Shown piece by piece: positions 1 through 64,000 of a DNA stretch of 64,000 nt (position 1 is its first letter; every line of letters starts with the position of its first letter). The notes beneath the pieces are model-generated. The model saw nothing but the letters and a program-made list of their open reading frames with translations. It ran no database searches and was not told the origin of the DNA. The stretch spans positions 1-64,000 of the forward strand of contig CAKZQS010000005.1 of assembly GCA_937141935.1 (NCBI GenBank). Reading direction: 5' to 3'. Source of the DNA: an uncultured Ectothiorhodospiraceae bacterium. GTDB taxonomy: Bacteria > Pseudomonadota > Gammaproteobacteria > Nevskiales > Oceanococcaceae. Position numbers and translations under genes: made by a program.

Positions 1-79
1 CGCCTCCCTCGGTTGGTTAGACACTTGTGTCCACCAAACCGGGGGAAGTCCGAACGTCACCTGCAGCGATTTGTTAGCA
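1..79 (-). other. attC recombination site of cassette 2, truncated by the window edge
   Basis: Read on the - strand, the R'' core is TGCTAAC at 79-73. It is preceded by GTTGCC, which is complementary to the start of the same cassette (TTAGCAGGCAA at 780-770), as expected when a circular cassette opens. Positions 12-41 form the imperfect apex of the attC hairpin, with loop at about 26-29. By symmetry the R' core should lie roughly 20 bases left of position 1. This shows that at least one more cassette or array end lies outside the window. Confidence 0.75.
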
Positions 80-104
80 GGCAACTGCACCGAACCATGG
101 CCTG

Positions 105-761
105 CTATTTCCATTCTGGATATCCCAGACTTTGACCAAGCCGGTTCACAGTCTTGACCGTGGAATCCGATGCATCCTTGATGGCTGATTTTAAGAAATT
201 AGCATCGTCTCCATTACCAATTTCTTCTCCGCTCGAGGTCCGTGTGGCCCAGCCGGCACTTGCACCAGCCTCGGCTAAACAAAGTGCTATGAAATGCCGG
301 TCCTCGACCGGTAACTGCTCCATGAAATTCACGGACAATTCGCGGATTTCTCGAATTTGATCAGAGATCGCAAGTGCAGCTTTCCCCATATCGTCAGCAG
401 ATATTTCTTTCTCAAGGTCCTCGTCTCTCCAGGCGTTCCACTCCGTGTGTATATTGCTCAGATTACCTAGCAAGATGCTCAATCGCATCAAGGGCTCATG
501 CAACATCAGGCAAGCAGTAAGTTTCTCGCTATTAGCTTTTGTATGAGCAAGATTGGTTTCCCTCAAATATCTGTGGGCAGCCAAAATCAGGGTTGCTGAA
601 ACGACAATAGCCTGCATCCACGTAGCCATCGCTATCCAGCCACTTCCAGTAAGTTGCAAGGTCTGGGTAAGGAGCGCGATGAGTATTACAAGCAATCCGC
701 CAGCAACAAATGCGCAGCCTCTATCAATCCAACGATAAGCTGCCTCCGGGATATCAGTCAT
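105..761 (-). CDS. Integron cassette gene: hypothetical two-TM membrane protein
   Basis: This is the gene of cassette 2, 218 residues. Residues about 15-37 and 45-62 are hydrophobic and look like two membrane helices joined by a short loop, so both ends should face the same side. The rest is a hydrophilic, mainly helical domain rich in Asp, Glu and Asn. The start at 761 lies only 19 bases into the cassette, typical of cassette genes that are read from a promoter in or near attI. Base composition is lower in GC than its chromosomal neighbours. I recognise no family. Function unknown; membrane location is inferred from hydrophobicity. Confidence 0.7.
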   Translation of the reverse strand: MTDIPEAAYRWIDRGCAFVAGGLLVILIALLTQTLQLTGSGWIAMATWMQAIVVSATLILAAHRYLRETNLAHTKANSEKLTACLMLHEPLMRLSILLGNLSNIHTEWNAWRDEDLEKEISADDMGKAALAISDQIREIRELSVNFMEQLPVEDRHFIALCLAEAGASAGWATRTSSGEEIGNGDDANFLKSAIKDASDSTVKTVNRLGQSLGYPEWK

Positions 762-774
762 GGATACAATTGCC

Positions 775-873
775 TGCTAACGCCCACGCTCAGGGGCGTT
801 TGAGGCGGGGAACGTTTTTGCGATAGCAAAAATGGGCCACGGGTCAAACGTCCCTTGCAGCGTGTTGTTAGAC
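775..873 (-). other. attC site of cassette 1 (complete, 99 bp)
   Basis: On the - strand the site opens with R'' GTCTAAC (873-867) and closes with R' GTTAGCA (781-775). The two arms pair over about 35 bases with a few unpaired extrahelical bases, including the shared segment CGTTTGA, which is the usual folded attC form recognised by IntI. The bases just before R'' (GTGCC) are complementary to those at the cassette's other end (GGCAC at 1869-1865), so this attC belongs to the cassette that begins at 1875. The predicted cut is between G781 and T780. Confidence 0.85.
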
Positions 874-909
874 GGCACCTCGCCAACGCCAAAACCATGT
901 GTGTTCACT

Positions 910-1848
910 TTAGGCACCCAACTCACAATCAAGCTCAATCACGACACCATAGCCCGACACCGGATTGGTGATTGTGATTTCTTTCACCGACTTCTGGGCG
1001 CTGCCAAAGAGCTGCTTAACTTCCGCTTCCGAGGGCGGTTCTTCGTCGATTTGTTCCAGAACGACGTGACGCAGTTTTGGATGTTGGGCAATAACACCCC
1101 ACTCCAGATGATCGATCGGGGAAGTGAGCGTCAAGCTCTCGAGCAAAGGTAGGCCCTCAAGCCAGGACAGTTCCGTACAGCGCAACTTCGGCACATCCAA
1201 CGATAGTGACTCAAGGCTACGAAGGTGCTGGACGCACTCGATGCTTTGAACTTTGTTCCTGCCAGTGAGTGTGAGTGATCGAATGCCCAACCCAAGCAAT
1301 GGTGATATGTCTGTGAGTTCGCTCGTACGGTCGAGTGTGATGTGATGTAACCGTGGTAAGGACCTCGCTCCCGTTAAAGTTCGCAGCCGCCCCGCAACAA
1401 ACGTAAGAATTTCTAACCGATCAAGGCCAGCGACCACTTCGAGATCAATACCCTGAAACCTGTGGATCTCAAGTTGTCGAAGAGCTGGGCATTTCAGGAA
1501 CTCCATTTTCATACCCTTTCCCCAGCCAAACTTGAGTTTCTTCAGTTTCGGAAACCGTCGAAAGTCGATGGCAGGCTCAGGAATTTCGTCGAGCTCCAGT
1601 TCCTCTAGGCTGGAGATGGCATCTATTCCTGCGGTTGAATCAGGCCCGTTACGCACGGACAAGCTGCGGACATAAGAATTGCATTCTTGGAGTGGACTGT
1701 AGTCAGCCCAATCTGCAGCGTGCAGCTTGATCAGTTCATAACCGCCAGTAACCACAGCCTGACGTGAGTCATCCGTCCATGGACCTCTAAGCAACAGTTG
1801 CCGTACGCCGTCGGCCCGTGTCGAAAGGTTGATGAACGTTTCAGGCAA
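910..1848 (-). CDS. Integron cassette gene: leucine-rich-repeat-like protein
   Basis: This is the gene of cassette 1, 312 residues. From about residue 60 to 270 the sequence shows recurring Leu-rich units of roughly 20-25 residues, such as LEELELDEIPE, LRSLESLSLDVPKL and LPLLESLTLTSP, resembling an irregular leucine-rich-repeat solenoid. No signal peptide or membrane helix is visible, so it is probably cytoplasmic and works by binding another protein. The start is TTG at 1848, preceded by a G-rich ribosome site (about 1856-1860) and about 28 bases from the cassette start. It is the first cassette after attI, where expression is normally strongest. Partner and role are unknown. Confidence 0.75.
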   Translation of the reverse strand: MPETFINLSTRADGVRQLLLRGPWTDDSRQAVVTGGYELIKLHAADWADYSPLQECNSYVRSLSVRNGPDSTAGIDAISSLEELELDEIPEPAIDFRRFPKLKKLKFGWGKGMKMEFLKCPALRQLEIHRFQGIDLEVVAGLDRLEILTFVAGRLRTLTGARSLPRLHHITLDRTSELTDISPLLGLGIRSLTLTGRNKVQSIECVQHLRSLESLSLDVPKLRCTELSWLEGLPLLESLTLTSPIDHLEWGVIAQHPKLRHVVLEQIDEEPPSEAEVKQLFGSAQKSVKEITITNPVSGYGVVIELDCELGA

Positions 1849-1869
1849 AGCAAGTTACCCCCAAGTGCC

Positions 1870-1945
1870 TTCTAACGCCTAATTCTGCGTCGCTCAGGAC
1901 GCGTAACACCGACGCATAGCACCGCCCAAGTGCCGGATAGCACCG
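1870..1945 (-). other. attI-like junction between intI and cassette 1
   Basis: The core GTTAGAA lies on the - strand at 1876-1870, where the first cassette begins (cut after G1876). To its right no second attC-like long palindrome is evident, as expected for attI, which is a simple site. An imperfect inverted repeat (GCGTC/GACGC) lies within 1888-1915. The right boundary is a guess. The 1946-2136 stretch up to intI has no gene and I see no confident Pc promoter or LexA box. Confidence 0.6.
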
Positions 1946-2136
1946 CGGCGCTAGTTGGTAAGAAGCACACCCTGGCACCGCTGGCACCTCTTGGGCGCCG
2001 CCAACCGCGCGTTATTGCTGTGTTTATGTGTGGCGTTATGTGGCGCCGCATAGTGTCCCTCCCTGCTCGCCCTGTCCGGGTCTGTCTGCGGGTTTCGTTA
2101 TAGCCCGCTGGGCAAGCAGTGGCAAACGGGTGAGGG

Positions 2137-3209
2137 ATGGCAAAAGGCGTGCTGGCGGAGCTGTCCTCCCCCCTGATGCAGACCATGCAGGCGGAGCTGC
2201 GCAAGCGGCACTACAGCCTGCAGACGGAGCGCACCTACCTGCGTTGGGTGTTGCGCTTTGTGCGCTACCGCGGCCTGCGCCACCCGGCGGATATGGGCGC
2301 GCTGGAGGTCGAGGGTTTTTTGTCGGCCCTGGCGGTGCAGGGTCGGGTTGCGGCCAGCACGCAGAACCAGGCGCTGTGCGCGGTGTTGTTCCTGTATCGC
2401 GAGGTGCTGGGGGTGGACTTGCCCTGGCTCGACGGGCTCACGCGGGCCAAGCGGCCGAAGCGGCTGCCGGTGGTGCTGTCGCAGGCCCAGGTTGCGCAGG
2501 TCCTCGCGGCGCTGGAAGGTGAGATGGGCCTGTTGGCGCGCCTGCTGTATGGCGCGGGCCTGCGGCTGATGGAGGGCTGCCGGCTGCGCATGCAGGATCT
2601 GCACCTGGAGCGGGCCGAGCTGACGGTACGCGGCGGCAAGGGCGACAAGGATCGGCGCACGCTGATTCCGCAGGCCTTGCTGCCGGCCTTGCGCGCCCAG
2701 CAGCAGGCGGCAGCGCGGCTGCACCGGGCCGACCGGGCGGCCGGCCTGCCGGGCGTGGAGCTGCCGGGGGCGCTGGCGCGCAAGTACCCCCGCGCGCCGC
2801 AGCAATGGGCTGGTACTGGCTGTTCCCGGCGCCCGCGCTGGCGCTGTGCCCGCGCAGCGGCCTACGGCGGCGGCACCATATCTACCCGCAGCGGGTGCAG
2901 CGGGCGCTGCGCCTGGCGGGCCAGGCGGCGGGGCTGCAGCCGCGGGTGTCGCCGCACGTGCTGCGCCACAGCTTTGCCACACACCTGCTGGAATCGGGCT
3001 ATGACATCCGCACGGTGCAGGAGCTGCTGGGCCACGCGGATGTGCGCACCACCATGTTCTACACGCACGTGCTCAACCGCGGCGGCCGCGGCGTGCTGAG
3101 TCCGCTGGATGGCCTGGGTCCGGCGGCGCTTGGCCGGCGCGATATTGATGGCCTTAGGGGCGGGGGTGCTGGCGGCGGCCACGGCGGGTGGCCGGGCCTG
3201 CCGCGCTAG
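2137..3209 (+). pseudogene. intI: Integron integrase IntI, interrupted by a -1 frameshift
   Basis: IntI is the tyrosine recombinase that inserts and excises gene cassettes at attI x attC. The first frame (from ATG 2137) carries the N-terminal SAM-like domain and the first catalytic Arg segment ([13 protein letters not shown]) with the Lys segment GGKGDKDR. The second frame (from about 2806) carries the rest: the IntI-specific extra patch (WYWLFPAP ... RRHHIYPQR), the [17 protein letters not shown] box and the LLGH ... [10 protein letters not shown] box with the nucleophile Tyr. The switch falls in the G run near 2805-2809, where one extra G would restore QQWGWYW. Every catalytic motif is intact once corrected. 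It is either a natural inactivation, common in chromosomal integrons, or a one-base sequencing error. The stop at 3207-3209 overlaps the convergent GNAT gene. Confidence 0.88.
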
Positions 3210-3880
3210 CCATTGGGGCACTGGGCTTTCGGGCCGGGGTGCGCGCCCTGCTCCGCCCCCACCAGGCTCTTGAACATGATGTGGCTGTCCACGTAGCCCA
3301 GCCGGCTGTGGCAGTAGGCGCCGGGCACGGTGCCGACGATGGCGTAGCCGTGGCGCTGCCACAGGCGGATGGCGCCGGTGTTGGTGGCCACGACGGAGTT
3401 GAACTGCATGCCGCGGTAGCCGCGCTGGCGGGCCTGGGCCTGGGAGTGCTGGCACAGCGCGCTGGCGATGCCGCGGCCGCGGGCGGCCGGTGCTACGGCG
3501 TAGCCGCAGTTGCAGATGTGCGCGCCCAGGCCGGGGCGGTTGGGCTTGATGTAGTAGCTGCCCAGCACGGCCCCGCTGGCGGGGTCGGTAGCCACGAAGG
3601 CGGCGTCGGGCTGCTCCAGCCAGGCGGCACGGGCAGCGTCGGGGCGGATGTCGGGGGCGAAGCTGTAGGTTTCGCCGGCGGCGAATACGGGCTGCAGCAC
3701 CTCGCGCCACAACTCGGGCCAGTCTTCCGCGGTGGCGGCGCGAATGGGCCAGCGGCTGGTGCCGTTTTCGGCGTCGCTGTTGGCGTCGGCACCGGGATGA
3801 GGGCCAGTGCCGCTATCGATATCGGTGTCGGCTGGCTCGGCGGGGCTGCTGGGCTTGCTGGCGGGTGCTTCGGGGCTCAT
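3206..3880 (-). CDS. GNAT family N-acetyltransferase
   Basis: Predicted acetyl-CoA-dependent acetyltransferase of 224 residues. The first 42 residues are low-complexity Ser/Pro/Asp-rich. The GNAT fold starts at about 44 ([11 protein letters not shown]). The acetyl-CoA pyrophosphate loop is ARGRGIA at 133-139, followed by helix and the typical [13 protein letters not shown] segment. The substrate cannot be told; relatives act on antibiotics, amino acids or ribosomal proteins. It is the last gene of a three-gene - strand operon and its ATG overlaps the stop of the preceding lipoprotein gene (ATGA, 3877-3880). The true start could be further in, because the Ser/Pro-rich leader is unusual. Confidence 0.82.
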
Positions 3881-4302
3881 CCCTGCTGTTGCCGGCCGCA
3901 GCCGGTGTAGGTCTGGCCGTCCAGCCTAACCTTTACGGTCGCGGGGAAGGGCTTGCCGCTCATCACGTCGTGGCAGGGCTCTTCGCTGATGCGCACCTCC
4001 AGCGGGCCGTGCTCGGTGTAGCTGCTGTACACACGGGCGCCGGGCTCCCAGCTGGGCGGCGGGCTGGGCACGATCAGCTCGCGCTGGCCGTAGTCCCAGG
4101 CAAAGCGCAGCTCGCCGCTGGGGTGGATGTCGAGCAGCCAGCCGGGCTCCTGGCCCAGGCCGTGGAAGGCGGCGCGCGGCGGCCCGTCGGGCTGCGCGGG
4201 GCGGGTGGCGTCCTGGCCGCAGGCCGGCAGCAGGATCAGCAACAACAGCAGTGCCGGCAGCACGGTGCGCCGGCGGTGCAAGGGCGGGGTGGTGTGGGGC
4301 AT
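3877..4302 (-). CDS. COG3650-like lipoprotein
   Basis: A 141-residue predicted lipoprotein. Residues about 12-25 are a hydrophobic signal core ending in LLPAC, a lipobox with Cys25 or so as the acylated residue. The mature part has the pattern of the COG3650 family: a Trp-rich opening (EPGWLLDIH), a central strand set, then PCHDVMSGKPFPATV and a final GCG. Members are uncharacterised envelope proteins often fused to or near META/HslJ-like domains. The ATG at 4302 shares its A with the TGA of the upstream YrhK gene, so the two are translationally coupled. A longer upstream reading frame exists but would bury the signal peptide. Confidence 0.75.
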   Translation of the reverse strand: MPHTTPPLHRRRTVLPALLLLLILLPACGQDATRPAQPDGPPRAAFHGLGQEPGWLLDIHPSGELRFAWDYGQRELIVPSPPPSWEPGARVYSSYTEHGPLEVRISEEPCHDVMSGKPFPATVKVRLDGQTYTGCGRQQQG

Positions 4303-4634
4303 CAGGCGGCTCCCCGCGCCGCTGCGGCGCGAGCGTTGGTGTCGTGTTCCTCCGCCGTGCCGCGGCGCACCTGCTGGCGCCAGCCGGGCGCCCGGCGCCG
4401 ACGCTCGCGGCGGCGGGCCTGTTGCTCCCACAGGTCCACGGCGGCGCGGCCCAGCGAGCCCACCAGCATCAGGAAGGCGCCGGCAATGAACAGCCAGGTG
4501 CCCAGGGTGCGGTAGGCCTCGAAGGCGGGCAGGAACAGCACGCTGCCCAACAGGAAGGTGATGTTGCCGATGAGGCCCAGCGTCAGGTGCACCCAGCGGT
4601 ATTCCTGTACGAGTACGCGCAGGGGCTTGTGCAT
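4302..4634 (-). CDS. YrhK-like small membrane protein
   Basis: A 110-residue protein with two predicted membrane helices, about residues 15-36 (HLTLGLIGNITFLLGSVLF) and 45-65 (GTWLFIAGAFLMLVGSLGR), followed by a basic, Arg-rich tail. The helix pair with its GTWLFIAGAF segment is the pattern of the YrhK family, whose function is not known. I chose ATG 4634 because it precedes the conserved region by a normal distance; the reading frame is open far upstream only because of base composition. It is first in the operon with the COG3650 lipoprotein and GNAT. The 4635-4917 stretch before it has no gene I can support. Confidence 0.72.
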   Translation of the reverse strand: MHKPLRVLVQEYRWVHLTLGLIGNITFLLGSVLFLPAFEAYRTLGTWLFIAGAFLMLVGSLGRAAVDLWEQQARRRERRRRAPGWRQQVRRGTAEEHDTNARAAAARGAA

Positions 4635-4917
4635 AGCGAAGCGGTGGAATCCAAGTGTTGCCCGCAGGCTAGGGGGCCCCGGCCAGGCCCGGCCAGCAAG
4701 CACGCCCTTGGTCATAGCGGGCGCGGCGGGGCGGCGGGGGGCTGCATTGGCGGCCTGTGCGGCGGCCGGGAGCGGTGGGCGGTGGCGCCGAAGCGGCCGC
4801 CGGGTTCGCTGGCGCCGGCCTTGCTTCCCGGCCCTGGCCCCGGCCTTGGCCCGGATTGCAGCCCTGGCCCGGATTCCCGCGTGGGCCCTGAGCGTGGCCC
4901 GAGCGCGTGCCGGCGCC

Positions 4918-6288
4918 CTAGCGCTGCGGCGAACCCTTGCGGCTGGAGGCCCGCGCCCCGCCGGCCCCGCCCTCCGGCTCCGCCTCGCCGCTGCCGTCGC
5001 CATCGCCGCCATGGGCGCGGGCGGCGGCGGCCACCGCCTCGCGGTCAGCGGCCAGCGCCAGCGTGGCCGCGGCGCGCTGGCAGGCGGCCTGGGCCTGGTC
5101 GCGGGCGGCGGCGGCCAGCGCGGCATCGCCGTTGCGGGCCACGGTGGCCAGCGCCCGCTGCAGGCGGCAGGCGCAGTCCACGTCCGCGGCGCAATGCCGC
5201 GCGAAGGCGGGCACGGCGGCCTGCAGCAGGTGTTCGCCGCGCAGCGGCGGCAGCTGCACGCGCGGGCAGTCGGGCTCCTGGGGCTCGGGCCGCGCGCGGC
5301 CCCAGTCCACCAGCAGGCGGGTCAGGCTGTCCACGGCCTCGGCCGCGGTGCCGGGGTCGTTCACGGCGGGCGACAGCGCCTTGCCGGCGATCTCGGCCAG
5401 CACCTCCAGGCCAAAGGCGGGGTCGTGGTCCAGCGTGCGCCGCGCGCCCACCACAAAGCTGGCCCGCAGCGCCTCGGCCAGCGGGCCGTCACCGGCCCGG
5501 GCATCGGGCGCGGCATCGGTCCAGGCCAGCGGGCGGGTGGGGTCCACAAAGTCGCCGGGCACGGCGGCCACGCGCACCTGGGTGTCGGCCGCCTCGGCGG
5601 CCTGTTGCAGCTGGCGCACGTCCACCAGCTGCACATGGCCGGTGCGCGGGCCGTAAATCGGGTGCAGCGGGGTCTGGCCGGGCCGCGCCGGCGCGGCGCC
5701 CAGCGTGGGCCGCTCGCGGCGCCGGGCCAGCGCCTGCGCGGTGGCGCGCTCTACCTTGTCGATGGTGTGGCCCAGCCGGCCCAGGCGGGCAATGCGGTCG
5801 GTCCAGCGCACGAAGATGCCAATCACCACGGCAAACACGCCCATGGTCAGCACAAACAGCGTGAAGCGGCCGGCGGGGCCGTAAAAGTCGTTTTCGACCG
5901 CTGTCAGCCCGACGATGCTGAAGATGAAGGCGGCCACAAAAATCGACAGCGCGTTTTGCGACACATCGTCGGCCACCACCAGGGGGAAGGCGCGCGGCGT
6001 GGCGGCAATGCTGGCCGAGGCATAGGCCTGCACCATCGAGGCCACGGCAAAGGTGGCAATGACCAGCATGCCGCTGGCCATCACCTGCAGCAGCGTGCGC
6101 AGCGTGGGCTGGCCGATCTCGGGCAGCAGCTCGGCCAGCGGGGTGGCATCGACCACCCGTGCCAGCAGCACGCCGGCCACCGAGCAGCCGCAGGCCAGCA
6201 GCGGGCGCACCCACAGGCGCTCGCCGAGGCGGTTGAGTACAAAGCGCAGCCGGCCTTCCAGGCGCAGCCGCCAGTCGCTACGGCGCAT
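4918..6288 (-). CDS. DUF2254 family membrane protein
   Basis: A 456-residue integral membrane protein of the DUF2254 (COG4325) family, of unknown function. Four hydrophobic segments are seen in the first 170 residues (about 28-45, 65-90, 112-132, 145-160). A long soluble region follows with the family signatures LEVLAEIAGKALSPAVNDPGT (about residues 290-310) and HVQLVDV. The last 60 residues are Ala/Arg-rich low complexity. The ATG at 6288 is followed by a basic amphipathic stretch typical of the family start. It is the only gene between the YrhK operon and the acyl-CoA synthetase, all on the - strand. Confidence 0.82.
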   Translation of the reverse strand: MRRSDWRLRLEGRLRFVLNRLGERLWVRPLLACGCSVAGVLLARVVDATPLAELLPEIGQPTLRTLLQVMASGMLVIATFAVASMVQAYASASIAATPRAFPLVVADDVSQNALSIFVAAFIFSIVGLTAVENDFYGPAGRFTLFVLTMGVFAVVIGIFVRWTDRIARLGRLGHTIDKVERATAQALARRRERPTLGAAPARPGQTPLHPIYGPRTGHVQLVDVRQLQQAAEAADTQVRVAAVPGDFVDPTRPLAWTDAAPDARAGDGPLAEALRASFVVGARRTLDHDPAFGLEVLAEIAGKALSPAVNDPGTAAEAVDSLTRLLVDWGRARPEPQEPDCPRVQLPPLRGEHLLQAAVPAFARHCAADVDCACRLQRALATVARNGDAALAAAARDQAQAACQRAAATLALAADREAVAAAARAHGGDGDGSGEAEPEGGAGGARASSRKGSPQR

Positions 6289-6382
6289 TCGTGGCGGGGG
6301 GACTCAAGGGACCTGTGATGCTAGGCCGCCGCCGCCGCCGCGGCCAGCAGGCGTGACTGCCGGCATCGGCGGCCCGGCCGGG

Positions 6383-8206
6383 CTACAGGCGCAGCTCGCC
6401 GGCCTCCAGCGCGGCGCGCTGCTCGGCCGTCAGCGGCTGGTAGGCGGACTCGCCCGCCGGCAGCACGTACAGCGGCTCGTCGTCCACGCGCCAGGCGGTG
6501 TCCTTGAGTTCGACCTTGCGGTACTTGAAGGTGCCGGTGGTCTCGTGCGCCTCGCGGATACGGATCAGCACCGGCACGGCGTAGCGCGGCAGGCGCTCGC
6601 AGAGCACGGCACCGGCCTGGGCCGGGTCGAACGCGGCCCCGGGCGCCAGGCTGATGGCGGCCATGCCGGCGCGGCCATCGGCGCCGGGGATCTGCACGCC
6701 ATACACCACGGCCTGCTCGACGCCGGGCACGGCGGTGAAGGCGCCCTCCACCTCGGTGGTGGCCACGTTCTCGCCCTTCCAGCGGAAGGTGTCGCCGGTG
6801 CGGTCCACAAAGGCGATGTGCTTGTAGCCCTGGTCGCGCACCAAATCGCCGGTATCAAACCAGCAGTCGCCCTCCTTGAAGGCGTTGTGCAGCAGCTTTT
6901 TCTGCCCGGCCTTGGGGTCGGTGTAGCCGTCAAAGGGCGCGCTCTTGGTCACCTCGCTGATCAGCAGCCCCGTGTCGCCGCGGGCCACGCGCTGCAGTCG
7001 GCCCTGGGCGTCGCGCACCGGCGCCTCGGCCTCGCGGTCGTACTCGACCACGGCAAAGCTCATCGGGCAAAAGCCGGCGGTGCGGTCGACGTTGAAGCCG
7101 TTGATAAAGCCCACGTTGCTTTCGCTGGCGCCGTAAAACTCGTTGATGACCTCAATGCCAAAGCGCTGCTTGAACTCATCCCACAGCTCGGGCCGCAGGC
7201 CGTTGCCCACGATCACGCGCACGTTGTGGGCGCGGTCGGCCGGGCTGCGCGGCTGGTTCAGCAGGTAGCGCAGCACCTCGCCGATGTAGCAAAAGGCGGT
7301 GGCGCGGTAGTGGCGCACCTCGTCCCAGAAGCCGCTGGCCGAAAAGCGCCGCCCCAGCGCCAGCGCGCAGCCGGCGGCCATGGTGCTGCCCCAGCTCACC
7401 GTCAGCGCATTGTTGTGGTACAGCGGCAGGCAGCAATACAGCACGTCCTCGCGCTCGAGGCGCAGGCTGGCCAGGCCCATGCCGGCGCCGGCCTTGAGCC
7501 AGCGCGCGTGGCTCATGATCGAGGCCTTGGGCAGCCCGGTGGTGCCGCTGGTAAAGATGTAAAAGCAGGGCTGGCCGGCCTTGACCTGCGCCGTTTCCGG
7601 GCGGTTGGCGGCGCTGGCCTTGCGCAGCAGCGGGGCGATGTCCTGCCAGCCGCGCGGCGGCTTGGGCTCGTGGCCCTCGGCATCGGCCTCGCCCCACCAC
7701 AGCCACACGGGCTTGTGCGCGCGGGTAATGGCGGCCTTGCTGCCCTCCAGCGCCTCCAGGCATTCGTGGCCCACGATGATGGCCCGCGGCTTGATCAGCC
7801 CCACCGAGTGCTGCAGCACCTCGCCGCTTTGCTTGTGGTTGAGCATGCCGGCGATGGCGCCCAGCTTGAGCACGCCGGCCACGGCGGCCAGCGTTTCGGC
7901 GCGGTTGTCCATCAGCAGGCCCACGGTGTCGCCGGGGGCCACGCCCTGCGCCGCCAGCGTGTCGGCCACGCGGTTGGCCCAGGCGTTGAACTGCAGCCAG
8001 CTGTAGCTGCGGTCCTCAAAGGCCAGCGCCACCGAATGCGGCCGCTTGCGCGCCCATTTCTCCAGCACGCGGCCCACGCTGTTGTGCCGCTCGGGCTTGG
8101 TCAGGGCCAGCGTCAGCAGCCCCCGGTTGATCTTGCCGGCATCGCCCAGCCCCTTCAGGGCGCCGCGGGCGAGCTGGCGCAGCGAAACGGTATCGGCCTG
8201 GCTCAT
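6383..8206 (-). CDS. Long-chain acyl-CoA synthetase (AMP-dependent, FATP type)
   Basis: A 607-residue adenylate-forming enzyme that activates fatty acids to acyl-CoA with ATP. The AMP-binding motif is YIFTSGTTGLPKAS (about residues 210-223). NEFYGASESNVGF matches the second conserved motif, and FDTGDLVRDQGYKHIAFVDR the third, with the hinge and FKYRKVELK near the C-terminus. Length and the motif GYTDPKAGQKKLLHNAFKEGD fit the FATP/very-long-chain group rather than E. coli FadD. The ATG at 8206 lies where family similarity begins. It diverges from ndh, leaving a 126-base shared promoter region. Chain-length preference is not deducible. Confidence 0.88.
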   Translation of the reverse strand: MSQADTVSLRQLARGALKGLGDAGKINRGLLTLALTKPERHNSVGRVLEKWARKRPHSVALAFEDRSYSWLQFNAWANRVADTLAAQGVAPGDTVGLLMDNRAETLAAVAGVLKLGAIAGMLNHKQSGEVLQHSVGLIKPRAIIVGHECLEALEGSKAAITRAHKPVWLWWGEADAEGHEPKPPRGWQDIAPLLRKASAANRPETAQVKAGQPCFYIFTSGTTGLPKASIMSHARWLKAGAGMGLASLRLEREDVLYCCLPLYHNNALTVSWGSTMAAGCALALGRRFSASGFWDEVRHYRATAFCYIGEVLRYLLNQPRSPADRAHNVRVIVGNGLRPELWDEFKQRFGIEVINEFYGASESNVGFINGFNVDRTAGFCPMSFAVVEYDREAEAPVRDAQGRLQRVARGDTGLLISEVTKSAPFDGYTDPKAGQKKLLHNAFKEGDCWFDTGDLVRDQGYKHIAFVDRTGDTFRWKGENVATTEVEGAFTAVPGVEQAVVYGVQIPGADGRAGMAAISLAPGAAFDPAQAGAVLCERLPRYAVPVLIRIREAHETTGTFKYRKVELKDTAWRVDDEPLYVLPAGESAYQPLTAEQRAALEAGELRL

Positions 8207-8320
8207 GGTATTGGGGGGGTGTCGTCCTGCCCCCATCCTAGCCGGGCCGCGGGGCGGCGCGCAGCCCGTGGGGCCCGGGCCGGGCCGCGGTGGCCAAGCG
8301 CTGTGTGGCGGGCGCATTGC

Positions 8321-8326
8321 TAGAAT
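8321..8326 (+). promoter_or_regulatory. -10 element of a probably leaderless ndh promoter
   Basis: TAGAAT at 8321-8326 is a good sigma70 -10 hexamer, but the ndh start codon is at 8333, only six bases further on. Transcription would then begin at or next to the A of ATG, giving a leaderless mRNA, and no ribosome-binding site is visible before the ATG. No clear -35 hexamer is seen at the usual distance. Confidence 0.5.
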
Positions 8327-8332
8327 GTTGCA

Positions 8333-9667
8333 ATGCAAAAGACACGAGTCGTAATCATTGGCGGCGGCTTTGGCGGCCTGTTCTGCGCCCGCAGCCTGGG
8401 CAAACGCGCCGACATCGAAGTCACGCTGATCGACAAGCGCAACTTCCACCTGTTCCAGCCGCTGCTGTACCAGGTGGCCACCGGCATGCTGACGGTGGGC
8501 GATGTGTCGACCCAGCAGCGCGTGGTGCTGCGCCGCTACCCCAACGTGCGCACGATCATGGCCACCTGCTTCGACATCGACGTCGAGCAGCGCGTGGTGC
8601 GCCACGACCGGGGCGAAACCCCTTACGACCAGCTGGTGGTGGCCACCGGCGTCAAGCACCAGTACTTTGGCAAGGACCACTGGCGCGCCTACGCGCCGGG
8701 CCTCAAGACCGTGGAGCATGCGCTGGAGATCCGCCACCGCATCTTTCGCGCCTTCGAGATGGCCGAGACGGAAACGGTGCCCGAGCGCCGCCGCCGGCTG
8801 CTGAACTTCGTGGTGATCGGCGCCGGCCCCACCGGGGTGGAGCTGGCCGGCGCGCTGGCCGAGCTGTCGCACCGCACGATGGTGGGCGACTTTCGCGCCA
8901 TCAGCTCCGACGATGCCCACATCACGCTGATCGAGGGCGCCGACAACGTGCTGCCGCCCTACCCCACCAAGCTGCAGGCCAAGGCGCATGCCTACCTGGA
9001 GGGTCTGGGCGTGGAGGTGCGCACCGGCACGATGGTCGAGGAGGTGGCCGCGGGCCGCGTGCACACGCGCAACAAGGCCGGCGACACCGACATCGTCGAG
9101 GCCGAAACCATCCTCTGGGCGGCCGGCGTGCAGATGAGCGCCTTTGGCAAGATCCTGGCCAAGCGCACCGGCGGCGAAACCGACCGCGGCGGGCGCATGG
9201 TGGTCGACGAACAGCTGCGCCTGCCCACGCATCCCAACATCCACGTCATTGGCGACCTGGCCTGCGCGCAGCGCCACGACGGCAGCGGCCCGCTGCCGGG
9301 GCTGGCGCCGGTGGCCATCCAGCAGGGCCGCTACGTGGCCAAGGCCATTCGCCAGACCCACGCCGGCAAGCCGGTCAAGCCCTTTCGCTACTTCGACAAG
9401 GGCAGCATGGCCATCATTGGCCGCTACCGCGTGGTGGGCTCGGTGGGTGGCGTGGCGCTGACCGGCGCCGTGGCCTGGCTGTCCTGGGCGCTGGTGCACA
9501 TCTGGTCGCTGATCGAGCCCGGCCAGCGTGCCAGCGTGGCGCTGCAATGGCTGTGGCGCGGCTTCGGCCGCACCGCCGACCGCCTGATTACCGGCAACCC
9601 CCCCAAGACCGCCGACGTGCTCAAGGCCCGCGGCATCGACCCCGTCACGCTGGAAAAGGCGGAATGA
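8333..9667 (+). CDS. ndh: Type II NADH:quinone oxidoreductase (NDH-2 family)
   Basis: A 444-residue flavoprotein that passes electrons from NADH to quinone without pumping protons, on the inner face of the membrane. Two Rossmann motifs are seen: VVIIGGGFGGL near the N-terminus for FAD and FVVIGAGPTGVELAG (about residues 160-175) for NADH. The family segment FQPLLYQVATG lies at about 41-52, and GDLACAQ with VAIQQGRYVAKAI in the FAD C-terminal half. Hydrophobic segments near 360-390 would anchor it to the membrane. Its stop lies one base from the convergent barrel gene. Related FAD oxidoreductases of other function cannot be wholly excluded. Confidence 0.88.
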   Translation: MQKTRVVIIGGGFGGLFCARSLGKRADIEVTLIDKRNFHLFQPLLYQVATGMLTVGDVSTQQRVVLRRYPNVRTIMATCFDIDVEQRVVRHDRGETPYDQLVVATGVKHQYFGKDHWRAYAPGLKTVEHALEIRHRIFRAFEMAETETVPERRRRLLNFVVIGAGPTGVELAGALAELSHRTMVGDFRAISSDDAHITLIEGADNVLPPYPTKLQAKAHAYLEGLGVEVRTGTMVEEVAAGRVHTRNKAGDTDIVEAETILWAAGVQMSAFGKILAKRTGGETDRGGRMVVDEQLRLPTHPNIHVIGDLACAQRHDGSGPLPGLAPVAIQQGRYVAKAIRQTHAGKPVKPFRYFDKGSMAIIGRYRVVGSVGGVALTGAVAWLSWALVHIWSLIEPGQRASVALQWLWRGFGRTADRLITGNPPKTADVLKARGIDPVTLEKAE

Positions 9668-9668
9668 C

Positions 9669-10472
9669 CTAAAACTCCCAGCCCAAGTGCACGGTGGCCC
9701 CGTCTAGCGTGATATCCACGGCGTCGTCGCCCTCGGAGACGTCGTAGCGCTGTAGCTGATAGCCCGCACCGATGCGCAGGCCGCCGTAGGCGTATTCGAG
9801 GCCGGTGTTCCAGGAATACACGCGGTCGTCCTCGTAATCGACCCAGTCGCCGCCGGCGCTGAGCGTCCAGCGCGAGCCCAGCGGCCACACCAGCCGCGAG
9901 GCCAGCTGCGGGAATACGGCCTCGACCTCCTCCTGGCCGATGGTGTCGCCCTCGCGGGCATCCAGCGTGCCGGACAACCCGCGCACCGCCACGCCCACCT
10001 GCCAGGGCCCCAGCGCCAGCGGGTACCAGTCCAGCATCCAGTCGTCCAGGTCCACGCGGCTCTGCACGCGGGCGGTGCCATCGCCCAGCGGGATCAGGCC
10101 CAAAAAGGTTTCGTCGAACTCGATCACGCCCTCGCCCTCGGCGTGGATCGGCTGCCAGCGCAGGCCCCAGCGCGCGCCGTGCAGGCGCAGGCCCACGACC
10201 TCCTCGTCGTCGATGCCTAAGTCGCGCTCGACGTCGTAGCGGGTGCCGTTTTCGACCACCTCGCCTTCGGGCGCGGCAAACCACAGCGGGATTTCCAGCG
10301 CCACGCCGGCCTGCGCCAGGCCCAGCGGCGCGGCGCTGGCGGCCAGCGCCAGCAGGGCGACCGCGGCGCGCGGCGCGCGGGCGGAAACTTTGCCGGCGGC
10401 GGGGCTGTCAGAGGCCGGTCGCCGGCGGGGAGCGCGGGGGCGCGTGGGGTGGTCGTTAAGGCTGTTTCGCAC
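9669..10472 (-). CDS. Small outer-membrane beta-barrel protein
   Basis: About 267 residues. A hydrophobic signal core (VALLALAASAAPLGLAQAG) is preceded by an unusually long basic region. The mature part alternates polar and aromatic residues as in a barrel, with strands such as RWTLSAGGDWVDY and LRIGAGYQLQRYDV, and ends in Phe (VHLGWEF), the usual signal for Bam-mediated insertion. It resembles the TIGR04219 group of small outer-membrane proteins of unknown role. The GTG at 10472 has an AGGA ribosome site just upstream; an ATG at 10535 is possible but has none. Ligand or function unknown. Confidence 0.72.
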   Translation of the reverse strand: MRNSLNDHPTRPRAPRRRPASDSPAAGKVSARAPRAAVALLALAASAAPLGLAQAGVALEIPLWFAAPEGEVVENGTRYDVERDLGIDDEEVVGLRLHGARWGLRWQPIHAEGEGVIEFDETFLGLIPLGDGTARVQSRVDLDDWMLDWYPLALGPWQVGVAVRGLSGTLDAREGDTIGQEEVEAVFPQLASRLVWPLGSRWTLSAGGDWVDYEDDRVYSWNTGLEYAYGGLRIGAGYQLQRYDVSEGDDAVDITLDGATVHLGWEF

Positions 10473-10594
10473 GTCGCGGATTCCTGGCGTTTTTGAGCGG
10501 GCGTCTTGAAAACGGTCGGGGTCGGCCCTATGCACGGGCTGGCTGCGGCGGCACGCCGCTGCCGACGAGACACACCCTACACGCGAGAGTTCCC

Positions 10595-11950
10595 ATGGGC
10601 CGGACCGGGCTTGCCCTGCGCTACATGATCATCGCCCTGCTGCTGGTGGCCGGCAGCGGCGCGCTATGGGCGCACTGGCCGCCGACCGGCGGCGGTGGGC
10701 AGCGCAGCATTGCGCCGATGCTGGAGCGGGTGATGCCCGGCGTCGTCAACATCGCCACGCGCACGCAGCTGGCCCAGCAGGACCACCCGCTGCGCCAGGA
10801 CCCCTTCTTTCGCTTCTTCTTCGACCGGCCCTCGCCGCGGCAGAGCAATGCGCTGGGCAGCGGCGTCATCGTCGACGCCCGCGAGGGGCTGGTGCTGACC
10901 AACCACCACGTCATCGACAAGGCCAGCGAGATCAGCGTGACGCTGAACGACGGCCGCACGCTGGCCGCCGAGCTGGTGGGCTCGGATGCCGAATCCGACA
11001 TCGCCGTGATCCGCATTCCGGCCGAGGACCTCACGGCCGTGCCGCTGGGCGATTCCGATGCGCTGCGTGTGGGCGACTTTGTCGTGGCCATTGGCAACCC
11101 CTTCGGGCTGGGGCAGACGGTGACCTCGGGCATCGTGTCGGCGCTGGGCCGCTCGGGCCTGGGCATCGAGGGCTATGAGGACTTCATCCAGACCGACGCC
11201 TCGATCAACCCGGGCAACTCCGGCGGCGCGCTGGTGGACATCGACGGCCGCCTGATCGGCATCAACACCGCCATCATCGGCCCGGCCGGCGGCAACGTGG
11301 GCATTGGCTTTGCCATCCCGGTGCTGATGGCCAAGGCGCTGATGGAGCAGATCGTTGAATACGGCGCCGTCAGCCGCGGCCGCCTGGGCGTGAGCCTGCA
11401 GGATCTCTCGCCCGAGCTGGCCGCCGCGCTGGGCGCCGAGCAGGTCCGCGGCGCCGTGGTGGCCCAGGTCGAGCCGCGCTCGGCCGCCGAGCAGGCCGGG
11501 CTGCGCTCGGGCGACATCGTTACCGCCGTCAACGGCCGCGACATCGACTCGGCCACCGACCTGCGCAACGCCATCGGCCTGGTGCGGGTGGGCGAAAGCC
11601 TGCGCCTGCAGCTGTTCCGTGATGGCAGCACGCGCACGGTGACGGCCACCATCCCCGAGCGCGCAGCGCTGGATGCGGCCCGGCTGTCGGAGCTGCTGGG
11701 CGGTGCCACGCTGGGCGACATGGACGAACGCCACCCGCTGTTTGGCCGCGTGCCGGGCGTGATGGTCAAGGCGGTGCAGCCGCGCACGCCCGCCTCGCGC
11801 GCCGGGCTGCGGCCGGGCGACGTGATCACCTCGGTCAACCGCCAGCCGGTGGCCGGGCTGGAGCAGTTCAAGCAGGCCGCCGGCGGCAGCCAGCAACTGC
11901 TGCTGAACGTGCGCCGGGGGCGGCAGGCCTTCTTTTTGATGCTGCGCTAG
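10595..11950 (+). CDS. HtrA/DegQ family periplasmic serine protease
   Basis: A 451-residue quality-control protease that degrades misfolded envelope proteins. An N-terminal hydrophobic segment (residues about 8-26) is a signal peptide or anchor. The trypsin-like triad is His105 (NHHVID), Asp135 (AESDIAVIRI) and Ser209 (GNSGG). Two PDZ domains follow, at about 260-345 and 365-450, so it has DegP/DegQ rather than DegS architecture. The linker DPFFRFFFDRPS resembles the LA loop of the MucD/DegQ group. ATG 10595 was chosen because it starts directly before the signal segment; the frame is open upstream. It is transcribed alone and diverges from the barrel gene. Confidence 0.9.
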   Translation: MGRTGLALRYMIIALLLVAGSGALWAHWPPTGGGGQRSIAPMLERVMPGVVNIATRTQLAQQDHPLRQDPFFRFFFDRPSPRQSNALGSGVIVDAREGLVLTNHHVIDKASEISVTLNDGRTLAAELVGSDAESDIAVIRIPAEDLTAVPLGDSDALRVGDFVVAIGNPFGLGQTVTSGIVSALGRSGLGIEGYEDFIQTDASINPGNSGGALVDIDGRLIGINTAIIGPAGGNVGIGFAIPVLMAKALMEQIVEYGAVSRGRLGVSLQDLSPELAAALGAEQVRGAVVAQVEPRSAAEQAGLRSGDIVTAVNGRDIDSATDLRNAIGLVRVGESLRLQLFRDGSTRTVTATIPERAALDAARLSELLGGATLGDMDERHPLFGRVPGVMVKAVQPRTPASRAGLRPGDVITSVNRQPVAGLEQFKQAAGGSQQLLLNVRRGRQAFFLMLR

Positions 11951-12109
11951 CGGCCGGTTTTTTCCGGCGCGGGCCCGCCCCGTGCCGGCGCCCTGCGGCC
12001 CGCGGTCTACGGATGGCGGTTGCGGGGCCACCACAAACGCTTCGCCGTTGCGGCGGCGAAGGGGGACAACGCAAGAGGACGACCATGAGTACACGCACAG
12101 GAGGCCGGC

Positions 12110-12832
12110 ATGATTGATGTGCAGGCCCTGACCAAGGACTTTGGCAACCGCCGCGCGGTGGACAACCTGTCCTTCCGCGTCGAGCCGGGGGAAGTGCTTG
12201 GCTTTCTGGGGCCCAACGGCGCCGGCAAGTCGACCACGATGAAGATGATCACGGGCTTTCTGACGCCCACCTCCGGCACGGCCACGATCAACGGCCACGA
12301 CATCCGCACCCAGCCGGTGGCGGCCAAGCGCGAGTTTGGCTACCTGCCCGAGGGCGCGCCCGGCTATGGCGACATGCGCGTGCTGGACTTTTTGCACTTC
12401 TGCGCCGACCTGCGCGGGCTCGAAGGCGAGCAGCGCCTTGCCCGGCTGGAGCAGGTGGTGGCCGATGTGCACCTGGACGGCGTGCTCGGCCAGCGTATCG
12501 ACACGCTGTCCAAGGGTTTTCGCCGCCGCGTGGGCCTGGCGCAGGCCATCCTGCACGACCCCAAGGTGCTGATTCTGGACGAGCCCACCGACGGCCTGGA
12601 CCCGAACCAGAAGCACGAGGTCCGCAAGCTGATCAACGGCATGGCCAAGGACAAGATCATCGTGATCTCCACCCACATCCTCGAGGAGGTCGACGCCATC
12701 TGCACCCGCGCGATGATCATCGCCAAGGGCCGGCTGCTGGCCGACGACGCCCCGCAGGCGCTGGCCGACCGGGCCGACTCGGGCCGGCTGGACGACGTGT
12801 TCCGCGACATCACCTCCGGAGGCCTGTCATGA
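12110..12832 (+). CDS. ABC transporter ATPase, Gld-type exporter
   Basis: A 240-residue nucleotide-binding subunit. Walker A is GPNGAGKST (34-42), the signature is LSKGFRRRVGLAQA, and Walker B is LILDEPTDGLDP, with the switch His in STHILEEV. The ribosome site AGGAGG lies seven bases before ATG 12110. It is the first gene of a four-gene operon with a permease (4-base ATGA overlap), a GldG protein and a DUF4340 protein, the layout of the GldA/F/G-type exporters found widely in bacteria without gliding motility. The cargo is unknown. Confidence 0.9.
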   Translation: MIDVQALTKDFGNRRAVDNLSFRVEPGEVLGFLGPNGAGKSTTMKMITGFLTPTSGTATINGHDIRTQPVAAKREFGYLPEGAPGYGDMRVLDFLHFCADLRGLEGEQRLARLEQVVADVHLDGVLGQRIDTLSKGFRRRVGLAQAILHDPKVLILDEPTDGLDPNQKHEVRKLINGMAKDKIIVISTHILEEVDAICTRAMIIAKGRLLADDAPQALADRADSGRLDDVFRDITSGGLS

Positions 12833-13563
12833 ACCCCGTGGCCGTGATCTTCCGGCGCGAATTCGCCGCCTATTTCGCCACGCCGCTGGCGGTGGTCTTC
12901 ATCGTCATCTACCTGATGCTGGCCGGCGTGTTCACCTTTTACCTGGGCAACTTCTTCGAGCGCGGGCAGGCCGACCTGCAGAGCTTTTTTGCCTTTCACC
13001 CCTGGCTGTACCTGTTCCTGGTGCCCGCCATCGCGATGCGGATCTGGGCCGAGGAGCGCAAAGCCGGCACCATCGAGCTGCTGCTGACGCTGCCGGTCAC
13101 GATGGCGCAGGCGGTGCTGGGCAAGTTCCTGGCGGCCTGGGCCTTCGTGGCGCTGGCGCTGGCCGGCACCTTCCCGATCTGGCTCACCGTGAACCTGCTC
13201 GGTGACCCCGACAACGGCATCATTCTCGCGGCCTACCTGGGCAGCCTGCTGATGGCCGGGGCGTATCTGGCGGTGAGCGTGTGCGTGTCGGCGGCCACCA
13301 AGAGCCAGGTCATCGCCTTCATCATCGCGCTGGTGCTGTGCTTTGCCTTCACGCTGGCCGGCTTCCCGCTGGTGCTCGACGCCTTTGCCGCCTGGCTGCC
13401 CGATGGGGTGGTCAACGCCATTGCGTCGCTGTCCTTCCTGACGCACTTCCAGTCGCTGCAGAAGGGCGTGATCGACCTGCGGGACATCGTCTTTTTTGCC
13501 GCCTTCATCGCCGCCTGGCTATACGCCTGTGCGCTGATAGTTGACGCGCGCAAGGCCGACTGA
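12829..13563 (+). CDS. ABC transporter permease, GldF-like
   Basis: A 244-residue membrane subunit with six hydrophobic segments (about residues 18-40, 55-75, 98-120, 130-155, 160-185, 215-238). The conserved MRIWAEERKAGTIELLLTLP of ABC-2 type permeases lies near 68-87 and marks the cytoplasmic coupling region. It belongs with the ATPase whose stop it overlaps (ATGA) and with the following GldG gene, 15 bases on. It probably forms a homodimeric channel. Substrate unknown. Confidence 0.88.
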   Translation: MNPVAVIFRREFAAYFATPLAVVFIVIYLMLAGVFTFYLGNFFERGQADLQSFFAFHPWLYLFLVPAIAMRIWAEERKAGTIELLLTLPVTMAQAVLGKFLAAWAFVALALAGTFPIWLTVNLLGDPDNGIILAAYLGSLLMAGAYLAVSVCVSAATKSQVIAFIIALVLCFAFTLAGFPLVLDAFAAWLPDGVVNAIASLSFLTHFQSLQKGVIDLRDIVFFAAFIAAWLYACALIVDARKAD

Positions 13564-13578
13564 GGGGAGAAGAACACC

Positions 13579-15426
13579 ATGCATCATTTGCACACGCGGT
13601 CCGGCCTGCTGCTCGTTTTCGTGATCCTGCTGGCGGTCATCGCCGTCAGCCAGGTCGCGCTGAAGGGCGCCCGGGTGGACCTGACCGAAAACCGCGTTTA
13701 TTCCTTGTCGGAGGGCAGCGAGAACCTGATCGACAAGATCGAGGAGCCGATCCAGCTCTATTTCTTCTACTCGCGCGACGCCGCGCAGGGCCTGCCGCCG
13801 CTGCAGGCCTGGGCGCAGCGCGTCGAGGAGTTTCTGGAAGAGGTGGCGCTGGAGGGTGGCGACAAGATCCGCCTGTCCGTCGTGGACCCCGAGCCCTTCT
13901 CCGAGGAGGAGGACCGGGCGGCCTCGCTGGGCGTGCAGCCCGTGCCGCTGGGCGACGGCGAGCGCACGCTGTACTTCGGCCTGGCCGGCAGCAACAGCGT
14001 GGGGGAGACCGAGACCATCCCCTTCTTCCAGCTCAACCGCCAGGAGCAGCTCGAATACGACATCGCCAAGCTGCTGTACACGCTGTCCACGCCCACCAAG
14101 CCCAAGGTCGGCCTGCTGAGCACGCTGCCGGTGATGGGCGGCTTCGACCCCGCCAGCCGCCAGCCGCGGCCGGCCTGGATGGCCTTCGAGCAGCTGCAGC
14201 AGTTCTTCGAGATCGAAACGCTGGAGAACGAGCTGGCCGCCATCCCCGGGGATGTCGAGCTGCTGCTGCTGGTGCACCCGGTGGGGCTGAGCGAGACCAC
14301 GCTGTATGCCATCGACCAGTTCGTGCTCGGCGGCGGCCGGCTGCTGGCCTTTGTGGACCCCTACTCGCAGGTGGCCGGGCCCATGTCGATGGACCCGACG
14401 GCGCAGGGCCCCGGGCCGAACTCCGCGCTGGACCCGCTGCTGCCGGCCTGGGGGCTGAACCTCTCCGGCGATCTGGTGGGCGACGCCCAGGCCGCGCTGC
14501 AGGTCAACGGCCCCAACGGCCGCCCGTCCTACCACCTGGGCATGCTGGGCTATGGCGCCGAGTACCTGAACGATGAGGACATCATCACGCAGGACGTCGA
14601 CAGCGTGAACCTGGGCCTGGCCGGCTACCTGACGGCCACCGAGGGCGCCAGCACCACGCTGACACCGCTGATCACCTCCAGCGACCAGGCCGACGACCTG
14701 CCCAGCTACCTGATCCAGCCCGGCATGGACCCGGCGCGGCTGGCCAGCGCCTTCTCGCCCAGCGGCGAGCGCTACACGCTGGCGGCACGCCTGTCCGGCC
14801 CGGCGCAAAGCGCCTATGGCGAGGCCGCGCCCGCCGGCGTGGCGGCCGAAGGCGAGCACCGCAGCGAGGGCGAGATCCAGGTGGTGGTGGTGGCCGATGT
14901 CGACTGGCTGGCCAACCAGTTCTGGGTGCAGGTGCAGAACTTCCTTGGCCAGCAGGTCGCCTCGCCCTTTGCCGGCAATGGCGATCTGCTGCTGAACGCC
15001 GTGGACAACCTGCTGGGCAGCGCCGACGTCATCTCGATCAAGAGCCGCGCCGGTTACGCCCGGCCCTTCACCCGGGTCGAGCAGATGAAGCGCGAGGCCG
15101 GCCGCCAGTTCAGCGCCAAGGAAGAAGAGCTGCAGCAGCGCCTGCGCGAAACCGAGCGCAAGCTGACCGAGCTGCAGGGCGCCGAGCAGGAGGGCAACCT
15201 GCTGACGCTCTCCGACGCGCAAAGCGCCGAGCTGGAGCGCTTCCTCGAAACCAAGCTGGAAATCCGCAAGGAACTGCGCGCCGTGCGCTACAACCTGAAC
15301 CGCGACGTCGAGCAGCTGGAGGGGCTGATCAAGTTCCTCAACATCGCCGGCGTGCCGCTGCTGCTGGTGCTGGGCGCGCTGATCGTCAGCCGGGCCCGGC
15401 AACGCAAGGAGGTCACCATCCGATGA
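13579..15426 (+). CDS. GldG family ABC transporter accessory protein
   Basis: A 615-residue protein with membrane helices at both ends (about residues 10-28 and 590-606) and a large extracytoplasmic part. After the first helix comes the family opening KGARVDLTENRVYSLSEGS. The central part is the GldG ABC-type domain, with VGLLSTLPVMGG and a DPYSQV segment. A charged coiled coil runs from about 500 to 585 (EEELQQRLRETERKLTELQG). In Flavobacterium GldG supports gliding and secretion; in Proteobacteria the role is undefined. It overlaps the DUF4340 gene by four bases. It probably sits on the permease and handles substrate in the periplasm. Confidence 0.87.
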   Translation: MHHLHTRSGLLLVFVILLAVIAVSQVALKGARVDLTENRVYSLSEGSENLIDKIEEPIQLYFFYSRDAAQGLPPLQAWAQRVEEFLEEVALEGGDKIRLSVVDPEPFSEEEDRAASLGVQPVPLGDGERTLYFGLAGSNSVGETETIPFFQLNRQEQLEYDIAKLLYTLSTPTKPKVGLLSTLPVMGGFDPASRQPRPAWMAFEQLQQFFEIETLENELAAIPGDVELLLLVHPVGLSETTLYAIDQFVLGGGRLLAFVDPYSQVAGPMSMDPTAQGPGPNSALDPLLPAWGLNLSGDLVGDAQAALQVNGPNGRPSYHLGMLGYGAEYLNDEDIITQDVDSVNLGLAGYLTATEGASTTLTPLITSSDQADDLPSYLIQPGMDPARLASAFSPSGERYTLAARLSGPAQSAYGEAAPAGVAAEGEHRSEGEIQVVVVADVDWLANQFWVQVQNFLGQQVASPFAGNGDLLLNAVDNLLGSADVISIKSRAGYARPFTRVEQMKREAGRQFSAKEEELQQRLRETERKLTELQGAEQEGNLLTLSDAQSAELERFLETKLEIRKELRAVRYNLNRDVEQLEGLIKFLNIAGVPLLLVLGALIVSRARQRKEVTIR

Positions 15427-16529
15427 AAGCCAATACGCTGATCTGGCTGGTCGTGCTGGCCCTGGGCCTGTCCGCGCTGGCCTGGTTTTTGACCGCCCGC
15501 GAGGCCGCCGAACACACGGTGGCCGAGCGCGGCCTGTTCGCCCCCGAGCTGGACTCGCGGCTGGACGACGTGACCGCGGTGGAGATCCACGCCGCCGGCG
15601 AGGCGCCGCTGCGCATCGAGCGCCAGGGCAACGCCGGCTGGGTGCTGCCGGCCAAGGCCGGCTACACCGTGGATGCGGCCAAGCTGCGCGAGCTGCTGCG
15701 CTCGCTGGCCCGCGTCGAGGTGCTGGAGGCCAAGACCGCCAACCCCGAGTGGCACGGCAAGCTCAAGCTGACCCCCGTCGGCGAGGCCGAGGACACCACC
15801 GTCGAGGTGGTGGCCCTGGCCGGCGACGAGCCGCTGCTGGCCGTGCTGCTGGGCAGCCGCGCGCAGGGCGGCCAGTTCGCCCGCCGCAGCAGCGAGAACC
15901 AGACCTGGCTGCTGGCCGAGGCGCTGAGCCCGCCGCGCACCGCCAGCGAGTGGCTGGACAAGGCCCTGGTCGACATCAAGCGGGCCGACCTGCGGGCCGT
16001 CGAGGTGCAGCCGGCGGACGCCGAGCGCTACACGCTGGCGCAGGCCGAAGGCAGCACCGACTTCCTGCTGACCCCCGCCCCGCCGGTCGACCGCGAGACC
16101 AACGCCGCCAACATCAACCGCCTGCTGGCCGCGCTGTCCTCGCTGCGCCTGCTGGACGTGCGCGATGCCACTGCGGAGGACGACGGCGGCGAGTGGCGCC
16201 AGCTGCGCTTCCTGCGCAAGGACGGGCTGGCCGTCGAGGCCCGGGTGCGCCAGGACGGCGGCGACTACTGGCTGCGGCTGCAGGCCCAGGCGCCCGAGAC
16301 GCTGCCGGCCGCGGCGCCGCAGCTCGAAGGCGAGGACGGCGACGCGGAGACGGAGGCCGAAGCCGCCGACCCGGGCGCCACGCTGGCCGCGCTACGCGAC
16401 GAGGCCGCCGCGCTGAATAGCCGCGCGCGCAACCGCGTCTTCCAGATCAGCAGCTACCCCGGCACCGGCCTGCTGCTCGACTACGAGCAGCTGCTCAAGC
16501 CGCCGCCGGAAGACGACGCGGCGGAATAA
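15423..16529 (+). CDS. DUF4340 domain protein
   Basis: A 368-residue protein with a single N-terminal helix (about residues 5-22) followed by a periplasmic part. The DUF4340 unit is marked by DSRLDDVTAVEIHAAGEAPLR (given here in part) and GWVLPAKAGYTVDAAKLREL. This domain repeatedly follows GldG in proteobacterial genomes, and here its ATG overlaps the GldG stop (ATGA). An acidic linker (EDGDAETEAEAADPG) lies near 300-318. The last residues before the stop are acidic too. It is presumably a structural partner of the exporter; its activity is unknown. Confidence 0.83.
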   Translation: MKANTLIWLVVLALGLSALAWFLTAREAAEHTVAERGLFAPELDSRLDDVTAVEIHAAGEAPLRIERQGNAGWVLPAKAGYTVDAAKLRELLRSLARVEVLEAKTANPEWHGKLKLTPVGEAEDTTVEVVALAGDEPLLAVLLGSRAQGGQFARRSSENQTWLLAEALSPPRTASEWLDKALVDIKRADLRAVEVQPADAERYTLAQAEGSTDFLLTPAPPVDRETNAANINRLLAALSSLRLLDVRDATAEDDGGEWRQLRFLRKDGLAVEARVRQDGGDYWLRLQAQAPETLPAAAPQLEGEDGDAETEAEAADPGATLAALRDEAAALNSRARNRVFQISSYPGTGLLLDYEQLLKPPPEDDAAE

Positions 16530-16548
16530 GCCCGCACACGCCCCTTGG

Positions 16549-16575
16549 AAAAACCCGGCCCCGGCCGGGTTTTTC
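16549..16575 (+). terminator. Rho-independent terminator of the Gld exporter operon
   Basis: The arms AAAAACCCGG and CCGGGTTTTT close a four-base loop and the U run ends in TTTTTC, 20 bases after the DUF4340 stop. The A run on the left arm means it could also act on the other strand, though no gene there needs it. Confidence 0.88.
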
Positions 16576-16630
16576 TTTGCGCGACGCCCGCGCACGGCCC
16601 CCCGCCGCAGCCTCGCGCTAAAGTGGCCGG

Positions 16631-17956
16631 ATGGACGCCACCGACCGCCTGGGCCGCATCGCCTTTCAGCTCGCCACCGGCGACGAGGATGCGCGGGCCT
16701 GCCGCGACATCGACGATGCCCAGTGCCGGGATCAGCCGCGCAACTTCGGGCTGACGCTGTTCGCGCTGACGGCCACCAAGGCCGGCGACGAGTTCGCCAG
16801 CGCGCGGCTGGTGCTGGCCTGGGTGATGGCCGCGGTTGGCGCGCCGGAGTTCATGCTGGCGCTGCTGGTGCCCATCCGCGAGTCCGGCGCGCTGCTGCCG
16901 CAGCTGGTGGTGGCGGCGATCATCCGCCGGCAGCCGCTGCGCAAGTGGTTCTGGGCCGCCGGCAGCGTGGCCCAGGGCCTGTGCGTGCTGGGCATGGCCG
17001 CCGTCGCCGTCACGCTGGAAGGCGCGGCCGCCGGCTGGGCGCTGCTGGGCCTGCTGACGCTGTTCGCGCTGGCCCGCGGCGTGTGCTCGGTGTCCTTCAA
17101 GGACGTGCTGGGCAAGACGGTGGACAAGGGCAAGCGCGGCTCGCTGACGGGCTGGGCCACCTCGACCGCGGGCTTTGCCGCCATCGGCGCCGGCCTGCTG
17201 ATGCAAAGCATGCAGGACGCCGGCGTGTCCGCCCTGGCGCTGCTGCTGGCCGCCGCGGGCACGCTGTGGCTGCTGGGCGCCGGCCTGTACGCGGCCGTGG
17301 CCGAAGAGCCAGGCGCCACCGAGGGCGGTGCCAACGCGCTGGGCGAGGCCCTGGCCTCGCTGCGCCTGCTGCGCGACGACGCGGCCTTCCGCCACTTCTG
17401 CATCACCCGCGCGCTTCTGCTGTCCACCGCGCTGGCCTTCCCCTTCTATGTGCTGCTGGCCAACCAGAGCAGCAACGGCGGCAGCGAGTCGGCCGGCGTG
17501 CTCGGCACCATGGTGGCTGCCAGCGGGCTGGCCGGGCTGCTGGCCGCGCCCTTCTGGGGGCGCTGGGCCGACCACTCCAGCCGCCAGGTGATGGTGGCCA
17601 GCGCGCTGCTGGCCGCGGCGCTGGGCGCCGTGACCGTGACGCTGGCGCAGAGCGGCTGGCTGGCCCAGGGTGGCGCGCTCGCCGGGGGCTGGACCTTCGT
17701 GCCGATCTATTTCGTCATGGCGGTCTCGCACCACGGCGTGCGCATCGCCCGCAGCACCTACCTGGTGGATCTGGGCGACAGCCAGACCCGGGCCGCCTAC
17801 ACCGCCGTCAGCAACACCCTGATCGGCGTGCTGCTGCTGCTGGGCAGCAGCGTCGGGCTGCTGGCCGAATGGCTGGGCGCGAGCGGGGTGATTGCCATCC
17901 TGTCCGGCGTGGCCCTGCTGGCGGCCGCCAGCGCCTGGCGTTTGCAAGAGGTCTGA
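16631..17956 (+). CDS. MFS-type membrane transporter
   Basis: A 441-residue protein with 11-12 predicted membrane helices. The first 55 residues are hydrophilic and Asp/Arg-rich. Helix-rich segments carry patterns seen in the major facilitator superfamily, including APFWGRWADHSSRQVM (about residues 305-320), which matches the cytoplasmic loop motif between helices 8 and 9. The first half has the related GKTVDKGKRGSLTGW. The substrate cannot be inferred. The next gene starts two bases after the stop, so the two are cotranscribed. Confidence 0.78.
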   Translation: MDATDRLGRIAFQLATGDEDARACRDIDDAQCRDQPRNFGLTLFALTATKAGDEFASARLVLAWVMAAVGAPEFMLALLVPIRESGALLPQLVVAAIIRRQPLRKWFWAAGSVAQGLCVLGMAAVAVTLEGAAAGWALLGLLTLFALARGVCSVSFKDVLGKTVDKGKRGSLTGWATSTAGFAAIGAGLLMQSMQDAGVSALALLLAAAGTLWLLGAGLYAAVAEEPGATEGGANALGEALASLRLLRDDAAFRHFCITRALLLSTALAFPFYVLLANQSSNGGSESAGVLGTMVAASGLAGLLAAPFWGRWADHSSRQVMVASALLAAALGAVTVTLAQSGWLAQGGALAGGWTFVPIYFVMAVSHHGVRIARSTYLVDLGDSQTRAAYTAVSNTLIGVLLLLGSSVGLLAEWLGASGVIAILSGVALLAAASAWRLQEV

Positions 17957-17958
17957 AG

Positions 17959-18912
17959 ATGAGCCGAGTCCGCCCCCCTTCCCCCCACCGTCTGCCGCTG
18001 TGGGCCGCACTGCTCGGCGGCGCGCTGCTGTTGGCCGCCTGTGGTGGCGGCGGTGGCCGGCCCACGCCGCCTCCCGGCGGCGCGCTGCCGCTGCAGGAGG
18101 GGCCCTTCGCGCTGCTGGTCTTCAGCCGCACCAGCGGCTTTCGCCATACCTCGATCGAGGTCGGCCAGCAGGCGCTGCGCGAGCTGGCGGCCGAGAACGA
18201 CTTCGCGGTCGATTTCACCGAGGACCCCAGCGTGTTCACGCCCGAGGGCCTGGCGCCCTATGCCGCGGTGCTGTGGCTGAACACCACGCTGACCGTGCTC
18301 GACGAGCCCAGCCAGCGCCAGGCCTTTGAGGACTTCATCGCCGCCGGCGGCGGCTATGTCGGCGTGCATTCGGCCGCCGACACCGAATACGACTGGCCCT
18401 TTTACGGCGAGCTGGTCGGCGCCTACTTTTTGGCCCACCCGGTGCTGAACCAGCCGGGCACGCTGTATGTCGAGGACCCCGGCCACCCCAGCACCGACCA
18501 CCTGGGCCCGCAGTGGTCGCTGCCGCTGGAGGAGTTCTACAGCTTTCGCACGAACCCCCGCGAGGAGGTGCGCGTGCTGCTGCGGCTGGAGGAATCCGGC
18601 CTGATCCAGGACCCCAACACCAGCTGCGACCCCAGCGGGCCGACGTTCCCGCAGGGCTACAGCGCGGTCATGGGCGACCACCCGCTGGCCTGGTGCCACG
18701 ACCGCCTGGGCGGGCGCGCCTGGTACACGGCGCTGGGCCACGAGGCCTATCTGTACCAGTTGCCCGATTTTCGCGAGCACCTGCTCGAGGGCATCCTGAC
18801 CGCCACCCGGCGGGCGCCGGCGCAGTGCGCGCCGCTGCCGCCGCCACCCGACCTGCCGCCCTACCAGCCACCCGTGCTCGAAGGCTGCGAAAACCAGCTG
18901 CTCCCCGGATAA
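17959..18912 (+). CDS. ThuA-like domain lipoprotein
   Basis: A 317-residue predicted lipoprotein. The signal ends in LLLAAC (Cys about 31) followed by a Gly/Pro-rich linker. The ThuA-like glutamine-amidotransferase-fold domain fills residues 50-280, with [15 protein letters not shown] at the start, [20 protein letters not shown] in the middle and the ending [13 protein letters not shown]. ThuA domains occur in trehalose-utilisation clusters and in secreted glycosidase-like proteins, but their reaction is unclear. The C-terminal 40 residues are Pro-rich with two Cys. ATG 17959 lies two bases after the MFS stop. Confidence 0.83.
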
Positions 18913-18918
18913 GCCACC

Positions 18919-19362
18919 ATGCCCCCCATCCCCGCCACCGAATTCACCCCGGTCAGCGCGCTGCTCGGCGGCCTGCTGATCGGCCTGGCCGCGCTGCTGC
19001 TGATGGCCGGCACCGGGCGCATTGCCGGCATCAGCGGCATCGTGGGCAACCTGCCGGAAACCCGCGGCGCCGAGGCCGGCTGGCGGCTGCTGTTCTTGGC
19101 CGGCCTGCTGGTCGGCGCGGCCCTGTGGGTCCATGCCGGCCCGCCCGGCGCGGTCGCGGTGGAACTGGTCGGCGGCGCGCCGCTGCTGTTGCTGGCCGGC
19201 CTGCTGGTCGGCGCCGGCACCCGGCTGGGCAGCGGCTGCACCTCCGGGCATGGCGTCTGCGGCATCGGCCGGCGCTCGCCGCGCTCGCTGGCGGCCACGG
19301 CGACCTTCATGGCGGTGGCGGCGCTGACCGTCTACCTCGTGCACCACCTGCTGGGGGCCTAG
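18919..19362 (+). CDS. YeeE/YedE family membrane protein, half 1
   Basis: A 147-residue four-helix membrane protein of the YeeE/YedE (DUF395, sulfur transport) family. The family signature [20 protein letters not shown] lies near residues 95-114, with the conserved Cys that in YeeE handles thiosulfate. N-terminal [15 protein letters not shown] is typical. Here the ancestral fused protein is split into two genes, this and the next, one base apart. Such pairs commonly accompany persulfide dioxygenase and ArsR-type regulators; a persulfide dioxygenase gene lies about 8 kb away in this window. Confidence 0.85.
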
Positions 19363-19363
19363 G

Positions 19364-19786
19364 GTGGGCCTGCTGCTGCCGGCGCTGGCCGGCCTGCTCT
19401 TCGGCCTGGGCCTGGCCGTGTCGCAGATGATGAACCCGGCCAAGGTGCTGAACTTTCTGGACCTCGCCGGCAACTGGGATCCCTCGCTGGCGCTGGTGAT
19501 GGGCGGGGCGCTGGCGGTGACGCTGCCCGGCTTCGCCTGGCTGCGCGGGCGGCCCCGGCCCTGGGCGGCGCCGCGCTTCGCCTGGCCGCAGGCCACCGAC
19601 ATCGACGCCCCGCTGCTCGGCGGCGCGGCGCTGTTCGGGCTGGGCTGGGGGCTGTCGGGCCTGTGCCCCGGCCCGGCGCTGGCGGGCCTGGTGACCGGCC
19701 AGCCGCTGCTGTTTGGCTTTGTGCTGGCGCTGCTGGTCGGCTACCGCGGCACCGCCTGGCTGCAAGGCCGAGCCCGCGCTGCCTAG
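19364..19786 (+). CDS. DUF6691/YeeE-like membrane protein, half 2
   Basis: A 140-residue membrane protein, partner of the preceding YeeE/YedE half. It starts with GTG at 19364, right after the TAG of its partner. It has four helices, the opening [23 protein letters not shown] that is typical of this half, and the signature [18 protein letters not shown] (about residues 90-107) with the conserved Cys. Together the halves should form a small sulfur-compound channel. It ends in a 4-base overlap with the convergent FadL gene. Confidence 0.85.
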
Positions 19787-21387
19787 TAGCGCCAGCGGGC
19801 GCCGACCGTCAGCTCGTACTGGCGCATGTTCAGCTGCAGCGTCTGGTCATTGGGGTCGGCGCCAAAGGCGGCGACTTCGCCACCGCCCAGGCCCGCCAGT
19901 GCCGCGGCGTCCAGCGTCACGTTGGACAGCGGGTTGGGCCCGCGCACCGGGTTCTGCGGCGCGTACATGCCGGCGAGTTCCAGCGCGAAGCCGGGCGAGA
20001 GCTGCCAGGCGAAGCCGGCGGTGTAGTGCTCGGCAATGACGCCGGTGGCCACCACGTTGAACAGCACCGCGCTGCTGGGAATCGGCTGGCGCGAGCGCGA
20101 ATAACCCAGCCGCAGCGCGTAGTCGCCCCAGGTGTACTGGTAGCCGTACTTGTGCACGCGCATGTCACGCCAGCCGAAGCCGGGGCCGGTGGCGGCGCCC
20201 AGGCAGCTCGGGCTGTCGGCGCTGCTGCCCAGCAGCCGCGGCAGCGCGCAGTTGTTGACGAAGTCGTTGGGGTCAAAGGGCGCGCCCACAGAGGCGACCT
20301 CGCTGTAGGCGATGTGCTGGAAGTCGTAGAGCAGGCTGTGGCGCGCGCCCAGCTGCAGCGCCAGCCCCAGGTTCCAGCTGGGCGGGATGTCGAAGTCGCC
20401 CTGCTCGGCAAACAGGCCCTTGTAGTCGTCGAAAGGGCTCATCCAGATGCGCGACTGCCAGGAGCCGCCCAGCGTCAGCCCGGGCAGCAGCTCGGCCATC
20501 GCTCCCACACGGTAGCCGCCGCCATAGGCCAGCTCGTGGCCGCGCTCGGATACGTTGCCGGGGTCGTTGGAGAAACGGGCGAAGGCCTTGAGGCCCTGCG
20601 CGGCGAAGCGGTTCAGCGCGAAGATCGGCGCCACGCCCAGCGCGATGCGCCCGCCCACCTTCGCCGCCAGCGAGGGCACCAGGAAGACCTGCGCCATGTC
20701 GGCGCCCAGCCGCGAGGTGCCGCGGCCGCAGAACTCGGCCGGGTCGTTGCTGCCGGCGCGCGGCGCACCGCCGCCAAAACTGCCCTCGCAGCGCGCCTCC
20801 AGCAGCGGGATGTTCTGGGCGAAGACCGAGCTGTGATCCAGGTATTCGGTGTTCAGCCCGCCGTTGCCGTACATCGCCACGCCCCAGTTGCCCCAGTCAC
20901 CCAGGCGGCGGCTGTAGCTGACCGCGGGGATCGGGTAGTACTCGTTGTGGCTGCGCACCTCGCTGGTGGGGTCGATCGTGAAGATGCCCGCCTGCGCGCC
21001 GGCGCCGCGCTCGCTGGCGGCGTAGTCGCGGATCGGCCGGAACAGCGAGAAGGTGGCCTCGAAGGCATCGCCCACAAAGGCCATGCCGGCGGGGTTGATG
21101 GTCACGATCAGCGCATCGCCGGGGTAGGCCGTGCCGGCGCCGCCCAGCGCCTTCTGGCTGACGCTGTAGCCATGGGCGAAATAGCCATTGGTGGCCTGCG
21201 CGGGGCTGGGCAGGGCCAGGCCCAGCAACAGCGCCAGCGCGACGGCGGCGACGCGACCCGGCGCCGTGGCCAGGGCCGGGGTCGGAACCGGTGCCGGTGC
21301 CGGAACCGGGGCCGGAACCGGGGCCGTGTTCGGCCGACGGCGGAGCAGCCTTGAGGAGCGGTGGGCGGGGGGAGTTTGGCGACGCAT
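19783..21387 (-). CDS. FadL/OmpP1 family outer-membrane transporter
   Basis: A 534-residue barrel that imports hydrophobic compounds such as fatty acids or aromatics. The mature N-terminus TNGYFAHGYSVSQKALGGAG and the NPAGMAF segment are the FadL hatch signatures. The C-terminus ends in aromatic RWRY. The signal core (AAVALALLLGLALPSPAQA) is preceded by about 45 residues that include a Pro/Ala/Val repeat encoded by a CCGGTT/CCGGCA-type hexamer run (about 21257-21325). No start codon lies closer to the signal core, so this long leader is either real or the translation start is unusual. It diverges from the sugar ABC operon. Confidence 0.87.
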   Translation of the reverse strand: MRRQTPPAHRSSRLLRRRPNTAPVPAPVPAPAPVPTPALATAPGRVAAVALALLLGLALPSPAQATNGYFAHGYSVSQKALGGAGTAYPGDALIVTINPAGMAFVGDAFEATFSLFRPIRDYAASERGAGAQAGIFTIDPTSEVRSHNEYYPIPAVSYSRRLGDWGNWGVAMYGNGGLNTEYLDHSSVFAQNIPLLEARCEGSFGGGAPRAGSNDPAEFCGRGTSRLGADMAQVFLVPSLAAKVGGRIALGVAPIFALNRFAAQGLKAFARFSNDPGNVSERGHELAYGGGYRVGAMAELLPGLTLGGSWQSRIWMSPFDDYKGLFAEQGDFDIPPSWNLGLALQLGARHSLLYDFQHIAYSEVASVGAPFDPNDFVNNCALPRLLGSSADSPSCLGAATGPGFGWRDMRVHKYGYQYTWGDYALRLGYSRSRQPIPSSAVLFNVVATGVIAEHYTAGFAWQLSPGFALELAGMYAPQNPVRGPNPLSNVTLDAAALAGLGGGEVAAFGADPNDQTLQLNMRQYELTVGARWRY

Positions 21388-21546
21388 GGCTAGGGCCGGG
21401 CGCGGGGCCCGAATCGGTGTGCGCGCGCAGTTTAAATTCGCCTGCGGAATAAGCGTTGCTTGTTTTTAGAACGAATTGGCATGATGTCTGCAAGCCGCAG
21501 CGCTGCCCACGCTGACAGCCCCGCCGCCACAGGCGACCATAGACCC

Positions 21547-22376
21547 ATGCGCCCCCGCCTTGCCCCGCCCCCCGCCGCGACCGCCCTGCTGCGCGCGCTG
21601 CTGCTGGCCGTGCTGCTGCTGCCCTTCCTGGCGCCGCTGCTGCTGACGCTGGCCGGCTCGCTGCACCCGCCGGGGCGCGTGCCCACGGCCGGCGCGCTGT
21701 GGCCGGAGGAGCCGGGCCTGGCGGCCTATGCCGCGGCCTTTGCCCTGCTGCCGCTGGCGCGCGGGCTGGCCAACTCGGCGCTGGTGGCCCTGCTCTACCT
21801 GCCGCTGGCCCTGAGCGTCGCCGCCTGCGGCGCCTACGGGCTGTGCCAGATGGGGCCGCGGGCGCGGGCCTGGTCCCTGGCGCTGCTGGTGCTGGCGGCC
21901 TCGGTGCCGGCGGCCGTGACCTGGCTGCCACGCTTCTGGGCCTTCCACCAACTGGGCTGGGCCGACACCTGGCTGCCGCTGCTGGCGCCGGCGCTGTACG
22001 GCGGCAGCCCGCTGCTGCTGCTGCTCTATTACGTGGCGATGCGGCACGTGCCGCAAAGCCAGATCGACGCCGCCCGCCTCGAGGGCCTGGGCCACGCCGC
22101 CGTGCTGTGGCGCGTGGTGCTGCCGCAGGTGCGGCCGGCGACCTATGCCGTGGCCGTGCTGGCACTGGCCTGGTGCTGGGCCAGCTTCGAGGCCGCGCAG
22201 CTCTACCTGCAAAGCCCGCAGATGCAGACGGCGCCAGCGCTGCTGTACCAACTGGAGCTGCTCGGCGCCAGCCACCGCGCCGCCCTGCTGGCCGCCGCCG
22301 CGGTGCTGGCGGCGCCGATGCTGCTGCTGGCGCTGTGGCTGCCCGCGGCGCTGGACCGATCCCTGGAGGAGCATTG

Positions 22377-22377
<1 letters not shown>
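21547..22377 (+). CDS. Sugar-type ABC transporter permease, MalG-like
   Basis: A 276-residue inner-membrane permease with six helices. The coupling EAA loop is DAARLEGLGHAAVLWRVVLPQ (about residues 176-196), matching the second-permease (MalG) type. It is the first of four genes joined by TGATG overlaps. The ATG at 21547 is followed by a normal cytoplasmic start; ATGs at 21481 and 21484 in the same frame are alternatives. The upstream region to the FadL gene includes an A/T-rich stretch (about 21429-21475) likely to contain promoters for both directions. Confidence 0.85.
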
Positions 22378-23908
<1,531 letters not shown>

Positions 23909-23909
<1 letters not shown>

Positions 23910-25024
23910 TGGCCGGCTTGCAGATCCGCGGCCTGTGCGTGGACTACGGCACCCGCCGCGTCATCGACGGGCTGGACCTGGATGCGCAGCCCGGCGCCTT
24001 TGTCGCCCTGCTCGGCGAATCCGGCAGCGGCAAGTCCTCGCTGCTGCGCGCCATCGCCGGCCTGCAGGCCCCGGCCGCCGGCAGCGTGCATTTTGGCGGC
24101 CAGGCGCTGGACCCGCTGCCGCCCGGCCGGCGCGAAATCGCCATGGTCTTTCAGGACCATGCGCTGCTGCCGCAGCTCGACGTGATCGGCAACCTGACGC
24201 TGGGCCTGCGCGCCCGGGGCGTGGGCGCCGCCGAGGCCACGCGCCAGGCCACCGCGGCGGCGCAGCGGCTGGGGCTGGAACCGCTGCTTGCGCGCCGCGC
24301 CAGCACGCTCTCGGGTGGGGAGGCGCAGCGGGTCGCGCTGGGGCGGGCGCTGCTGCGCCAGGCCAAGCTGGTGCTGATGGACGAGCCGCTGTCGGCGCTG
24401 GATGCGCCGCTGCGCGCGCGCCTGCGCGAGGAGCTGCTGGCGCTGCACCGCGAGCAGGGCTGGACCACGCTCTATGTGACCCACGACCAGGCCGAGGCCT
24501 TGGCCATGGGCGACCAGCTTGGCCTGCTGGAGGGCGGGCGCCTGCTGCAGTACGGCCCGCCGGCCCAGGTCTACAGCCGCCCGGCCTCGCTGGCCGCGGC
24601 GCGCTTTCTGGGCCAGCCGCCAATGGCGATCCATCCGCTGGAGGGCGAGCCCGGCGCCTGGCGCTGGTTGGGCCAGCCGCTGCCGGGCACGCTGGCGGCC
24701 GATCAGCCCCCCGGCCGTGTGCTGGCCGGGCTGCGGCCGGAGGCGCTGCACGTGCAGGGCTCGCGCTGGCAGCCGCCGCGGCCGCCGGATCTGCAATGGC
24801 AGGCGCGGGTGACGGGCGTGGAGAACGCCGGCGAATCGCTGCGCCTGCGCCTGCGCCTGGAGGTCGACGGCCAGCGGCTGGATGCCCGCGACGCCCCGGA
24901 GGCCGGCCACGCCGCCGGAGACACGCTGCAGCTCGGGGCGCATTCGGCCGACCTGCGCCTGTTCGACGCCGACAGCGGCCAGGCGCTGGAGCCCGACATC
25001 ACGACGTCCGGGGCCGCCGCCTGA
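23909..25024 (+). CDS. Sugar-type ABC transporter ATPase (UgpC/MalK family)
   Basis: A 371-residue ATPase. Walker A is GESGSGKSS (about 36-44), the signature LSGGEAQRVALGRALLR, Walker B LVLMDEPLSALDAPLR and the switch VTHDQAEALAMG. A C-terminal TOBE-like regulatory region (about 240-365) ends the protein, as in MalK-type subunits. It energises the flanking permeases. It overlaps both neighbours by one base (TGATG). Confidence 0.9.
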
Positions 25025-25872
25025 TGCGCGCGGGCGGCGCCCACTACGCGCTGCCGGCGCTGGCCGGCACGCTGCTGCTGTTGCTGCTGCCGATGCTGGC
25101 CACGCTGGCGCTGGCGCTGTTCCGCTTTGACAGCCTGTCGGCGCCGCAATGGGTGGGGCTGGAGCAGCTGCGTGCGCTGGCCGCCGACCCGCTGTACCGG
25201 CAGGCGCTGCACAACTCGCTGCTGCTGGTGGCGCTGGCCGTGCCGCTGCGGCTGGGCCTGGCGCTGCTGCTGGGCCTGCTGCTGGCGCGGCGCGAGCCGC
25301 TGGCGCAGGCCGCGCTGGCGCCGGTGCTGCTGCCGGTGGTGCTGCCCGGCATCGTCTGGGCCCTGGCCTGGCTGTGGCTGCTGAGCCCCAGCCACGGCCC
25401 GCTGGCCACCTGGCTCGACCGCGACACCACCGCCTGGCTGCTCAGCGCGCCGGGGGCGCGGCTGTCGGTGATCCTGGTGCTGACGCTGCTGGTCGGCGAG
25501 TTGGTGCTGATCCTGCGCGCGGCGCGGCGGCTGATTCCGCAGCGCCACTACGAGGTCTGCGCGTTGGAGGGCGCCTCGCCCTTCTTCGCCCTGCGCCGGG
25601 TCACGCTGCCGGCGCTGCGGCCGGTGCTGGGCCTGCTGGCGCTGCGCGACCTGGCGCTGTGCCTGCAGCTGAGCTTTTTGCCGGCGTTGATCATCACCAA
25701 GACCGGCCCGCAGTTCGCCACGCTGTACCTGCCCTATTACGGCTGGCAGAACGCCTTTGAGTACCTGCGCTTTGGCTATGCCGCGGCGGTCAACTCGGCG
25801 CTGGTGCTGCTGGTGCTGGCCGGCCTGGCCGGGCAGCTGTGGCTGCTGCGGCGCTGGCAGCCGCCGCGCTAG
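25024..25872 (+). CDS. Sugar-type ABC transporter permease, MalF-like
   Basis: A 282-residue permease with six helices and the EAA loop CALEGASPFFALRRVTLPAL (about 179-198). It is the MalF-type partner of the first permease, but is placed last in the operon instead of next to it. It has no large periplasmic loop. The order permease-binding protein-ATPase-permease is uncommon for this family. Confidence 0.87.
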   Translation: MRAGGAHYALPALAGTLLLLLLPMLATLALALFRFDSLSAPQWVGLEQLRALAADPLYRQALHNSLLLVALAVPLRLGLALLLGLLLARREPLAQAALAPVLLPVVLPGIVWALAWLWLLSPSHGPLATWLDRDTTAWLLSAPGARLSVILVLTLLVGELVLILRAARRLIPQRHYEVCALEGASPFFALRRVTLPALRPVLGLLALRDLALCLQLSFLPALIITKTGPQFATLYLPYYGWQNAFEYLRFGYAAAVNSALVLLVLAGLAGQLWLLRRWQPPR

Positions 25873-25935
25873 GGCGCGGCCCGCATCTCCGCCACACCCG
25901 CGGCACCCGCCGCACCCGCCGCACCCGCCGCTCCG

Positions 25936-27675
25936 TCAGCCTGCCGCGGCGCCGCGATCCTGCTCCAGCGCCGCCACGGCCGCGTGGGTCGACAGGTGGA
26001 TGCGGCCCTCGAGCCGCCGCGCCAGCCGGCCCTGGCGCAAGCGATCCATCACCGGCCCCTTGACCTCGGCCAGGTGCAGCCGCAGGCCGCGCTCCTCCAG
26101 GCTGTGCGCCCAGGCCTCCAGCGCCTCCTCGGCGCTGGCATCGATGGCGCTGACGGCCGAGAGCACCAGCACCAGGTCGCGCACCACGGCCGGCCCGCCG
26201 GCGGCGGCCAGCTCGGCCTCCAGCCGATCCTCCACGGCGGCGATGTTGGCGAAGTACAGCGACTCGTCCACCCGCAGCAGCAGCAGCCCCGGGCTCTGCT
26301 CGACCGCATGCCGGCGCGGGTTGCGGAAGTGCTCGGTGCCCGGCACGCGGCCCAGCGCGGTGATATGCGGGCGCATGGTGCGGCGCAGGGCCTGGCCCAG
26401 CGCCAGCAGCACGCCCACCAGCAGCCCGGCCTCGATGCCCAGCAGCAGCACGCCGGCCAGCGTGATCGCCAGCGCCAGCGCCTCGCGGCGGTCGTAGCGG
26501 TAGATCTCGGCGGCCCGGCGCCAGTCCAGCAGCGCGACGACGGCGACGATGATGATGGCGGCCAGCACGCCGCGTGGCAGCAGGGCGAGCACGCCGCTGC
26601 CAAGCAGCGCCAGCGCGCCCACGGCGAAGGCCGCGATGACGCCGGCCAGCTGCGTGCGCGCGCCCGCCTGGGCATTGACCACCGAGCGCGAAAAGCTGCC
26701 GGCCACCGGCATGGCGCTGCTGAAGGCGGCCGCCAGGTTGGCCAGCCCCAGCGCGCCAAGCTCGGCATCCGGGCGCACGGCCTCACGCCGGCGCGCCGCC
26801 AGCACCCGGGCCACGGCGATGGACTCGACAAAGGCCACCAGCGCGATCAATGCGGCCGAGGGCAGCAGCGCGCGCCACAGGCCGGCGTCGGCCAGCGCGG
26901 GCAGGTCCACCGCCGGCGCCGCCCAGTCCAGGGGGCCGACGAGCTGCAAGCGCGCGCGGGCGGCCTCGGGCAGCAGGGCCACGGCCAGCAGGGCCAGCAG
27001 CACGACCACCAGCGGCAGCGTGCGCAGCGTGGTGTCGATGGCGTCGGCGCCCAGGCGCGCGCGCCTCAGCGCGGCCGCCCACAGCGGCCGGGCGAGCAAC
27101 ATCAGCATGGCCAGCAGGCCCGGCGCCGCGGCCAGCGGGTCCACCCGCGGCAGCGCGGCCACCACGGCCTGAAGCGTGGCCAGCGGGCCGGCGCGCGGCA
27201 GCGCCAGCCCCAGCAATGGCGCGAGCTGGCTGAGCAGGATCAGCAGCGCGGCGCCGGCCGTAAAGCCCAGCAACACCGGGTGGCTGATCAGCGCGACCAG
27301 CCCGCCCCAGCGCAGCCCGCGCAGCAACAGCAGCAGCAGGCCCACCTCGGCCGCCAGAATCACGGCCGCGGTGCTGACCAGGGCGGCCTCCGGCGCGTGC
27401 CGCGCCAGGGCCTCGGCCACCATCAGCGCGGCCACGGCCACCGGCCCCACCGCCAACGCCCGGCTGCGGCCGAACAGGGCGTAGACGATGGCCGGCAGCA
27501 GGCTGGCCAGCACGCCGGCGCGTGCCGGCAGGCCGGCCAGCTGCGCATAGGCCAGCGCCTGCGGCAGCAGCAGCGCCGCCGTCAGCAGGCCGGCGGCGAC
27601 ATCATCGCGGCGCGGCCGGCTGTCCGGCCGGCGCAGGTCGGCCAGCAGCGGCAGGGCGCCGAGCCGCAGGCGCAT
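25936..27675 (-). CDS. SulP family anion transporter with STAS domain
   Basis: A 579-residue transporter for sulfate, bicarbonate or related anions. The first 420 residues carry about 12-14 helices, including the family motif LPQALAYAQLAGLPARAGV (about 36-54) and SRALAVGPVAV. A C-terminal STAS domain runs from about 455 to 560 with VLVLSAVSAIDASAEEALE. It begins at the base after the stop of the persulfide dioxygenase gene, so the two form an operon. That link favours export or import of sulfite or sulfate, but this is inference. Between its end and the ABC operon (25873-25935) lies a short run of CACCCGCCG repeats. Confidence 0.88.
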   Translation of the reverse strand: MRLRLGALPLLADLRRPDSRPRRDDVAAGLLTAALLLPQALAYAQLAGLPARAGVLASLLPAIVYALFGRSRALAVGPVAVAALMVAEALARHAPEAALVSTAAVILAAEVGLLLLLLRGLRWGGLVALISHPVLLGFTAGAALLILLSQLAPLLGLALPRAGPLATLQAVVAALPRVDPLAAAPGLLAMLMLLARPLWAAALRRARLGADAIDTTLRTLPLVVVLLALLAVALLPEAARARLQLVGPLDWAAPAVDLPALADAGLWRALLPSAALIALVAFVESIAVARVLAARRREAVRPDAELGALGLANLAAAFSSAMPVAGSFSRSVVNAQAGARTQLAGVIAAFAVGALALLGSGVLALLPRGVLAAIIIVAVVALLDWRRAAEIYRYDRREALALAITLAGVLLLGIEAGLLVGVLLALGQALRRTMRPHITALGRVPGTEHFRNPRRHAVEQSPGLLLLRVDESLYFANIAAVEDRLEAELAAAGGPAVVRDLVLVLSAVSAIDASAEEALEAWAHSLEERGLRLHLAEVKGPVMDRLRQGRLARRLEGRIHLSTHAAVAALEQDRGAAAG

Positions 27676-28365
27676 TCAGTTCTGGCCGCAGGCCAGGTTG
27701 GCGGGGATGGCCACATCCATCAGCTTGGGGTCGGGCAGGTCCAGCGCCTGCATCAGCGCGATGTATTCGGCCTCGCTGCGCCCCGCCAGGCGCGGGTTGT
27801 GGCGGCGCTCCTCGCCGATGCTGGAGACCGTCCAGCCCTTGTAGTCATGCGCCGGGTACACGGCGCAGCTGTCGGGCAGCGCGAACAGCACCCGGGTGAT
27901 CGAATCCCAGGAGCGCGCCGGGTCGCCGCCCTGGAAGTCGGTGCGCCCGGTGCCGCGGATCAGCAGCACATCGCCGGTGAACACGGCGGCGTTGTCGCCC
28001 AGCACGAAGCTGTAGGACTCGTCGGTATGCCCCGGGGTGTACAGCGCGCGCAGCGTGAGGCCGTCGATGCGCAGGCACTCGCCGTCGCGTACGCGCTCGG
28101 ACACGCATTCGGCCTGGCTCTGCGCGCCCATGATGGTGGCGCAGCCGGTGGCGTCGCGCAGCCCGCCCAGCGCGGTGACGTGGTCGGCGTGGGTGTGGGT
28201 GTCCAACGCGCGCACCAGGCGCAGGTCCAGCTCGGCGATCAGCTGCAGGTAGGCCGGGATCTGCTCGCGCACCGGGTCGATCAGCAGGGCCTCGCGGCCC
28301 GGGCCCGAGGCGAGCAGGTAGGTGTAGGTGGAGGACTGGGCGTCGAAGAGTTGCCGGAACAGCAT
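27676..28365 (-). CDS. Persulfide dioxygenase (ETHE1/Blh-like MBL-fold)
   Basis: A 229-residue metallo-beta-lactamase-fold protein. Iron ligands are THTHADH (about residues 56-62), YTPGHTDES, FTGDVLL and YPAHDYKG. The segment GTGRTDFQGGD is the glutathione-persulfide site of ETHE1-like enzymes, which oxidise GSSH to sulfite. It has a strong ribosome site (TTAGGAGG) before ATG 28365. It leads an operon with SulP, a possible exit for sulfite or sulfate. The upstream palindrome fits control by an ArsR-type persulfide sensor such as BigR, although no such gene is in this window. Confidence 0.88.
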   Translation of the reverse strand: MLFRQLFDAQSSTYTYLLASGPGREALLIDPVREQIPAYLQLIAELDLRLVRALDTHTHADHVTALGGLRDATGCATIMGAQSQAECVSERVRDGECLRIDGLTLRALYTPGHTDESYSFVLGDNAAVFTGDVLLIRGTGRTDFQGGDPARSWDSITRVLFALPDSCAVYPAHDYKGWTVSSIGEERRHNPRLAGRSEAEYIALMQALDLPDPKLMDVAIPANLACGQN

Positions 28366-28385
28366 TCGCGAACCTCCTAACTTTT

Positions 28386-28403
28386 GTGCATATGCTTATG
28401 CAC
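28386..28403 (-). promoter_or_regulatory. Palindromic operator before the persulfide dioxygenase operon
   Basis: GTGCATA and TATGCAC form perfect 7-base arms around a 4-base spacer, 21 bases before the start codon, in one of the most A/T-rich patches around. Read on the - strand, TATAGT (28407-28402) just upstream would serve as a -10 element, so a bound repressor would block it. Size, symmetry and position fit an ArsR/BigR-type site. No -35 element is obvious. Confidence 0.6.
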
Positions 28404-28458
28404 TATAGGATTCCACCGGCCCCGCCGTCCAGGCGCGGCCGGTCTGCCGCCGGCCGCG

Positions 28459-30660
28459 CTACAGCGCGCGCAAGGCCTCGCGCAGCATGCCCGGGGTCAG
28501 CAACTGCGGCAGCACCTCGACCTCGCCCGCCCGGTCGTAGAGCAGGTAAAGCGGCACGCCGTTGCGGCCGAACTCGGCCAGTCCGGCGGTCACGGCCGGG
28601 TCCTGGCGGGTCCAGTCGGCCTTCAGCAGCACCACACCCTTGGCCGCGATCAGCCGCTGCACGCCGGGGTCGGCAATGGCCGCGCGCTCGTTGACCAGGC
28701 AGGTAATGCACCAGTCGGCGGTGAAATCGACAAAGACCGGCTCGCCGGCGGCGCGCAGCTCGGCCACGCGCGCCTGTGACCAGGGCTGCCAGTCGCCGGC
28801 CAGACGCGACTGCGCCGGCGGCAGCAGCGCCGGCGCCAGCACCAGCGCGGTGGCCAGGCCCAGGCCGGCGCCGCGCAGCCAGGGCCCGCCCAGCGGCCGG
28901 CCATCGCGGCGCTGGTAGGTGACGGTGGCCAGCAGCGCCAGCGCGGCCACGCCCAGCAGCACCGCCAACAGGCCGGCTTGGTTCCACACCACCCAGTACA
29001 GCCACACGGCCGTGCCCAGCAGCGGCAGCGCCATCAACAGCTTGAAGCGGTCCATCCACGGCCCCGGGCGCGGCAGCCGCTTGGCCAGCGCCGGCACGCC
29101 GGCCAGCACCAGGATCGGCAGCGCCAGGCCCAGGCCCAGGCTGGCGAAGATGGCCAGCGCCACCAGCGCCGGCTGGGTCACCGCATAGCCCAGCGCCACG
29201 CCCATGAAGGGCGCCGTGCAGGGACTGGCGACGACCACGGCGAGCACGCCGGTGAAGAAGGCCGCACGCGGGCCGTCGCCGTGGGTGAGGCCCTGGCCCC
29301 AACCCATCCAGCGCACGCCGATCTGCGTCCAGCCGGCCAGCGCCAGACCCAGGAAGGCCATCAACACCGCCAGCCCGGCGACCACGGCCGGATTTTGCAG
29401 CTGAAAGCCCCAGCCCAGCGCCGCGCCGGTGGCCCGCAGGCCCAAGAGCAGCAGCGCCAGCAACAGCGTGCTGGCCAGCACGCCGGCGGTGTACAGCAAG
29501 GCCTCCTGGCGTTTGGCGGCCAGGTTGTCGCCGCGCGCCAGGCCCATGGCCTTGATGGCCAGCACCGGGAACACGCAGGGCATCAGGTTCAGCAGCAGGC
29601 CGCCGCCCAGCGCGAAGAGCAGCGCCAGCAGCATCGTGGGGCTGGCGTCGCCCGCGGCCGCCGCGGTGCCCGCAACGGGGTCGGCCGGCGGCACGGCGGC
29701 CACCGCGCCGGCCTCGAAGTCCACCCAGCGCGCCTGCCCGGCGCCGACCACCACGGCGCGCAGCTGCTCCGGGGTTTCGACGCCCTCGAAGGCCAGCGGC
29801 CAGGCCAGCCGCGCCGCGCCGCCGGCAGCCGTGCCATCCACCGCCGCATCGGCCCAGCGCGGGCCGGCGGCGTGGTCCACGAGGTAGGGCCGCGCGGGAA
29901 AAACCTCGGCGCCGCGCGCGATGCCCGGCGGCAGCGCCAGGCGCAGCTCGCCTTCGGCCAGCTGGAAGCGGCCCGGCGGGCCCGAGGCCGGCGCCGGCAG
30001 GGCCGCCTCGGCGGCGGCGAAGACATCGCCATGGGCGGCCGGGCCGCGCGGGCCCAGATCCAGCGGCTCACGCAGCGTGGCGCCGCCGGGGATGCAGATG
30101 TCCTTGCACACCAGCCAGTCCACTCGCGCGTGCAGCAGTTGCGGGCCCTCAAGGTCGGCCGGTGGGGTCAGCGTGTACAGCAGCGTGTGCGTTTCGCTGA
30201 AGCCGTAAGTGACCAGCTCGCCCTCGTCCTTGGCCTTCGGCGCCGGCCATTGCGGGCCGTCGACGGCCAGGCCGGGCAAGCCGCTGAAGCGCGTTTGCGT
30301 GCCCCGACCCGCGTCGCCGGGGTTCAGCCAGTAGGTATGCCAGCCCGCGTCCGGGGTCAGCCGCACCGCCACCCGCAGCGGCTCGCCGGGTGGGGTGCGG
30401 GGGTGTTCGAGCAGCAGCTCGGCGGTGACCGGCCCGTCCTGGCCGCCAAAGTCGGCGCTGCCCGTGGGCGGGTTGCCAAACACCGGGGCCGGCACGCCAT
30501 CGCCGCCGAACTGCTGCAGGTCGAAGCCGCCGCGGGGCTCCGTATTCTCGTTCGCCTGGCTGGCGCCGTCGGGCTGCGTCGCGGTTTCGGACTGCGCTGG
30601 CGCGGCCAGCGGCAGCAGCGCGGCGGCCAGGAGCAGGGGGGGAAGGCGGAGATTCATCAT
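28459..30660 (-). CDS. DsbD/ScsB family protein-disulfide reductase
   Basis: A 733-residue electron relay that carries reducing power from cytoplasmic thioredoxin to periplasmic thiol proteins. After a signal peptide, a long periplasmic domain (about 45-340) contains WHTYWLNPGDAG and the redox pair in VCKDICIPGG. The eight-helix core has its two Cys in NLMPCVFP and SPCTAPFMG. The C-terminal thioredoxin domain has WCITC (about 650). The length and long N-terminal part fit the ScsB-like branch more than E. coli DsbD. ATG 30660 overlaps the stop of the GT9 gene (ATGA). Confidence 0.88.
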   Translation of the reverse strand: MMNLRLPPLLLAAALLPLAAPAQSETATQPDGASQANENTEPRGGFDLQQFGGDGVPAPVFGNPPTGSADFGGQDGPVTAELLLEHPRTPPGEPLRVAVRLTPDAGWHTYWLNPGDAGRGTQTRFSGLPGLAVDGPQWPAPKAKDEGELVTYGFSETHTLLYTLTPPADLEGPQLLHARVDWLVCKDICIPGGATLREPLDLGPRGPAAHGDVFAAAEAALPAPASGPPGRFQLAEGELRLALPPGIARGAEVFPARPYLVDHAAGPRWADAAVDGTAAGGAARLAWPLAFEGVETPEQLRAVVVGAGQARWVDFEAGAVAAVPPADPVAGTAAAAGDASPTMLLALLFALGGGLLLNLMPCVFPVLAIKAMGLARGDNLAAKRQEALLYTAGVLASTLLLALLLLGLRATGAALGWGFQLQNPAVVAGLAVLMAFLGLALAGWTQIGVRWMGWGQGLTHGDGPRAAFFTGVLAVVVASPCTAPFMGVALGYAVTQPALVALAIFASLGLGLALPILVLAGVPALAKRLPRPGPWMDRFKLLMALPLLGTAVWLYWVVWNQAGLLAVLLGVAALALLATVTYQRRDGRPLGGPWLRGAGLGLATALVLAPALLPPAQSRLAGDWQPWSQARVAELRAAGEPVFVDFTADWCITCLVNERAAIADPGVQRLIAAKGVVLLKADWTRQDPAVTAGLAEFGRNGVPLYLLYDRAGEVEVLPQLLTPGMLREALRAL

Positions 30661-31715
30661 GCGGCGGTGTCGGCGAGCAGGCGGTCGGCGGCGGCAATGA
30701 CGGCCTGCGGCTGCAGCAGGTCCATCACGCCGGCTTCTTCGATCTTGTGGCCCCAGCGAAGTTCGCCGGCCTCGCGGCCGCGATAACGGCGCGCGGCCTC
30801 GGGGTAGGCATTGGCGGCGTAGTCGCGCCAGTGAAAGGGGCCGCTGCGCTGCGGGTCGGTGGCCGCATACAGCCCCAGCACCGGGATGCCGGCCACGGTG
30901 CCAAAGTGCGCCGGCCCGGAATCCGGGCTGACCAGCAGGCGGGCGCGGCGCAGCAGGGCCAGGAACTGCGGCAGCGTGTCCTGGCCGACGAGATTCAGGC
31001 TGGGCTGGCGCATGCGCGCGGCGATGGCGGCGGCCACCTCGCGCTCCAGCGCGCTGGGCCCGCCGCACAGCAGAACCCGCAGCCCATGCTGGCTGGCAAG
31101 GTGGTCGGCCAGCTGCGCGTAACCCTCGACATGCCAGTTGCGCCGCTCGTGGCTGGAACAGGGGCTGATGACCACATAGGGCGCATCGCCGGGCGCGGCC
31201 TCGCGGGCCCACTGCGCATCGGCCGGCGCCTCGGGCAGGCTCCAGTCCCAGCGCGGCGTCGCACCCAGCGCGGTGGCGAATCGCATCAGCGTCTGCGCCA
31301 CATGGCCGTCGGGGTGTGCGGGGATGCGCCGGTTGATGAACAGCCCATGGCCCTCCTTGGCGCGCGCCCGGTCATAGCCCCAGCGGGCCCGGGCCGGCAG
31401 CGCCCGGCTGAGCAGGTTGGCCCGCAGCGAGAGCTGCATCAGCAGCAGGTCATCAAAGCGGCCGCCGTGCAGCGCCTCGGCCACTTCGCGGGTGAGCTGG
31501 CGCCGGGCGGCGCGACCGCCGCGCTTGTCGTAAACGTGAAAGCGCACCCCCGGCAGGGCCCCGACCAGCTTGTGCTCGAGCTTGCCGATGACCCAGTGCA
31601 GCGCGCGCCCGGGCCAGTGGGCCTGCAGGCTGTGCACGACCGGCAGCACATGGGTCACATCGCCCAGCGCCGACAGGCGCAACAGGCACAAGGGACCAGG
31701 GTTAGGGGTGGACAT
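30657..31715 (-). CDS. Glycosyltransferase family 9 (heptosyltransferase-like)
   Basis: A 352-residue GT-B enzyme of the heptosyltransferase family, which builds the LPS inner core. It opens with CLLRLSALGDVTHVLPVV, the GT9 acceptor-side motif. The donor-side half has VVISPCSSHERRNWHVEGYAQ and LVSPDSGPAHFGTVAGIPVLGLYA, typical of ADP-heptose transferases. Its stop overlaps the ATG of the disulfide reductase, so the two are cotranscribed, an unusual pairing. Which core position it serves is unknown. Confidence 0.87.
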   Translation of the reverse strand: MSTPNPGPLCLLRLSALGDVTHVLPVVHSLQAHWPGRALHWVIGKLEHKLVGALPGVRFHVYDKRGGRAARRQLTREVAEALHGGRFDDLLLMQLSLRANLLSRALPARARWGYDRARAKEGHGLFINRRIPAHPDGHVAQTLMRFATALGATPRWDWSLPEAPADAQWAREAAPGDAPYVVISPCSSHERRNWHVEGYAQLADHLASQHGLRVLLCGGPSALEREVAAAIAARMRQPSLNLVGQDTLPQFLALLRRARLLVSPDSGPAHFGTVAGIPVLGLYAATDPQRSGPFHWRDYAANAYPEAARRYRGREAGELRWGHKIEEAGVMDLLQPQAVIAAADRLLADTAA

Positions 31716-31881
31716 GGGCCGATTCTAAAGGCCCGGCCGCCGCCGGCGTTCCGCGGGCCTGCTGCGGGCCGGGGCCCTGCTGCAAGCCAGCGGTCGGGTC
31801 TTATTCCAAAAACACATGACAGGTCGACGCCTTTAGACCCAACTCGTAGTATTGCCCGCTCCTTTCCCCGGGCTCTGCCCC

Positions 31882-32613
31882 ATGTCCGAAGCCGCCACCG
31901 CCGAACGCCTGCCCCTCGAGGCTGAGCAAGACCCGCCGAACAGCGCGGGCCTGAGTGCGCAGCAGATCGATGCGCTGAACGCGGAGTTCGCCGACCTGCA
32001 CTTCGAGGAGCGCATCCGCCGCCTGTACGACCACTTTGCGGTGGACAAGGTGCTGGTGACCTCCAGCTTCGCGGCGACCTCGGCCTACTTTCTGCACATC
32101 ATCCACCGCATCCGGGCGGACCAGCGGGTGGCCTTCATCGACACCGGCTACCACTTCCAGCAAACGCTGGAATACAAGGACTACCTGAGCCAGCTCTATG
32201 GCCTGGAGGTCTTCGCGCTGAAGGCCGAGGACTGGAAGCACCAGTTCACCGTGGATGACCACACCTGGGAAAAGAACCCGGATTTTTGCTGCTCGATCAA
32301 CAAGGTCGAGCCGCTGGAGGCGGTCAAGCCCAACTACCACGTGTGGGTGTCGAGCCTGATGGGCTGGCAGACGGACAACCGCTCGGACATGCAGATCTTC
32401 GAGGTGCGCCGCGGCATTTTGAAGTTCAACCCGATGATCGACGTGAGCCGCGAGCAGCGCGACGCCTACATCGCCGAGCACGAGCTGCCCTTCCACCCGC
32501 TGGTGGCGGAGGGCTACCAGTCCATCGGCTGCACGCATTGCACCGTGAAGGGCGATGGCCGCAGCGGCCGCTGGGCCGGCAAGCCGAAGACGGAGTGCGG
32601 TTTGCATTTGTAG
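31882..32613 (+). CDS. cysH: Phosphoadenylyl/adenylyl-sulfate reductase, Fe-S type
   Basis: A 243-residue enzyme of assimilatory sulfate reduction that reduces APS or PAPS to sulfite. The substrate loop VTSSFAATSAYFLH is near residue 58. It has the CC (DFCCSINKVEPL) and CXXC (CTHC) pairs of a 4Fe-4S cluster, a feature of APS-using members, and the catalytic C-terminal KTECGLH. ATG 31882 was picked because it sits right before conserved sequence. The 166-base gap to the divergent GT9 gene should hold its promoter. No other cys gene is next to it. Confidence 0.92.
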   Translation: MSEAATAERLPLEAEQDPPNSAGLSAQQIDALNAEFADLHFEERIRRLYDHFAVDKVLVTSSFAATSAYFLHIIHRIRADQRVAFIDTGYHFQQTLEYKDYLSQLYGLEVFALKAEDWKHQFTVDDHTWEKNPDFCCSINKVEPLEAVKPNYHVWVSSLMGWQTDNRSDMQIFEVRRGILKFNPMIDVSREQRDAYIAEHELPFHPLVAEGYQSIGCTHCTVKGDGRSGRWAGKPKTECGLHL

Positions 32614-32619
32614 TTCATT

Positions 32620-33215
32620 GGCGCTGGATGAGGCCATCCTGGCCTCCCCAGCGCACGGCGATTGCGGCGCATGTCCGCAATCGCCTCCGCTTCGCGGCGG
32701 GCCATCCTTGGCCCGCGGGGAGCGCTGAAACAGCCACATCCTGGCGTCCACGGCGCACGGCGATTGCGGCAGATGTCCGCAACCGCCTCCGCTGCGCGAC
32801 GGGCCATCCTTGGCCCGCGGGGCGCGCTGACACGGCCACATCCTGGCGTCCACGGCGCACGGCCATTGCGGCAGATGTCCGCAACCGCCTTCGCTGCGCG
32901 GCGGGCCATCCTTGGCCGGCGGGGCGCGCTGAAACAGCCACATCGTGGTCTCCCCAGTGCACGGCCATTGCGGCGCATGCCCGCAATCGCCTCCGCTGCG
33001 CGACGGGCCATCCTTGGCCCGCGGGGCGCGCTGAAACAGCCACATCGTGGTCTCCCCAGTGCACGGCCATTGCGGCGCAGGTCCGCAATCGCCTCCGCTA
33101 CGCGGCGGTCCATTCTTGGCCCGCGGGGCGCGCTGACAACGCACCATCCGGGCCTTCCCGGTGCACGGCCGTCACGGCACACTCCGTACCGGCCTTGGCT
33201 TCGCGGCGGGCCGTC
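32620..33215. repeat. Six-copy tandem array of a 102-bp hairpin repeat
   Basis: The anchor CACGGC(G/C) recurs at 32654, 32756, 32858, 32960, 33062 and 33164, exactly 102 bases apart each time. Each unit holds two hairpins. The first has arms GGCGATTGCGG/CCGCAATCGCC, perfect in copy 1 and with one or two mismatches later. The second has arms CGGGCCA/TGGCCCG around TCCT. Copy 6 is the most divergent. Because 102 is a multiple of 3 and the DNA is GC-rich, open frames run through it on both strands as 34-residue repeats, but none has a convincing start or ribosome site. It fills the 705-base gap between cysH and the M48 gene. Confidence 0.88.
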
Positions 33216-33318
33216 CTTGGCGCGCGGCTGCAGCACCCCGCCGGTACCTCCGTCACGGGGATGCGGCAGCGGCGTGGCGCTGCCGTAGAATCGGGACACC
33301 ATCACCGCGGAGTTGCTG

Positions 33319-34122
33319 ATGCCTGCCGTGTTTGCCCTACGCACCCGTGTGGCCCTTGTCGCCGTGCTGGTGGCGGCCGTGGTCGCCTGCTCGACCTCGC
33401 CCACCGGCCGCCGCACGATCAAGCTCTTTCCCGATGACCAGATGGCGGCCATGGGCGCCGCGGCTTATCAGGAAACCAAGCAACAGATGAAGATCTCCGG
33501 CGACAGCGGCGATCGCAACTATGTGGCCTGCGTGTCGCGCAACCTGACCGCGCTGGCCGACGGCAGCTGGGAGGTCACGCTGTTCGAGGACGAGTCGGCC
33601 AATGCCTTCGCGTTGCCCGGCGGCAAGATCGGTGTGCACACCGGCCTGCTGGATGTGGCCGAAAACCAGGACCAGCTGGCCGCCGTGATCGGCCACGAGA
33701 TCGCCCACGTTCAGGCCGAACACGCCAACGAGCGCGTGTCGACCGGCTATGTGGCCCAGGCCGGCCTGCAGGTCGCCGAGGCCGTAACCGGCGCCTACGG
33801 GGCCGCCAACCAGCGCCAGATCATGAGCCTGCTGGGCCTGGGCGCCCAGTTTGGCCTGCTGCTGCCCTTCTCACGGGCACAGGAATCCGAATCCGACGAA
33901 CTGGGCCAGGACCTGATGGCCCGCGCCGGCTTCGACCCGCGCGCCGCGATCACGCTGTGGCAGAACATGGCGCGGCAGGGCGGCGGCGCCCCGCCGGAGT
34001 TTCTGTCCACGCACCCCTCGCACGACACCCGCATCGAGGATCTGCGCAACAACCTGAAGTCGGCGATCCCGATTTACGAGCAGGCCAAGCGCCAGGGCCG
34101 CAGGCCAAGCTGCCGCCGCTAA
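33319..34122 (+). CDS. M48 family metalloprotease lipoprotein
   Basis: A 267-residue zinc protease of the envelope, related to the BepA/LoiP group that checks outer-membrane proteins. The signal ends in VAAVVAC, giving a lipid-modified Cys24. The zinc site is HEIAH (126-130) with the third ligand in ESESDELG. The protein lacks the TPR part of BepA and is close to the LoiP size. GGAG lies 7 bases before ATG 33319; a TTG two codons earlier is less likely. TAGAAT at 33286-33291 is a possible -10 element. It stands alone between the repeat array and kefB. Confidence 0.88.
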   Translation: MPAVFALRTRVALVAVLVAAVVACSTSPTGRRTIKLFPDDQMAAMGAAAYQETKQQMKISGDSGDRNYVACVSRNLTALADGSWEVTLFEDESANAFALPGGKIGVHTGLLDVAENQDQLAAVIGHEIAHVQAEHANERVSTGYVAQAGLQVAEAVTGAYGAANQRQIMSLLGLGAQFGLLLPFSRAQESESDELGQDLMARAGFDPRAAITLWQNMARQGGGAPPEFLSTHPSHDTRIEDLRNNLKSAIPIYEQAKRQGRRPSCRR

Positions 34123-34190
34123 GCGCGGCGCGAGCGCACCGGGGGGTGCCCATGCAAAGGGAGAGAGCCGCGCCGCGCCCACGGCGCCAG

Positions 34191-34248
34191 CACCGGGCCG
34201 CCCGGCACCGGGCCGCCCCGCACCGGGCCGCCCCGCAAAGGGCCGCCG
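34191..34248 (+). repeat. 15-bp tandem repeats just before the antiporter start codon
   Basis: CACCGGGCCGCCCCG or a one-base variant occurs three times in a row (34191, 34206, 34221). A partial fourth copy at 34236 has changed to CAAAGGG, and this gives the only ribosome-site-like sequence before ATG 34250. A small frame from ATG 34152, 33 codons rich in Arg and Ala, runs through the repeats and ends in TGA overlapping the kefB start (ATGA). Confidence 0.75.
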
Positions 34249-34249
34249 C

Positions 34250-36079
34250 ATGAGCGCCATTGCCGACATCGCCATCTACTTGCTGGCCGCGCTGGTCGCG
34301 GTGCCGCTGTTTCGCGTGGCCGGTTTTGGCGCCGTGCTGGGCTACCTGGCCGCCGGCGTGGTCATAGGCCCCGAGGTGCTGGGGCTGATCGGCGAGGTCG
34401 AGAGCGTGATGCACGTGGCCGAGATCGGCGTCGTGCTGCTGCTCTTCGTGATCGGCCTGGAGCTCAAACCCAACCGCCTGTGGGCGCTGCGCAAGGCCAT
34501 CTTCGGCACCGGCAGCGTGCAGGTGCTGGCGGCCACGCTGCCGCTGGCCTGGCTGCTGCAGTGGGTGTTCGCGCTGGGCTGGCCGCAGGCGCTGTTCGTG
34601 GGCTTTGCGCTGGCGCTGTCCTCCACCGCCTTCGTGCTGCAGTCGCTCGCCGAGCAGGGCACCTTGTCCACCAACTACGGCCGCGGCGCCTTTGGCGTGC
34701 TGCTGTTTCAGGACCTGGCGGTGATCCCGGGCTTGGCCATCCTGCCGGTGCTGGCCGCCGGCAGCAGCGGCGGCGCGCCGACCTGGACGGCGGTGCTCGA
34801 AGGGCTGGGCGCCATCGTCGCGCTGGTCGTGGGCGGCCGCTACCTGCTGCGCCCCATCCTGCGCGCCGTGGCGCGCTGGGGCAGCGAGGAAACCTTCACC
34901 GTCGCGGCCCTGCTGGTGGTCATGGGCGCGGCGCTGGCGATGGAGTACGCCGAGTTGTCGGCCGGGCTGGGCGCCTTCCTGGCCGGCGTGCTGCTGGCCG
35001 ATTCGGAATACCGGCACGAGCTGGAGGGCAACATCAACCCCTTCAAGGGCCTGCTGCTGGGGCTGTTTTTCATGTCGGTGGGCATGTCGGCCGACCTGTC
35101 GCTGTTTGCCGCCCACCCCTGGATGATTGCCGGCGGCACGCTGGCCCTGCTGGGCATCAAGGCGGTGACGCTGATCCTGGCCGCCCGCTGGATCTTTGGC
35201 CAGCGCTGGGAGGTGGCCGTGCCCATGGGCCTGGTACTGGCCCAGGGCGGCGAGTTCGCCTTCGTGCTCTTTCACGCCGCCGATGGGCTGGGCGTGCTGC
35301 CGGCCGAGGCGGTCGAGCTGCTGATCGCCGTGGTCATCGTGTCGATGCTGCTGACGCCGCTGCTGTTCATCGCGGCCACGGCCGCGGCCCGGCGCCTGGC
35401 CGAGCCCGAGACCCGGCCCTACGACGCCATCACGCCCGAGGACGGCAGCCGCATCATCATCTGCGGCTTCGGCCGCATGGGTCAGATCGTGGCCCGCGTG
35501 CTGCACATGCGCGGCATCCCCTTCACCGCGCTGGAGCGCGACATCGCCCACGTGGACCTCGTGCGGCGCTGGGGCAACAAGGTGTACTTCGGCGAACCCG
35601 CCAGCCTGGAAACCCTGCGCGCGGCCGGCGCCCGCGAGGCGCAGCTGCTGGTGATCACGCTGGACGACTTCAAGGCCGCGGCCCGTATTGTCGAGCTGGC
35701 CCGGCACAACTTTCCGCACCTCAAGCTGATGGGCCGGGCCCGCGACCGCCAGCAGGCCCTGCACCTGATGGAGCTGGGCATGGACTTCGTGATCCGCGAG
35801 ACCTGGCTGTCCAGCCTGGAGTTGGCGCAAACCATCCTCAAGGCGCTGGGCGACAGCGATGAGACCGCCCAATACTCGATCGAAGTCTTCCGCGATGCCG
35901 ACGAGGAACTGCTGCAGCAGCAGCGCAAGCTGCGCGACGACCAGGAGCGGCTGATCCAGAGCGCCAAGGCCGTGCGCCGCGAACTGCGCTCGCTGTTCGA
36001 GAACGCGCCCCGCATGTCCGCCGTTGACCCCAGCGGCGAGCCCCCGAGCCGACCCCGCGCCCAGAACAAAAAAAGTTGA
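34250..36079 (+). CDS. Monovalent cation:proton antiporter CPA2, KefB/YbaL type
   Basis: A 609-residue antiporter with about 12-13 helices in the first 385 residues and the CPA2 segments GYLAAGVVIGPEVLG (about 30-44) and LFQDLAVIPGLA. A cytoplasmic TrkA-N (RCK) domain follows, with the nucleotide motif IIICGFGRMGQIVARVL near 402. The tail (about 545-609) is charged and probably coiled. Relatives export K+ in exchange for H+ and may be gated by nucleotides or glutathione adducts. No KefF/KefG ancillary gene is adjacent. Confidence 0.88.
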   Translation: MSAIADIAIYLLAALVAVPLFRVAGFGAVLGYLAAGVVIGPEVLGLIGEVESVMHVAEIGVVLLLFVIGLELKPNRLWALRKAIFGTGSVQVLAATLPLAWLLQWVFALGWPQALFVGFALALSSTAFVLQSLAEQGTLSTNYGRGAFGVLLFQDLAVIPGLAILPVLAAGSSGGAPTWTAVLEGLGAIVALVVGGRYLLRPILRAVARWGSEETFTVAALLVVMGAALAMEYAELSAGLGAFLAGVLLADSEYRHELEGNINPFKGLLLGLFFMSVGMSADLSLFAAHPWMIAGGTLALLGIKAVTLILAARWIFGQRWEVAVPMGLVLAQGGEFAFVLFHAADGLGVLPAEAVELLIAVVIVSMLLTPLLFIAATAAARRLAEPETRPYDAITPEDGSRIIICGFGRMGQIVARVLHMRGIPFTALERDIAHVDLVRRWGNKVYFGEPASLETLRAAGAREAQLLVITLDDFKAAARIVELARHNFPHLKLMGRARDRQQALHLMELGMDFVIRETWLSSLELAQTILKALGDSDETAQYSIEVFRDADEELLQQQRKLRDDQERLIQSAKAVRRELRSLFENAPRMSAVDPSGEPPSRPRAQNKKS

Positions 36080-36088
36080 GCCGCGGCC

Positions 36089-36116
36089 TTGCGCCCACGC
36101 CAGATTCCGCTATACT
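36089..36116 (+). promoter_or_regulatory. Sigma70-type promoter of the tRNA-Ala/tRNA-Glu operon
   Basis: TTGCGC (36089-36094) and TATACT (36111-36116) are 16 bases apart. The expected transcription start, about 36123, lies 11 bases before tRNA-Ala. There is no other gene for it to serve. Confidence 0.75.
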
Positions 36117-36133
36117 TCGTCGTTCTTCGCGCT

Positions 36134-36209
36134 GGGGCTATAGCTCAGCTGGGAGAGCGCCTGCATGGCATGCAGGAGGTCGGCGGTTCGATCCCGCCTA
36201 GCTCCACCA
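36134..36209 (+). tRNA. tRNA-Ala(GGC)
   Basis: A 76-nt cloverleaf. Acceptor arms GGGGCTA and TAGCTCC pair fully and the CCA end is encoded. The anticodon loop is ATGGCAT with anticodon GGC. The T-arm contains GTTCGATC. It is 20 bases ahead of tRNA-Glu on the same transcript. Confidence 0.97.
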
Positions 36210-36229
36210 CGCGAATACCAAATGTTCAG

Positions 36230-36305
36230 GTCCCCATCGTCTAGAGGCCTAGGACACCGCCCTTTCACGGCGGCAACCGGGGTTCGAATCCCCGTGGGGA
36301 CGCCA
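36230..36305 (+). tRNA. tRNA-Glu(TTC)
   Basis: A 76-nt cloverleaf. Acceptor arms GTCCCCA and TGGGGAC pair fully and CCA is encoded. The anticodon loop CTTTCAC holds anticodon TTC. The last T-arm and acceptor bases (ATCCCCGTGGGGACGC) recur three times in the repeats downstream. Confidence 0.97.
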
Positions 36306-36346
36306 CATACGAAATAGCCCGCGCAAGCGGGCTTTTTCGTATGTGG
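36303..36346 (+). terminator. Extended hairpin terminator after tRNA-Glu
   Basis: An inner stem AGCCCGC/GCGGGCT with loop GCAA is followed by TTTTT. It is extended by a perfect outer stem CCACATACGAAA/TTTCGTATGTGG, separated from the inner stem by one T-T mismatch, giving about 20 base pairs in all. The outer arm overlaps the tRNA CCA end, so the stem competes with or follows processing. Confidence 0.88.
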
Positions 36347-36349
36347 GGC

Positions 36350-37110
36350 CCCCACGGGCCGATGCAGAACCCCTCGGTTCGACGATTCGGCAGGACAGCC
36401 GAATCGGACGCGAAGCGCAGCGGAGCGCCCCGAAGGGGCGAGGGGCAGGATGCCCCGAGTCCATCCCCGTGGGGACGCAGCCCGCGCAAGCGGGCTGAAA
36501 CACCGCCTCAGTCAATAACCCCGCCAAGTTGATGCCCGGCTTCCTGCCGGGCACCCTTCGGGCGCTCCATTTCATTCCGCGTCCCAGCCGGCTCCTGCCG
36601 GCTGGTCGACGATTCGGCAGGACAGCCGAATCGGACGCGAAGCGAAGCAGAGCGCCCCGCAGGGGCGAGGGGCAGGAGCCCCGAGTCCATCCCCGTGGGG
36701 ACGCAGCCCGCGAAGCGGGCTGATGCACCGCCTCCGTCGATAATACCCGCCGGGTAGATGCCCGGCCTCCGACCGACCACCCCGCGGATGCGCCGTGCAA
36801 GAACGCACCCCAGCCGGCTCCTCCCGGCTGGTCGACGTCCGGCACAGGATGTGCCGGACGAGCAAGCGCAGCGAGGCCGCAGGGGCGAGGGGCAGGAGCC
36901 CCGAGCCCATCCCCGTGCGGACGCAGCCCGCGCAGCGGGCTGATGCACCACCTCCGTCGATAACGCCCGCCGGGTAGATGCCCGGCCCCGACCCACCACC
37001 CCGCGGACGCGCCGCGGGACGGCGCGCCCCAGCCGGGGCCCGGCTCGTCCCGCGAGCCAGGCCCCTCCACCCCCGCGCCCCCATCAGCGCCCGGCATCCC
37101 GCCGGGCACG
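36350..37110. repeat. Tandem hairpin-rich repeats (period ~226 bp) derived in part from the tRNA-Glu end
   Basis: Three full units and a decayed fourth follow tRNA-Glu. The marker GACGATTCGG/GACGTCCGGC begins at 36381, 36608 and 36834. Each unit has a series of small palindromes: one near the marker (36384-36405, 36611-36632, 36837-36859), CCCCGCAGGGGC types, ATCCCCGTGGGGACGC (36463, 36689, 36909) and AGCCCGCGCAAGCGGGCT types. The last two match the tRNA-Glu 3' end and its terminator stem. In the third unit both arms of the marker palindrome changed together, keeping full pairing. I see no gene here, only accidental open frames. The 1.1-kb gap 36306-37409 holds this array and the leader that follows. 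Confidence 0.85.
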
Positions 37111-37139
37111 CTGCCACCAAAGTCCGCCTCCATCCTGCC

Positions 37140-37409
37140 CCGGCATCGCGGTTGGCGATGTGAGGAATGACACACCGCCGCCATGGACGCGGGTGTACTA
37201 TCGCGACGGGGCACAGGGAAAGCAGCGGCCCGCATCGCTTGGCGATGCCCGTCGCTCGACCTCTCGGGGTGTAGTGCCCGGTAAAGATTCGACGCCGACC
37301 GTGGGGACGGGGGCAGCGGGTCTACCCGGTCAGCATCGTTGGAAGCCGCAGCGGACATTGGGGAATGTCCACAGCCGCGCGCTTCGGGTGACACCCTGGG
37401 GGTCCACAA
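37140..37409 (+). other. Structured, gene-free leader before the anchor-P-type gene
   Basis: No coding signal. Hairpins include GCATCGC/GCGATGC (37232-37248) and GGACATT/AATGTCC with loop GGGG (37353-37370), the latter ending 39 bases before the ATG at 37410. The segment CAGGGAAAGCAG near 37213 and GGCAGCGGGTCTACCC near 37313 weakly recall parts of GEMM-I c-di-GMP riboswitches, but the central conserved block is not seen. I do not call a riboswitch. Confidence 0.4.
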
Positions 37410-38825
37410 ATGAACACACTCATCTCTGGCGCCGCTCGTCGGCGCAATGCTGCGCTGCGCGGTGGCCTGCTGCTGGCCTGCACGCTGGGGGCGGGGCTGG
37501 CTCAAGCGCAGCCCGGCGCGACCCTTGGCGGCCACGCCCATGGCGGCAACGCCAGACTGACCCATGCACTGCTTCCGGAGGTGCATCTGGGGCGCCTGGC
37601 GCCGCAACATATGCCCTGCCTCGCCCGCGACGGCGTGGTCTACAGCAATGGCGTCGACGCCTCGGAGGCCAGCGCGCCCAGCGGCGGCATGCTGGGAGGG
37701 CCGGCGTTGCAGCTGCAGACCGGCCACGTTTCCAACAGCGGCGAAATCAACAGCACGAGCGGGCTGCGCGTCGTGCGCGAGCAATCCCAAGTCAGCCGTG
37801 TTTCGTTGCTGGGCGGGCTGATTCAGGCCGATGCGGTGGAGGCAAACTCCTTCACCGACGAAAACGGCGCCCAGGGCGGCAGCACCCTGCTGCAAAACCT
37901 GGTGATTGCGGGCACACCCATCAGCCAACAATCACCGCCCCCCAACACGGTGCTGACGCCGCAAAACTCCGCGCTGCCGCCGGGCCTGCGGGTGGTGCTG
38001 AACGAACAGCGCGTCAATGCCCGCGGGCAACAGGTCGTGCACGGCCTGCATGTCATCGTGCAGGACCTGGCCGGCTACTCGGGGCACATCCGGATCGCCC
38101 GAGCGGTCACGCAACTGCGTGAGGGCCGGCCGGGGCTGCGCGCCGTGGCCTACGGCCTGACCCAACACAACACGGCCGCGGCGCAGGGCAACGGGGGCAG
38201 CCAGCGGACCGGCAAGCAAAACATCGTGCGGCTGGCCTGCCGCGCCGACTACAAGACCGATACGCAGGTTCGTGCGACGGTCCCGGGGCTGGTGACCACC
38301 GGCACGCTGGTTTCGGAGGTGCAGGGGGACAACCTGCCGCGTGCCCGCGCGCTGTCGCGCGTGGAGGACGTCAGCCTGCTGGGTGGGCTGGTGACGGCCG
38401 ACGCGGTCACGGCCATCGTCGACAGCCACAGCCAGGGTGGCGTGGCGCAGTCCAGCGGCGCGGAATCGCAGTTTGTCGGCCTGCGCGTGAATGGCCTGCC
38501 CATAGGCAACGTGATCCCGGAATTAGCCTTCGGCGTGCCCCCGAACACGCGCATCTCCGGCGCTCAGCTCGAGGCCGCGATCTGCGCCGCCGACCCGCTG
38601 GGCACGGCCTGCGCGCTCGCCGGCGGTTTGACGCTGTGGCTCAACCGCCAGTTGTGTGTCGTTGACGGCACGCGCACTGACCCCACGCAATGCTTCGGCC
38701 AGGCTGACGCGCGCATGACGGCTATGGGCATTCAACTGCTGGTGGGTGCCAGCAACGCCGCGGCCGGCGCGCAGGCTGGCACAAACTTGCGGGTGGCCGT
38801 GGCGCACTCGGCGGTCGGCCCCTAG
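37410..38825 (+). CDS. Secreted protein with duplicated choice-of-anchor P type domain
   Basis: A 471-residue secreted protein. The signal peptide is residues 1 to about 33 (LLLACTLGAGLAQAQ). Two related units follow. Each starts with VSLLGGL(I/V)xADAV (about 131 and 320), goes on to a Ser/Gly-rich strand, then a (V/L)NG or IAGTPI-like strand, PPNT, and a (V/L)xLNxQ segment. This matches the choice-of-anchor P pattern. Such proteins usually carry a C-terminal sorting signal, but here the chain ends in LRVAVAHSAVGP with none. Three or four Cys could form disulfides. Its role is unknown; a surface or matrix protein is inferred. Confidence 0.7.
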   Translation: MNTLISGAARRRNAALRGGLLLACTLGAGLAQAQPGATLGGHAHGGNARLTHALLPEVHLGRLAPQHMPCLARDGVVYSNGVDASEASAPSGGMLGGPALQLQTGHVSNSGEINSTSGLRVVREQSQVSRVSLLGGLIQADAVEANSFTDENGAQGGSTLLQNLVIAGTPISQQSPPPNTVLTPQNSALPPGLRVVLNEQRVNARGQQVVHGLHVIVQDLAGYSGHIRIARAVTQLREGRPGLRAVAYGLTQHNTAAAQGNGGSQRTGKQNIVRLACRADYKTDTQVRATVPGLVTTGTLVSEVQGDNLPRARALSRVEDVSLLGGLVTADAVTAIVDSHSQGGVAQSSGAESQFVGLRVNGLPIGNVIPELAFGVPPNTRISGAQLEAAICAADPLGTACALAGGLTLWLNRQLCVVDGTRTDPTQCFGQADARMTAMGIQLLVGASNAAAGAQAGTNLRVAVAHSAVGP

Positions 38826-38832
38826 TCGCGTC

Positions 38833-38863
38833 GGCACCGCCGCCCACCCAGGGCGGCGGTGCC
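38833..38863 (+). terminator. Perfect 13-bp hairpin after the anchor-P-type gene
   Basis: GGCACCGCCGCCC and GGGCGGCGGTGCC pair perfectly around ACCCA, eight bases after the stop. There is no U run, so it would act as a Rho-aided or RNA-stabilising hairpin. A second weaker palindrome lies near 38900-38920. The rest of the gap to 39069 has no gene. Confidence 0.55.
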
Positions 38864-39069
38864 GCGGCCCGGGCGGCGGCGACAGCACGACGCAGGTGCG
38901 CCGCCGCGATTTCGGCGCAAGGGGGGCGGGGAGGCCCGCAACCGCCCACGCGCCAAGGCGCAATCGCCCCCGCAGACGTTCACAAGTTCTTGACTGAGGG
39001 CGGGTTGTACTGCACGCGTCGAAGTGCGCGCGGCAACCGGGGCCGGGCGCATGCCGCCCGGAGATTGCG

Positions 39070-40983
39070 ATGCGCCCCAGCCATACCCTGCCGCCCCTCG
39101 TCCTGCTCGCCAGCGTCACGCTGGGCGTGCAGGCCATGGGGGAGCTGCCCGAGGACCTGACCGCGCTGAGCCTGGAGGCTCTGCTGGACATCGAGGTGAC
39201 CTCGGTTTCCAAGCGACCGCAGGGTCTGTCGGAGGTTCCGGCGGCGGTGTTTGTGCTCAGCGCCGAGGAGATCGAGAACAGCGGCGCGCGCACGATCCCC
39301 GAGGCCCTGCGGCTGGTGCCGGGGCTGCACGTGGCCCGCGTGGACGGCCAGCGCTGGGCGATTACGGCCCGCGGCTTCAATGGCGTCGTGGCCGACAAGA
39401 TGGAGGTGCTGATCGACGGCCGCAGCGTGTATTCGCCGCTGTTCTCGGGCGTGTTCTGGGACTCGCAGGACGTCTTCATGCCGGACCTGGAGCGCATCGA
39501 GGTCATTCGCGGCCCGGCGGCGGCGCTGTGGGGCTCGAATGCCGTCAACGGCGTTATCAACATCGTCACCCGCACCGCGGCCGACAGTCAGGGGCCCACG
39601 GCCTATGTCGGCGGCGGCATCGAGCAGGAGGGTTTCGCCGGCCTGCGCTACGGCGGCCGCGCCGGGGCGACGGGCTACTGGCGGGCCTATGCCCAGGCCT
39701 GGCAGCGCGACGGCCAGATGCGCATGGACGGCAGCGACGCGCATGACGCCATCGAGCGCGTACAGGGCGGCTTTCGCGCCGACTGGGAGCGCGGCCGCGA
39801 CCGCTACACGTTGCAGGGCGACGCCTACGCCGGCGAATTCGAGTTTGACGACCCCAACCTCAACCCCGAGGGCCGCGACAACCACCAGGACGGCCACAAC
39901 CTGCTGGCGCGCTGGCAGCGGCTTTTTGGCCCGCAGTCGCAGCTGTCGCTGCAGCTGTACTGGGACCACACCGAGCGCGTGCAGCAGGGCAGCTTTGGCG
40001 AAGAGCGCGACACCTACGACATCGAGCTCAAGCACAGCTTCGCCTGGGGCCAGCGGCACACGCTGGTGTGGGGCGCCGGCTATCGCGTCAGCCGGGACGA
40101 GCAGGCCAACCCCCCGCTGATCCTGTTCACCCCGGCCGAGCGCGAGGTGCGCAGCGCCAACTTCTTCGTCAACGACGAGATCCGGCTGCGCGAGGACACC
40201 GCGCTGACGCTGAGCGCGCGTATCGAAGACAACGAATTCACCGGCGTCGACACGCAGCCCAGCGTGCGCCTGAGCCACACCTTCAGCGAGCGCACGATGG
40301 CCTGGGCCGCCTGGTCGCAGGCGCTGCGGCTGCCCAACCGGCTGGACAACGATGTGCTGGTGCCCATCCCCGAATTCGGGGCCCGCGGCAACCCCGACTT
40401 CGAGTCCGAAGAGGTTCGCGTGCATGAGCTGGGCCTGCGCCACGCGCTCAGCCGCGAACTCAGCGTCGAGGCCTCGGCCTATTACAACGATTACGCCGAG
40501 CTGCGCGGCGTCGAGCCCGCGGCGGCGCCGGAAATCCCGCTGATCGTCAACAACTACGAGGGCGAGGCCCGCGGCGCCGAACTGACGCTGCGCTGGCTGG
40601 CCACGCCGTCGCTGACGCTGCACGCCGCCTACGCCTGGTTCGACCTGGACCTGGAGCCGCAGGGCAACAGCCAGGATGTGATGACCGAGCTGACCGAAGA
40701 CACGGCGCCCGAGCACCTGGCCTGGCTGCGCTGGGACTGGCGGCCGGATGCGCGCTGGCGCGTCGGCGGCCAGCTGCGCTACGTCGGCGAGGTGCCGCGC
40801 TACGCGGTGGACGCCTATACCGAGCTGGATCTGGAGCTGGGCCTGCGCCTGGCGCCGGACTGGGAGCTGAGCCTGGTCGGCCAGGACCTGCTCTCGCCCG
40901 CGCACGCCGAATGGGGCGAGGCCGACTCGCAGGTCGAAAGGGCCGCCTATCTGCAACTGAGCTGGCAGCCGGGGGCGCGCTGA
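39070..40983 (+). CDS. TonB-dependent outer-membrane receptor
   Basis: A 637-residue barrel receptor, short for its family. After a signal peptide the opening LSLEALLDIEVTSVSKRPQGL is the TonB-box region. The plug domain covers about 50-165, with PEALRLVPGLHVARV and IEVIRGPAAALWGSNAVNGVINI (in part). The 22-strand barrel follows. The ribosome site GGAG lies before ATG 39070. Its stop overlaps the YfiR-family start (TGATG), and a histidine kinase follows. This suggests that the receptor senses as well as transports. No siderophore or vitamin gene is adjacent, so the ligand is open. Confidence 0.9.
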   Translation: MRPSHTLPPLVLLASVTLGVQAMGELPEDLTALSLEALLDIEVTSVSKRPQGLSEVPAAVFVLSAEEIENSGARTIPEALRLVPGLHVARVDGQRWAITARGFNGVVADKMEVLIDGRSVYSPLFSGVFWDSQDVFMPDLERIEVIRGPAAALWGSNAVNGVINIVTRTAADSQGPTAYVGGGIEQEGFAGLRYGGRAGATGYWRAYAQAWQRDGQMRMDGSDAHDAIERVQGGFRADWERGRDRYTLQGDAYAGEFEFDDPNLNPEGRDNHQDGHNLLARWQRLFGPQSQLSLQLYWDHTERVQQGSFGEERDTYDIELKHSFAWGQRHTLVWGAGYRVSRDEQANPPLILFTPAEREVRSANFFVNDEIRLREDTALTLSARIEDNEFTGVDTQPSVRLSHTFSERTMAWAAWSQALRLPNRLDNDVLVPIPEFGARGNPDFESEEVRVHELGLRHALSRELSVEASAYYNDYAELRGVEPAAAPEIPLIVNNYEGEARGAELTLRWLATPSLTLHAAYAWFDLDLEPQGNSQDVMTELTEDTAPEHLAWLRWDWRPDARWRVGGQLRYVGEVPRYAVDAYTELDLELGLRLAPDWELSLVGQDLLSPAHAEWGEADSQVERAAYLQLSWQPGAR

Positions 40984-41639
40984 TGGCGCCATCTCCCATC
41001 TGGCCGGCCCGCGTAGCCGGCGGCGCGCTGCGGCCGCTGTCGCCAGCGAGGTTGCGGCCCCTGTCGCGGTCCCTGTTGCGGTCCAGGTCGGGCCCCGGCA
41101 CGCGGTCGCGCGCCTGGCTCCGGGTGGGCCTGCTCGCCAGCCTGTGCGCCCTGTGGGCGCCGGCGGCGCTGGCCGGCGACCTTGAGCAGCGGGTCAAGGC
41201 CGCCTTCTTGTACAACGTGGCCAAGTTTGTCGACTGGCCGGCCGACCCCGACGGGCGGCTGGATGTCTGCCTCTACGGCGACACCCAGTTCGCCGAGCTG
41301 GTCGCCGGCGAGCTGGGCGACAAGCGCGTCGCCGGCCGCCCGGTGGCCGTGCACGCACTGGCGACGCTGCCCGCCGGGCGCGACTGCCAGATGCTCTATC
41401 ACGGCGTTTACGCCGACGGCGCGCGGGTGGCTGCCGGGCTGGCGGCACTGGCCGGCCAGCCCGTGCTGACCATTGGCGAGGCCTCGGACTTCCTGCGCCA
41501 GGGCGGCATCATGCGGCTCAAGCGCGTGGAGGGAAAACTGCGCTTCGAGGTGGCCCTGGCGGCCGTGGAAAACTCCGGCCTGGCCATCAGCTCCAAGCTG
41601 CTGCGGCTGGCGCAGATCGTGCGCGACGGCGAGGGCTGA
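40983..41639 (+). CDS. YfiR family (DUF4154) periplasmic protein
   Basis: A 218-residue protein. A signal core (about 46-66, LLASLCALWAPAALAG) is preceded by a long basic leader, so the true start may be further in (in-frame GTG or TTG codons exist). The mature part opens with EQRVKAAFLYNVAKFVDWP, the DUF4154 signature, and contains two Cys (CLYG, DCQM) that may pair as in YfiR. In Pseudomonas YfiR is a periplasmic repressor of the diguanylate cyclase YfiN. Here it lies between a TonB receptor and a kinase, and may carry the signal between them. Confidence 0.87.
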   Translation: MAPSPIWPARVAGGALRPLSPARLRPLSRSLLRSRSGPGTRSRAWLRVGLLASLCALWAPAALAGDLEQRVKAAFLYNVAKFVDWPADPDGRLDVCLYGDTQFAELVAGELGDKRVAGRPVAVHALATLPAGRDCQMLYHGVYADGARVAAGLAALAGQPVLTIGEASDFLRQGGIMRLKRVEGKLRFEVALAAVENSGLAISSKLLRLAQIVRDGEG

Positions 41640-41643
41640 GGCG

Positions 41644-43227
41644 ATGACCCGGCGCTGGATCGCGGCCCTGCAGAACGTGCCCCTGCGGCGCAAGCTGCGC
41701 GTGATCGTGCTGGGCAGCACCCTGCTGACCCTGCTGCTGGTCACCGCGGTGTATGTCAGCTACGAGTGGTTCGCGGCCAACCAGCAGCTGCGCGAAGACC
41801 TGACGGTGCGGGCGCAGATCATCGCCGCCAACAGCACCGCCGCGCTGACCTTCAACGACCCCGATTCGGCGGTGGAGACGCTGGAGGCGCTGCGCGCGAC
41901 CCCGGATGTCGTGCGCGCCTGCCTGTACCGCATGCGCCCCGACCAGGCCAACGAGCTGTTCGCGACCTACCGCGGCGCGGGCGCGCCGGAGGTCGATTGT
42001 CCGGTGGTGGCGGCGCTGGCCGGCGCCCAGGCCCTGGCCGGGCACATGGGCGTGCGTGAAGACGTACGCCTGCAGGGCGTGCGCGTGGGCACGATTTTCG
42101 TCGAGGCCGACCTGCGCAAGCTGTGGGCCCGGCTGCGGGCGGTGATCTGGGGCGGGCTGTGGGTCAGCCTGCTGGTCGCCGCCCTGGCCTATGCCGCCAG
42201 CCGCCTGGTCGAGAGGGCCATCGCCCAGCCGGTGATGGACCTGCACGGCTTGATGCAGCAGGTGGCCAGCAGCGGCGACTACAGCCTGCGCGCCCGCCCG
42301 GCGGGGCGCGACGAGGTCGGCGCCCTGGTCGGCGGCTTTAACACCATGCTGGCGCAAATCGCCGAGCGCGACGATGAGTTGATTGAGGCCCAGGCGGCGC
42401 TGCGCATCGAGGTGGCCGAGCGCGACCGCAGCAATGCCGATCTATCGCAGGCCATGCAGCGCCTGCGCAGCACCCAGGACCAGCTGGTGCAAAGTGAAAA
42501 GATGGCCTCGCTGGGCGGGCTGGTGGCCGGTGTGGCGCACGAGATCAACACGCCCATCGGCGTGGCCTACACGGCCGCCACCACGCTGCAAACCCGCTCG
42601 CGCGACCTCAAGGACGCCTACGACGAAGGCCAGCTGCGCCGCTCACAGCTGGACAAGTTCGTGCGCCAGTCCACCGAGATCGGCGACATGATCGTCAAGA
42701 ACCTGGCCCGCGCGGCGGAGCTGATCCAGAGCTTCAAGCAGGTGGCGGTGGACCAGACCAGCAGCGAGCGGCGCCACTTCGACCTGCGCGCCTACATCGA
42801 CGAAACGCTGCTCAGCCTGCAGCCGCGGCTGAAAAAGCTGCCCTATGAGGTGCACATCGAATGCGATGTGGATGTGCGGATCGATGGCTACCCCGGCGCC
42901 TTTTCGCAGGTGCTGACCAATTTGATCCTGAACTCGGTCACCCACGCCTTCGAGGGCCAGGACCACGGCGAAATCCACATCCACGCGCAGCGGGTCGATG
43001 ACGAGGTCCACCTGCGCTACGAGGACGACGGCATTGGCATGCGCAGCGAACACCGCAAGCGCATTTTTGACCCCTTTTTCACGACCAAACGCGGCCAGGG
43101 CGGAAGCGGCCTGGGCATGCACATCGTCTACAACCTGGTGACGCGGACGATGGGCGGCAGCATCACGCTGCCATCGACCTCCAAGGGCATCGCGTTTGAT
43201 ATCCGCTTCCCGCTGAGGGCGCCCTGA
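41644..43227 (+). CDS. Membrane sensor histidine kinase with CHASE8-like domain
   Basis: A 527-residue kinase. Helices at about 18-37 and 163-184 flank a periplasmic region that has the CHASE8-like opening RAQIIAANSTAALTFNDP. A HAMP domain (about 186-240), a coiled coil, the phosphoacceptor region EKMASLGGLVAGVAHEINTP with His near 300, and a HATPase domain with the N box (NLILNSVTHAF) and GSGLGMHIVYNLV follow. The DxGxG and N motifs look intact. It starts five bases after the YfiR stop and overlaps the response regulator (TGATG). CHASE8 kinases often sit with YfiR-type proteins. Confidence 0.88.
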   Translation: MTRRWIAALQNVPLRRKLRVIVLGSTLLTLLLVTAVYVSYEWFAANQQLREDLTVRAQIIAANSTAALTFNDPDSAVETLEALRATPDVVRACLYRMRPDQANELFATYRGAGAPEVDCPVVAALAGAQALAGHMGVREDVRLQGVRVGTIFVEADLRKLWARLRAVIWGGLWVSLLVAALAYAASRLVERAIAQPVMDLHGLMQQVASSGDYSLRARPAGRDEVGALVGGFNTMLAQIAERDDELIEAQAALRIEVAERDRSNADLSQAMQRLRSTQDQLVQSEKMASLGGLVAGVAHEINTPIGVAYTAATTLQTRSRDLKDAYDEGQLRRSQLDKFVRQSTEIGDMIVKNLARAAELIQSFKQVAVDQTSSERRHFDLRAYIDETLLSLQPRLKKLPYEVHIECDVDVRIDGYPGAFSQVLTNLILNSVTHAFEGQDHGEIHIHAQRVDDEVHLRYEDDGIGMRSEHRKRIFDPFFTTKRGQGGSGLGMHIVYNLVTRTMGGSITLPSTSKGIAFDIRFPLRAP

Positions 43228-44192
43228 TGAACGATGACCTGATCACCCTGATAGAAGACGACGACGGCGACGCGCCGCTGGGCCCACCCTGGAAGGTGCT
43301 GGTGGTCGACGACGAGCAGGAGGTGCACAGCATCACCCGCGTGGCCCTGTCGGACTTCGAGTTCGCCGGCTGCGGGCTCGAGCTGCTGCATGCGCATTCG
43401 GGCGCGGAGGCCGCCGCCATCGTCGACCGCACACCGGACATCGCCGTGATGCTGGTGGATGTGGTGATGGAGACCGACCACGCCGGCCTGGACTTCGTGC
43501 GCCACGTACGCGAGGTCGCGCAGCTGCGCTTCCCGCGGATCATCCTGCGCACCGGCCAGCCCGGCCAGGCGCCCGAGCGGCAGGTGATTACCGAATACGA
43601 CATCAACGACTACAAGCAAAAGACCGAGCTGACCCAGCAGAAGATGTTCACGGTGATGCACACCTCCATCGCCTCCTATCGCGACCTGATGGCCTTGAAC
43701 AACAGCCGCCACGGGCTGCGCAAGGTCATCGAGGCCAGCGCCCAGCTCTTCGAGCTGCAGTCGATGGAGCGCTTTGCCCAGGGTGTGCTGGAGCAGCTCG
43801 CCGCCCTGCTCTACCTGCATAACGAGGCCCTGGTGCTGCGTGCCGAGGGCCTGGCCGCCGAAAAGCAGAACGGCGACATGGAGATCCTGGCCGGCACGGG
43901 GCGCTTCGCCGAGTACAGCGGTCGCAACGCGCGCGAGGTGCTGCCCGAACCACTCTTCGCCCTGCTGGCGCACACGGCCGAAAACGGCGGCTGGGTGCAT
44001 GGCGACAGCTATTTCACGGCGATGTACCGTACGGCCGAGGGCGTGCGCAACATCCTGTACATCGCCAGCGGCTCGCAGATTGGCACGCCCGACCGCGAAC
44101 TGATCGAGCTGTATTGCCGCTGTGTGGGCCGCGCGCACGACAACCTGCGGCGCGTGCTGGCCGCCCTGGGCGACCAGGGCCTGCCGGGATAA
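43227..44192 (+). CDS. Response regulator with DUF3369 output
   Basis: A 321-residue protein. The receiver (about 24-150) has VVDDEQEVH, the phosphoacceptor Asp in LVDVVMETD and ILRTGQPGQAP. The DUF3369 domain (about 155-315) is GAF-like and of unknown activity; in relatives it is followed by an HD-GYP phosphodiesterase domain, which is absent here. It is a probable target of the upstream kinase. Its receiver is a close paralogue of the one in the next gene. Confidence 0.87.
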   Translation: MNDDLITLIEDDDGDAPLGPPWKVLVVDDEQEVHSITRVALSDFEFAGCGLELLHAHSGAEAAAIVDRTPDIAVMLVDVVMETDHAGLDFVRHVREVAQLRFPRIILRTGQPGQAPERQVITEYDINDYKQKTELTQQKMFTVMHTSIASYRDLMALNNSRHGLRKVIEASAQLFELQSMERFAQGVLEQLAALLYLHNEALVLRAEGLAAEKQNGDMEILAGTGRFAEYSGRNAREVLPEPLFALLAHTAENGGWVHGDSYFTAMYRTAEGVRNILYIASGSQIGTPDRELIELYCRCVGRAHDNLRRVLAALGDQGLPG

Positions 44193-44202
44193 GGAGGCCG
44201 CG

Positions 44203-45387
44203 ATGAGCGAAGGCGACGACCTGGTCCTGCTTGGCGATGCCGACGAGAGCGGCGCGGCCGGCCATGGCCCGGCCTGGAAGCTGCTGATTGTCGACGACGA
44301 GCCCGAGGTGCACCGCGTTACCCACATGGTGCTCGATGACTTCCAGTTCCAGGGCCGGCCGCTGCGGCTGATCGAGGCGCACTCGGCGCGCGAGGCCATC
44401 GGCCTGCTCGACGCCCACCCCGACATCGCGCTGGTGCTGCTGGATGTGGTGATGGAATCCGAACACGCCGGCTTTACCGTGGTGCAGCACGTGCGCGAAA
44501 CGCTGGGCAACCGCACGATGCGGATCATCCTGCGCACCGGCCAGCCCGGCCAGGCGCCGGCCCGGCAGGTGATCCAGCGCTACGAGATCAACGATTACCA
44601 CAGCAAGGCCGAACTGACGGCCGAGCGCATGTACATCACGATCTACACCGCGCTGTCGATGTATGAGCACCTGCGCACCATCGAGCGCCGCGAGCAGCAG
44701 CTGCAGTCGGCCTATGCCGAGATCGAGCAGCTGGTCTACATCGCCGCGCACGATCTGCAGGAGCCCCTGCTCAGCGTCACCTCGCTCAGCCAGCGCCTGC
44801 TCAGCGTCAATCGCGAGCAGCTGGATGCCAACGGCGTGCGCTGCCTGGACTACATCGGCACCGCCGTCGGCCGCATGAGCGCGCTGGTGCGCGACCTGCT
44901 CGACTATTCCAAGCTCGGCCAGGCGCATCCGCCCGAGGCCGTGGACCTCGACGCCCTGGTGGCGGAGCTGCGCGAGGACATGGCCGGCCACCTGCAGGCG
45001 GCCCAGGCCCAACTCGACTGCGAGCCGCTGGGTCAGGTCCAGGGCCAGCCCACCAAGCTAAAGATGCTGCTGCAAAACCTGATCTCGAATGCCCTGAAAT
45101 ACCGCCACCCCGAGCGGGCGCCGCATATCGAAATCGGCCTGCGCCGTGATCGCGGCCAAGCGGTGTACTGGCTGGCCGACAACGGCATCGGCATCGCCGC
45201 CGAGCACCACCGCCGCATCTTCAACGTGTTCCAGCGCCTGCATGAGCGCGAGGCGGTGCCCGGCACCGGCATCGGCCTGGCCCATTGCAAGAAGATCGTG
45301 GAACAGCACGGCGGCCAGATCTGGGTGGAATCCGAGCCCGAGCACGGCACCACCGTCTTTTTCAGCCTGCCTGGAGACGAAGCATGA
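44203..45387 (+). CDS. Receiver-histidine kinase hybrid
   Basis: A 394-residue soluble protein with no membrane segment. The receiver (about 25-150) has IVDDEPEVH, the Asp in LLDVVMESE and ILRTGQPGQAP. The kinase part begins with the phosphoacceptor IAAHDLQEPLLSV (about 181-193) and ends in a HATPase domain with NLISNALKY and GTGIGLAHCKKIVEQHGG. A perfect AAGGAGG lies before ATG 44203. The order receiver-then-kinase means it can be switched on by a partner kinase and pass the phosphate on, for instance to the receiver in the next gene, whose ATG overlaps its stop. Confidence 0.88.
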   Translation: MSEGDDLVLLGDADESGAAGHGPAWKLLIVDDEPEVHRVTHMVLDDFQFQGRPLRLIEAHSAREAIGLLDAHPDIALVLLDVVMESEHAGFTVVQHVRETLGNRTMRIILRTGQPGQAPARQVIQRYEINDYHSKAELTAERMYITIYTALSMYEHLRTIERREQQLQSAYAEIEQLVYIAAHDLQEPLLSVTSLSQRLLSVNREQLDANGVRCLDYIGTAVGRMSALVRDLLDYSKLGQAHPPEAVDLDALVAELREDMAGHLQAAQAQLDCEPLGQVQGQPTKLKMLLQNLISNALKYRHPERAPHIEIGLRRDRGQAVYWLADNGIGIAAEHHRRIFNVFQRLHEREAVPGTGIGLAHCKKIVEQHGGQIWVESEPEHGTTVFFSLPGDEA

Positions 45388-45809
45388 GCACCCGGCTGCA
45401 ACGCGTGCTGCTGGTCGACGACGACCCGGCCACCAACTTCCTGCATCGCCTGTCGATCGAAGAGTGTGACTGCGTCGACGCCGTCGATGAGGCACTCAGC
45501 GCCGACGCCGCGCTCAAGCTGCTGCAACCGGACGACTCCGGCCCGAACGGCGCGTCCGCGCCGCCGGAGCTGATTCTGCTCGACATCAACATGCCCGGGC
45601 ACAACGGCTGGCACCTGCTGGACGCCCTGCGCCAGAACCCGCTGGCCCGGAAACCGGTCATCAGCATGGTCACCACCTCGGCCAACCCCGACGACCGCAA
45701 GCGCGCGCAGGACTACCCCGAAGTCGACGACTTTCTGACCAAGCCCATGAGCGGCGCGGACTTCCGCGAACTGCTGGCCCGGCACTTCCCGCAGGACAGC
45801 GCCCCGTAG
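45384..45809 (+). CDS. Single-domain response regulator (Rcp1-like)
   Basis: A 141-residue receiver with no output domain. It has LLVDDDPATNFLH, the Asp in LLDINMPGHNGWHLL, VTTSANPDD and the Lys in FLTKPM. Such proteins shuttle phosphate or bind partners. Its ATG overlaps the stop of the receiver-kinase gene (ATGA), the usual partner in Rcp1-type pairs. The 64-base gap to the next gene is slightly A/T-richer and could hold a promoter. Confidence 0.88.
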   Translation: MSTRLQRVLLVDDDPATNFLHRLSIEECDCVDAVDEALSADAALKLLQPDDSGPNGASAPPELILLDINMPGHNGWHLLDALRQNPLARKPVISMVTTSANPDDRKRAQDYPEVDDFLTKPMSGADFRELLARHFPQDSAP

Positions 45810-45873
45810 CTCTACGGGTGAGACCGGCGCGCTATTGGTGAATAATGCGGTGCTGCCCCCAGCCTAGGCTTTG

Positions 45874-49914
<4,041 letters not shown>

Positions 49915-50013
49915 CGCCCCCGCCTGGGCCCGCGGCGGCCCGCCCGCCGCCGTGCCGCGCCACGCCCCGCCGTGCCGTGCTGGGCCGTGCCGCGCCGTGC
50001 TGGGCGCCCGCCG

Positions 50014-52371
50014 CTAGCGGCCGGCGCGCAGCGCCGCCCCGCGCGCCTGGGCCCGCTCCCACATGCGGATGTAAGCCTCGGCCGCCCGCGCCATCAGCTC
50101 CAGCGCCTGCGGGCCGCCGGGCTGGGCCTGCATGTCCGCCAGCAGGTCGGCATACAGCCCGTAATGCGCAACCCCGTCCACGTTCAGGTCATAAACGCGC
50201 TCGCCGCTGGTCTGGCGGTCAAAGCGCACCGCGCCGTCCCAGGAGGCGAAGGGGTATTGCAAGGGCGCTTCGGCCACATCGGCGCGCGGCTGCGGCTGGC
50301 TGGCCAGGCCGCCGCTGTCCGAGGCAAAGGCCACGCCAAAGAAGAACTCGGGCCGGGCCAAGGGCCGCAGCGCCTGCACCTTGTCGATCAGCGCCGGCGC
50401 CGGGTCGTTGAAGGGCGAGGCCAGCCCACCCAGCGCATACAGGCGCTCCAGCTGCTGCGGCGTGGTCGCGCCGCCGGTGCCCAGGTGGCCGGCAATCAGC
50501 GGGTAGCGGGCGCGTTCGGCCAGCGTCAGCAGCCGCTCCTTGGTGTTGTAGCTGAGGTGGTCGATCTCGATCAGCAGCCCGCGGCGCATCAGCGCATCCA
50601 CCAGCGCCTCGCCCAGCCCGGTCATGCCGCGCGCGTTGCAGTGCGGGCCGGGGCCATAGGTGGGCACGGCGGCGGCCTGGGCCTCGTTCAGCCACACGCT
50701 CAGCGCATCCTCGCCACTCTGATGCAGCCCCACGGATTGCTGCTGGGCGCCGATGCCCTCCTCCGGGCAGCTTTCCACACGGTAGTAATGGCCGGTTTCG
50801 ATCTTGTTGAAGGCGTTCAGCGCCAGCTCGGTCGGGCCGAACAGGCCCGGCCCGCCCAGGGCGTTGTCGAACCAGTGGGCCAGGAACAGGCTGCGGATGC
50901 CCAGCGCGGCAAACTCGTCCAGCTGCGCCTGCATGCTGGCCGGCGTGCACTCGGGGCTGTCCAGGAACTCGCCGCAGCCGAAGAGCTTGGAGGACTCAAT
51001 GCCCAGCACCACGGCCAACTGGCCGGCGGCCACCGCCTGCCGGGCCTGCGCCGGCTCACGCACGATGCGCAGCCAGCCGCGGCCGGGTCCGCCGTGCTGC
51101 GCGTCGATGTAGTCCTGCAGGCCCTCGAGCTTGGCCAGTTGCAGGCGCACCGTGTCCATCTCGTCGCAGCCATGCGCGCGGCGCGGTGCCACCTGGCACA
51201 GGGCCTCGTCGGCGTTGAAGTGGTTCACCACCAGCCGCAGCCCGGCCTGCCAGGCGCGCTTGAGCCAGGCGTAATAGGCCTGCTGGTGCGACAGCGTGTC
51301 GCGCACCGGCCATTCCGAAAAGCTGGGCCAGCCGTCGGTGGCGTGCACGCCGGCCGGCTGGCCCTCGCGCTGGAAGTTGCCAATGCCGTCGGCGCTGCCC
51401 TGCGGGCCGTGGGCGATGGCGCAGTCTTCCAGCGCATGCGCCACGCCCAGCGGATGCCAGGCCTGGCCGTGGATCACGCGGCCGCCCAGCCGGTCGGCGG
51501 CCATCAGGTGCACATGGGTGTCGGCAAAGCCGTAGAGCACGCCCGGCTCCAGCTCGCCGCCGGGCGGCTGCCCCTCGCCCCCGCTGGCGATCTCCGGCGG
51601 GGCGACGCAGCCCTGCGCGGGCGCGGCAACTAGCCGCAGCGCCTGGGCCCGGCCCGCCACGGGCACCAGCGCGCCGTCCTGCGCGCCCAGCCACTGGCCG
51701 CTGAAGGCCGATTGCAGCAGCAGCTGCCCGGGGTCCTCCTGGTACAGATGCCAGATGCCGCGCGTGCTCGGCGCGGCCTCGGCCGCGACCTGCGGCAGCG
51801 GGCGGTTGGCATCGAGCAGCTGCCGCAGCGTGTCGAGCTGGCGACCGCCGGCGGCCACCGCATCGCCCACCGGGACCAGCGGGTGAACGATGTTGAAGAT
51901 GTCGCCGCTGCCGCCGAGCTGTTCGGCCGCAATACCCAGCCCCCCGCTCAGCGGGTCGGCCAGCGCGTCGAGCGGCCCGGACAGCGTCAGGTAGCCGCCC
52001 TGCGTGTCGCGCAGCACATAGCTGCCCAGCCCGGTGGGCCGCAGGTACAACGCCGCCTCGGCCTCCGGCGTGGCCAGCGCGTAGCCGCCCCCCTGCGGCG
52101 TGATCGCCTGCTCCCCGGCGCCAAGCTGCCAACAGCGGTTGGCCAGCGCATACACCGGCGCCATGACGCCCGCCGCGCCTGGCGGCGTGCCGGCGCGGGG
52201 CGACTCGGCAACCGGCTCTTGCGCGGCGGGGCTCAGGTCGCGGCTGGCCGGGTCCGGCGCGCCGCGGCCGCCCTCACAGGCGCCGAGCAGCAGCGTGGCG
52301 CCCAGGGTTGCGGCGAGGGTGGCGGCAAAGCGGCGCCGTGGCCCGGCCGCGCGGGGGTGGCTATTCAACAT
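50014..52371 (-). CDS. Lipoprotein with trefoil-like N-domain and amidohydrolase/M19-like domain
   Basis: A 785-residue predicted lipoprotein (LLLGAC, Cys about 32). Residues about 70-260 have repeated strands such as LYLRPTGLGSYVLRDTQGGYLTL, here cut short, like a fascin or beta-trefoil fold. From about 280 an amidohydrolase-like barrel begins with the metal motif FADTHVHL; later candidates are VVNHFNADE, EIDHLSYNT and AGHLGTGG, with FASDSGG near the end. This pattern is closest to membrane dipeptidase (M19). The substrate is unknown. It is followed 52 bases upstream by the esterase-like gene on the same strand. The 49915-50013 gap on its other side is GC-rich, with short CCGTGCCG repeats and no gene. 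Confidence 0.72.
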   Translation of the reverse strand: MLNSHPRAAGPRRRFAATLAATLGATLLLGACEGGRGAPDPASRDLSPAAQEPVAESPRAGTPPGAAGVMAPVYALANRCWQLGAGEQAITPQGGGYALATPEAEAALYLRPTGLGSYVLRDTQGGYLTLSGPLDALADPLSGGLGIAAEQLGGSGDIFNIVHPLVPVGDAVAAGGRQLDTLRQLLDANRPLPQVAAEAAPSTRGIWHLYQEDPGQLLLQSAFSGQWLGAQDGALVPVAGRAQALRLVAAPAQGCVAPPEIASGGEGQPPGGELEPGVLYGFADTHVHLMAADRLGGRVIHGQAWHPLGVAHALEDCAIAHGPQGSADGIGNFQREGQPAGVHATDGWPSFSEWPVRDTLSHQQAYYAWLKRAWQAGLRLVVNHFNADEALCQVAPRRAHGCDEMDTVRLQLAKLEGLQDYIDAQHGGPGRGWLRIVREPAQARQAVAAGQLAVVLGIESSKLFGCGEFLDSPECTPASMQAQLDEFAALGIRSLFLAHWFDNALGGPGLFGPTELALNAFNKIETGHYYRVESCPEEGIGAQQQSVGLHQSGEDALSVWLNEAQAAAVPTYGPGPHCNARGMTGLGEALVDALMRRGLLIEIDHLSYNTKERLLTLAERARYPLIAGHLGTGGATTPQQLERLYALGGLASPFNDPAPALIDKVQALRPLARPEFFFGVAFASDSGGLASQPQPRADVAEAPLQYPFASWDGAVRFDRQTSGERVYDLNVDGVAHYGLYADLLADMQAQPGGPQALELMARAAEAYIRMWERAQARGAALRAGR

Positions 52372-52423
52372 CGGGTTCTCCTTGCGGGCCCGCCTGCGCG
52401 GGCCCGATCTTGGCGGCGGCGCC

Positions 52424-55087
52424 CTAGGGGCGGCGCAGCGTCAGTTCATTGCTGCCGGCGGGGACGTCGGCCCAGGCCACCTCGCCGCTGCGCTGCAGCG
52501 GCAGCGCGGCACCGTCGGCCAACACCTGCAGGCCCGCGGGCGCGCCCCGCAGCCCCAGCCGCAGCGCGGCATCGGCCTGCAGCGTGATGCGCGCACCCGC
52601 GTCCAGATCCAGGCCGCTGCGCGGCAGGTCTAGGCTGAGCTGGCCCACGTTGCTCAGTTGCAACTGCAGCCGGTTCTCCTGGGGCGCGTCGCCGCCATCG
52701 ACCCAGTCCTGCGCCAGACGGGTGTAGGGGGTGCTGTGGTTGCCGGGCGAGGCCACGGGCGTACTGGGCAGGCCCAGGCCGTTGTCGATCTCCAGGATCA
52801 CCGGCTGCGGCTGCCAGAGCTGGCCGGGCAGTGCGAAGGATTCGGCCTCGACCACGGCCGCAATGCTCTCATCGCAGGCTGTCTCGCCGGCCACGTCACA
52901 GCCACCATCATCGGCGGCCGCGATGTCATCCACCCACCAGGCGCCGTCGGGGCGGAAGTCGAAGACGCGGCGCGTGCCACTGCCCGGAAACTCGCCGTTG
53001 TTGCGGTTGATCTGGCGCACGAACTCCGGCACCAGCTGGTAGCTGATGCGGCGCGGGTTCTCCGGCAGGGCCTGGCGGTCGAGGTAGCGGGTGCCGTCGG
53101 CCCACTCGTCGATGATCGCCTGGGTGTAATGCTCGTAGCCGGGGAAGGTGTCGAACTGGTAGCGATAACCCAGCTCCTGCAGCGTGGTGGCCACCGGCGC
53201 GATGCTGACCCAGGGCACCAGCTCGTCGAAGCTGCCGTGCTGGATGACCAGCGGCAGGTGGCGCGCATTGCGCAGCAGGTTCTGGCCGCCCGGTAGCGCG
53301 CTGCCGAAATGCACCCCGGCGCTGGAATAGCCGGCGGCGAAGCGGTCGGGGTACAGCAGGCCGAACATGTAGGTGCCGTGGCCGCCCATGCTGTAGCCGC
53401 TCAGCGTGACCCGCCGCGGGTCGATGCGGGCGAAACCCTGGCTGGCGAAGCCGTGGCCTTCGGCCAGACCGTCGCCCCGGGTGTAGTCGGTGCCGGCGAT
53501 GTCGGCCAGCACCTCCCAGACGTCGCGATGCGAGGCGCCCTCGTACCAGCTCTTGCTGCCGCGGCCGCGCGGGGTGACGACGATGGCGCCGCGCTCCAGC
53601 CCGTGCTGGTGCACGATGCGCGGCGACCAGGCGCCGGCGCTGTGGGTCTTGCCGCCGCGGTAGTGCAGCCACACCGTCATCGGGTACTGCGCCTGCGGGT
53701 CGTAGTCCGGCGGCAGGTACAACCCGTAGGCCTGGGCCTGGGTCTGCTCCCAGGGCTCGAAGGGGTCGGAGCCATCGACGATGTCCAGCGCCAGCGGGTC
53801 CTCGTGCGAGATCTCCGGGTCGGAGAGGAAGTGCCGCTCGTAATAGCCGCCGGTGGGCTGCACGCTCTCCGTGCGCCCGGCCTGCAGCCCGGCCAAGTCC
53901 AGCGTCAGCGCATAGCCATCGATCTGCCCGGCGAGCAGGTCAAAGGCCTGGGCCCGCTCGTTGTAGATGCCGGCCACCGGGTCGCAGGGCAGGCGCAGGG
54001 CGCCGCCCTCCAGCGCGTCGTAGCGATAGGCCAGGTTGGCCGGTGTGTAGAGGCCGGGGCCGTCGGCCGTGCCGGCCGTGTCCTCGCGCGCCGACAGCAC
54101 GGCCACGCCCAGCGCATCGGTCGCGGCCACGCCGGCCAGCGCCCGCGGCAGGCGCAGCTCCAGCGCGTTGTCCATGTCCTGCTCCAGCCACTGCCAGGCC
54201 AGGCCGGGCGTCGGCAGCAGCGTGCCGCTGGCCGTGTCCAGCAGCCAGGCCGCATCGCGGGCCACGATCAGCAACCGCTCGAAGCGCGCGCTGCGCAGCC
54301 CCAGGCCGGGCAGCTCCACCTCGGCCTCCAGGGCCTCGGGGCCATCCAGCGCGATGGCCAGCACCGGGCGGTCGCCGGGCACCAGGCGGCTGTAGCGCGC
54401 CAGCAGGTACAGATCCTGCGCATCGGCGGCCCAGCGCAACTCCAGCAGATCCTGCGGGCCGGTGATGTCGGTGGCATCGCCATAGTGGTCGGCCGCACCC
54501 ACGGGCGCCGGGGCGCCGAACTGGTCGCCCAGGGCCTGAAAGAGCTGGTCCAGGCGCTCGGCGCGGGTCACCGCCTGCTGCAAGCCCTCGTTGATGGCAT
54601 AGCGCTGTGCGTCGCTGCCGTCGTCGGCGCCCCAGGCGTCGTACAGAAAGTCGCGGTAGATGTGCTCGCCACGGTCGTAGAGCGCCAGCCCGCCGAGCAT
54701 GGGCGAGGCCCCCACCCAATCGGCGATGCTGGCGTCGTCGACCCGCCGCGCGGCCACTGCGGAGGGCGGCGCGGAGGCCGGCGCGGCCGCCACCGACTGC
54801 ACCGCCAGCCCGCCGCGACGCAGCACCTCGGAGACGAAGGGCAGCCGATCCGGCCCGGCCGCGAAGGGCTCCAAGTGGCGCTCGGCGCCGCAGAGCCCCG
54901 TCTGCGCGGGGGCGAAGCCATTGGCCACGACCCCCGGCGGTGGCGGTGGCGCCGTGGGCGCCGCGCCTTCCTGCGTCGCGGGGGCGCGGCCACCCTGACA
55001 GGCCGCCAGCAACGGCAGGGCCAAGAGCAGGGTGTAGCAGCAACGCGGGTACGGCCGCCGGGCGGCACGGGGCAAAGGTGTCTCCAT
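52424..55087 (-). CDS. Large lipoprotein with S9/PHB-depolymerase-like alpha/beta hydrolase domain
   Basis: An 887-residue lipoprotein (LLLAAC, Cys about 30) with a Pro-rich linker. Residues about 100-390 may be a carbohydrate- or substrate-binding sandwich. The alpha/beta-hydrolase domain (about 460-700) has YGLYLPPDYDPQAQYPMTVW, the oxyanion-region HYRGG, the nucleophile GYSMGG (Ser near 590), the acid in SFDELVPW and His in GYEHYTQ. This is a predicted secreted esterase or peptidase. A C-terminal part after 720 looks like a second binding domain. It diverges from the lipase-like gene at 55271 across a region with direct repeats. Confidence 0.75.
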   Translation of the reverse strand: METPLPRAARRPYPRCCYTLLLALPLLAACQGGRAPATQEGAAPTAPPPPPGVVANGFAPAQTGLCGAERHLEPFAAGPDRLPFVSEVLRRGGLAVQSVAAAPASAPPSAVAARRVDDASIADWVGASPMLGGLALYDRGEHIYRDFLYDAWGADDGSDAQRYAINEGLQQAVTRAERLDQLFQALGDQFGAPAPVGAADHYGDATDITGPQDLLELRWAADAQDLYLLARYSRLVPGDRPVLAIALDGPEALEAEVELPGLGLRSARFERLLIVARDAAWLLDTASGTLLPTPGLAWQWLEQDMDNALELRLPRALAGVAATDALGVAVLSAREDTAGTADGPGLYTPANLAYRYDALEGGALRLPCDPVAGIYNERAQAFDLLAGQIDGYALTLDLAGLQAGRTESVQPTGGYYERHFLSDPEISHEDPLALDIVDGSDPFEPWEQTQAQAYGLYLPPDYDPQAQYPMTVWLHYRGGKTHSAGAWSPRIVHQHGLERGAIVVTPRGRGSKSWYEGASHRDVWEVLADIAGTDYTRGDGLAEGHGFASQGFARIDPRRVTLSGYSMGGHGTYMFGLLYPDRFAAGYSSAGVHFGSALPGGQNLLRNARHLPLVIQHGSFDELVPWVSIAPVATTLQELGYRYQFDTFPGYEHYTQAIIDEWADGTRYLDRQALPENPRRISYQLVPEFVRQINRNNGEFPGSGTRRVFDFRPDGAWWVDDIAAADDGGCDVAGETACDESIAAVVEAESFALPGQLWQPQPVILEIDNGLGLPSTPVASPGNHSTPYTRLAQDWVDGGDAPQENRLQLQLSNVGQLSLDLPRSGLDLDAGARITLQADAALRLGLRGAPAGLQVLADGAALPLQRSGEVAWADVPAGSNELTLRRP

Positions 55088-55120
55088 GGCGCAAAGCTTA
55101 GAGCGCCGCGGCGGGCCGTG

Positions 55121-55201
55121 GGGTCGTAAATACTTGCCTCGGGCCGCCGCCATCGCTGCCGCCGCGCACCAAGCCGGCGCCCCACCCCGGGTCGTAAATA
55201 C
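55121..55201. promoter_or_regulatory. Two 13-bp direct repeats in the divergent hydrolase promoter region
   Basis: GGGTCGTAAATAC occurs at 55121-55133 and again, identically, at 55189-55201, 68 bases apart, in a 183-base gap between two divergent secreted-hydrolase genes. TAAATA is the only A/T-rich patch in each repeat, so each may be a -10 element or a regulator site. Their identity in an otherwise GC-rich region argues for shared function. Confidence 0.55.
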
Positions 55202-55270
55202 ACACCGCCATCTGGTGGCCATGGGCGGGCTGCTCTACCGTCGGCGGCGCACTTTCTCCGGCTTGCGCCC

Positions 55271-57631
55271 ATGCCCCTGTCTGCCCCTTGCGCCCCGCGC
55301 CACCTGTTGCTGCTGATGGGTCTGTTCACCGGCCTGGCCTCGGCCCAGCTGCCGCTGCCCAACCCGGCCGCCAGTGGCTGCGACCCGCTGGACCCGGCGC
55401 ACTGCATGCTGCCCTTCCCCAGCAGCTTCTACCTGCGGGCGGACCCGACCTCGCGAACCGGCCTGCGGGTGAATATCCCGTCCACGGCCACGCCGGCCAA
55501 TCTCGTCGACGTGCCCGGCGTGGGCCTGGAGCTGGGCCAGCGCATCCAGACCGGGGAATGGAACCGGCAGGAAGGCTTTTCGCTCGGCGCGCATCTGATC
55601 ACCTATGTGCCCGGCCTGGACCTGCACCAGACCTGGGGCACCGCGGACCAACCCTTCGCCGGCAGCCCGAATTCGGCGGATTATTTCGACCACCGCGACC
55701 ACATCGCGGACATCAACCGCTACCGCGCCAGCAACGCCCCGATCGTGCTGCTGAACGCCCGCACCGGCCGCCGCCACCCCTTCTGGTCGGAGCTGGATAC
55801 GCACGCCGACACCACGGCCGCCAACCGCACGCTGTTGCTGCGACCGGCCGTGAACCTCGACCCCGGCACGCAATACATCGTCGCGCTGCGCCGCCTGCGC
55901 GATGCCGATGGCGCACTGATCGAGGCCGGCCCCGCCTTTGCCGCGCTGCGCGAGGGCAACAGCGAGGACAGTGCCCGGCAGGCCCATTACGAAACGCTGT
56001 TCGCCACGCTGCGCAGCGCCGGCATTCGCCGCGACGAGCTGTACCTGGCCTGGGACTTCGTCACGACCACGACGGAGGATCTGACCGAGCGCATGCTGCA
56101 CATCCGCGACGAGGCCTTTGCGCTGCTCGGCGATACCGACCTCGCCGACGGCATCGTGCAGGGCGTGGCGCCGCAGTTCCGCATCATCAGCAACGCCGTC
56201 ACCGACGAGGGCGAGTTCGGCCGTTTCCGCCGGGTGGAAGGCGCGATGACGGTGCCCAACTTCACCACCCAGCCGCAGGACCTGCTGGATATCTTCGACA
56301 ACCCCATCGGCGCCAACGCGACGATCCCCGGCACGCGGCTGTACTACGCCGCCGATGGTCCGGACCCGGACACCGGCGACGGGCTGCCCGACATCAACCC
56401 GATCTACCCGACCACCACCTTCCGCTTCACCTGCGACGTGCCGCTGGACCAGGGCCCGAGCTACCCGATGACCTACGGCCATGGTCTGGTCGGCTCGCGC
56501 AGCCAGATCGGCGATGCGCAGTGGCCGCGGCGGTATGGCTTTCTGCCCTGCGGCGTGGACTGGTGGGGCATGTCGCGCGAGGACCTGAGCAACATCGCGC
56601 TGATCCTGGCCGATGTGTCCAACTTCCCCTCGCTGGCCGACCGCAGCCAGCAGGGCTTTCTGAACTTTCTGTACCTGGCGCGCGCGGCCACGCACCCGCA
56701 GGGCCTGGCCACCCACCCCTGCTTCCAGGCCAACGAGGACTGCGCGACGCCGGGCGACTCGCTGATCCGCACGGCCACGGCGACCAGCACGCCGGTCTTC
56801 TACGACGGCAACAGCCAGGGCGGCATCCTGGGCCCCGGCATGATCGCCGTTTCGCCGGACATCGACCGCGGCATTCTGGGCGTGCCGGGCATCAACTACT
56901 CCACGCTGCTGAACCGCTCGGTGGACTGGGAGGGCGCCTACGGCATCCCCAACTACGTGGCCTACCGCGAGCCCATCGAGCGCCAGCTGCTGTTCCACCT
57001 GATCCAGATGCTCTGGGACCGGGGCGAGGGCAATGGCTATGCCCACCGCCTGACCACCGACCCGCTGCCGAACACGCCGCCGCATGAGGTGATGCTGCAG
57101 GTGGCCTATTCCGACCACCAAGTCAGCAACCACGCGGCCGAGGTGTTTGCCCGCACCATTGGCGCACCGATCATGCTGCCGGGCCTGCCCGCGGGCCGGC
57201 ACTGGGAGGCGCAGCCCTATTACACGCCCACGGCGCGCTACCCGCACCGCGGCTCGGCGCTGATCTACTGGGACAGCGGCAATGCCCGCCCGCCCAATGG
57301 CAACGTACCGGCCGATGCCGGCAGCGACCCGCACAGCCATGCGCGCCGCGAGGTCGGCGGCGGCTGGCAGGAGGCGCACTTTCTGCTCAGCGGCGAAATG
57401 GTCGACATTTGCCAGGGCGGCGACTACCTGACCGTCGAACACCCGGAGGCGAACGGTGGCACGCCCTGCCCGCCGCCGGCGCGCGCGCCGGGGCCCTACC
57501 GCCCGGTGCAGGCCACGGCGGCCGCACCGGCCCCGGACACCGCGGGCGGAACCGCCGGCGGCGCGATGGGCGGGTTATGGCTGGGCCTGACGGCGCTGCT
57601 GCTGGCCCCGCGGCGGCGGCGCCAGCACTAG
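55271..57631 (+). CDS. Secreted lipase/hydrolase-like protein with GlyGly-CTERM-like tail
   Basis: A 786-residue secreted protein. The signal ends near SAQLPLP. The sequence resembles large bacterial extracellular lipase-like proteins: PSSFYLR near the start, PMTYGHGLVGS in the middle and the probable nucleophile GNSQGG (Ser near 517) in FYDGNSQGGILGP. Many Cys are paired in the central part. The end has a Gly-rich stretch (DTAGGTAGGAMGG), a hydrophobic helix (LWLGLTALLLA) and a basic tail (PRRRRQH), the layout of a GlyGly-CTERM signal cut by rhombosortase. The protein is therefore probably surface-attached or released by type II secretion. No rhombosortase gene is in the window. Confidence 0.72.
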   Translation: MPLSAPCAPRHLLLLMGLFTGLASAQLPLPNPAASGCDPLDPAHCMLPFPSSFYLRADPTSRTGLRVNIPSTATPANLVDVPGVGLELGQRIQTGEWNRQEGFSLGAHLITYVPGLDLHQTWGTADQPFAGSPNSADYFDHRDHIADINRYRASNAPIVLLNARTGRRHPFWSELDTHADTTAANRTLLLRPAVNLDPGTQYIVALRRLRDADGALIEAGPAFAALREGNSEDSARQAHYETLFATLRSAGIRRDELYLAWDFVTTTTEDLTERMLHIRDEAFALLGDTDLADGIVQGVAPQFRIISNAVTDEGEFGRFRRVEGAMTVPNFTTQPQDLLDIFDNPIGANATIPGTRLYYAADGPDPDTGDGLPDINPIYPTTTFRFTCDVPLDQGPSYPMTYGHGLVGSRSQIGDAQWPRRYGFLPCGVDWWGMSREDLSNIALILADVSNFPSLADRSQQGFLNFLYLARAATHPQGLATHPCFQANEDCATPGDSLIRTATATSTPVFYDGNSQGGILGPGMIAVSPDIDRGILGVPGINYSTLLNRSVDWEGAYGIPNYVAYREPIERQLLFHLIQMLWDRGEGNGYAHRLTTDPLPNTPPHEVMLQVAYSDHQVSNHAAEVFARTIGAPIMLPGLPAGRHWEAQPYYTPTARYPHRGSALIYWDSGNARPPNGNVPADAGSDPHSHARREVGGGWQEAHFLLSGEMVDICQGGDYLTVEHPEANGGTPCPPPARAPGPYRPVQATAAAPAPDTAGGTAGGAMGGLWLGLTALLLAPRRRRQH

Positions 57632-57693
57632 GCGGGTCGGCCCGGGCGGCAGGGGTTAGACGGCGCGGCCAGACGCCGCCGGCCAGACGCAGG

Positions 57694-58134
57694 CTAGTGC
57701 CGCAGGCTGAGCTCGTAGCACTCGTCGCCGCCCGGTCGGGGCGGCGGCGTGTAGCGGGCGTCGGGAAAATAGTGGCGCACCATCATCAGGCCGCGGCCGC
57801 TCTCGGCGAAGGGGTCATGCTCGTCGGGCTCGCGGGCCTGCAGCTCGGCGCGAAAGGCCTGCGCATCGGCAAAGCTGTGGCAGCGGGCCGTGAGCAGCAC
57901 GCGCACCTCGCGCTTGCGCACCTGGCAGCGCAGGCGGAAGGTCTCCGGCGTGGGCGCGGTGTGCTGCACCAGATTCGTGATCAGCTCGGTCAGGGCCACC
58001 TCGAAGCGCTGCCGCTCCGCCACCGCGAGCTCATCGGGCGCAATGACCTCGGCCAGCCAGGCGCGGGCCAGCGCGACCGGGAAACTCCGGGATGAGGCCA
58101 TGGCTACGAGATCGACCCGAATGATGCGGTCCAT
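57694..58134 (-). CDS. RsbW-like anti-sigma/regulatory ATPase domain protein
   Basis: A 146-residue protein of the HATPase_c_2 group. The N box is FEVALTELITNLVQHT (about 44-59) and the G box FAESGRGLMMVRHYF (about 108-122). The family contains serine kinases that act on STAS antagonists in partner-switching. No STAS-only or PP2C gene is adjacent. The nearest STAS is in the distant SulP protein, which is unrelated. The target is unknown. The 57632-57693 gap between it and the convergent lipase-like gene has only GC-rich palindromes. Confidence 0.8.
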   Translation of the reverse strand: MDRIIRVDLVAMASSRSFPVALARAWLAEVIAPDELAVAERQRFEVALTELITNLVQHTAPTPETFRLRCQVRKREVRVLLTARCHSFADAQAFRAELQAREPDEHDPFAESGRGLMMVRHYFPDARYTPPPRPGGDECYELSLRH

Positions 58135-58221
58135 AGCATAACCCTAGTGCCCACGGGCCCCGCGACGTGCAGGACGCGCCCAGCAGGGCCTGTCAGTCGA
58201 AGCCGACGCCGGCACGGGCGC

Positions 58222-58956
58222 CTAATCGCGGCCGGCCAACGGGGCGGGGGTCGTCACGGCCTCATCGCCGAAGCGCACGCGGCCGCTGGCCATGTCGTAG
58301 ACCGCGCCCACGATCTGCAGGTGGCCGGCCTGTTCCTCGGCCAGCAGCAGGGCCGACTCGGCGCGCAGGCTGGCCACCGCGGCCGCCACATTGGCGCGAA
58401 CCGCCGCCGCGCCCAGCTCGGCCGCGGCGCAGTGCTGCGTCAGCGGCTCCAGGCCCGGCCGCAGCTGCGCCACCAGGCCGGCCAGTGCCGGCGTGGCGGG
58501 CGTGGCGGCCCCGCTGATGGCATCCAGCGTCGCCTGCACCGCGCCGCAGCCGCTGTGCCCCAGCACCACGATCAGTGGCACCTGCAGGGCGGCCACGGCG
58601 TATTCGACGCTGGCCAGCACCGCCGGGCCCACGGCATGGCCCGCCACCCGCACCACGAACAGATCGCCCAGGTTCTGGTTGAAGACCAGCTCGACCGGCA
58701 CCCGCGCATCGGCGCAGCCCAGCACCAGCGCGAAGGGTCGCTGCGGGCCGTCCAGCACCAGCTCGGCCGTGGGCCGCCCCAGCGCGCGACCCGCGTCGAC
58801 GCGCTCGGCGAAGGCCGCGTTGCCCTGGAGCAGGCGCGCCCGGGCGTCCGGCGCGCTCAGCACGCCGGGCTCGCGCGGGTGGGGCGGGCTCGGGGCACGG
58901 CGGGCGGGCTCGGGGCAGCGGTCATGCGACGGGCGCGAGGGCGGAAAGGGCGCCAT
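58222..58956 (-). CDS. Beta-class carbonic anhydrase
   Basis: A 244-residue enzyme interconverting CO2 and bicarbonate. Zinc ligands are Cys81, His134 and Cys137 (CADAR and HSGC), with Asp83-Arg85 as the catalytic dyad. The N-terminal 30 residues are Pro/Arg-rich and might be a wrongly assigned leader, because family similarity starts at about residue 36 (DARARLLQGNAAF). It is read alone. The 58135-58221 stretch before the previous gene shows no feature. Confidence 0.9.
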   Translation of the reverse strand: MAPFPPSRPSHDRCPEPARRAPSPPHPREPGVLSAPDARARLLQGNAAFAERVDAGRALGRPTAELVLDGPQRPFALVLGCADARVPVELVFNQNLGDLFVVRVAGHAVGPAVLASVEYAVAALQVPLIVVLGHSGCGAVQATLDAISGAATPATPALAGLVAQLRPGLEPLTQHCAAAELGAAAVRANVAAAVASLRAESALLLAEEQAGHLQIVGAVYDMASGRVRFGDEAVTTPAPLAGRD

Positions 58957-59031
58957 TATGCGCGGGGCCGCGGCCCGCTTTCAGCGCGGCCGGGGCCCGG
59001 CGCCGGCGCGGGGCCATAGCTCGCGCCCCGA

Positions 59032-59601
59032 TCAATGGCGCAGCGGGGGGCGCTCGGTGACGAACTGCTCCAGGTAGTCCATCTGGTCGGCCAGCACATG
59101 GCGGCCCGACAGCAGCAGGATTTCGGCCACATTGGGCGCGAAGGGCACCGCCAGCAGCGTCATGCCGGCCTGCTCCGGCGTACGGCAACCCTTGTCCTGG
59201 TTGCAGCGGCGGCAGGCGCTGACGACGTTCTCCCAGACATGCCGCCCGCCCTGGCCACGCGGCTTGACGTGGTCGATCGTCATCGTCGATTCGCTGACCC
59301 CGCCCCCACAGTACAGGCACAGGCTGCGATCCCGCGCCAGCAGGCGGCGCCGGGTCAGCGGGAACACGCCCCCCTGCTCCCAGATGCGCGAACGGTCGTT
59401 GACGGCAATGATCGGCGACAGCGCAAAGGTGCTGCGCTCGCCGCACTCGCGGTTCCAGCCGCCGCGCAGCATGATCGGCTCGGCACCGGCCTCCCACAGG
59501 ACCTTGTTGTCCATGTACAGGCATACGGCACGTTGCCAGTCGACCCAGGCGACCGGCATGCCGCCGGCCGACAATTTCAACACCTTGGGCAGAATCTGCA
59601 T
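59032..59601 (-). CDS. HNH endonuclease
   Basis: A 189-residue protein with a zinc-ribbon HNH core: CLYCGG, the catalytic TIDHVKPRGQGG with His, and WENVVSACRRCNQDKG. The N-terminus (ILPKVLKLSAGGMPVAWVDWQRAV) is typical of a family of stand-alone HNH proteins common in Proteobacteria, whose role is not settled. ATG 59601 gives this typical start; a TTG at 59655 would add 18 residues and has no ribosome site. There is no toxin immunity gene or phage gene beside it. Confidence 0.85.
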   Translation of the reverse strand: MQILPKVLKLSAGGMPVAWVDWQRAVCLYMDNKVLWEAGAEPIMLRGGWNRECGERSTFALSPIIAVNDRSRIWEQGGVFPLTRRRLLARDRSLCLYCGGGVSESTMTIDHVKPRGQGGRHVWENVVSACRRCNQDKGCRTPEQAGMTLLAVPFAPNVAEILLLSGRHVLADQMDYLEQFVTERPPLRH

Positions 59602-59710
59602 CGAAGGCGGCTCGGCACGTGAGACGCGAATTGCGTCGCCTCGATAGTCCGCCAAATTGGTGACAGTTTCAAGACCTTAGGCACGTTTGCTGGACTATTG
59701 GCCCAGGTTC

Positions 59711-61141
59711 TCAGTCGCCCTCGGGCACATGCAGCACCTTCATCGAGTTGGTGCCGCCGGGGCCGTTGAAATCGCCCTTGGTGATGATCAGCCGGTCACC
59801 GGCCTGCACCCGGCCGCTGCGCCGCAGGCAGGCAGCCGCCTCGGTGGCCGCGGTAATGCCGTCCAGCGCGGATGGCGTGAACTCGACCGGGTAGGTGCCG
59901 CGCACCAGGGCCATGCGTCGCCGCGTGATCTCGTGCCGGGTCAGCGCGAAGACCGGGATGCGGGTGTCCATGCGGCTCATCCACACCGCCGTCATGCCGG
60001 ACTCGGTCAGCGCGACAATGGCCCGGGCCTGCGTGTGCCGCGCGGTGTACACGGCGGCCATCGCGATGGCCTCGTCGATGCGGGCGAAGTGCGAATCCAG
60101 CCGCTGCACGTTGCGCTGTGGCGGGTCCTGGGTCTCGGCGCCGGCGCAAATGCGGCCCATGGCCTGCACCGCGCGCACCGGGTGGCGGCCGACGGCGGTC
60201 TCGGCCGACAGCATCACCGCATCGGTGCCATCCATCACCGCATTGGCCACATCCAGCACCTCGGCGCGGGTCGGGATCGGCTGGCTGACCATCGACTCCA
60301 TCATCTGCGTGGCGGTGATGACGACGCGGTTGGCCTCGCGGGCCTCGGTGATGATGCGTTTCTGCACGCCGGGCAGCGCCGGCTCGCCGATCTCCACACC
60401 CAGATCGCCGCGCGCCACCATGACGATGTCGCTCTCGCGCAGGATGTCGGCCAGGTTCTCCACCGCCTCGCTGCGCTCGATCTTGGCCACCAGCTGCGGC
60501 TCGCCGCCGGCCGCCTCGGCCAGCCAGCGGGCCTTTTTCATGTCGTCCCCGGTCTTGGGGAAGCTGACCGCCAAAAAGTCCACGCCCAGGCCCACGGCGG
60601 TGATGATGTGCTTGCGGTCCTGCGCGGTCAGCGCCGGCGCCGACAGCCCGCCGCCGGCCTTGTTCAGGCCCTTGCGCGCCGCCAGCTCGCCGCCCTGCTC
60701 GACCTCGCAGCGCACCTGGGTGCCGGCCACCTCGCGCACGCGCAGCCGGATCAGCCCGTCGTTCAGCAGCAGGTGGTCGCCGGCGCGCACGTCGCGCGGC
60801 AGCGCCGCATAGGCCACGCCGACGATGTCGGCCGTTCCTGCGTCGGCCGGGTGGGCGGTATCCAGCGTGAAGGCCGCGCCGGGCTCCAGCTGCACCGGCC
60901 CCTGCGCAAAGCCCTCGATGCGGATCTTCGGCCCCGGCAGGTCGGCCAGAATGCCCACGTCGCGCCCGGCGGCGGCCGCCGCGGCGCGCACGGCCTGCGC
61001 CCGGCGCTGGTGCTCCTCGGGGCTGCCGTGGGAGAAGTTCAGCCGCACCACGTCCACGCCGGCCTCGATCAGCGCCTCCAGCACCCCCGGCTCGTCGGTG
61101 GCCGGGCCCAGCGTGGCCACGATTTTGGTGCGTCGACTCAT
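59711..61141 (-). CDS. pyk: Pyruvate kinase
   Basis: A 476-residue glycolytic enzyme that makes ATP and pyruvate from phosphoenolpyruvate and ADP. It opens with RRTKIVATLGPATDEP. VAKIERSEAVENL is the active-site signature with the essential Lys, and MVARGDLGVEI and VITATQMMESM hold metal and substrate residues. The C-terminal allosteric domain covers about 340-476. Its ATG overlaps the stop of the MTH1187-family gene upstream (ATGA). Confidence 0.95.
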   Translation of the reverse strand: MSRRTKIVATLGPATDEPGVLEALIEAGVDVVRLNFSHGSPEEHQRRAQAVRAAAAAAGRDVGILADLPGPKIRIEGFAQGPVQLEPGAAFTLDTAHPADAGTADIVGVAYAALPRDVRAGDHLLLNDGLIRLRVREVAGTQVRCEVEQGGELAARKGLNKAGGGLSAPALTAQDRKHIITAVGLGVDFLAVSFPKTGDDMKKARWLAEAAGGEPQLVAKIERSEAVENLADILRESDIVMVARGDLGVEIGEPALPGVQKRIITEAREANRVVITATQMMESMVSQPIPTRAEVLDVANAVMDGTDAVMLSAETAVGRHPVRAVQAMGRICAGAETQDPPQRNVQRLDSHFARIDEAIAMAAVYTARHTQARAIVALTESGMTAVWMSRMDTRIPVFALTRHEITRRRMALVRGTYPVEFTPSALDGITAATEAAACLRRSGRVQAGDRLIITKGDFNGPGGTNSMKVLHVPEGD

Positions 61142-61488
61142 GCCGGGTCCTGGCCCTCCCCAGCCTGCCCGTCCTGGCGGCCCAGGTCCCGACCATCAAG
61201 CGCCCGCACGGCACGCACCTTGTCGGCCAGCGCCTGCGGCTTGTCGATGCGGGTGCCCAGCTTGATCGCGCTGTGCAGGCGCGGCGCGCCGGCCGCGTGC
61301 AGCTCGACATGGCAGCGGCGCACGCAGGCCATCACCGTGTCCCAGTCCCCCTCGACATTGGTGCCCCAGGCGTGCAGCTCGGGGCGCAGGCCGGCGTCGA
61401 CAAAAATGCGCTCGCAGCGCGCGATCCACGGCGCCAACGAGCCCTCCACGCCCAGCGGGATCAGGCATAGCTCCATTTGGACTTGCAT
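61138..61488 (-). CDS. MTH1187/YqgV family (thiamine-binding-like) protein
   Basis: A 116-residue small protein with the ferredoxin-like fold of the MTH1187 family. The pattern MELCLIPLGVEGSLAPWIARC is followed by YxLHxxGTxVEGxWD, here ELHAWGTNVEGDWD, and a C-terminal LGTRIDK. Some relatives bind thiamine or its precursors. It overlaps pyk by four bases, so the pair is co-translated; pyruvate enzymes downstream of Pyk use thiamine diphosphate, which may explain the link, but this is inference. The last 20 residues are Asp/Gly/Gln-rich and not part of the fold. Confidence 0.8.
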   Translation of the reverse strand: MQVQMELCLIPLGVEGSLAPWIARCERIFVDAGLRPELHAWGTNVEGDWDTVMACVRRCHVELHAAGAPRLHSAIKLGTRIDKPQALADKVRAVRALDGRDLGRQDGQAGEGQDPA

Positions 61489-61597
61489 CGGGGATTCTCC
61501 TCAGAGGCGCCGGTCGGCAGCATGGCCGCGGCGCCTGACAGCGCGATGACAGCGTGTGGTCGCGGCCGGGTTTGGGGCGGTTGGTGCGCCCGGCCCC

Positions 61598-61819
61598 TCA
61601 GGCCGGTTCGACGTGCTTGGCCAGGTTGCCCTTGCGGTGGCGCTCGGCGCGAAAGCGCACGCCCATCTGGCTTTCCGGCTCCCAGGTGCCGACGATCTCG
61701 CGGAAGTGCATGTAGTAGTCGTAGCCGTCCTCCCCACGGATCACGCCGAAGCCGCGCTCCATGTCATAGCGGCTCACGTAGCCGCAAATCCAGGTCTCAC
61801 CCTCCGATGCTTCCGTCAT
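61598..61819 (-). CDS. Cold-shock-domain protein
   Basis: A 73-residue protein with the CSP fold: CGYVSRYDMERGFGVI corresponds to the RNP1 region, YDYYMHFREI to RNP2, and VRFRAERHRKGNLA ends the barrel. It differs from CspA in that the usual KGFGFI is RGFGVI and the first strand is changed. It should bind single-stranded RNA. A strong GGAGGA site precedes ATG 61819. Its first 23 bases lie inside the end of the hydrolase gene upstream. The 61489-61597 gap downstream has no feature. Confidence 0.82.
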   Translation of the reverse strand: MTEASEGETWICGYVSRYDMERGFGVIRGEDGYDYYMHFREIVGTWEPESQMGVRFRAERHRKGNLAKHVEPA

Positions 61820-62456
61820 AGCGGTGTTCCTCCAACCAGCCGGTGTAGCGGTCGCCCGGCCTGAGTTCGCCAACACCCACGGGGGTGCCGGTCAGCAAAA
61901 CGTCACCGGCCTCGAGACCGAAGGCGGCGGTGGCGTCGTAGAGCAGACGCTCGATGTCGTAGACCATCAGGGCGGTGCTGTCGTTTTGGCGGGTTTCGTC
62001 ATTGACCGCGAGTCCGATGCGCGCGTTCTGCGGCTCGGCCAGCGCCTCGCGCGGCAACACGGGTGCGATGGGGCAGGCGCCGGGGAAGGCCTTGCTGACC
62101 TCCCAGGGGTAGCCCTGCTCGCGCAGGTCGTTCTGCACCGCGCGCAGCGTCAGGTCCAGCGCCAGCGCATAGCCGGCCACCGCGTCCATGCCGGCCTGGG
62201 CCGGGTCGCGCAGCCGGCGGCCAATGACCAGCGCCAGCTCGATCTCGTGGTGCACCGGCCCGCGGCCGGTGGGCAGCGCCAGCGGCCCGGCAAAGTCGCA
62301 CAGGCAGGAGTTGGGCTTGATGAAGAAGGTCGGCTGCGTGGGCACCGACGAGGCCAGCTCGGCGGCGTGGGCGGCGTAGTTCTTGGCCACGCAGACGATC
62401 TTGCTCGGGGCGAAGGGCCCGCGTCCGCCGTCGGCCATGACGAGGTTAGTCAGCAT
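61797..62456 (-). CDS. Fumarylacetoacetate hydrolase family protein
   Basis: A 219-residue metal-dependent enzyme of the FAH fold, close in length to YcgM-type acylpyruvate hydrolases/oxaloacetate decarboxylases. Signatures are IVCVAKNYAAHAAE, HHEIELALVIGRR (metal ligands Glu) and GDVLLTGTPVGVGEL. It probably cleaves or decarboxylates a small beta-diketo acid such as oxaloacetate or fumarylpyruvate. It overlaps the pap stop upstream by 11 bases and the cold-shock gene downstream by 23. ATG 62456 or Met7 could be the start. Confidence 0.88.
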   Translation of the reverse strand: MLTNLVMADGGRGPFAPSKIVCVAKNYAAHAAELASSVPTQPTFFIKPNSCLCDFAGPLALPTGRGPVHHEIELALVIGRRLRDPAQAGMDAVAGYALALDLTLRAVQNDLREQGYPWEVSKAFPGACPIAPVLPREALAEPQNARIGLAVNDETRQNDSTALMVYDIERLLYDATAAFGLEAGDVLLTGTPVGVGELRPGDRYTGWLEEHRYDGSIGG

Positions 62457-63939
62457 TATCGAGCATCGTATTCAACGATTCGATCACCGTCACGCGGGCG
62501 TGCCGCTTGTTGTTGGCGCCGACCAGCACCCAGGGCGCCTGCGGCGCATGGCAGCGCTGCAGCATGGTGTTCGCCGCCAGCGCGTAATCCTCCCAGCGCT
62601 GACGGTTGCGCCAATCCTCATCGGTCAGCTTCCAGCGCTTCAGCGGGTCCTCGCGCCGCGCCTCGAAGCGCGCCAGCTGCTCGTCCGGCGTGATGTGCAG
62701 CCAGAACTTCAGCAGCCGGTTGCCGGCCGCCGTCCAGGCCTGCTCGAAGCGGTTGATCTCGGCATAGGCGGCCTGCCAGCGCGCCGGCGGCGCCAGGCCC
62801 TCGACCCGCTCGACCAGCACGCGGCCGTACCAGCTGCGGTCAAAGATCGCGATGTGACCCGGGGCCGGCATGCGCGTGGCAAAGCGCCACAGGTAGTGGT
62901 GGGCGCGTTCGCGGGCGTCCGGCGCGCCGATGCGGTGCACGCGCAGCATGCGCGCGTCCAGCGCCTGCAGCATGCGCCGAATGGCGCCGCCCTTGCCGCC
63001 GGCGTCCCAGCCCTCGAAGACCAGCACCAGGCCGCGTTGCTGCAGCCGCAGCCGCTGGCTGTGCCGGTGCAGCGCCGCCTGCGCCGCGTGCAGCCGCTCG
63101 CGGTACTCGCCCTTGTCCAGGGCCGGCTGGGCCACCTCGGCCAGCCGGTCCGGCACCGCCGCCTGGCGCCCGCGCCCACGCTTGGCCGCCGTGGTGGTCG
63201 GCGCGGCCGCCAGCCGCGCCTCCAGCGCGTCGGCCAGGGCCTCGGTGACGGCCAGGCTGCGCGCCCGCGGGTGGCGGCCGTCGATGGGCTGCCAGGGCAG
63301 GCCCGCCTCGCGCGACTGCGCGATCAGCGGCTCGGTGGCCGCCATGAATTCCTCGTACAGGTGCAGATGCCCCCAGTCGCGCGGCTGCACCTGCCAGGCC
63401 TGGGCCGGGTCGGCCAGCAGGCTGCGCAGGCGCTCGCGCTGGGCCTTGGCATCCAGGTGCATCCACACCTTCAGCAACAGCGCGCCATCGGCGACGAGAT
63501 CGCGCTCGAATTCGGCGATGGCGGCCAGGCGCTGCGCCCACTGCTCCGCGTCGATCTCGCCGCGGGCGCGGGCCAGCAGGCCCGGCGTGTACCAGCCGGA
63601 CAGCACGATGGCGAGCTTGCCGCGGGCCGGCAGGTCACGCCAGTGGGGCAGCAGCGGCGGCTCGCGCGGGGACAGCTGGCGCTGCTGCAGGTAGGCCAGC
63701 GTGCGGATGTCGCGCGGGTCCAGCCACTCGGTCAGCAGGTTGGCCAGCTCGTGCTTGCCGGCGCCGTCGACACCGCCGAATACCAGCAACACCGGGAAGT
63801 CGGCCTCACGCAGACGCCGCTGCAGCTCCAGCAGCCGCGCGCGCAGTTCGCCGGCGCGGCGCTTGTAGCTGCGCTTGTCCGGCTCCTTGAGCGGCGGCGG
63901 CGGCCAGTCCACCCGGGTGCATTCCTCCGGCTCGGGCAC
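62446..63939 (-). CDS. pap: Polyphosphate:AMP phosphotransferase, two PPK2 domains
   Basis: A 497-residue PPK2 class II enzyme that makes ADP from AMP with polyphosphate. The N-terminal PPK2 repeat has Walker A FGGVDGAGKHE (about 55-65) and the C-terminal repeat has EGWDAGGKGG (about 306-315) with FDRSWYGRVLVERVEG. Only the second repeat has the fully canonical lid region, as in Pseudomonas and Acinetobacter Pap. It starts with GTG at 63939. It heads an overlapping set of three - strand genes (pap, FAH hydrolase, cold-shock protein). Nothing else is visible in 63940-64000. Confidence 0.9.
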   Translation of the reverse strand: MPEPEECTRVDWPPPPLKEPDKRSYKRRAGELRARLLELQRRLREADFPVLLVFGGVDGAGKHELANLLTEWLDPRDIRTLAYLQQRQLSPREPPLLPHWRDLPARGKLAIVLSGWYTPGLLARARGEIDAEQWAQRLAAIAEFERDLVADGALLLKVWMHLDAKAQRERLRSLLADPAQAWQVQPRDWGHLHLYEEFMAATEPLIAQSREAGLPWQPIDGRHPRARSLAVTEALADALEARLAAAPTTTAAKRGRGRQAAVPDRLAEVAQPALDKGEYRERLHAAQAALHRHSQRLRLQQRGLVLVFEGWDAGGKGGAIRRMLQALDARMLRVHRIGAPDARERAHHYLWRFATRMPAPGHIAIFDRSWYGRVLVERVEGLAPPARWQAAYAEINRFEQAWTAAGNRLLKFWLHITPDEQLARFEARREDPLKRWKLTDEDWRNRQRWEDYALAANTMLQRCHAPQAPWVLVGANNKRHARVTVIESLNTMLDNAD

Positions 63940-64000
63940 GAAAGCCCAGTCTAGCGCCGCAAGCCCCCGCGATGTCCGGCCGCGGCCGCGAATTGCGTAT

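Follow-up and report, generated by a model that had tools for sequence, protein, structure and literature searches.

The window, by which we denote the entire analysed stretch of 64,000 nucleotides, contains a cluster of six genes whose first three, coding for a TonB-dependent receptor, a YfiR-like protein and a CHASE8 sensor kinase, constitute a real unit as judged from sequence comparison. We favour, with some reservation, the view that this is a trans-envelope signalling unit, in which the TonB receptor would replace the YfiB lipoprotein and a histidine kinase the diguanylate cyclase of the Yfi system.

Organization of the gene cluster

The six genes are located on the plus strand at positions 39070–45809, have a high GC3 throughout (0.82–0.92) and carry the domains that an earlier note on this DNA had ascribed to them, as evident from open reading frame positions and Pfam matches. 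Gene 1 (39070–40983) encodes a TonB-dependent outer-membrane receptor of the TOL_0244 family with plug and β-barrel, as identified by Pfam and NCBIfam, gene 2 (40983–41639) a YfiR-like periplasmic protein (Pfam DUF4154, 131 bits) and gene 3 (41644–43227) a membrane sensor kinase with periplasmic CHASE8, HAMP, HisKA and HATPase domains, assigned with Pfam, NCBIfam and alignment. They are followed by gene 4 (43227–44192), coding for a response regulator of 321 amino acids that combines a receiver with a DUF3369 domain (Pfam, 137 bits), gene 5 (44203–45387), which has a GGAGG ahead of its start and codes for a receiver-HisKA-HATPase protein (Pfam, alignment), and gene 6 (45384–45809), whose product is a stand-alone receiver (Pfam) of another type than the receivers of genes 4 and 5. 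In this order, the junctions consist of a 1-nt TGATG overlap, a 4-nt gap, a 1-nt TGATG overlap, a 10-nt gap and a 4-nt ATGA overlap, so that the overlaps of start and stop described before at nearly all junctions are found at three of five, the other two being gaps. This spacing suggests that the genes are co-transcribed.

In alignments of the relay proteins, the catalytic histidine, the ATPase boxes and the receiver Asp/Thr/Lys positions are all present. Three domains score below the respective Pfam cut-offs, namely the HisKA domain of gene 3 (21.0 bits vs 26.9) and the receivers of genes 4 and 5 (28.4 and 30.0 bits vs 30.2); nonetheless, their phospho-acceptor residues are conserved, with His299 of gene 3 being invariant in 12 sequences of the order. 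Pfam searches detected neither a GGDEF (diguanylate cyclase) nor an HD-GYP domain inside the cluster, as the earlier note had stated.

Among 12 loci of the order, gene 6, previously counted as a member of the set, was found in the sister genome G001 alone, and it was rejected as a conserved part on these grounds. The receivers of genes 4 and 5 share a mean identity of 53%, compared to 21–25% for those of gene 6 and the CheB-CheR gene described below, and by virtue of this low similarity the gene 6 receiver is no obvious target of the CHASE8 kinase. At a distance of 64 nt from gene 6, there is a seventh gene on the same strand (45874–49914), omitted from the earlier description, which encodes a CheB-CheR-PAS-PAS-HisKA-HATPase-receiver hybrid (Pfam). 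It is preceded by a weak promoter-like site at 45818–45846 (one found vs 0.4 expected in 7.4 kb). No such gene was found within 2.7 kb behind the cluster in G001, for which reason it was rejected as a component, and it is probably not part of the unit.

Conservation in the order, the class and on plasmids

The earlier note had proposed a search for the gene set in other genomes, and among relatives of the order the cluster mostly stays intact. Of the 13 loci with a CHASE8 kinase in the order, 12 carry the complete trio of receptor, YfiR-like protein and kinase, and the remaining one is cut by a contig end. Genes of the type of gene 4 are found at 11 and those of gene 5 at eight of these loci (in one case convergent), and genes 1–4 or 1–5 recur in unchanged order in other genomes across families. 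At all 13 loci the kinase has at least one of these two partners nearby, with receiver-DUF3369 and receiver-kinase together at six, receiver-DUF3369 only at five and receiver-kinase only at two. This gene content fits the earlier suggestion of a receptor situated above a branched relay. At each of the 11 loci that have it, including the one in the window, receiver-DUF3369 stands alone, with no output domain attached. In 85 genomes, and among the matches listed, 11 of 11 full-length receiver-kinases (E≤1e-50) and 25 of 31 DUF3369 genes adjoin this type of kinase; conversely, 30 of the 33 such kinases listed are accompanied by a DUF3369 or a receiver-kinase gene.

For the class, we analysed 80 regions out of 88 prepared rows, omitting the own and sister genomes and some rows that were weak, split or partial, with counts that depend on HMMs built from 8–12 sequences of the order and output domains assigned with an HMM or from motif patterns. 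The trio order is found at 31 of 80 loci, mostly with a kinase or GGDEF output. YfiR is located directly upstream of the sensor gene at 55 loci and has no adjacent copy at the remaining 25, and in 24 of the 55 loci with YfiR, some of them truncated, there is no receptor directly upstream. The sensor tree was built from the YfiR-linked rows alone. Among at least 80 named loci listed, 16 kinases were also matched by the sensor model, with YfiR at one (L176, downstream) and an adjacent receptor at none. In plasmid records matching the receptor at E≤1e-60, the trio is present in three out of three, the body of the kinase being a CckA-like hybrid.

Properties of the envelope components

The receptor matches the Pfam Plug (80 bits) and barrel (103 bits) domains and passes the NCBIfam model NF053590 (693.6 bits vs a cut-off of 645), and no N-terminal STN domain was found in Pfam searches at E≤0.001. 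Among solved receptors, the colicin I receptor is closest to it in sequence and bears the NCBIfam name catecholate siderophore receptor. In its own genome there are two strong receptors of the TOL_0244 family, both residing inside such clusters, and the next gene scores 58 bits.

The annotated start of gene 2 (ATG 40983) overlaps with the stop of the receptor gene, and a later start, e.g. GTG 41124, closer to a signal-peptide-like stretch, is possible. The protein matches the solved YfiR structure 4zhu (phmmer). Its best NCBIfam match is NF053591, at 117.7 bits vs a cut-off of 125, and that of gene 3 is NF053592, at 175.4 bits vs 194; in the order relative L043, the YfiR-like protein passes NF053591 (143.4 bits) and the kinase does not pass NF053592 (150.7 bits). 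The curated cut-off of the latter model is passed in just 18 of 369 class genomes, 73 genomes being counted at E≤1e-20. With receptor, YfiR-like protein (TOL_0243) and the sensor domain of a YfiR-associated kinase, the NCBIfam trio NF053590/NF053591/NF053592 describes the same three genes, each model being the best match, but unlike the cluster includes no downstream relay.

The resemblance to YfiBNR (TpbB) of Pseudomonas aeruginosa and E. coli extends to a YfiR-family protein beside an inner-membrane protein with CHASE8-type and HAMP domains, an adjoining gene for an outer-membrane partner and a redox cysteine pair. Cys96 and Cys135 of the gene 2 protein correspond to the Cys71-Cys110 pair of P. 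aeruginosa YfiR, and this pair is preserved at 57 of 66 further YfiR-linked loci. At the position of YfiR Phe162, a phenylalanine is invariant in 12 of 12 sequences; other residues of the YfiR patch vary, the position of Ile169 being an alanine in seven of 12. In gene 3, CHASE8 scores 55 bits vs a Pfam cut-off of 27 and contains Cys93 and Cys119, which are invariant across 12 order sequences, and residues 13–256 match the DgcN/YfiN model with 69.5 bits, far below the whole-protein cut-off of 325. Unlike in YfiBNR, the cluster encodes a TonB receptor and no OmpA/Pal-like YfiB beside the kinase, the output of gene 3 consists of HisKA and HATPase instead of GGDEF, the Cys145-Cys152 pair is missing and additional receiver genes are present.

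Properties of the receiver partners

In domain searches of its 321 residues, the gene 4 protein contains no HD-GYP, GGDEF or DNA-binding domain. Its solved relatives by sequence cover the receiver alone. DUF3369 modelled on its own (pLDDT 77.9, pTM 0.72) has GAF domains as the majority of its top structure matches (3ci6: Z 15.1, rmsd 2.8, 141 aligned), in match lists where the absence of other families carries no meaning, and a best Foldseek E-value of just 1.3e-3. As predicted from this model, DUF3369 probably adopts a GAF fold. The domain arrangement of gene 4 resembles that of receiver-DUF3369-HD-GYP regulators such as VCA0210 of Vibrio cholerae (PMC4212101), several of which (VCA0210 itself left out) adjoin a kinase of the same type among the matches listed, but differs in the missing HD-GYP output. 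The gene 5 product would be a receiver-gated soluble kinase. A receiver tree including 14 of 21 non-window DUF3369 receivers, the others having no detectable start motif, contains few well-supported branches.

Discussion

In the Yfi system, YfiR represses YfiN via its periplasmic domain, and the outer-membrane protein YfiB sequesters YfiR (PMC3375315; PMC4655355). For the present cluster, we infer a related course of binding and phosphotransfer, in which the YfiR-like protein would bind the CHASE8 domain to keep the kinase in one state until the receptor lifts this inhibition. Once freed, the kinase would phosphorylate two partners, the receiver-DUF3369(GAF) protein and the receiver-gated kinase, on their receivers, which closely resemble each other. 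As searches of the former revealed neither an enzymatic nor a DNA-binding domain, we propose that it may act as an adaptor working on its target by contact, and the receiver-gated kinase may hand its phosphate to a further protein, for which the gene 6 receiver is a possible candidate in this genus. The complete scheme, leading from an STN-less TonB receptor via a YfiR-like shuttle to a CHASE8 kinase (elsewhere a diguanylate cyclase), with the signal here split to a receiver-GAF adaptor and a second kinase and with a hydrocarbon as possible ligand, is put forward tentatively. In FecA-FecR-FecI cell-surface signalling, the TonB receptor is thought to signal inwards via an anti-sigma and a sigma factor. 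Unlike FecA, the gene 1 receptor is without a detected STN domain and is encoded together with a kinase relay instead of these factors. No TonB receptor was described as interacting with YfiR in the literature that our search covered.

It is very improbable that the six signalling genes are independent and neighbours by chance, as could be said of gene 6 and the CheB-CheR gene, which are not conserved next to the rest; for genes 1–5, this explanation is refuted by their recurrence in other genomes across families of the order. The receptor might instead be a regulated transporter only, whose gene resides in the operon as a target, while YfiR and kinase sense the redox or envelope state by themselves and control the uptake of a scarce nutrient. 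This we consider rather unlikely. It is consistent with the redox-responsive behaviour of the periplasmic inhibitor YfiR in P. aeruginosa and E. coli (PMC4992967; PMC4655355), the preserved cysteine pair, the class loci where YfiR has no adjacent receptor and the missing STN domain. However, the association of receptor, YfiR and CHASE8 persists across loci that differ in their output domain (kinase, hybrid kinase or GGDEF), a pattern that one would expect from a signalling input more than from a regulated target.

Two further proposals, on output and ligand, are compatible with the signalling unit that we favour. The system may feed c-di-GMP signalling in trans, with receiver-DUF3369, the receiver-kinase or both controlling a GGDEF-EAL enzyme encoded elsewhere, for which we see an appreciable if minor chance. 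Two loci hint at this output: in Spongiibacter marinus (L172, with another sensor), a PAS-GGDEF-EAL gene directly follows those for the kinase, an HD-less receiver-DUF3369 and a receiver-kinase, and at L044 such a gene directly precedes the receptor. At L252, a PAS-GGDEF gene lies near the receiver-kinase without adjoining it, other genomes fuse DUF3369 to HD-GYP, GGDEF or kinase domains (among the matches listed) and there are 11 GGDEF matches in the own genome. However, two or three cases of this kind could be coincidental, and a scan of 16 loci, several with other-sensor kinases, which covered 19 genes neighbouring a kinase or receiver gene, revealed no fixed output gene; besides the GGDEF-type genes, these neighbours are housekeeping or unrelated (PhoH, argininosuccinate-lyase type, thioesterase, DUF6351, a folate enzyme, MotB-like and others). 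As for the ligand, a long-chain alkane or other hydrophobic compound has been proposed for TOL_0244 and OmpS, and by analogy both suggest a hydrocarbon for the receptor. TOL_0244 is reported as sevenfold up on n-C28 vs Tween 80 (PMC6304351) and reportedly shares 40.3% similarity with OmpS, an alkane-detecting receptor of Alcanivorax dieselolei (PMC6304351; PMC5174103; PMC9788540), which is likewise TonB-dependent and described as starting a signalling cascade; compared by description alone, the available accounts of OmpS sensing mention no YfiR or CHASE8 kinase. An AlkB-type gene is present in the own genome and matches are found in 73 of 85 order genomes (E≤1e-60), but its distribution is not associated with the cluster, neither in the 85 genomes of the order (11/12 carriers vs 62/73 others, p = 1) nor in 369 of the class (5/73 vs 17/296, p = 0.78), and the closest solved receptor is the colicin I receptor. 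Since co-occurrence thus provides no link, we retain an alkane ligand as a doubtful possibility drawn from the literature.

The earlier note had regarded the system as little-described. This applies to its downstream half, which is less known, but not to the envelope trio, which is covered by NCBIfam models. Given these models and an in silico study of 2012 that had already described Yfi systems with kinase outputs (PMC3375315), the cluster is not a new kind; its parts are known and this wiring is hardly described. We found no paper on this gene set in literature largely outside subscription journals.

A trio travelling together with exchanged outputs would give a testable answer to how TonB receptors that are not of the FecA type report their ligand to the cell. 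Such a compact and widespread module would link the detection of nutrients or hydrocarbons to kinase relays or c-di-GMP. It also provides DUF3369 with a probable GAF fold and a position within a pathway. A rewired relative of the Yfi system may in this way let cells sense a compound that is still outside the cell.

Organization of the cluster

The six genes that the earlier note had placed at 39070–45809 of the window (GC content 71%) lie on the plus strand and were confirmed by a Pfam scan to encode a TonB-dependent receptor, a YfiR-like (DUF4154) protein, a CHASE8 sensor kinase, a receiver-DUF3369 protein, a receiver-kinase (receiver-HisKA-HATPase) and a stand-alone receiver. The stretch belongs to contig 5 in a draft assembly of 52 contigs and 3.57 Mb. 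The receptor gene overlaps with the YfiR-like gene by 1 nt, which is separated from the kinase gene by 4 nt; the kinase and DUF3369 genes share 1 nt, the receiver-kinase gene follows after a gap of 10 nt with GGAGG present, and itself overlaps with the gene of the stand-alone receiver by 4 nt. A CheB-CheR-PAS-PAS-kinase-receiver hybrid is encoded 64 nt further downstream (45874–49914), and a perfect 7-bp inverted repeat (45803–45818) extends across the stop codon of the sixth gene. It is uncertain where the YfiR-like gene begins, because the ATG at 40983 leaves a long stretch ahead of a signal-peptide-like region. Despite scores slightly below Pfam cut-offs for the HisKA domain of the CHASE8 kinase and the receivers of the DUF3369 protein and the receiver-kinase, the catalytic residues of kinase and receivers are conserved in alignments. 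The receptor consists of plug and barrel, and no STN domain was detected by the Pfam scan at E≤0.001. Just upstream resides a Choice-of-anchor P family protein (37410–38825; NCBIfam NF040603, 158 bits), for which the Pfam scan returned no match.

Conservation of receptor, YfiR and sensor

Searches with the kinase combined with context analysis identified, among the matches listed, 13 CHASE8-type kinase loci in 12 of the 85 genomes of the order, assigned by a Pfam scan for CHASE8 in the window and by full-length similarity elsewhere. YfiR directly precedes the kinase and the receptor precedes YfiR at 12 of the 13 loci (11 of the 12 fetched plus the window), while the thirteenth, L042, stops at a contig edge. 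One of the 13 is a second copy of the unit in the window's own genome (L006, 3887–9142, minus strand; contig 32). It encodes receptor, YfiR, CHASE8-type kinase and receiver-DUF3369 protein, followed by a DUF6351 tannase-like gene and without a receiver-kinase. Both strong members of the receptor family in the own genome reside in trio clusters. Within the CHASE8 domain of the window kinase (41644–43227), Cys93 and Cys119 are invariant in 12 sequences of the order; the pair was not seen in the Alteromonas-type rows compared.

Across the class, NF053592, the NCBIfam model for the sensor, finds matches in 73 of 369 genomes (E≤1e-20; 18 exceed the curated cut-off), and E. coli alone among 14 control genomes shows a match, which is below cut-off. 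YfiR is located directly upstream of the sensor at 55 of 80 retrieved class loci and both YfiR and receptor are in place at 31, where the output is a kinase (23), GGDEF (6), both (1) or neither recognised (1). Parsimony on a tree built from 67 sensors linked to YfiR requires at least seven changes of output label, two of which are forced by well-supported branches. The receptor also retrieved three plasmid records by tblastn at E≤1e-60 (two from Sphingobium, one from Indioceanicola), in all of which YfiR and a sensor-plus-kinase protein adjoin it. One of them, pSRL1 of Sphingobium indicum B90A, typed as mobilizable, carries the trio (L272, 6911–11111) with a CckA-like hybrid as kinase body; receptor and YfiR exceed NCBIfam cut-offs, and the kinase sensor scores 80.7 bits, below its cut-off of 194.

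From their co-occurrence in order, class, plasmids and the own genome, receptor, YfiR and CHASE8 therefore behave as a unit with interchangeable output. Counter to this reading, 24 of the 55 class YfiR loci have no receptor directly upstream and 25 of the 80 sensor loci no adjacent YfiR, and among at least 80 named loci, YfiR was found at one of 16 kinases matched by the sensor model (L176, downstream) and an adjacent receptor at none. Carriers of kinases resembling that of the window, some with another sensor, are mostly Proteobacteria among the named matches listed.

Malone et al., 2012 (PMC3375315) already reported Yfi systems that have a kinase as output and lack YfiB, and described the YfiR-YfiN core as modular; the word 'TonB' is absent from the main text of that paper. 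Curated NCBIfam models exist for all three trio members, and a literature search covering few subscription papers found no report of the receptor-YfiR-kinase set with two receivers. Kinase outputs and trio models thus being known, we regard the full set as a variant within known systems.

Two putative receiver partners of the kinase

The order loci contain a receiver-DUF3369 gene near the CHASE8-type kinase in 11 of 13 cases and a receiver-kinase gene in eight, with at least one of them present at all 13 and both at six. Of the matches listed across the 85 genomes, each of the 11 full-length receiver-kinases at E≤1e-50 adjoins a kinase of this type (seven on its strand, four convergent), as do 25 of 31 DUF3369 genes, and 30 of 33 such kinases are accompanied by at least one of the two. 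The receivers of both proteins have a mean identity of 53%, and of 51–56% inside a genome, compared to 21–25% with the stand-alone or the CheB-CheR receiver. At L038 and L043, the two loci without DUF3369, the receiver of the receiver-kinase clusters with DUF3369 receivers with moderate support only. Occurrence and receiver similarity fit one kinase with two putative phosphotransfer partners. In Bradyrhizobium (L192, L197, L199, L211), receiver-DUF3369-kinase proteins of about 580 residues adjoin such a kinase and unite the domains of both putative partners in one chain (Pfam check: L192).

Among the solved structures matched by the model of the receiver-DUF3369 protein (pLDDT 75.9), the ones aligned over nearly its whole length are dual-sensor kinases that contain a receiver (6oaq: Z 18.0, rmsd 5.3, 267 aligned; Foldseek E 4.7e-13) and have a GAF domain as second domain. 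Modelled alone (pLDDT 77.9, pTM 0.72), DUF3369 resembles GAF domains in fold (3ci6: Z 15.1, rmsd 2.8, 141 aligned), with a weak Foldseek E of 1.3e-3. Its fusion to HD-GYP, GGDEF or kinase in other genomes suggests that DUF3369 is a regulatory domain placed between a receiver and its output. At all 11 order CHASE8-type loci that have it, window included, the protein comprises 312–321 residues and its chain ends after DUF3369; a version with HD-GYP is also found in the order beside another kinase (L045).

Possible signal input and output

All 12 order sequences and 57 of 66 loci with a linked YfiR retain the cysteine pair equivalent to Cys71-Cys110 of P. aeruginosa YfiR, which is reported to be opened by reducing conditions (PMC4655355); the alignment shows no counterpart of the stabilising pair Cys145-Cys152. 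In the proposed YfiN-binding patch, the position of Phe162 is invariant in the 12 order sequences and that of Ile169 is Ala in seven. A DsbD-like thiol:disulfide protein (28459–31212, minus strand), 8 kb from the cluster, is of interest because YfiR is redox-sensitive; its presence in the same window is probably coincidental.

TOL_0244 of Thalassolituus oleivorans was reported to be sevenfold up on n-C28 versus Tween 80 and to be 40.3% similar to OmpS, the Alcanivorax alkane detector (PMC6304351, PMC5174103, PMC9788540). This protein is the namesake of the family of the window receptor. The own genome encodes an AlkB-type hydroxylase (L267, 1096–2553; contig 28) with the four signature motifs of AlkB and a rubredoxin-like C-terminal stretch (39 bits, where NCBIfam sets a cut-off of 90). 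AlkB is present nearly throughout the order (73 of 85 genomes), and no association with the cluster was found in either order (85 genomes) or class (369 genomes).

No output gene recurs among the loci compared. In Spongiibacter marinus DSM 17750 (L172, 8869–13930), a kinase with another sensor, an HD-less receiver-DUF3369 protein and a receiver-kinase are directly followed by PAS-GGDEF-EAL; a PAS-GGDEF-EAL gene directly precedes the receptor at L044 and a PAS-GGDEF gene lies near the receiver-kinase at L252. With 11 GGDEF matches in the own genome, c-di-GMP is a plausible, putative output of the system.
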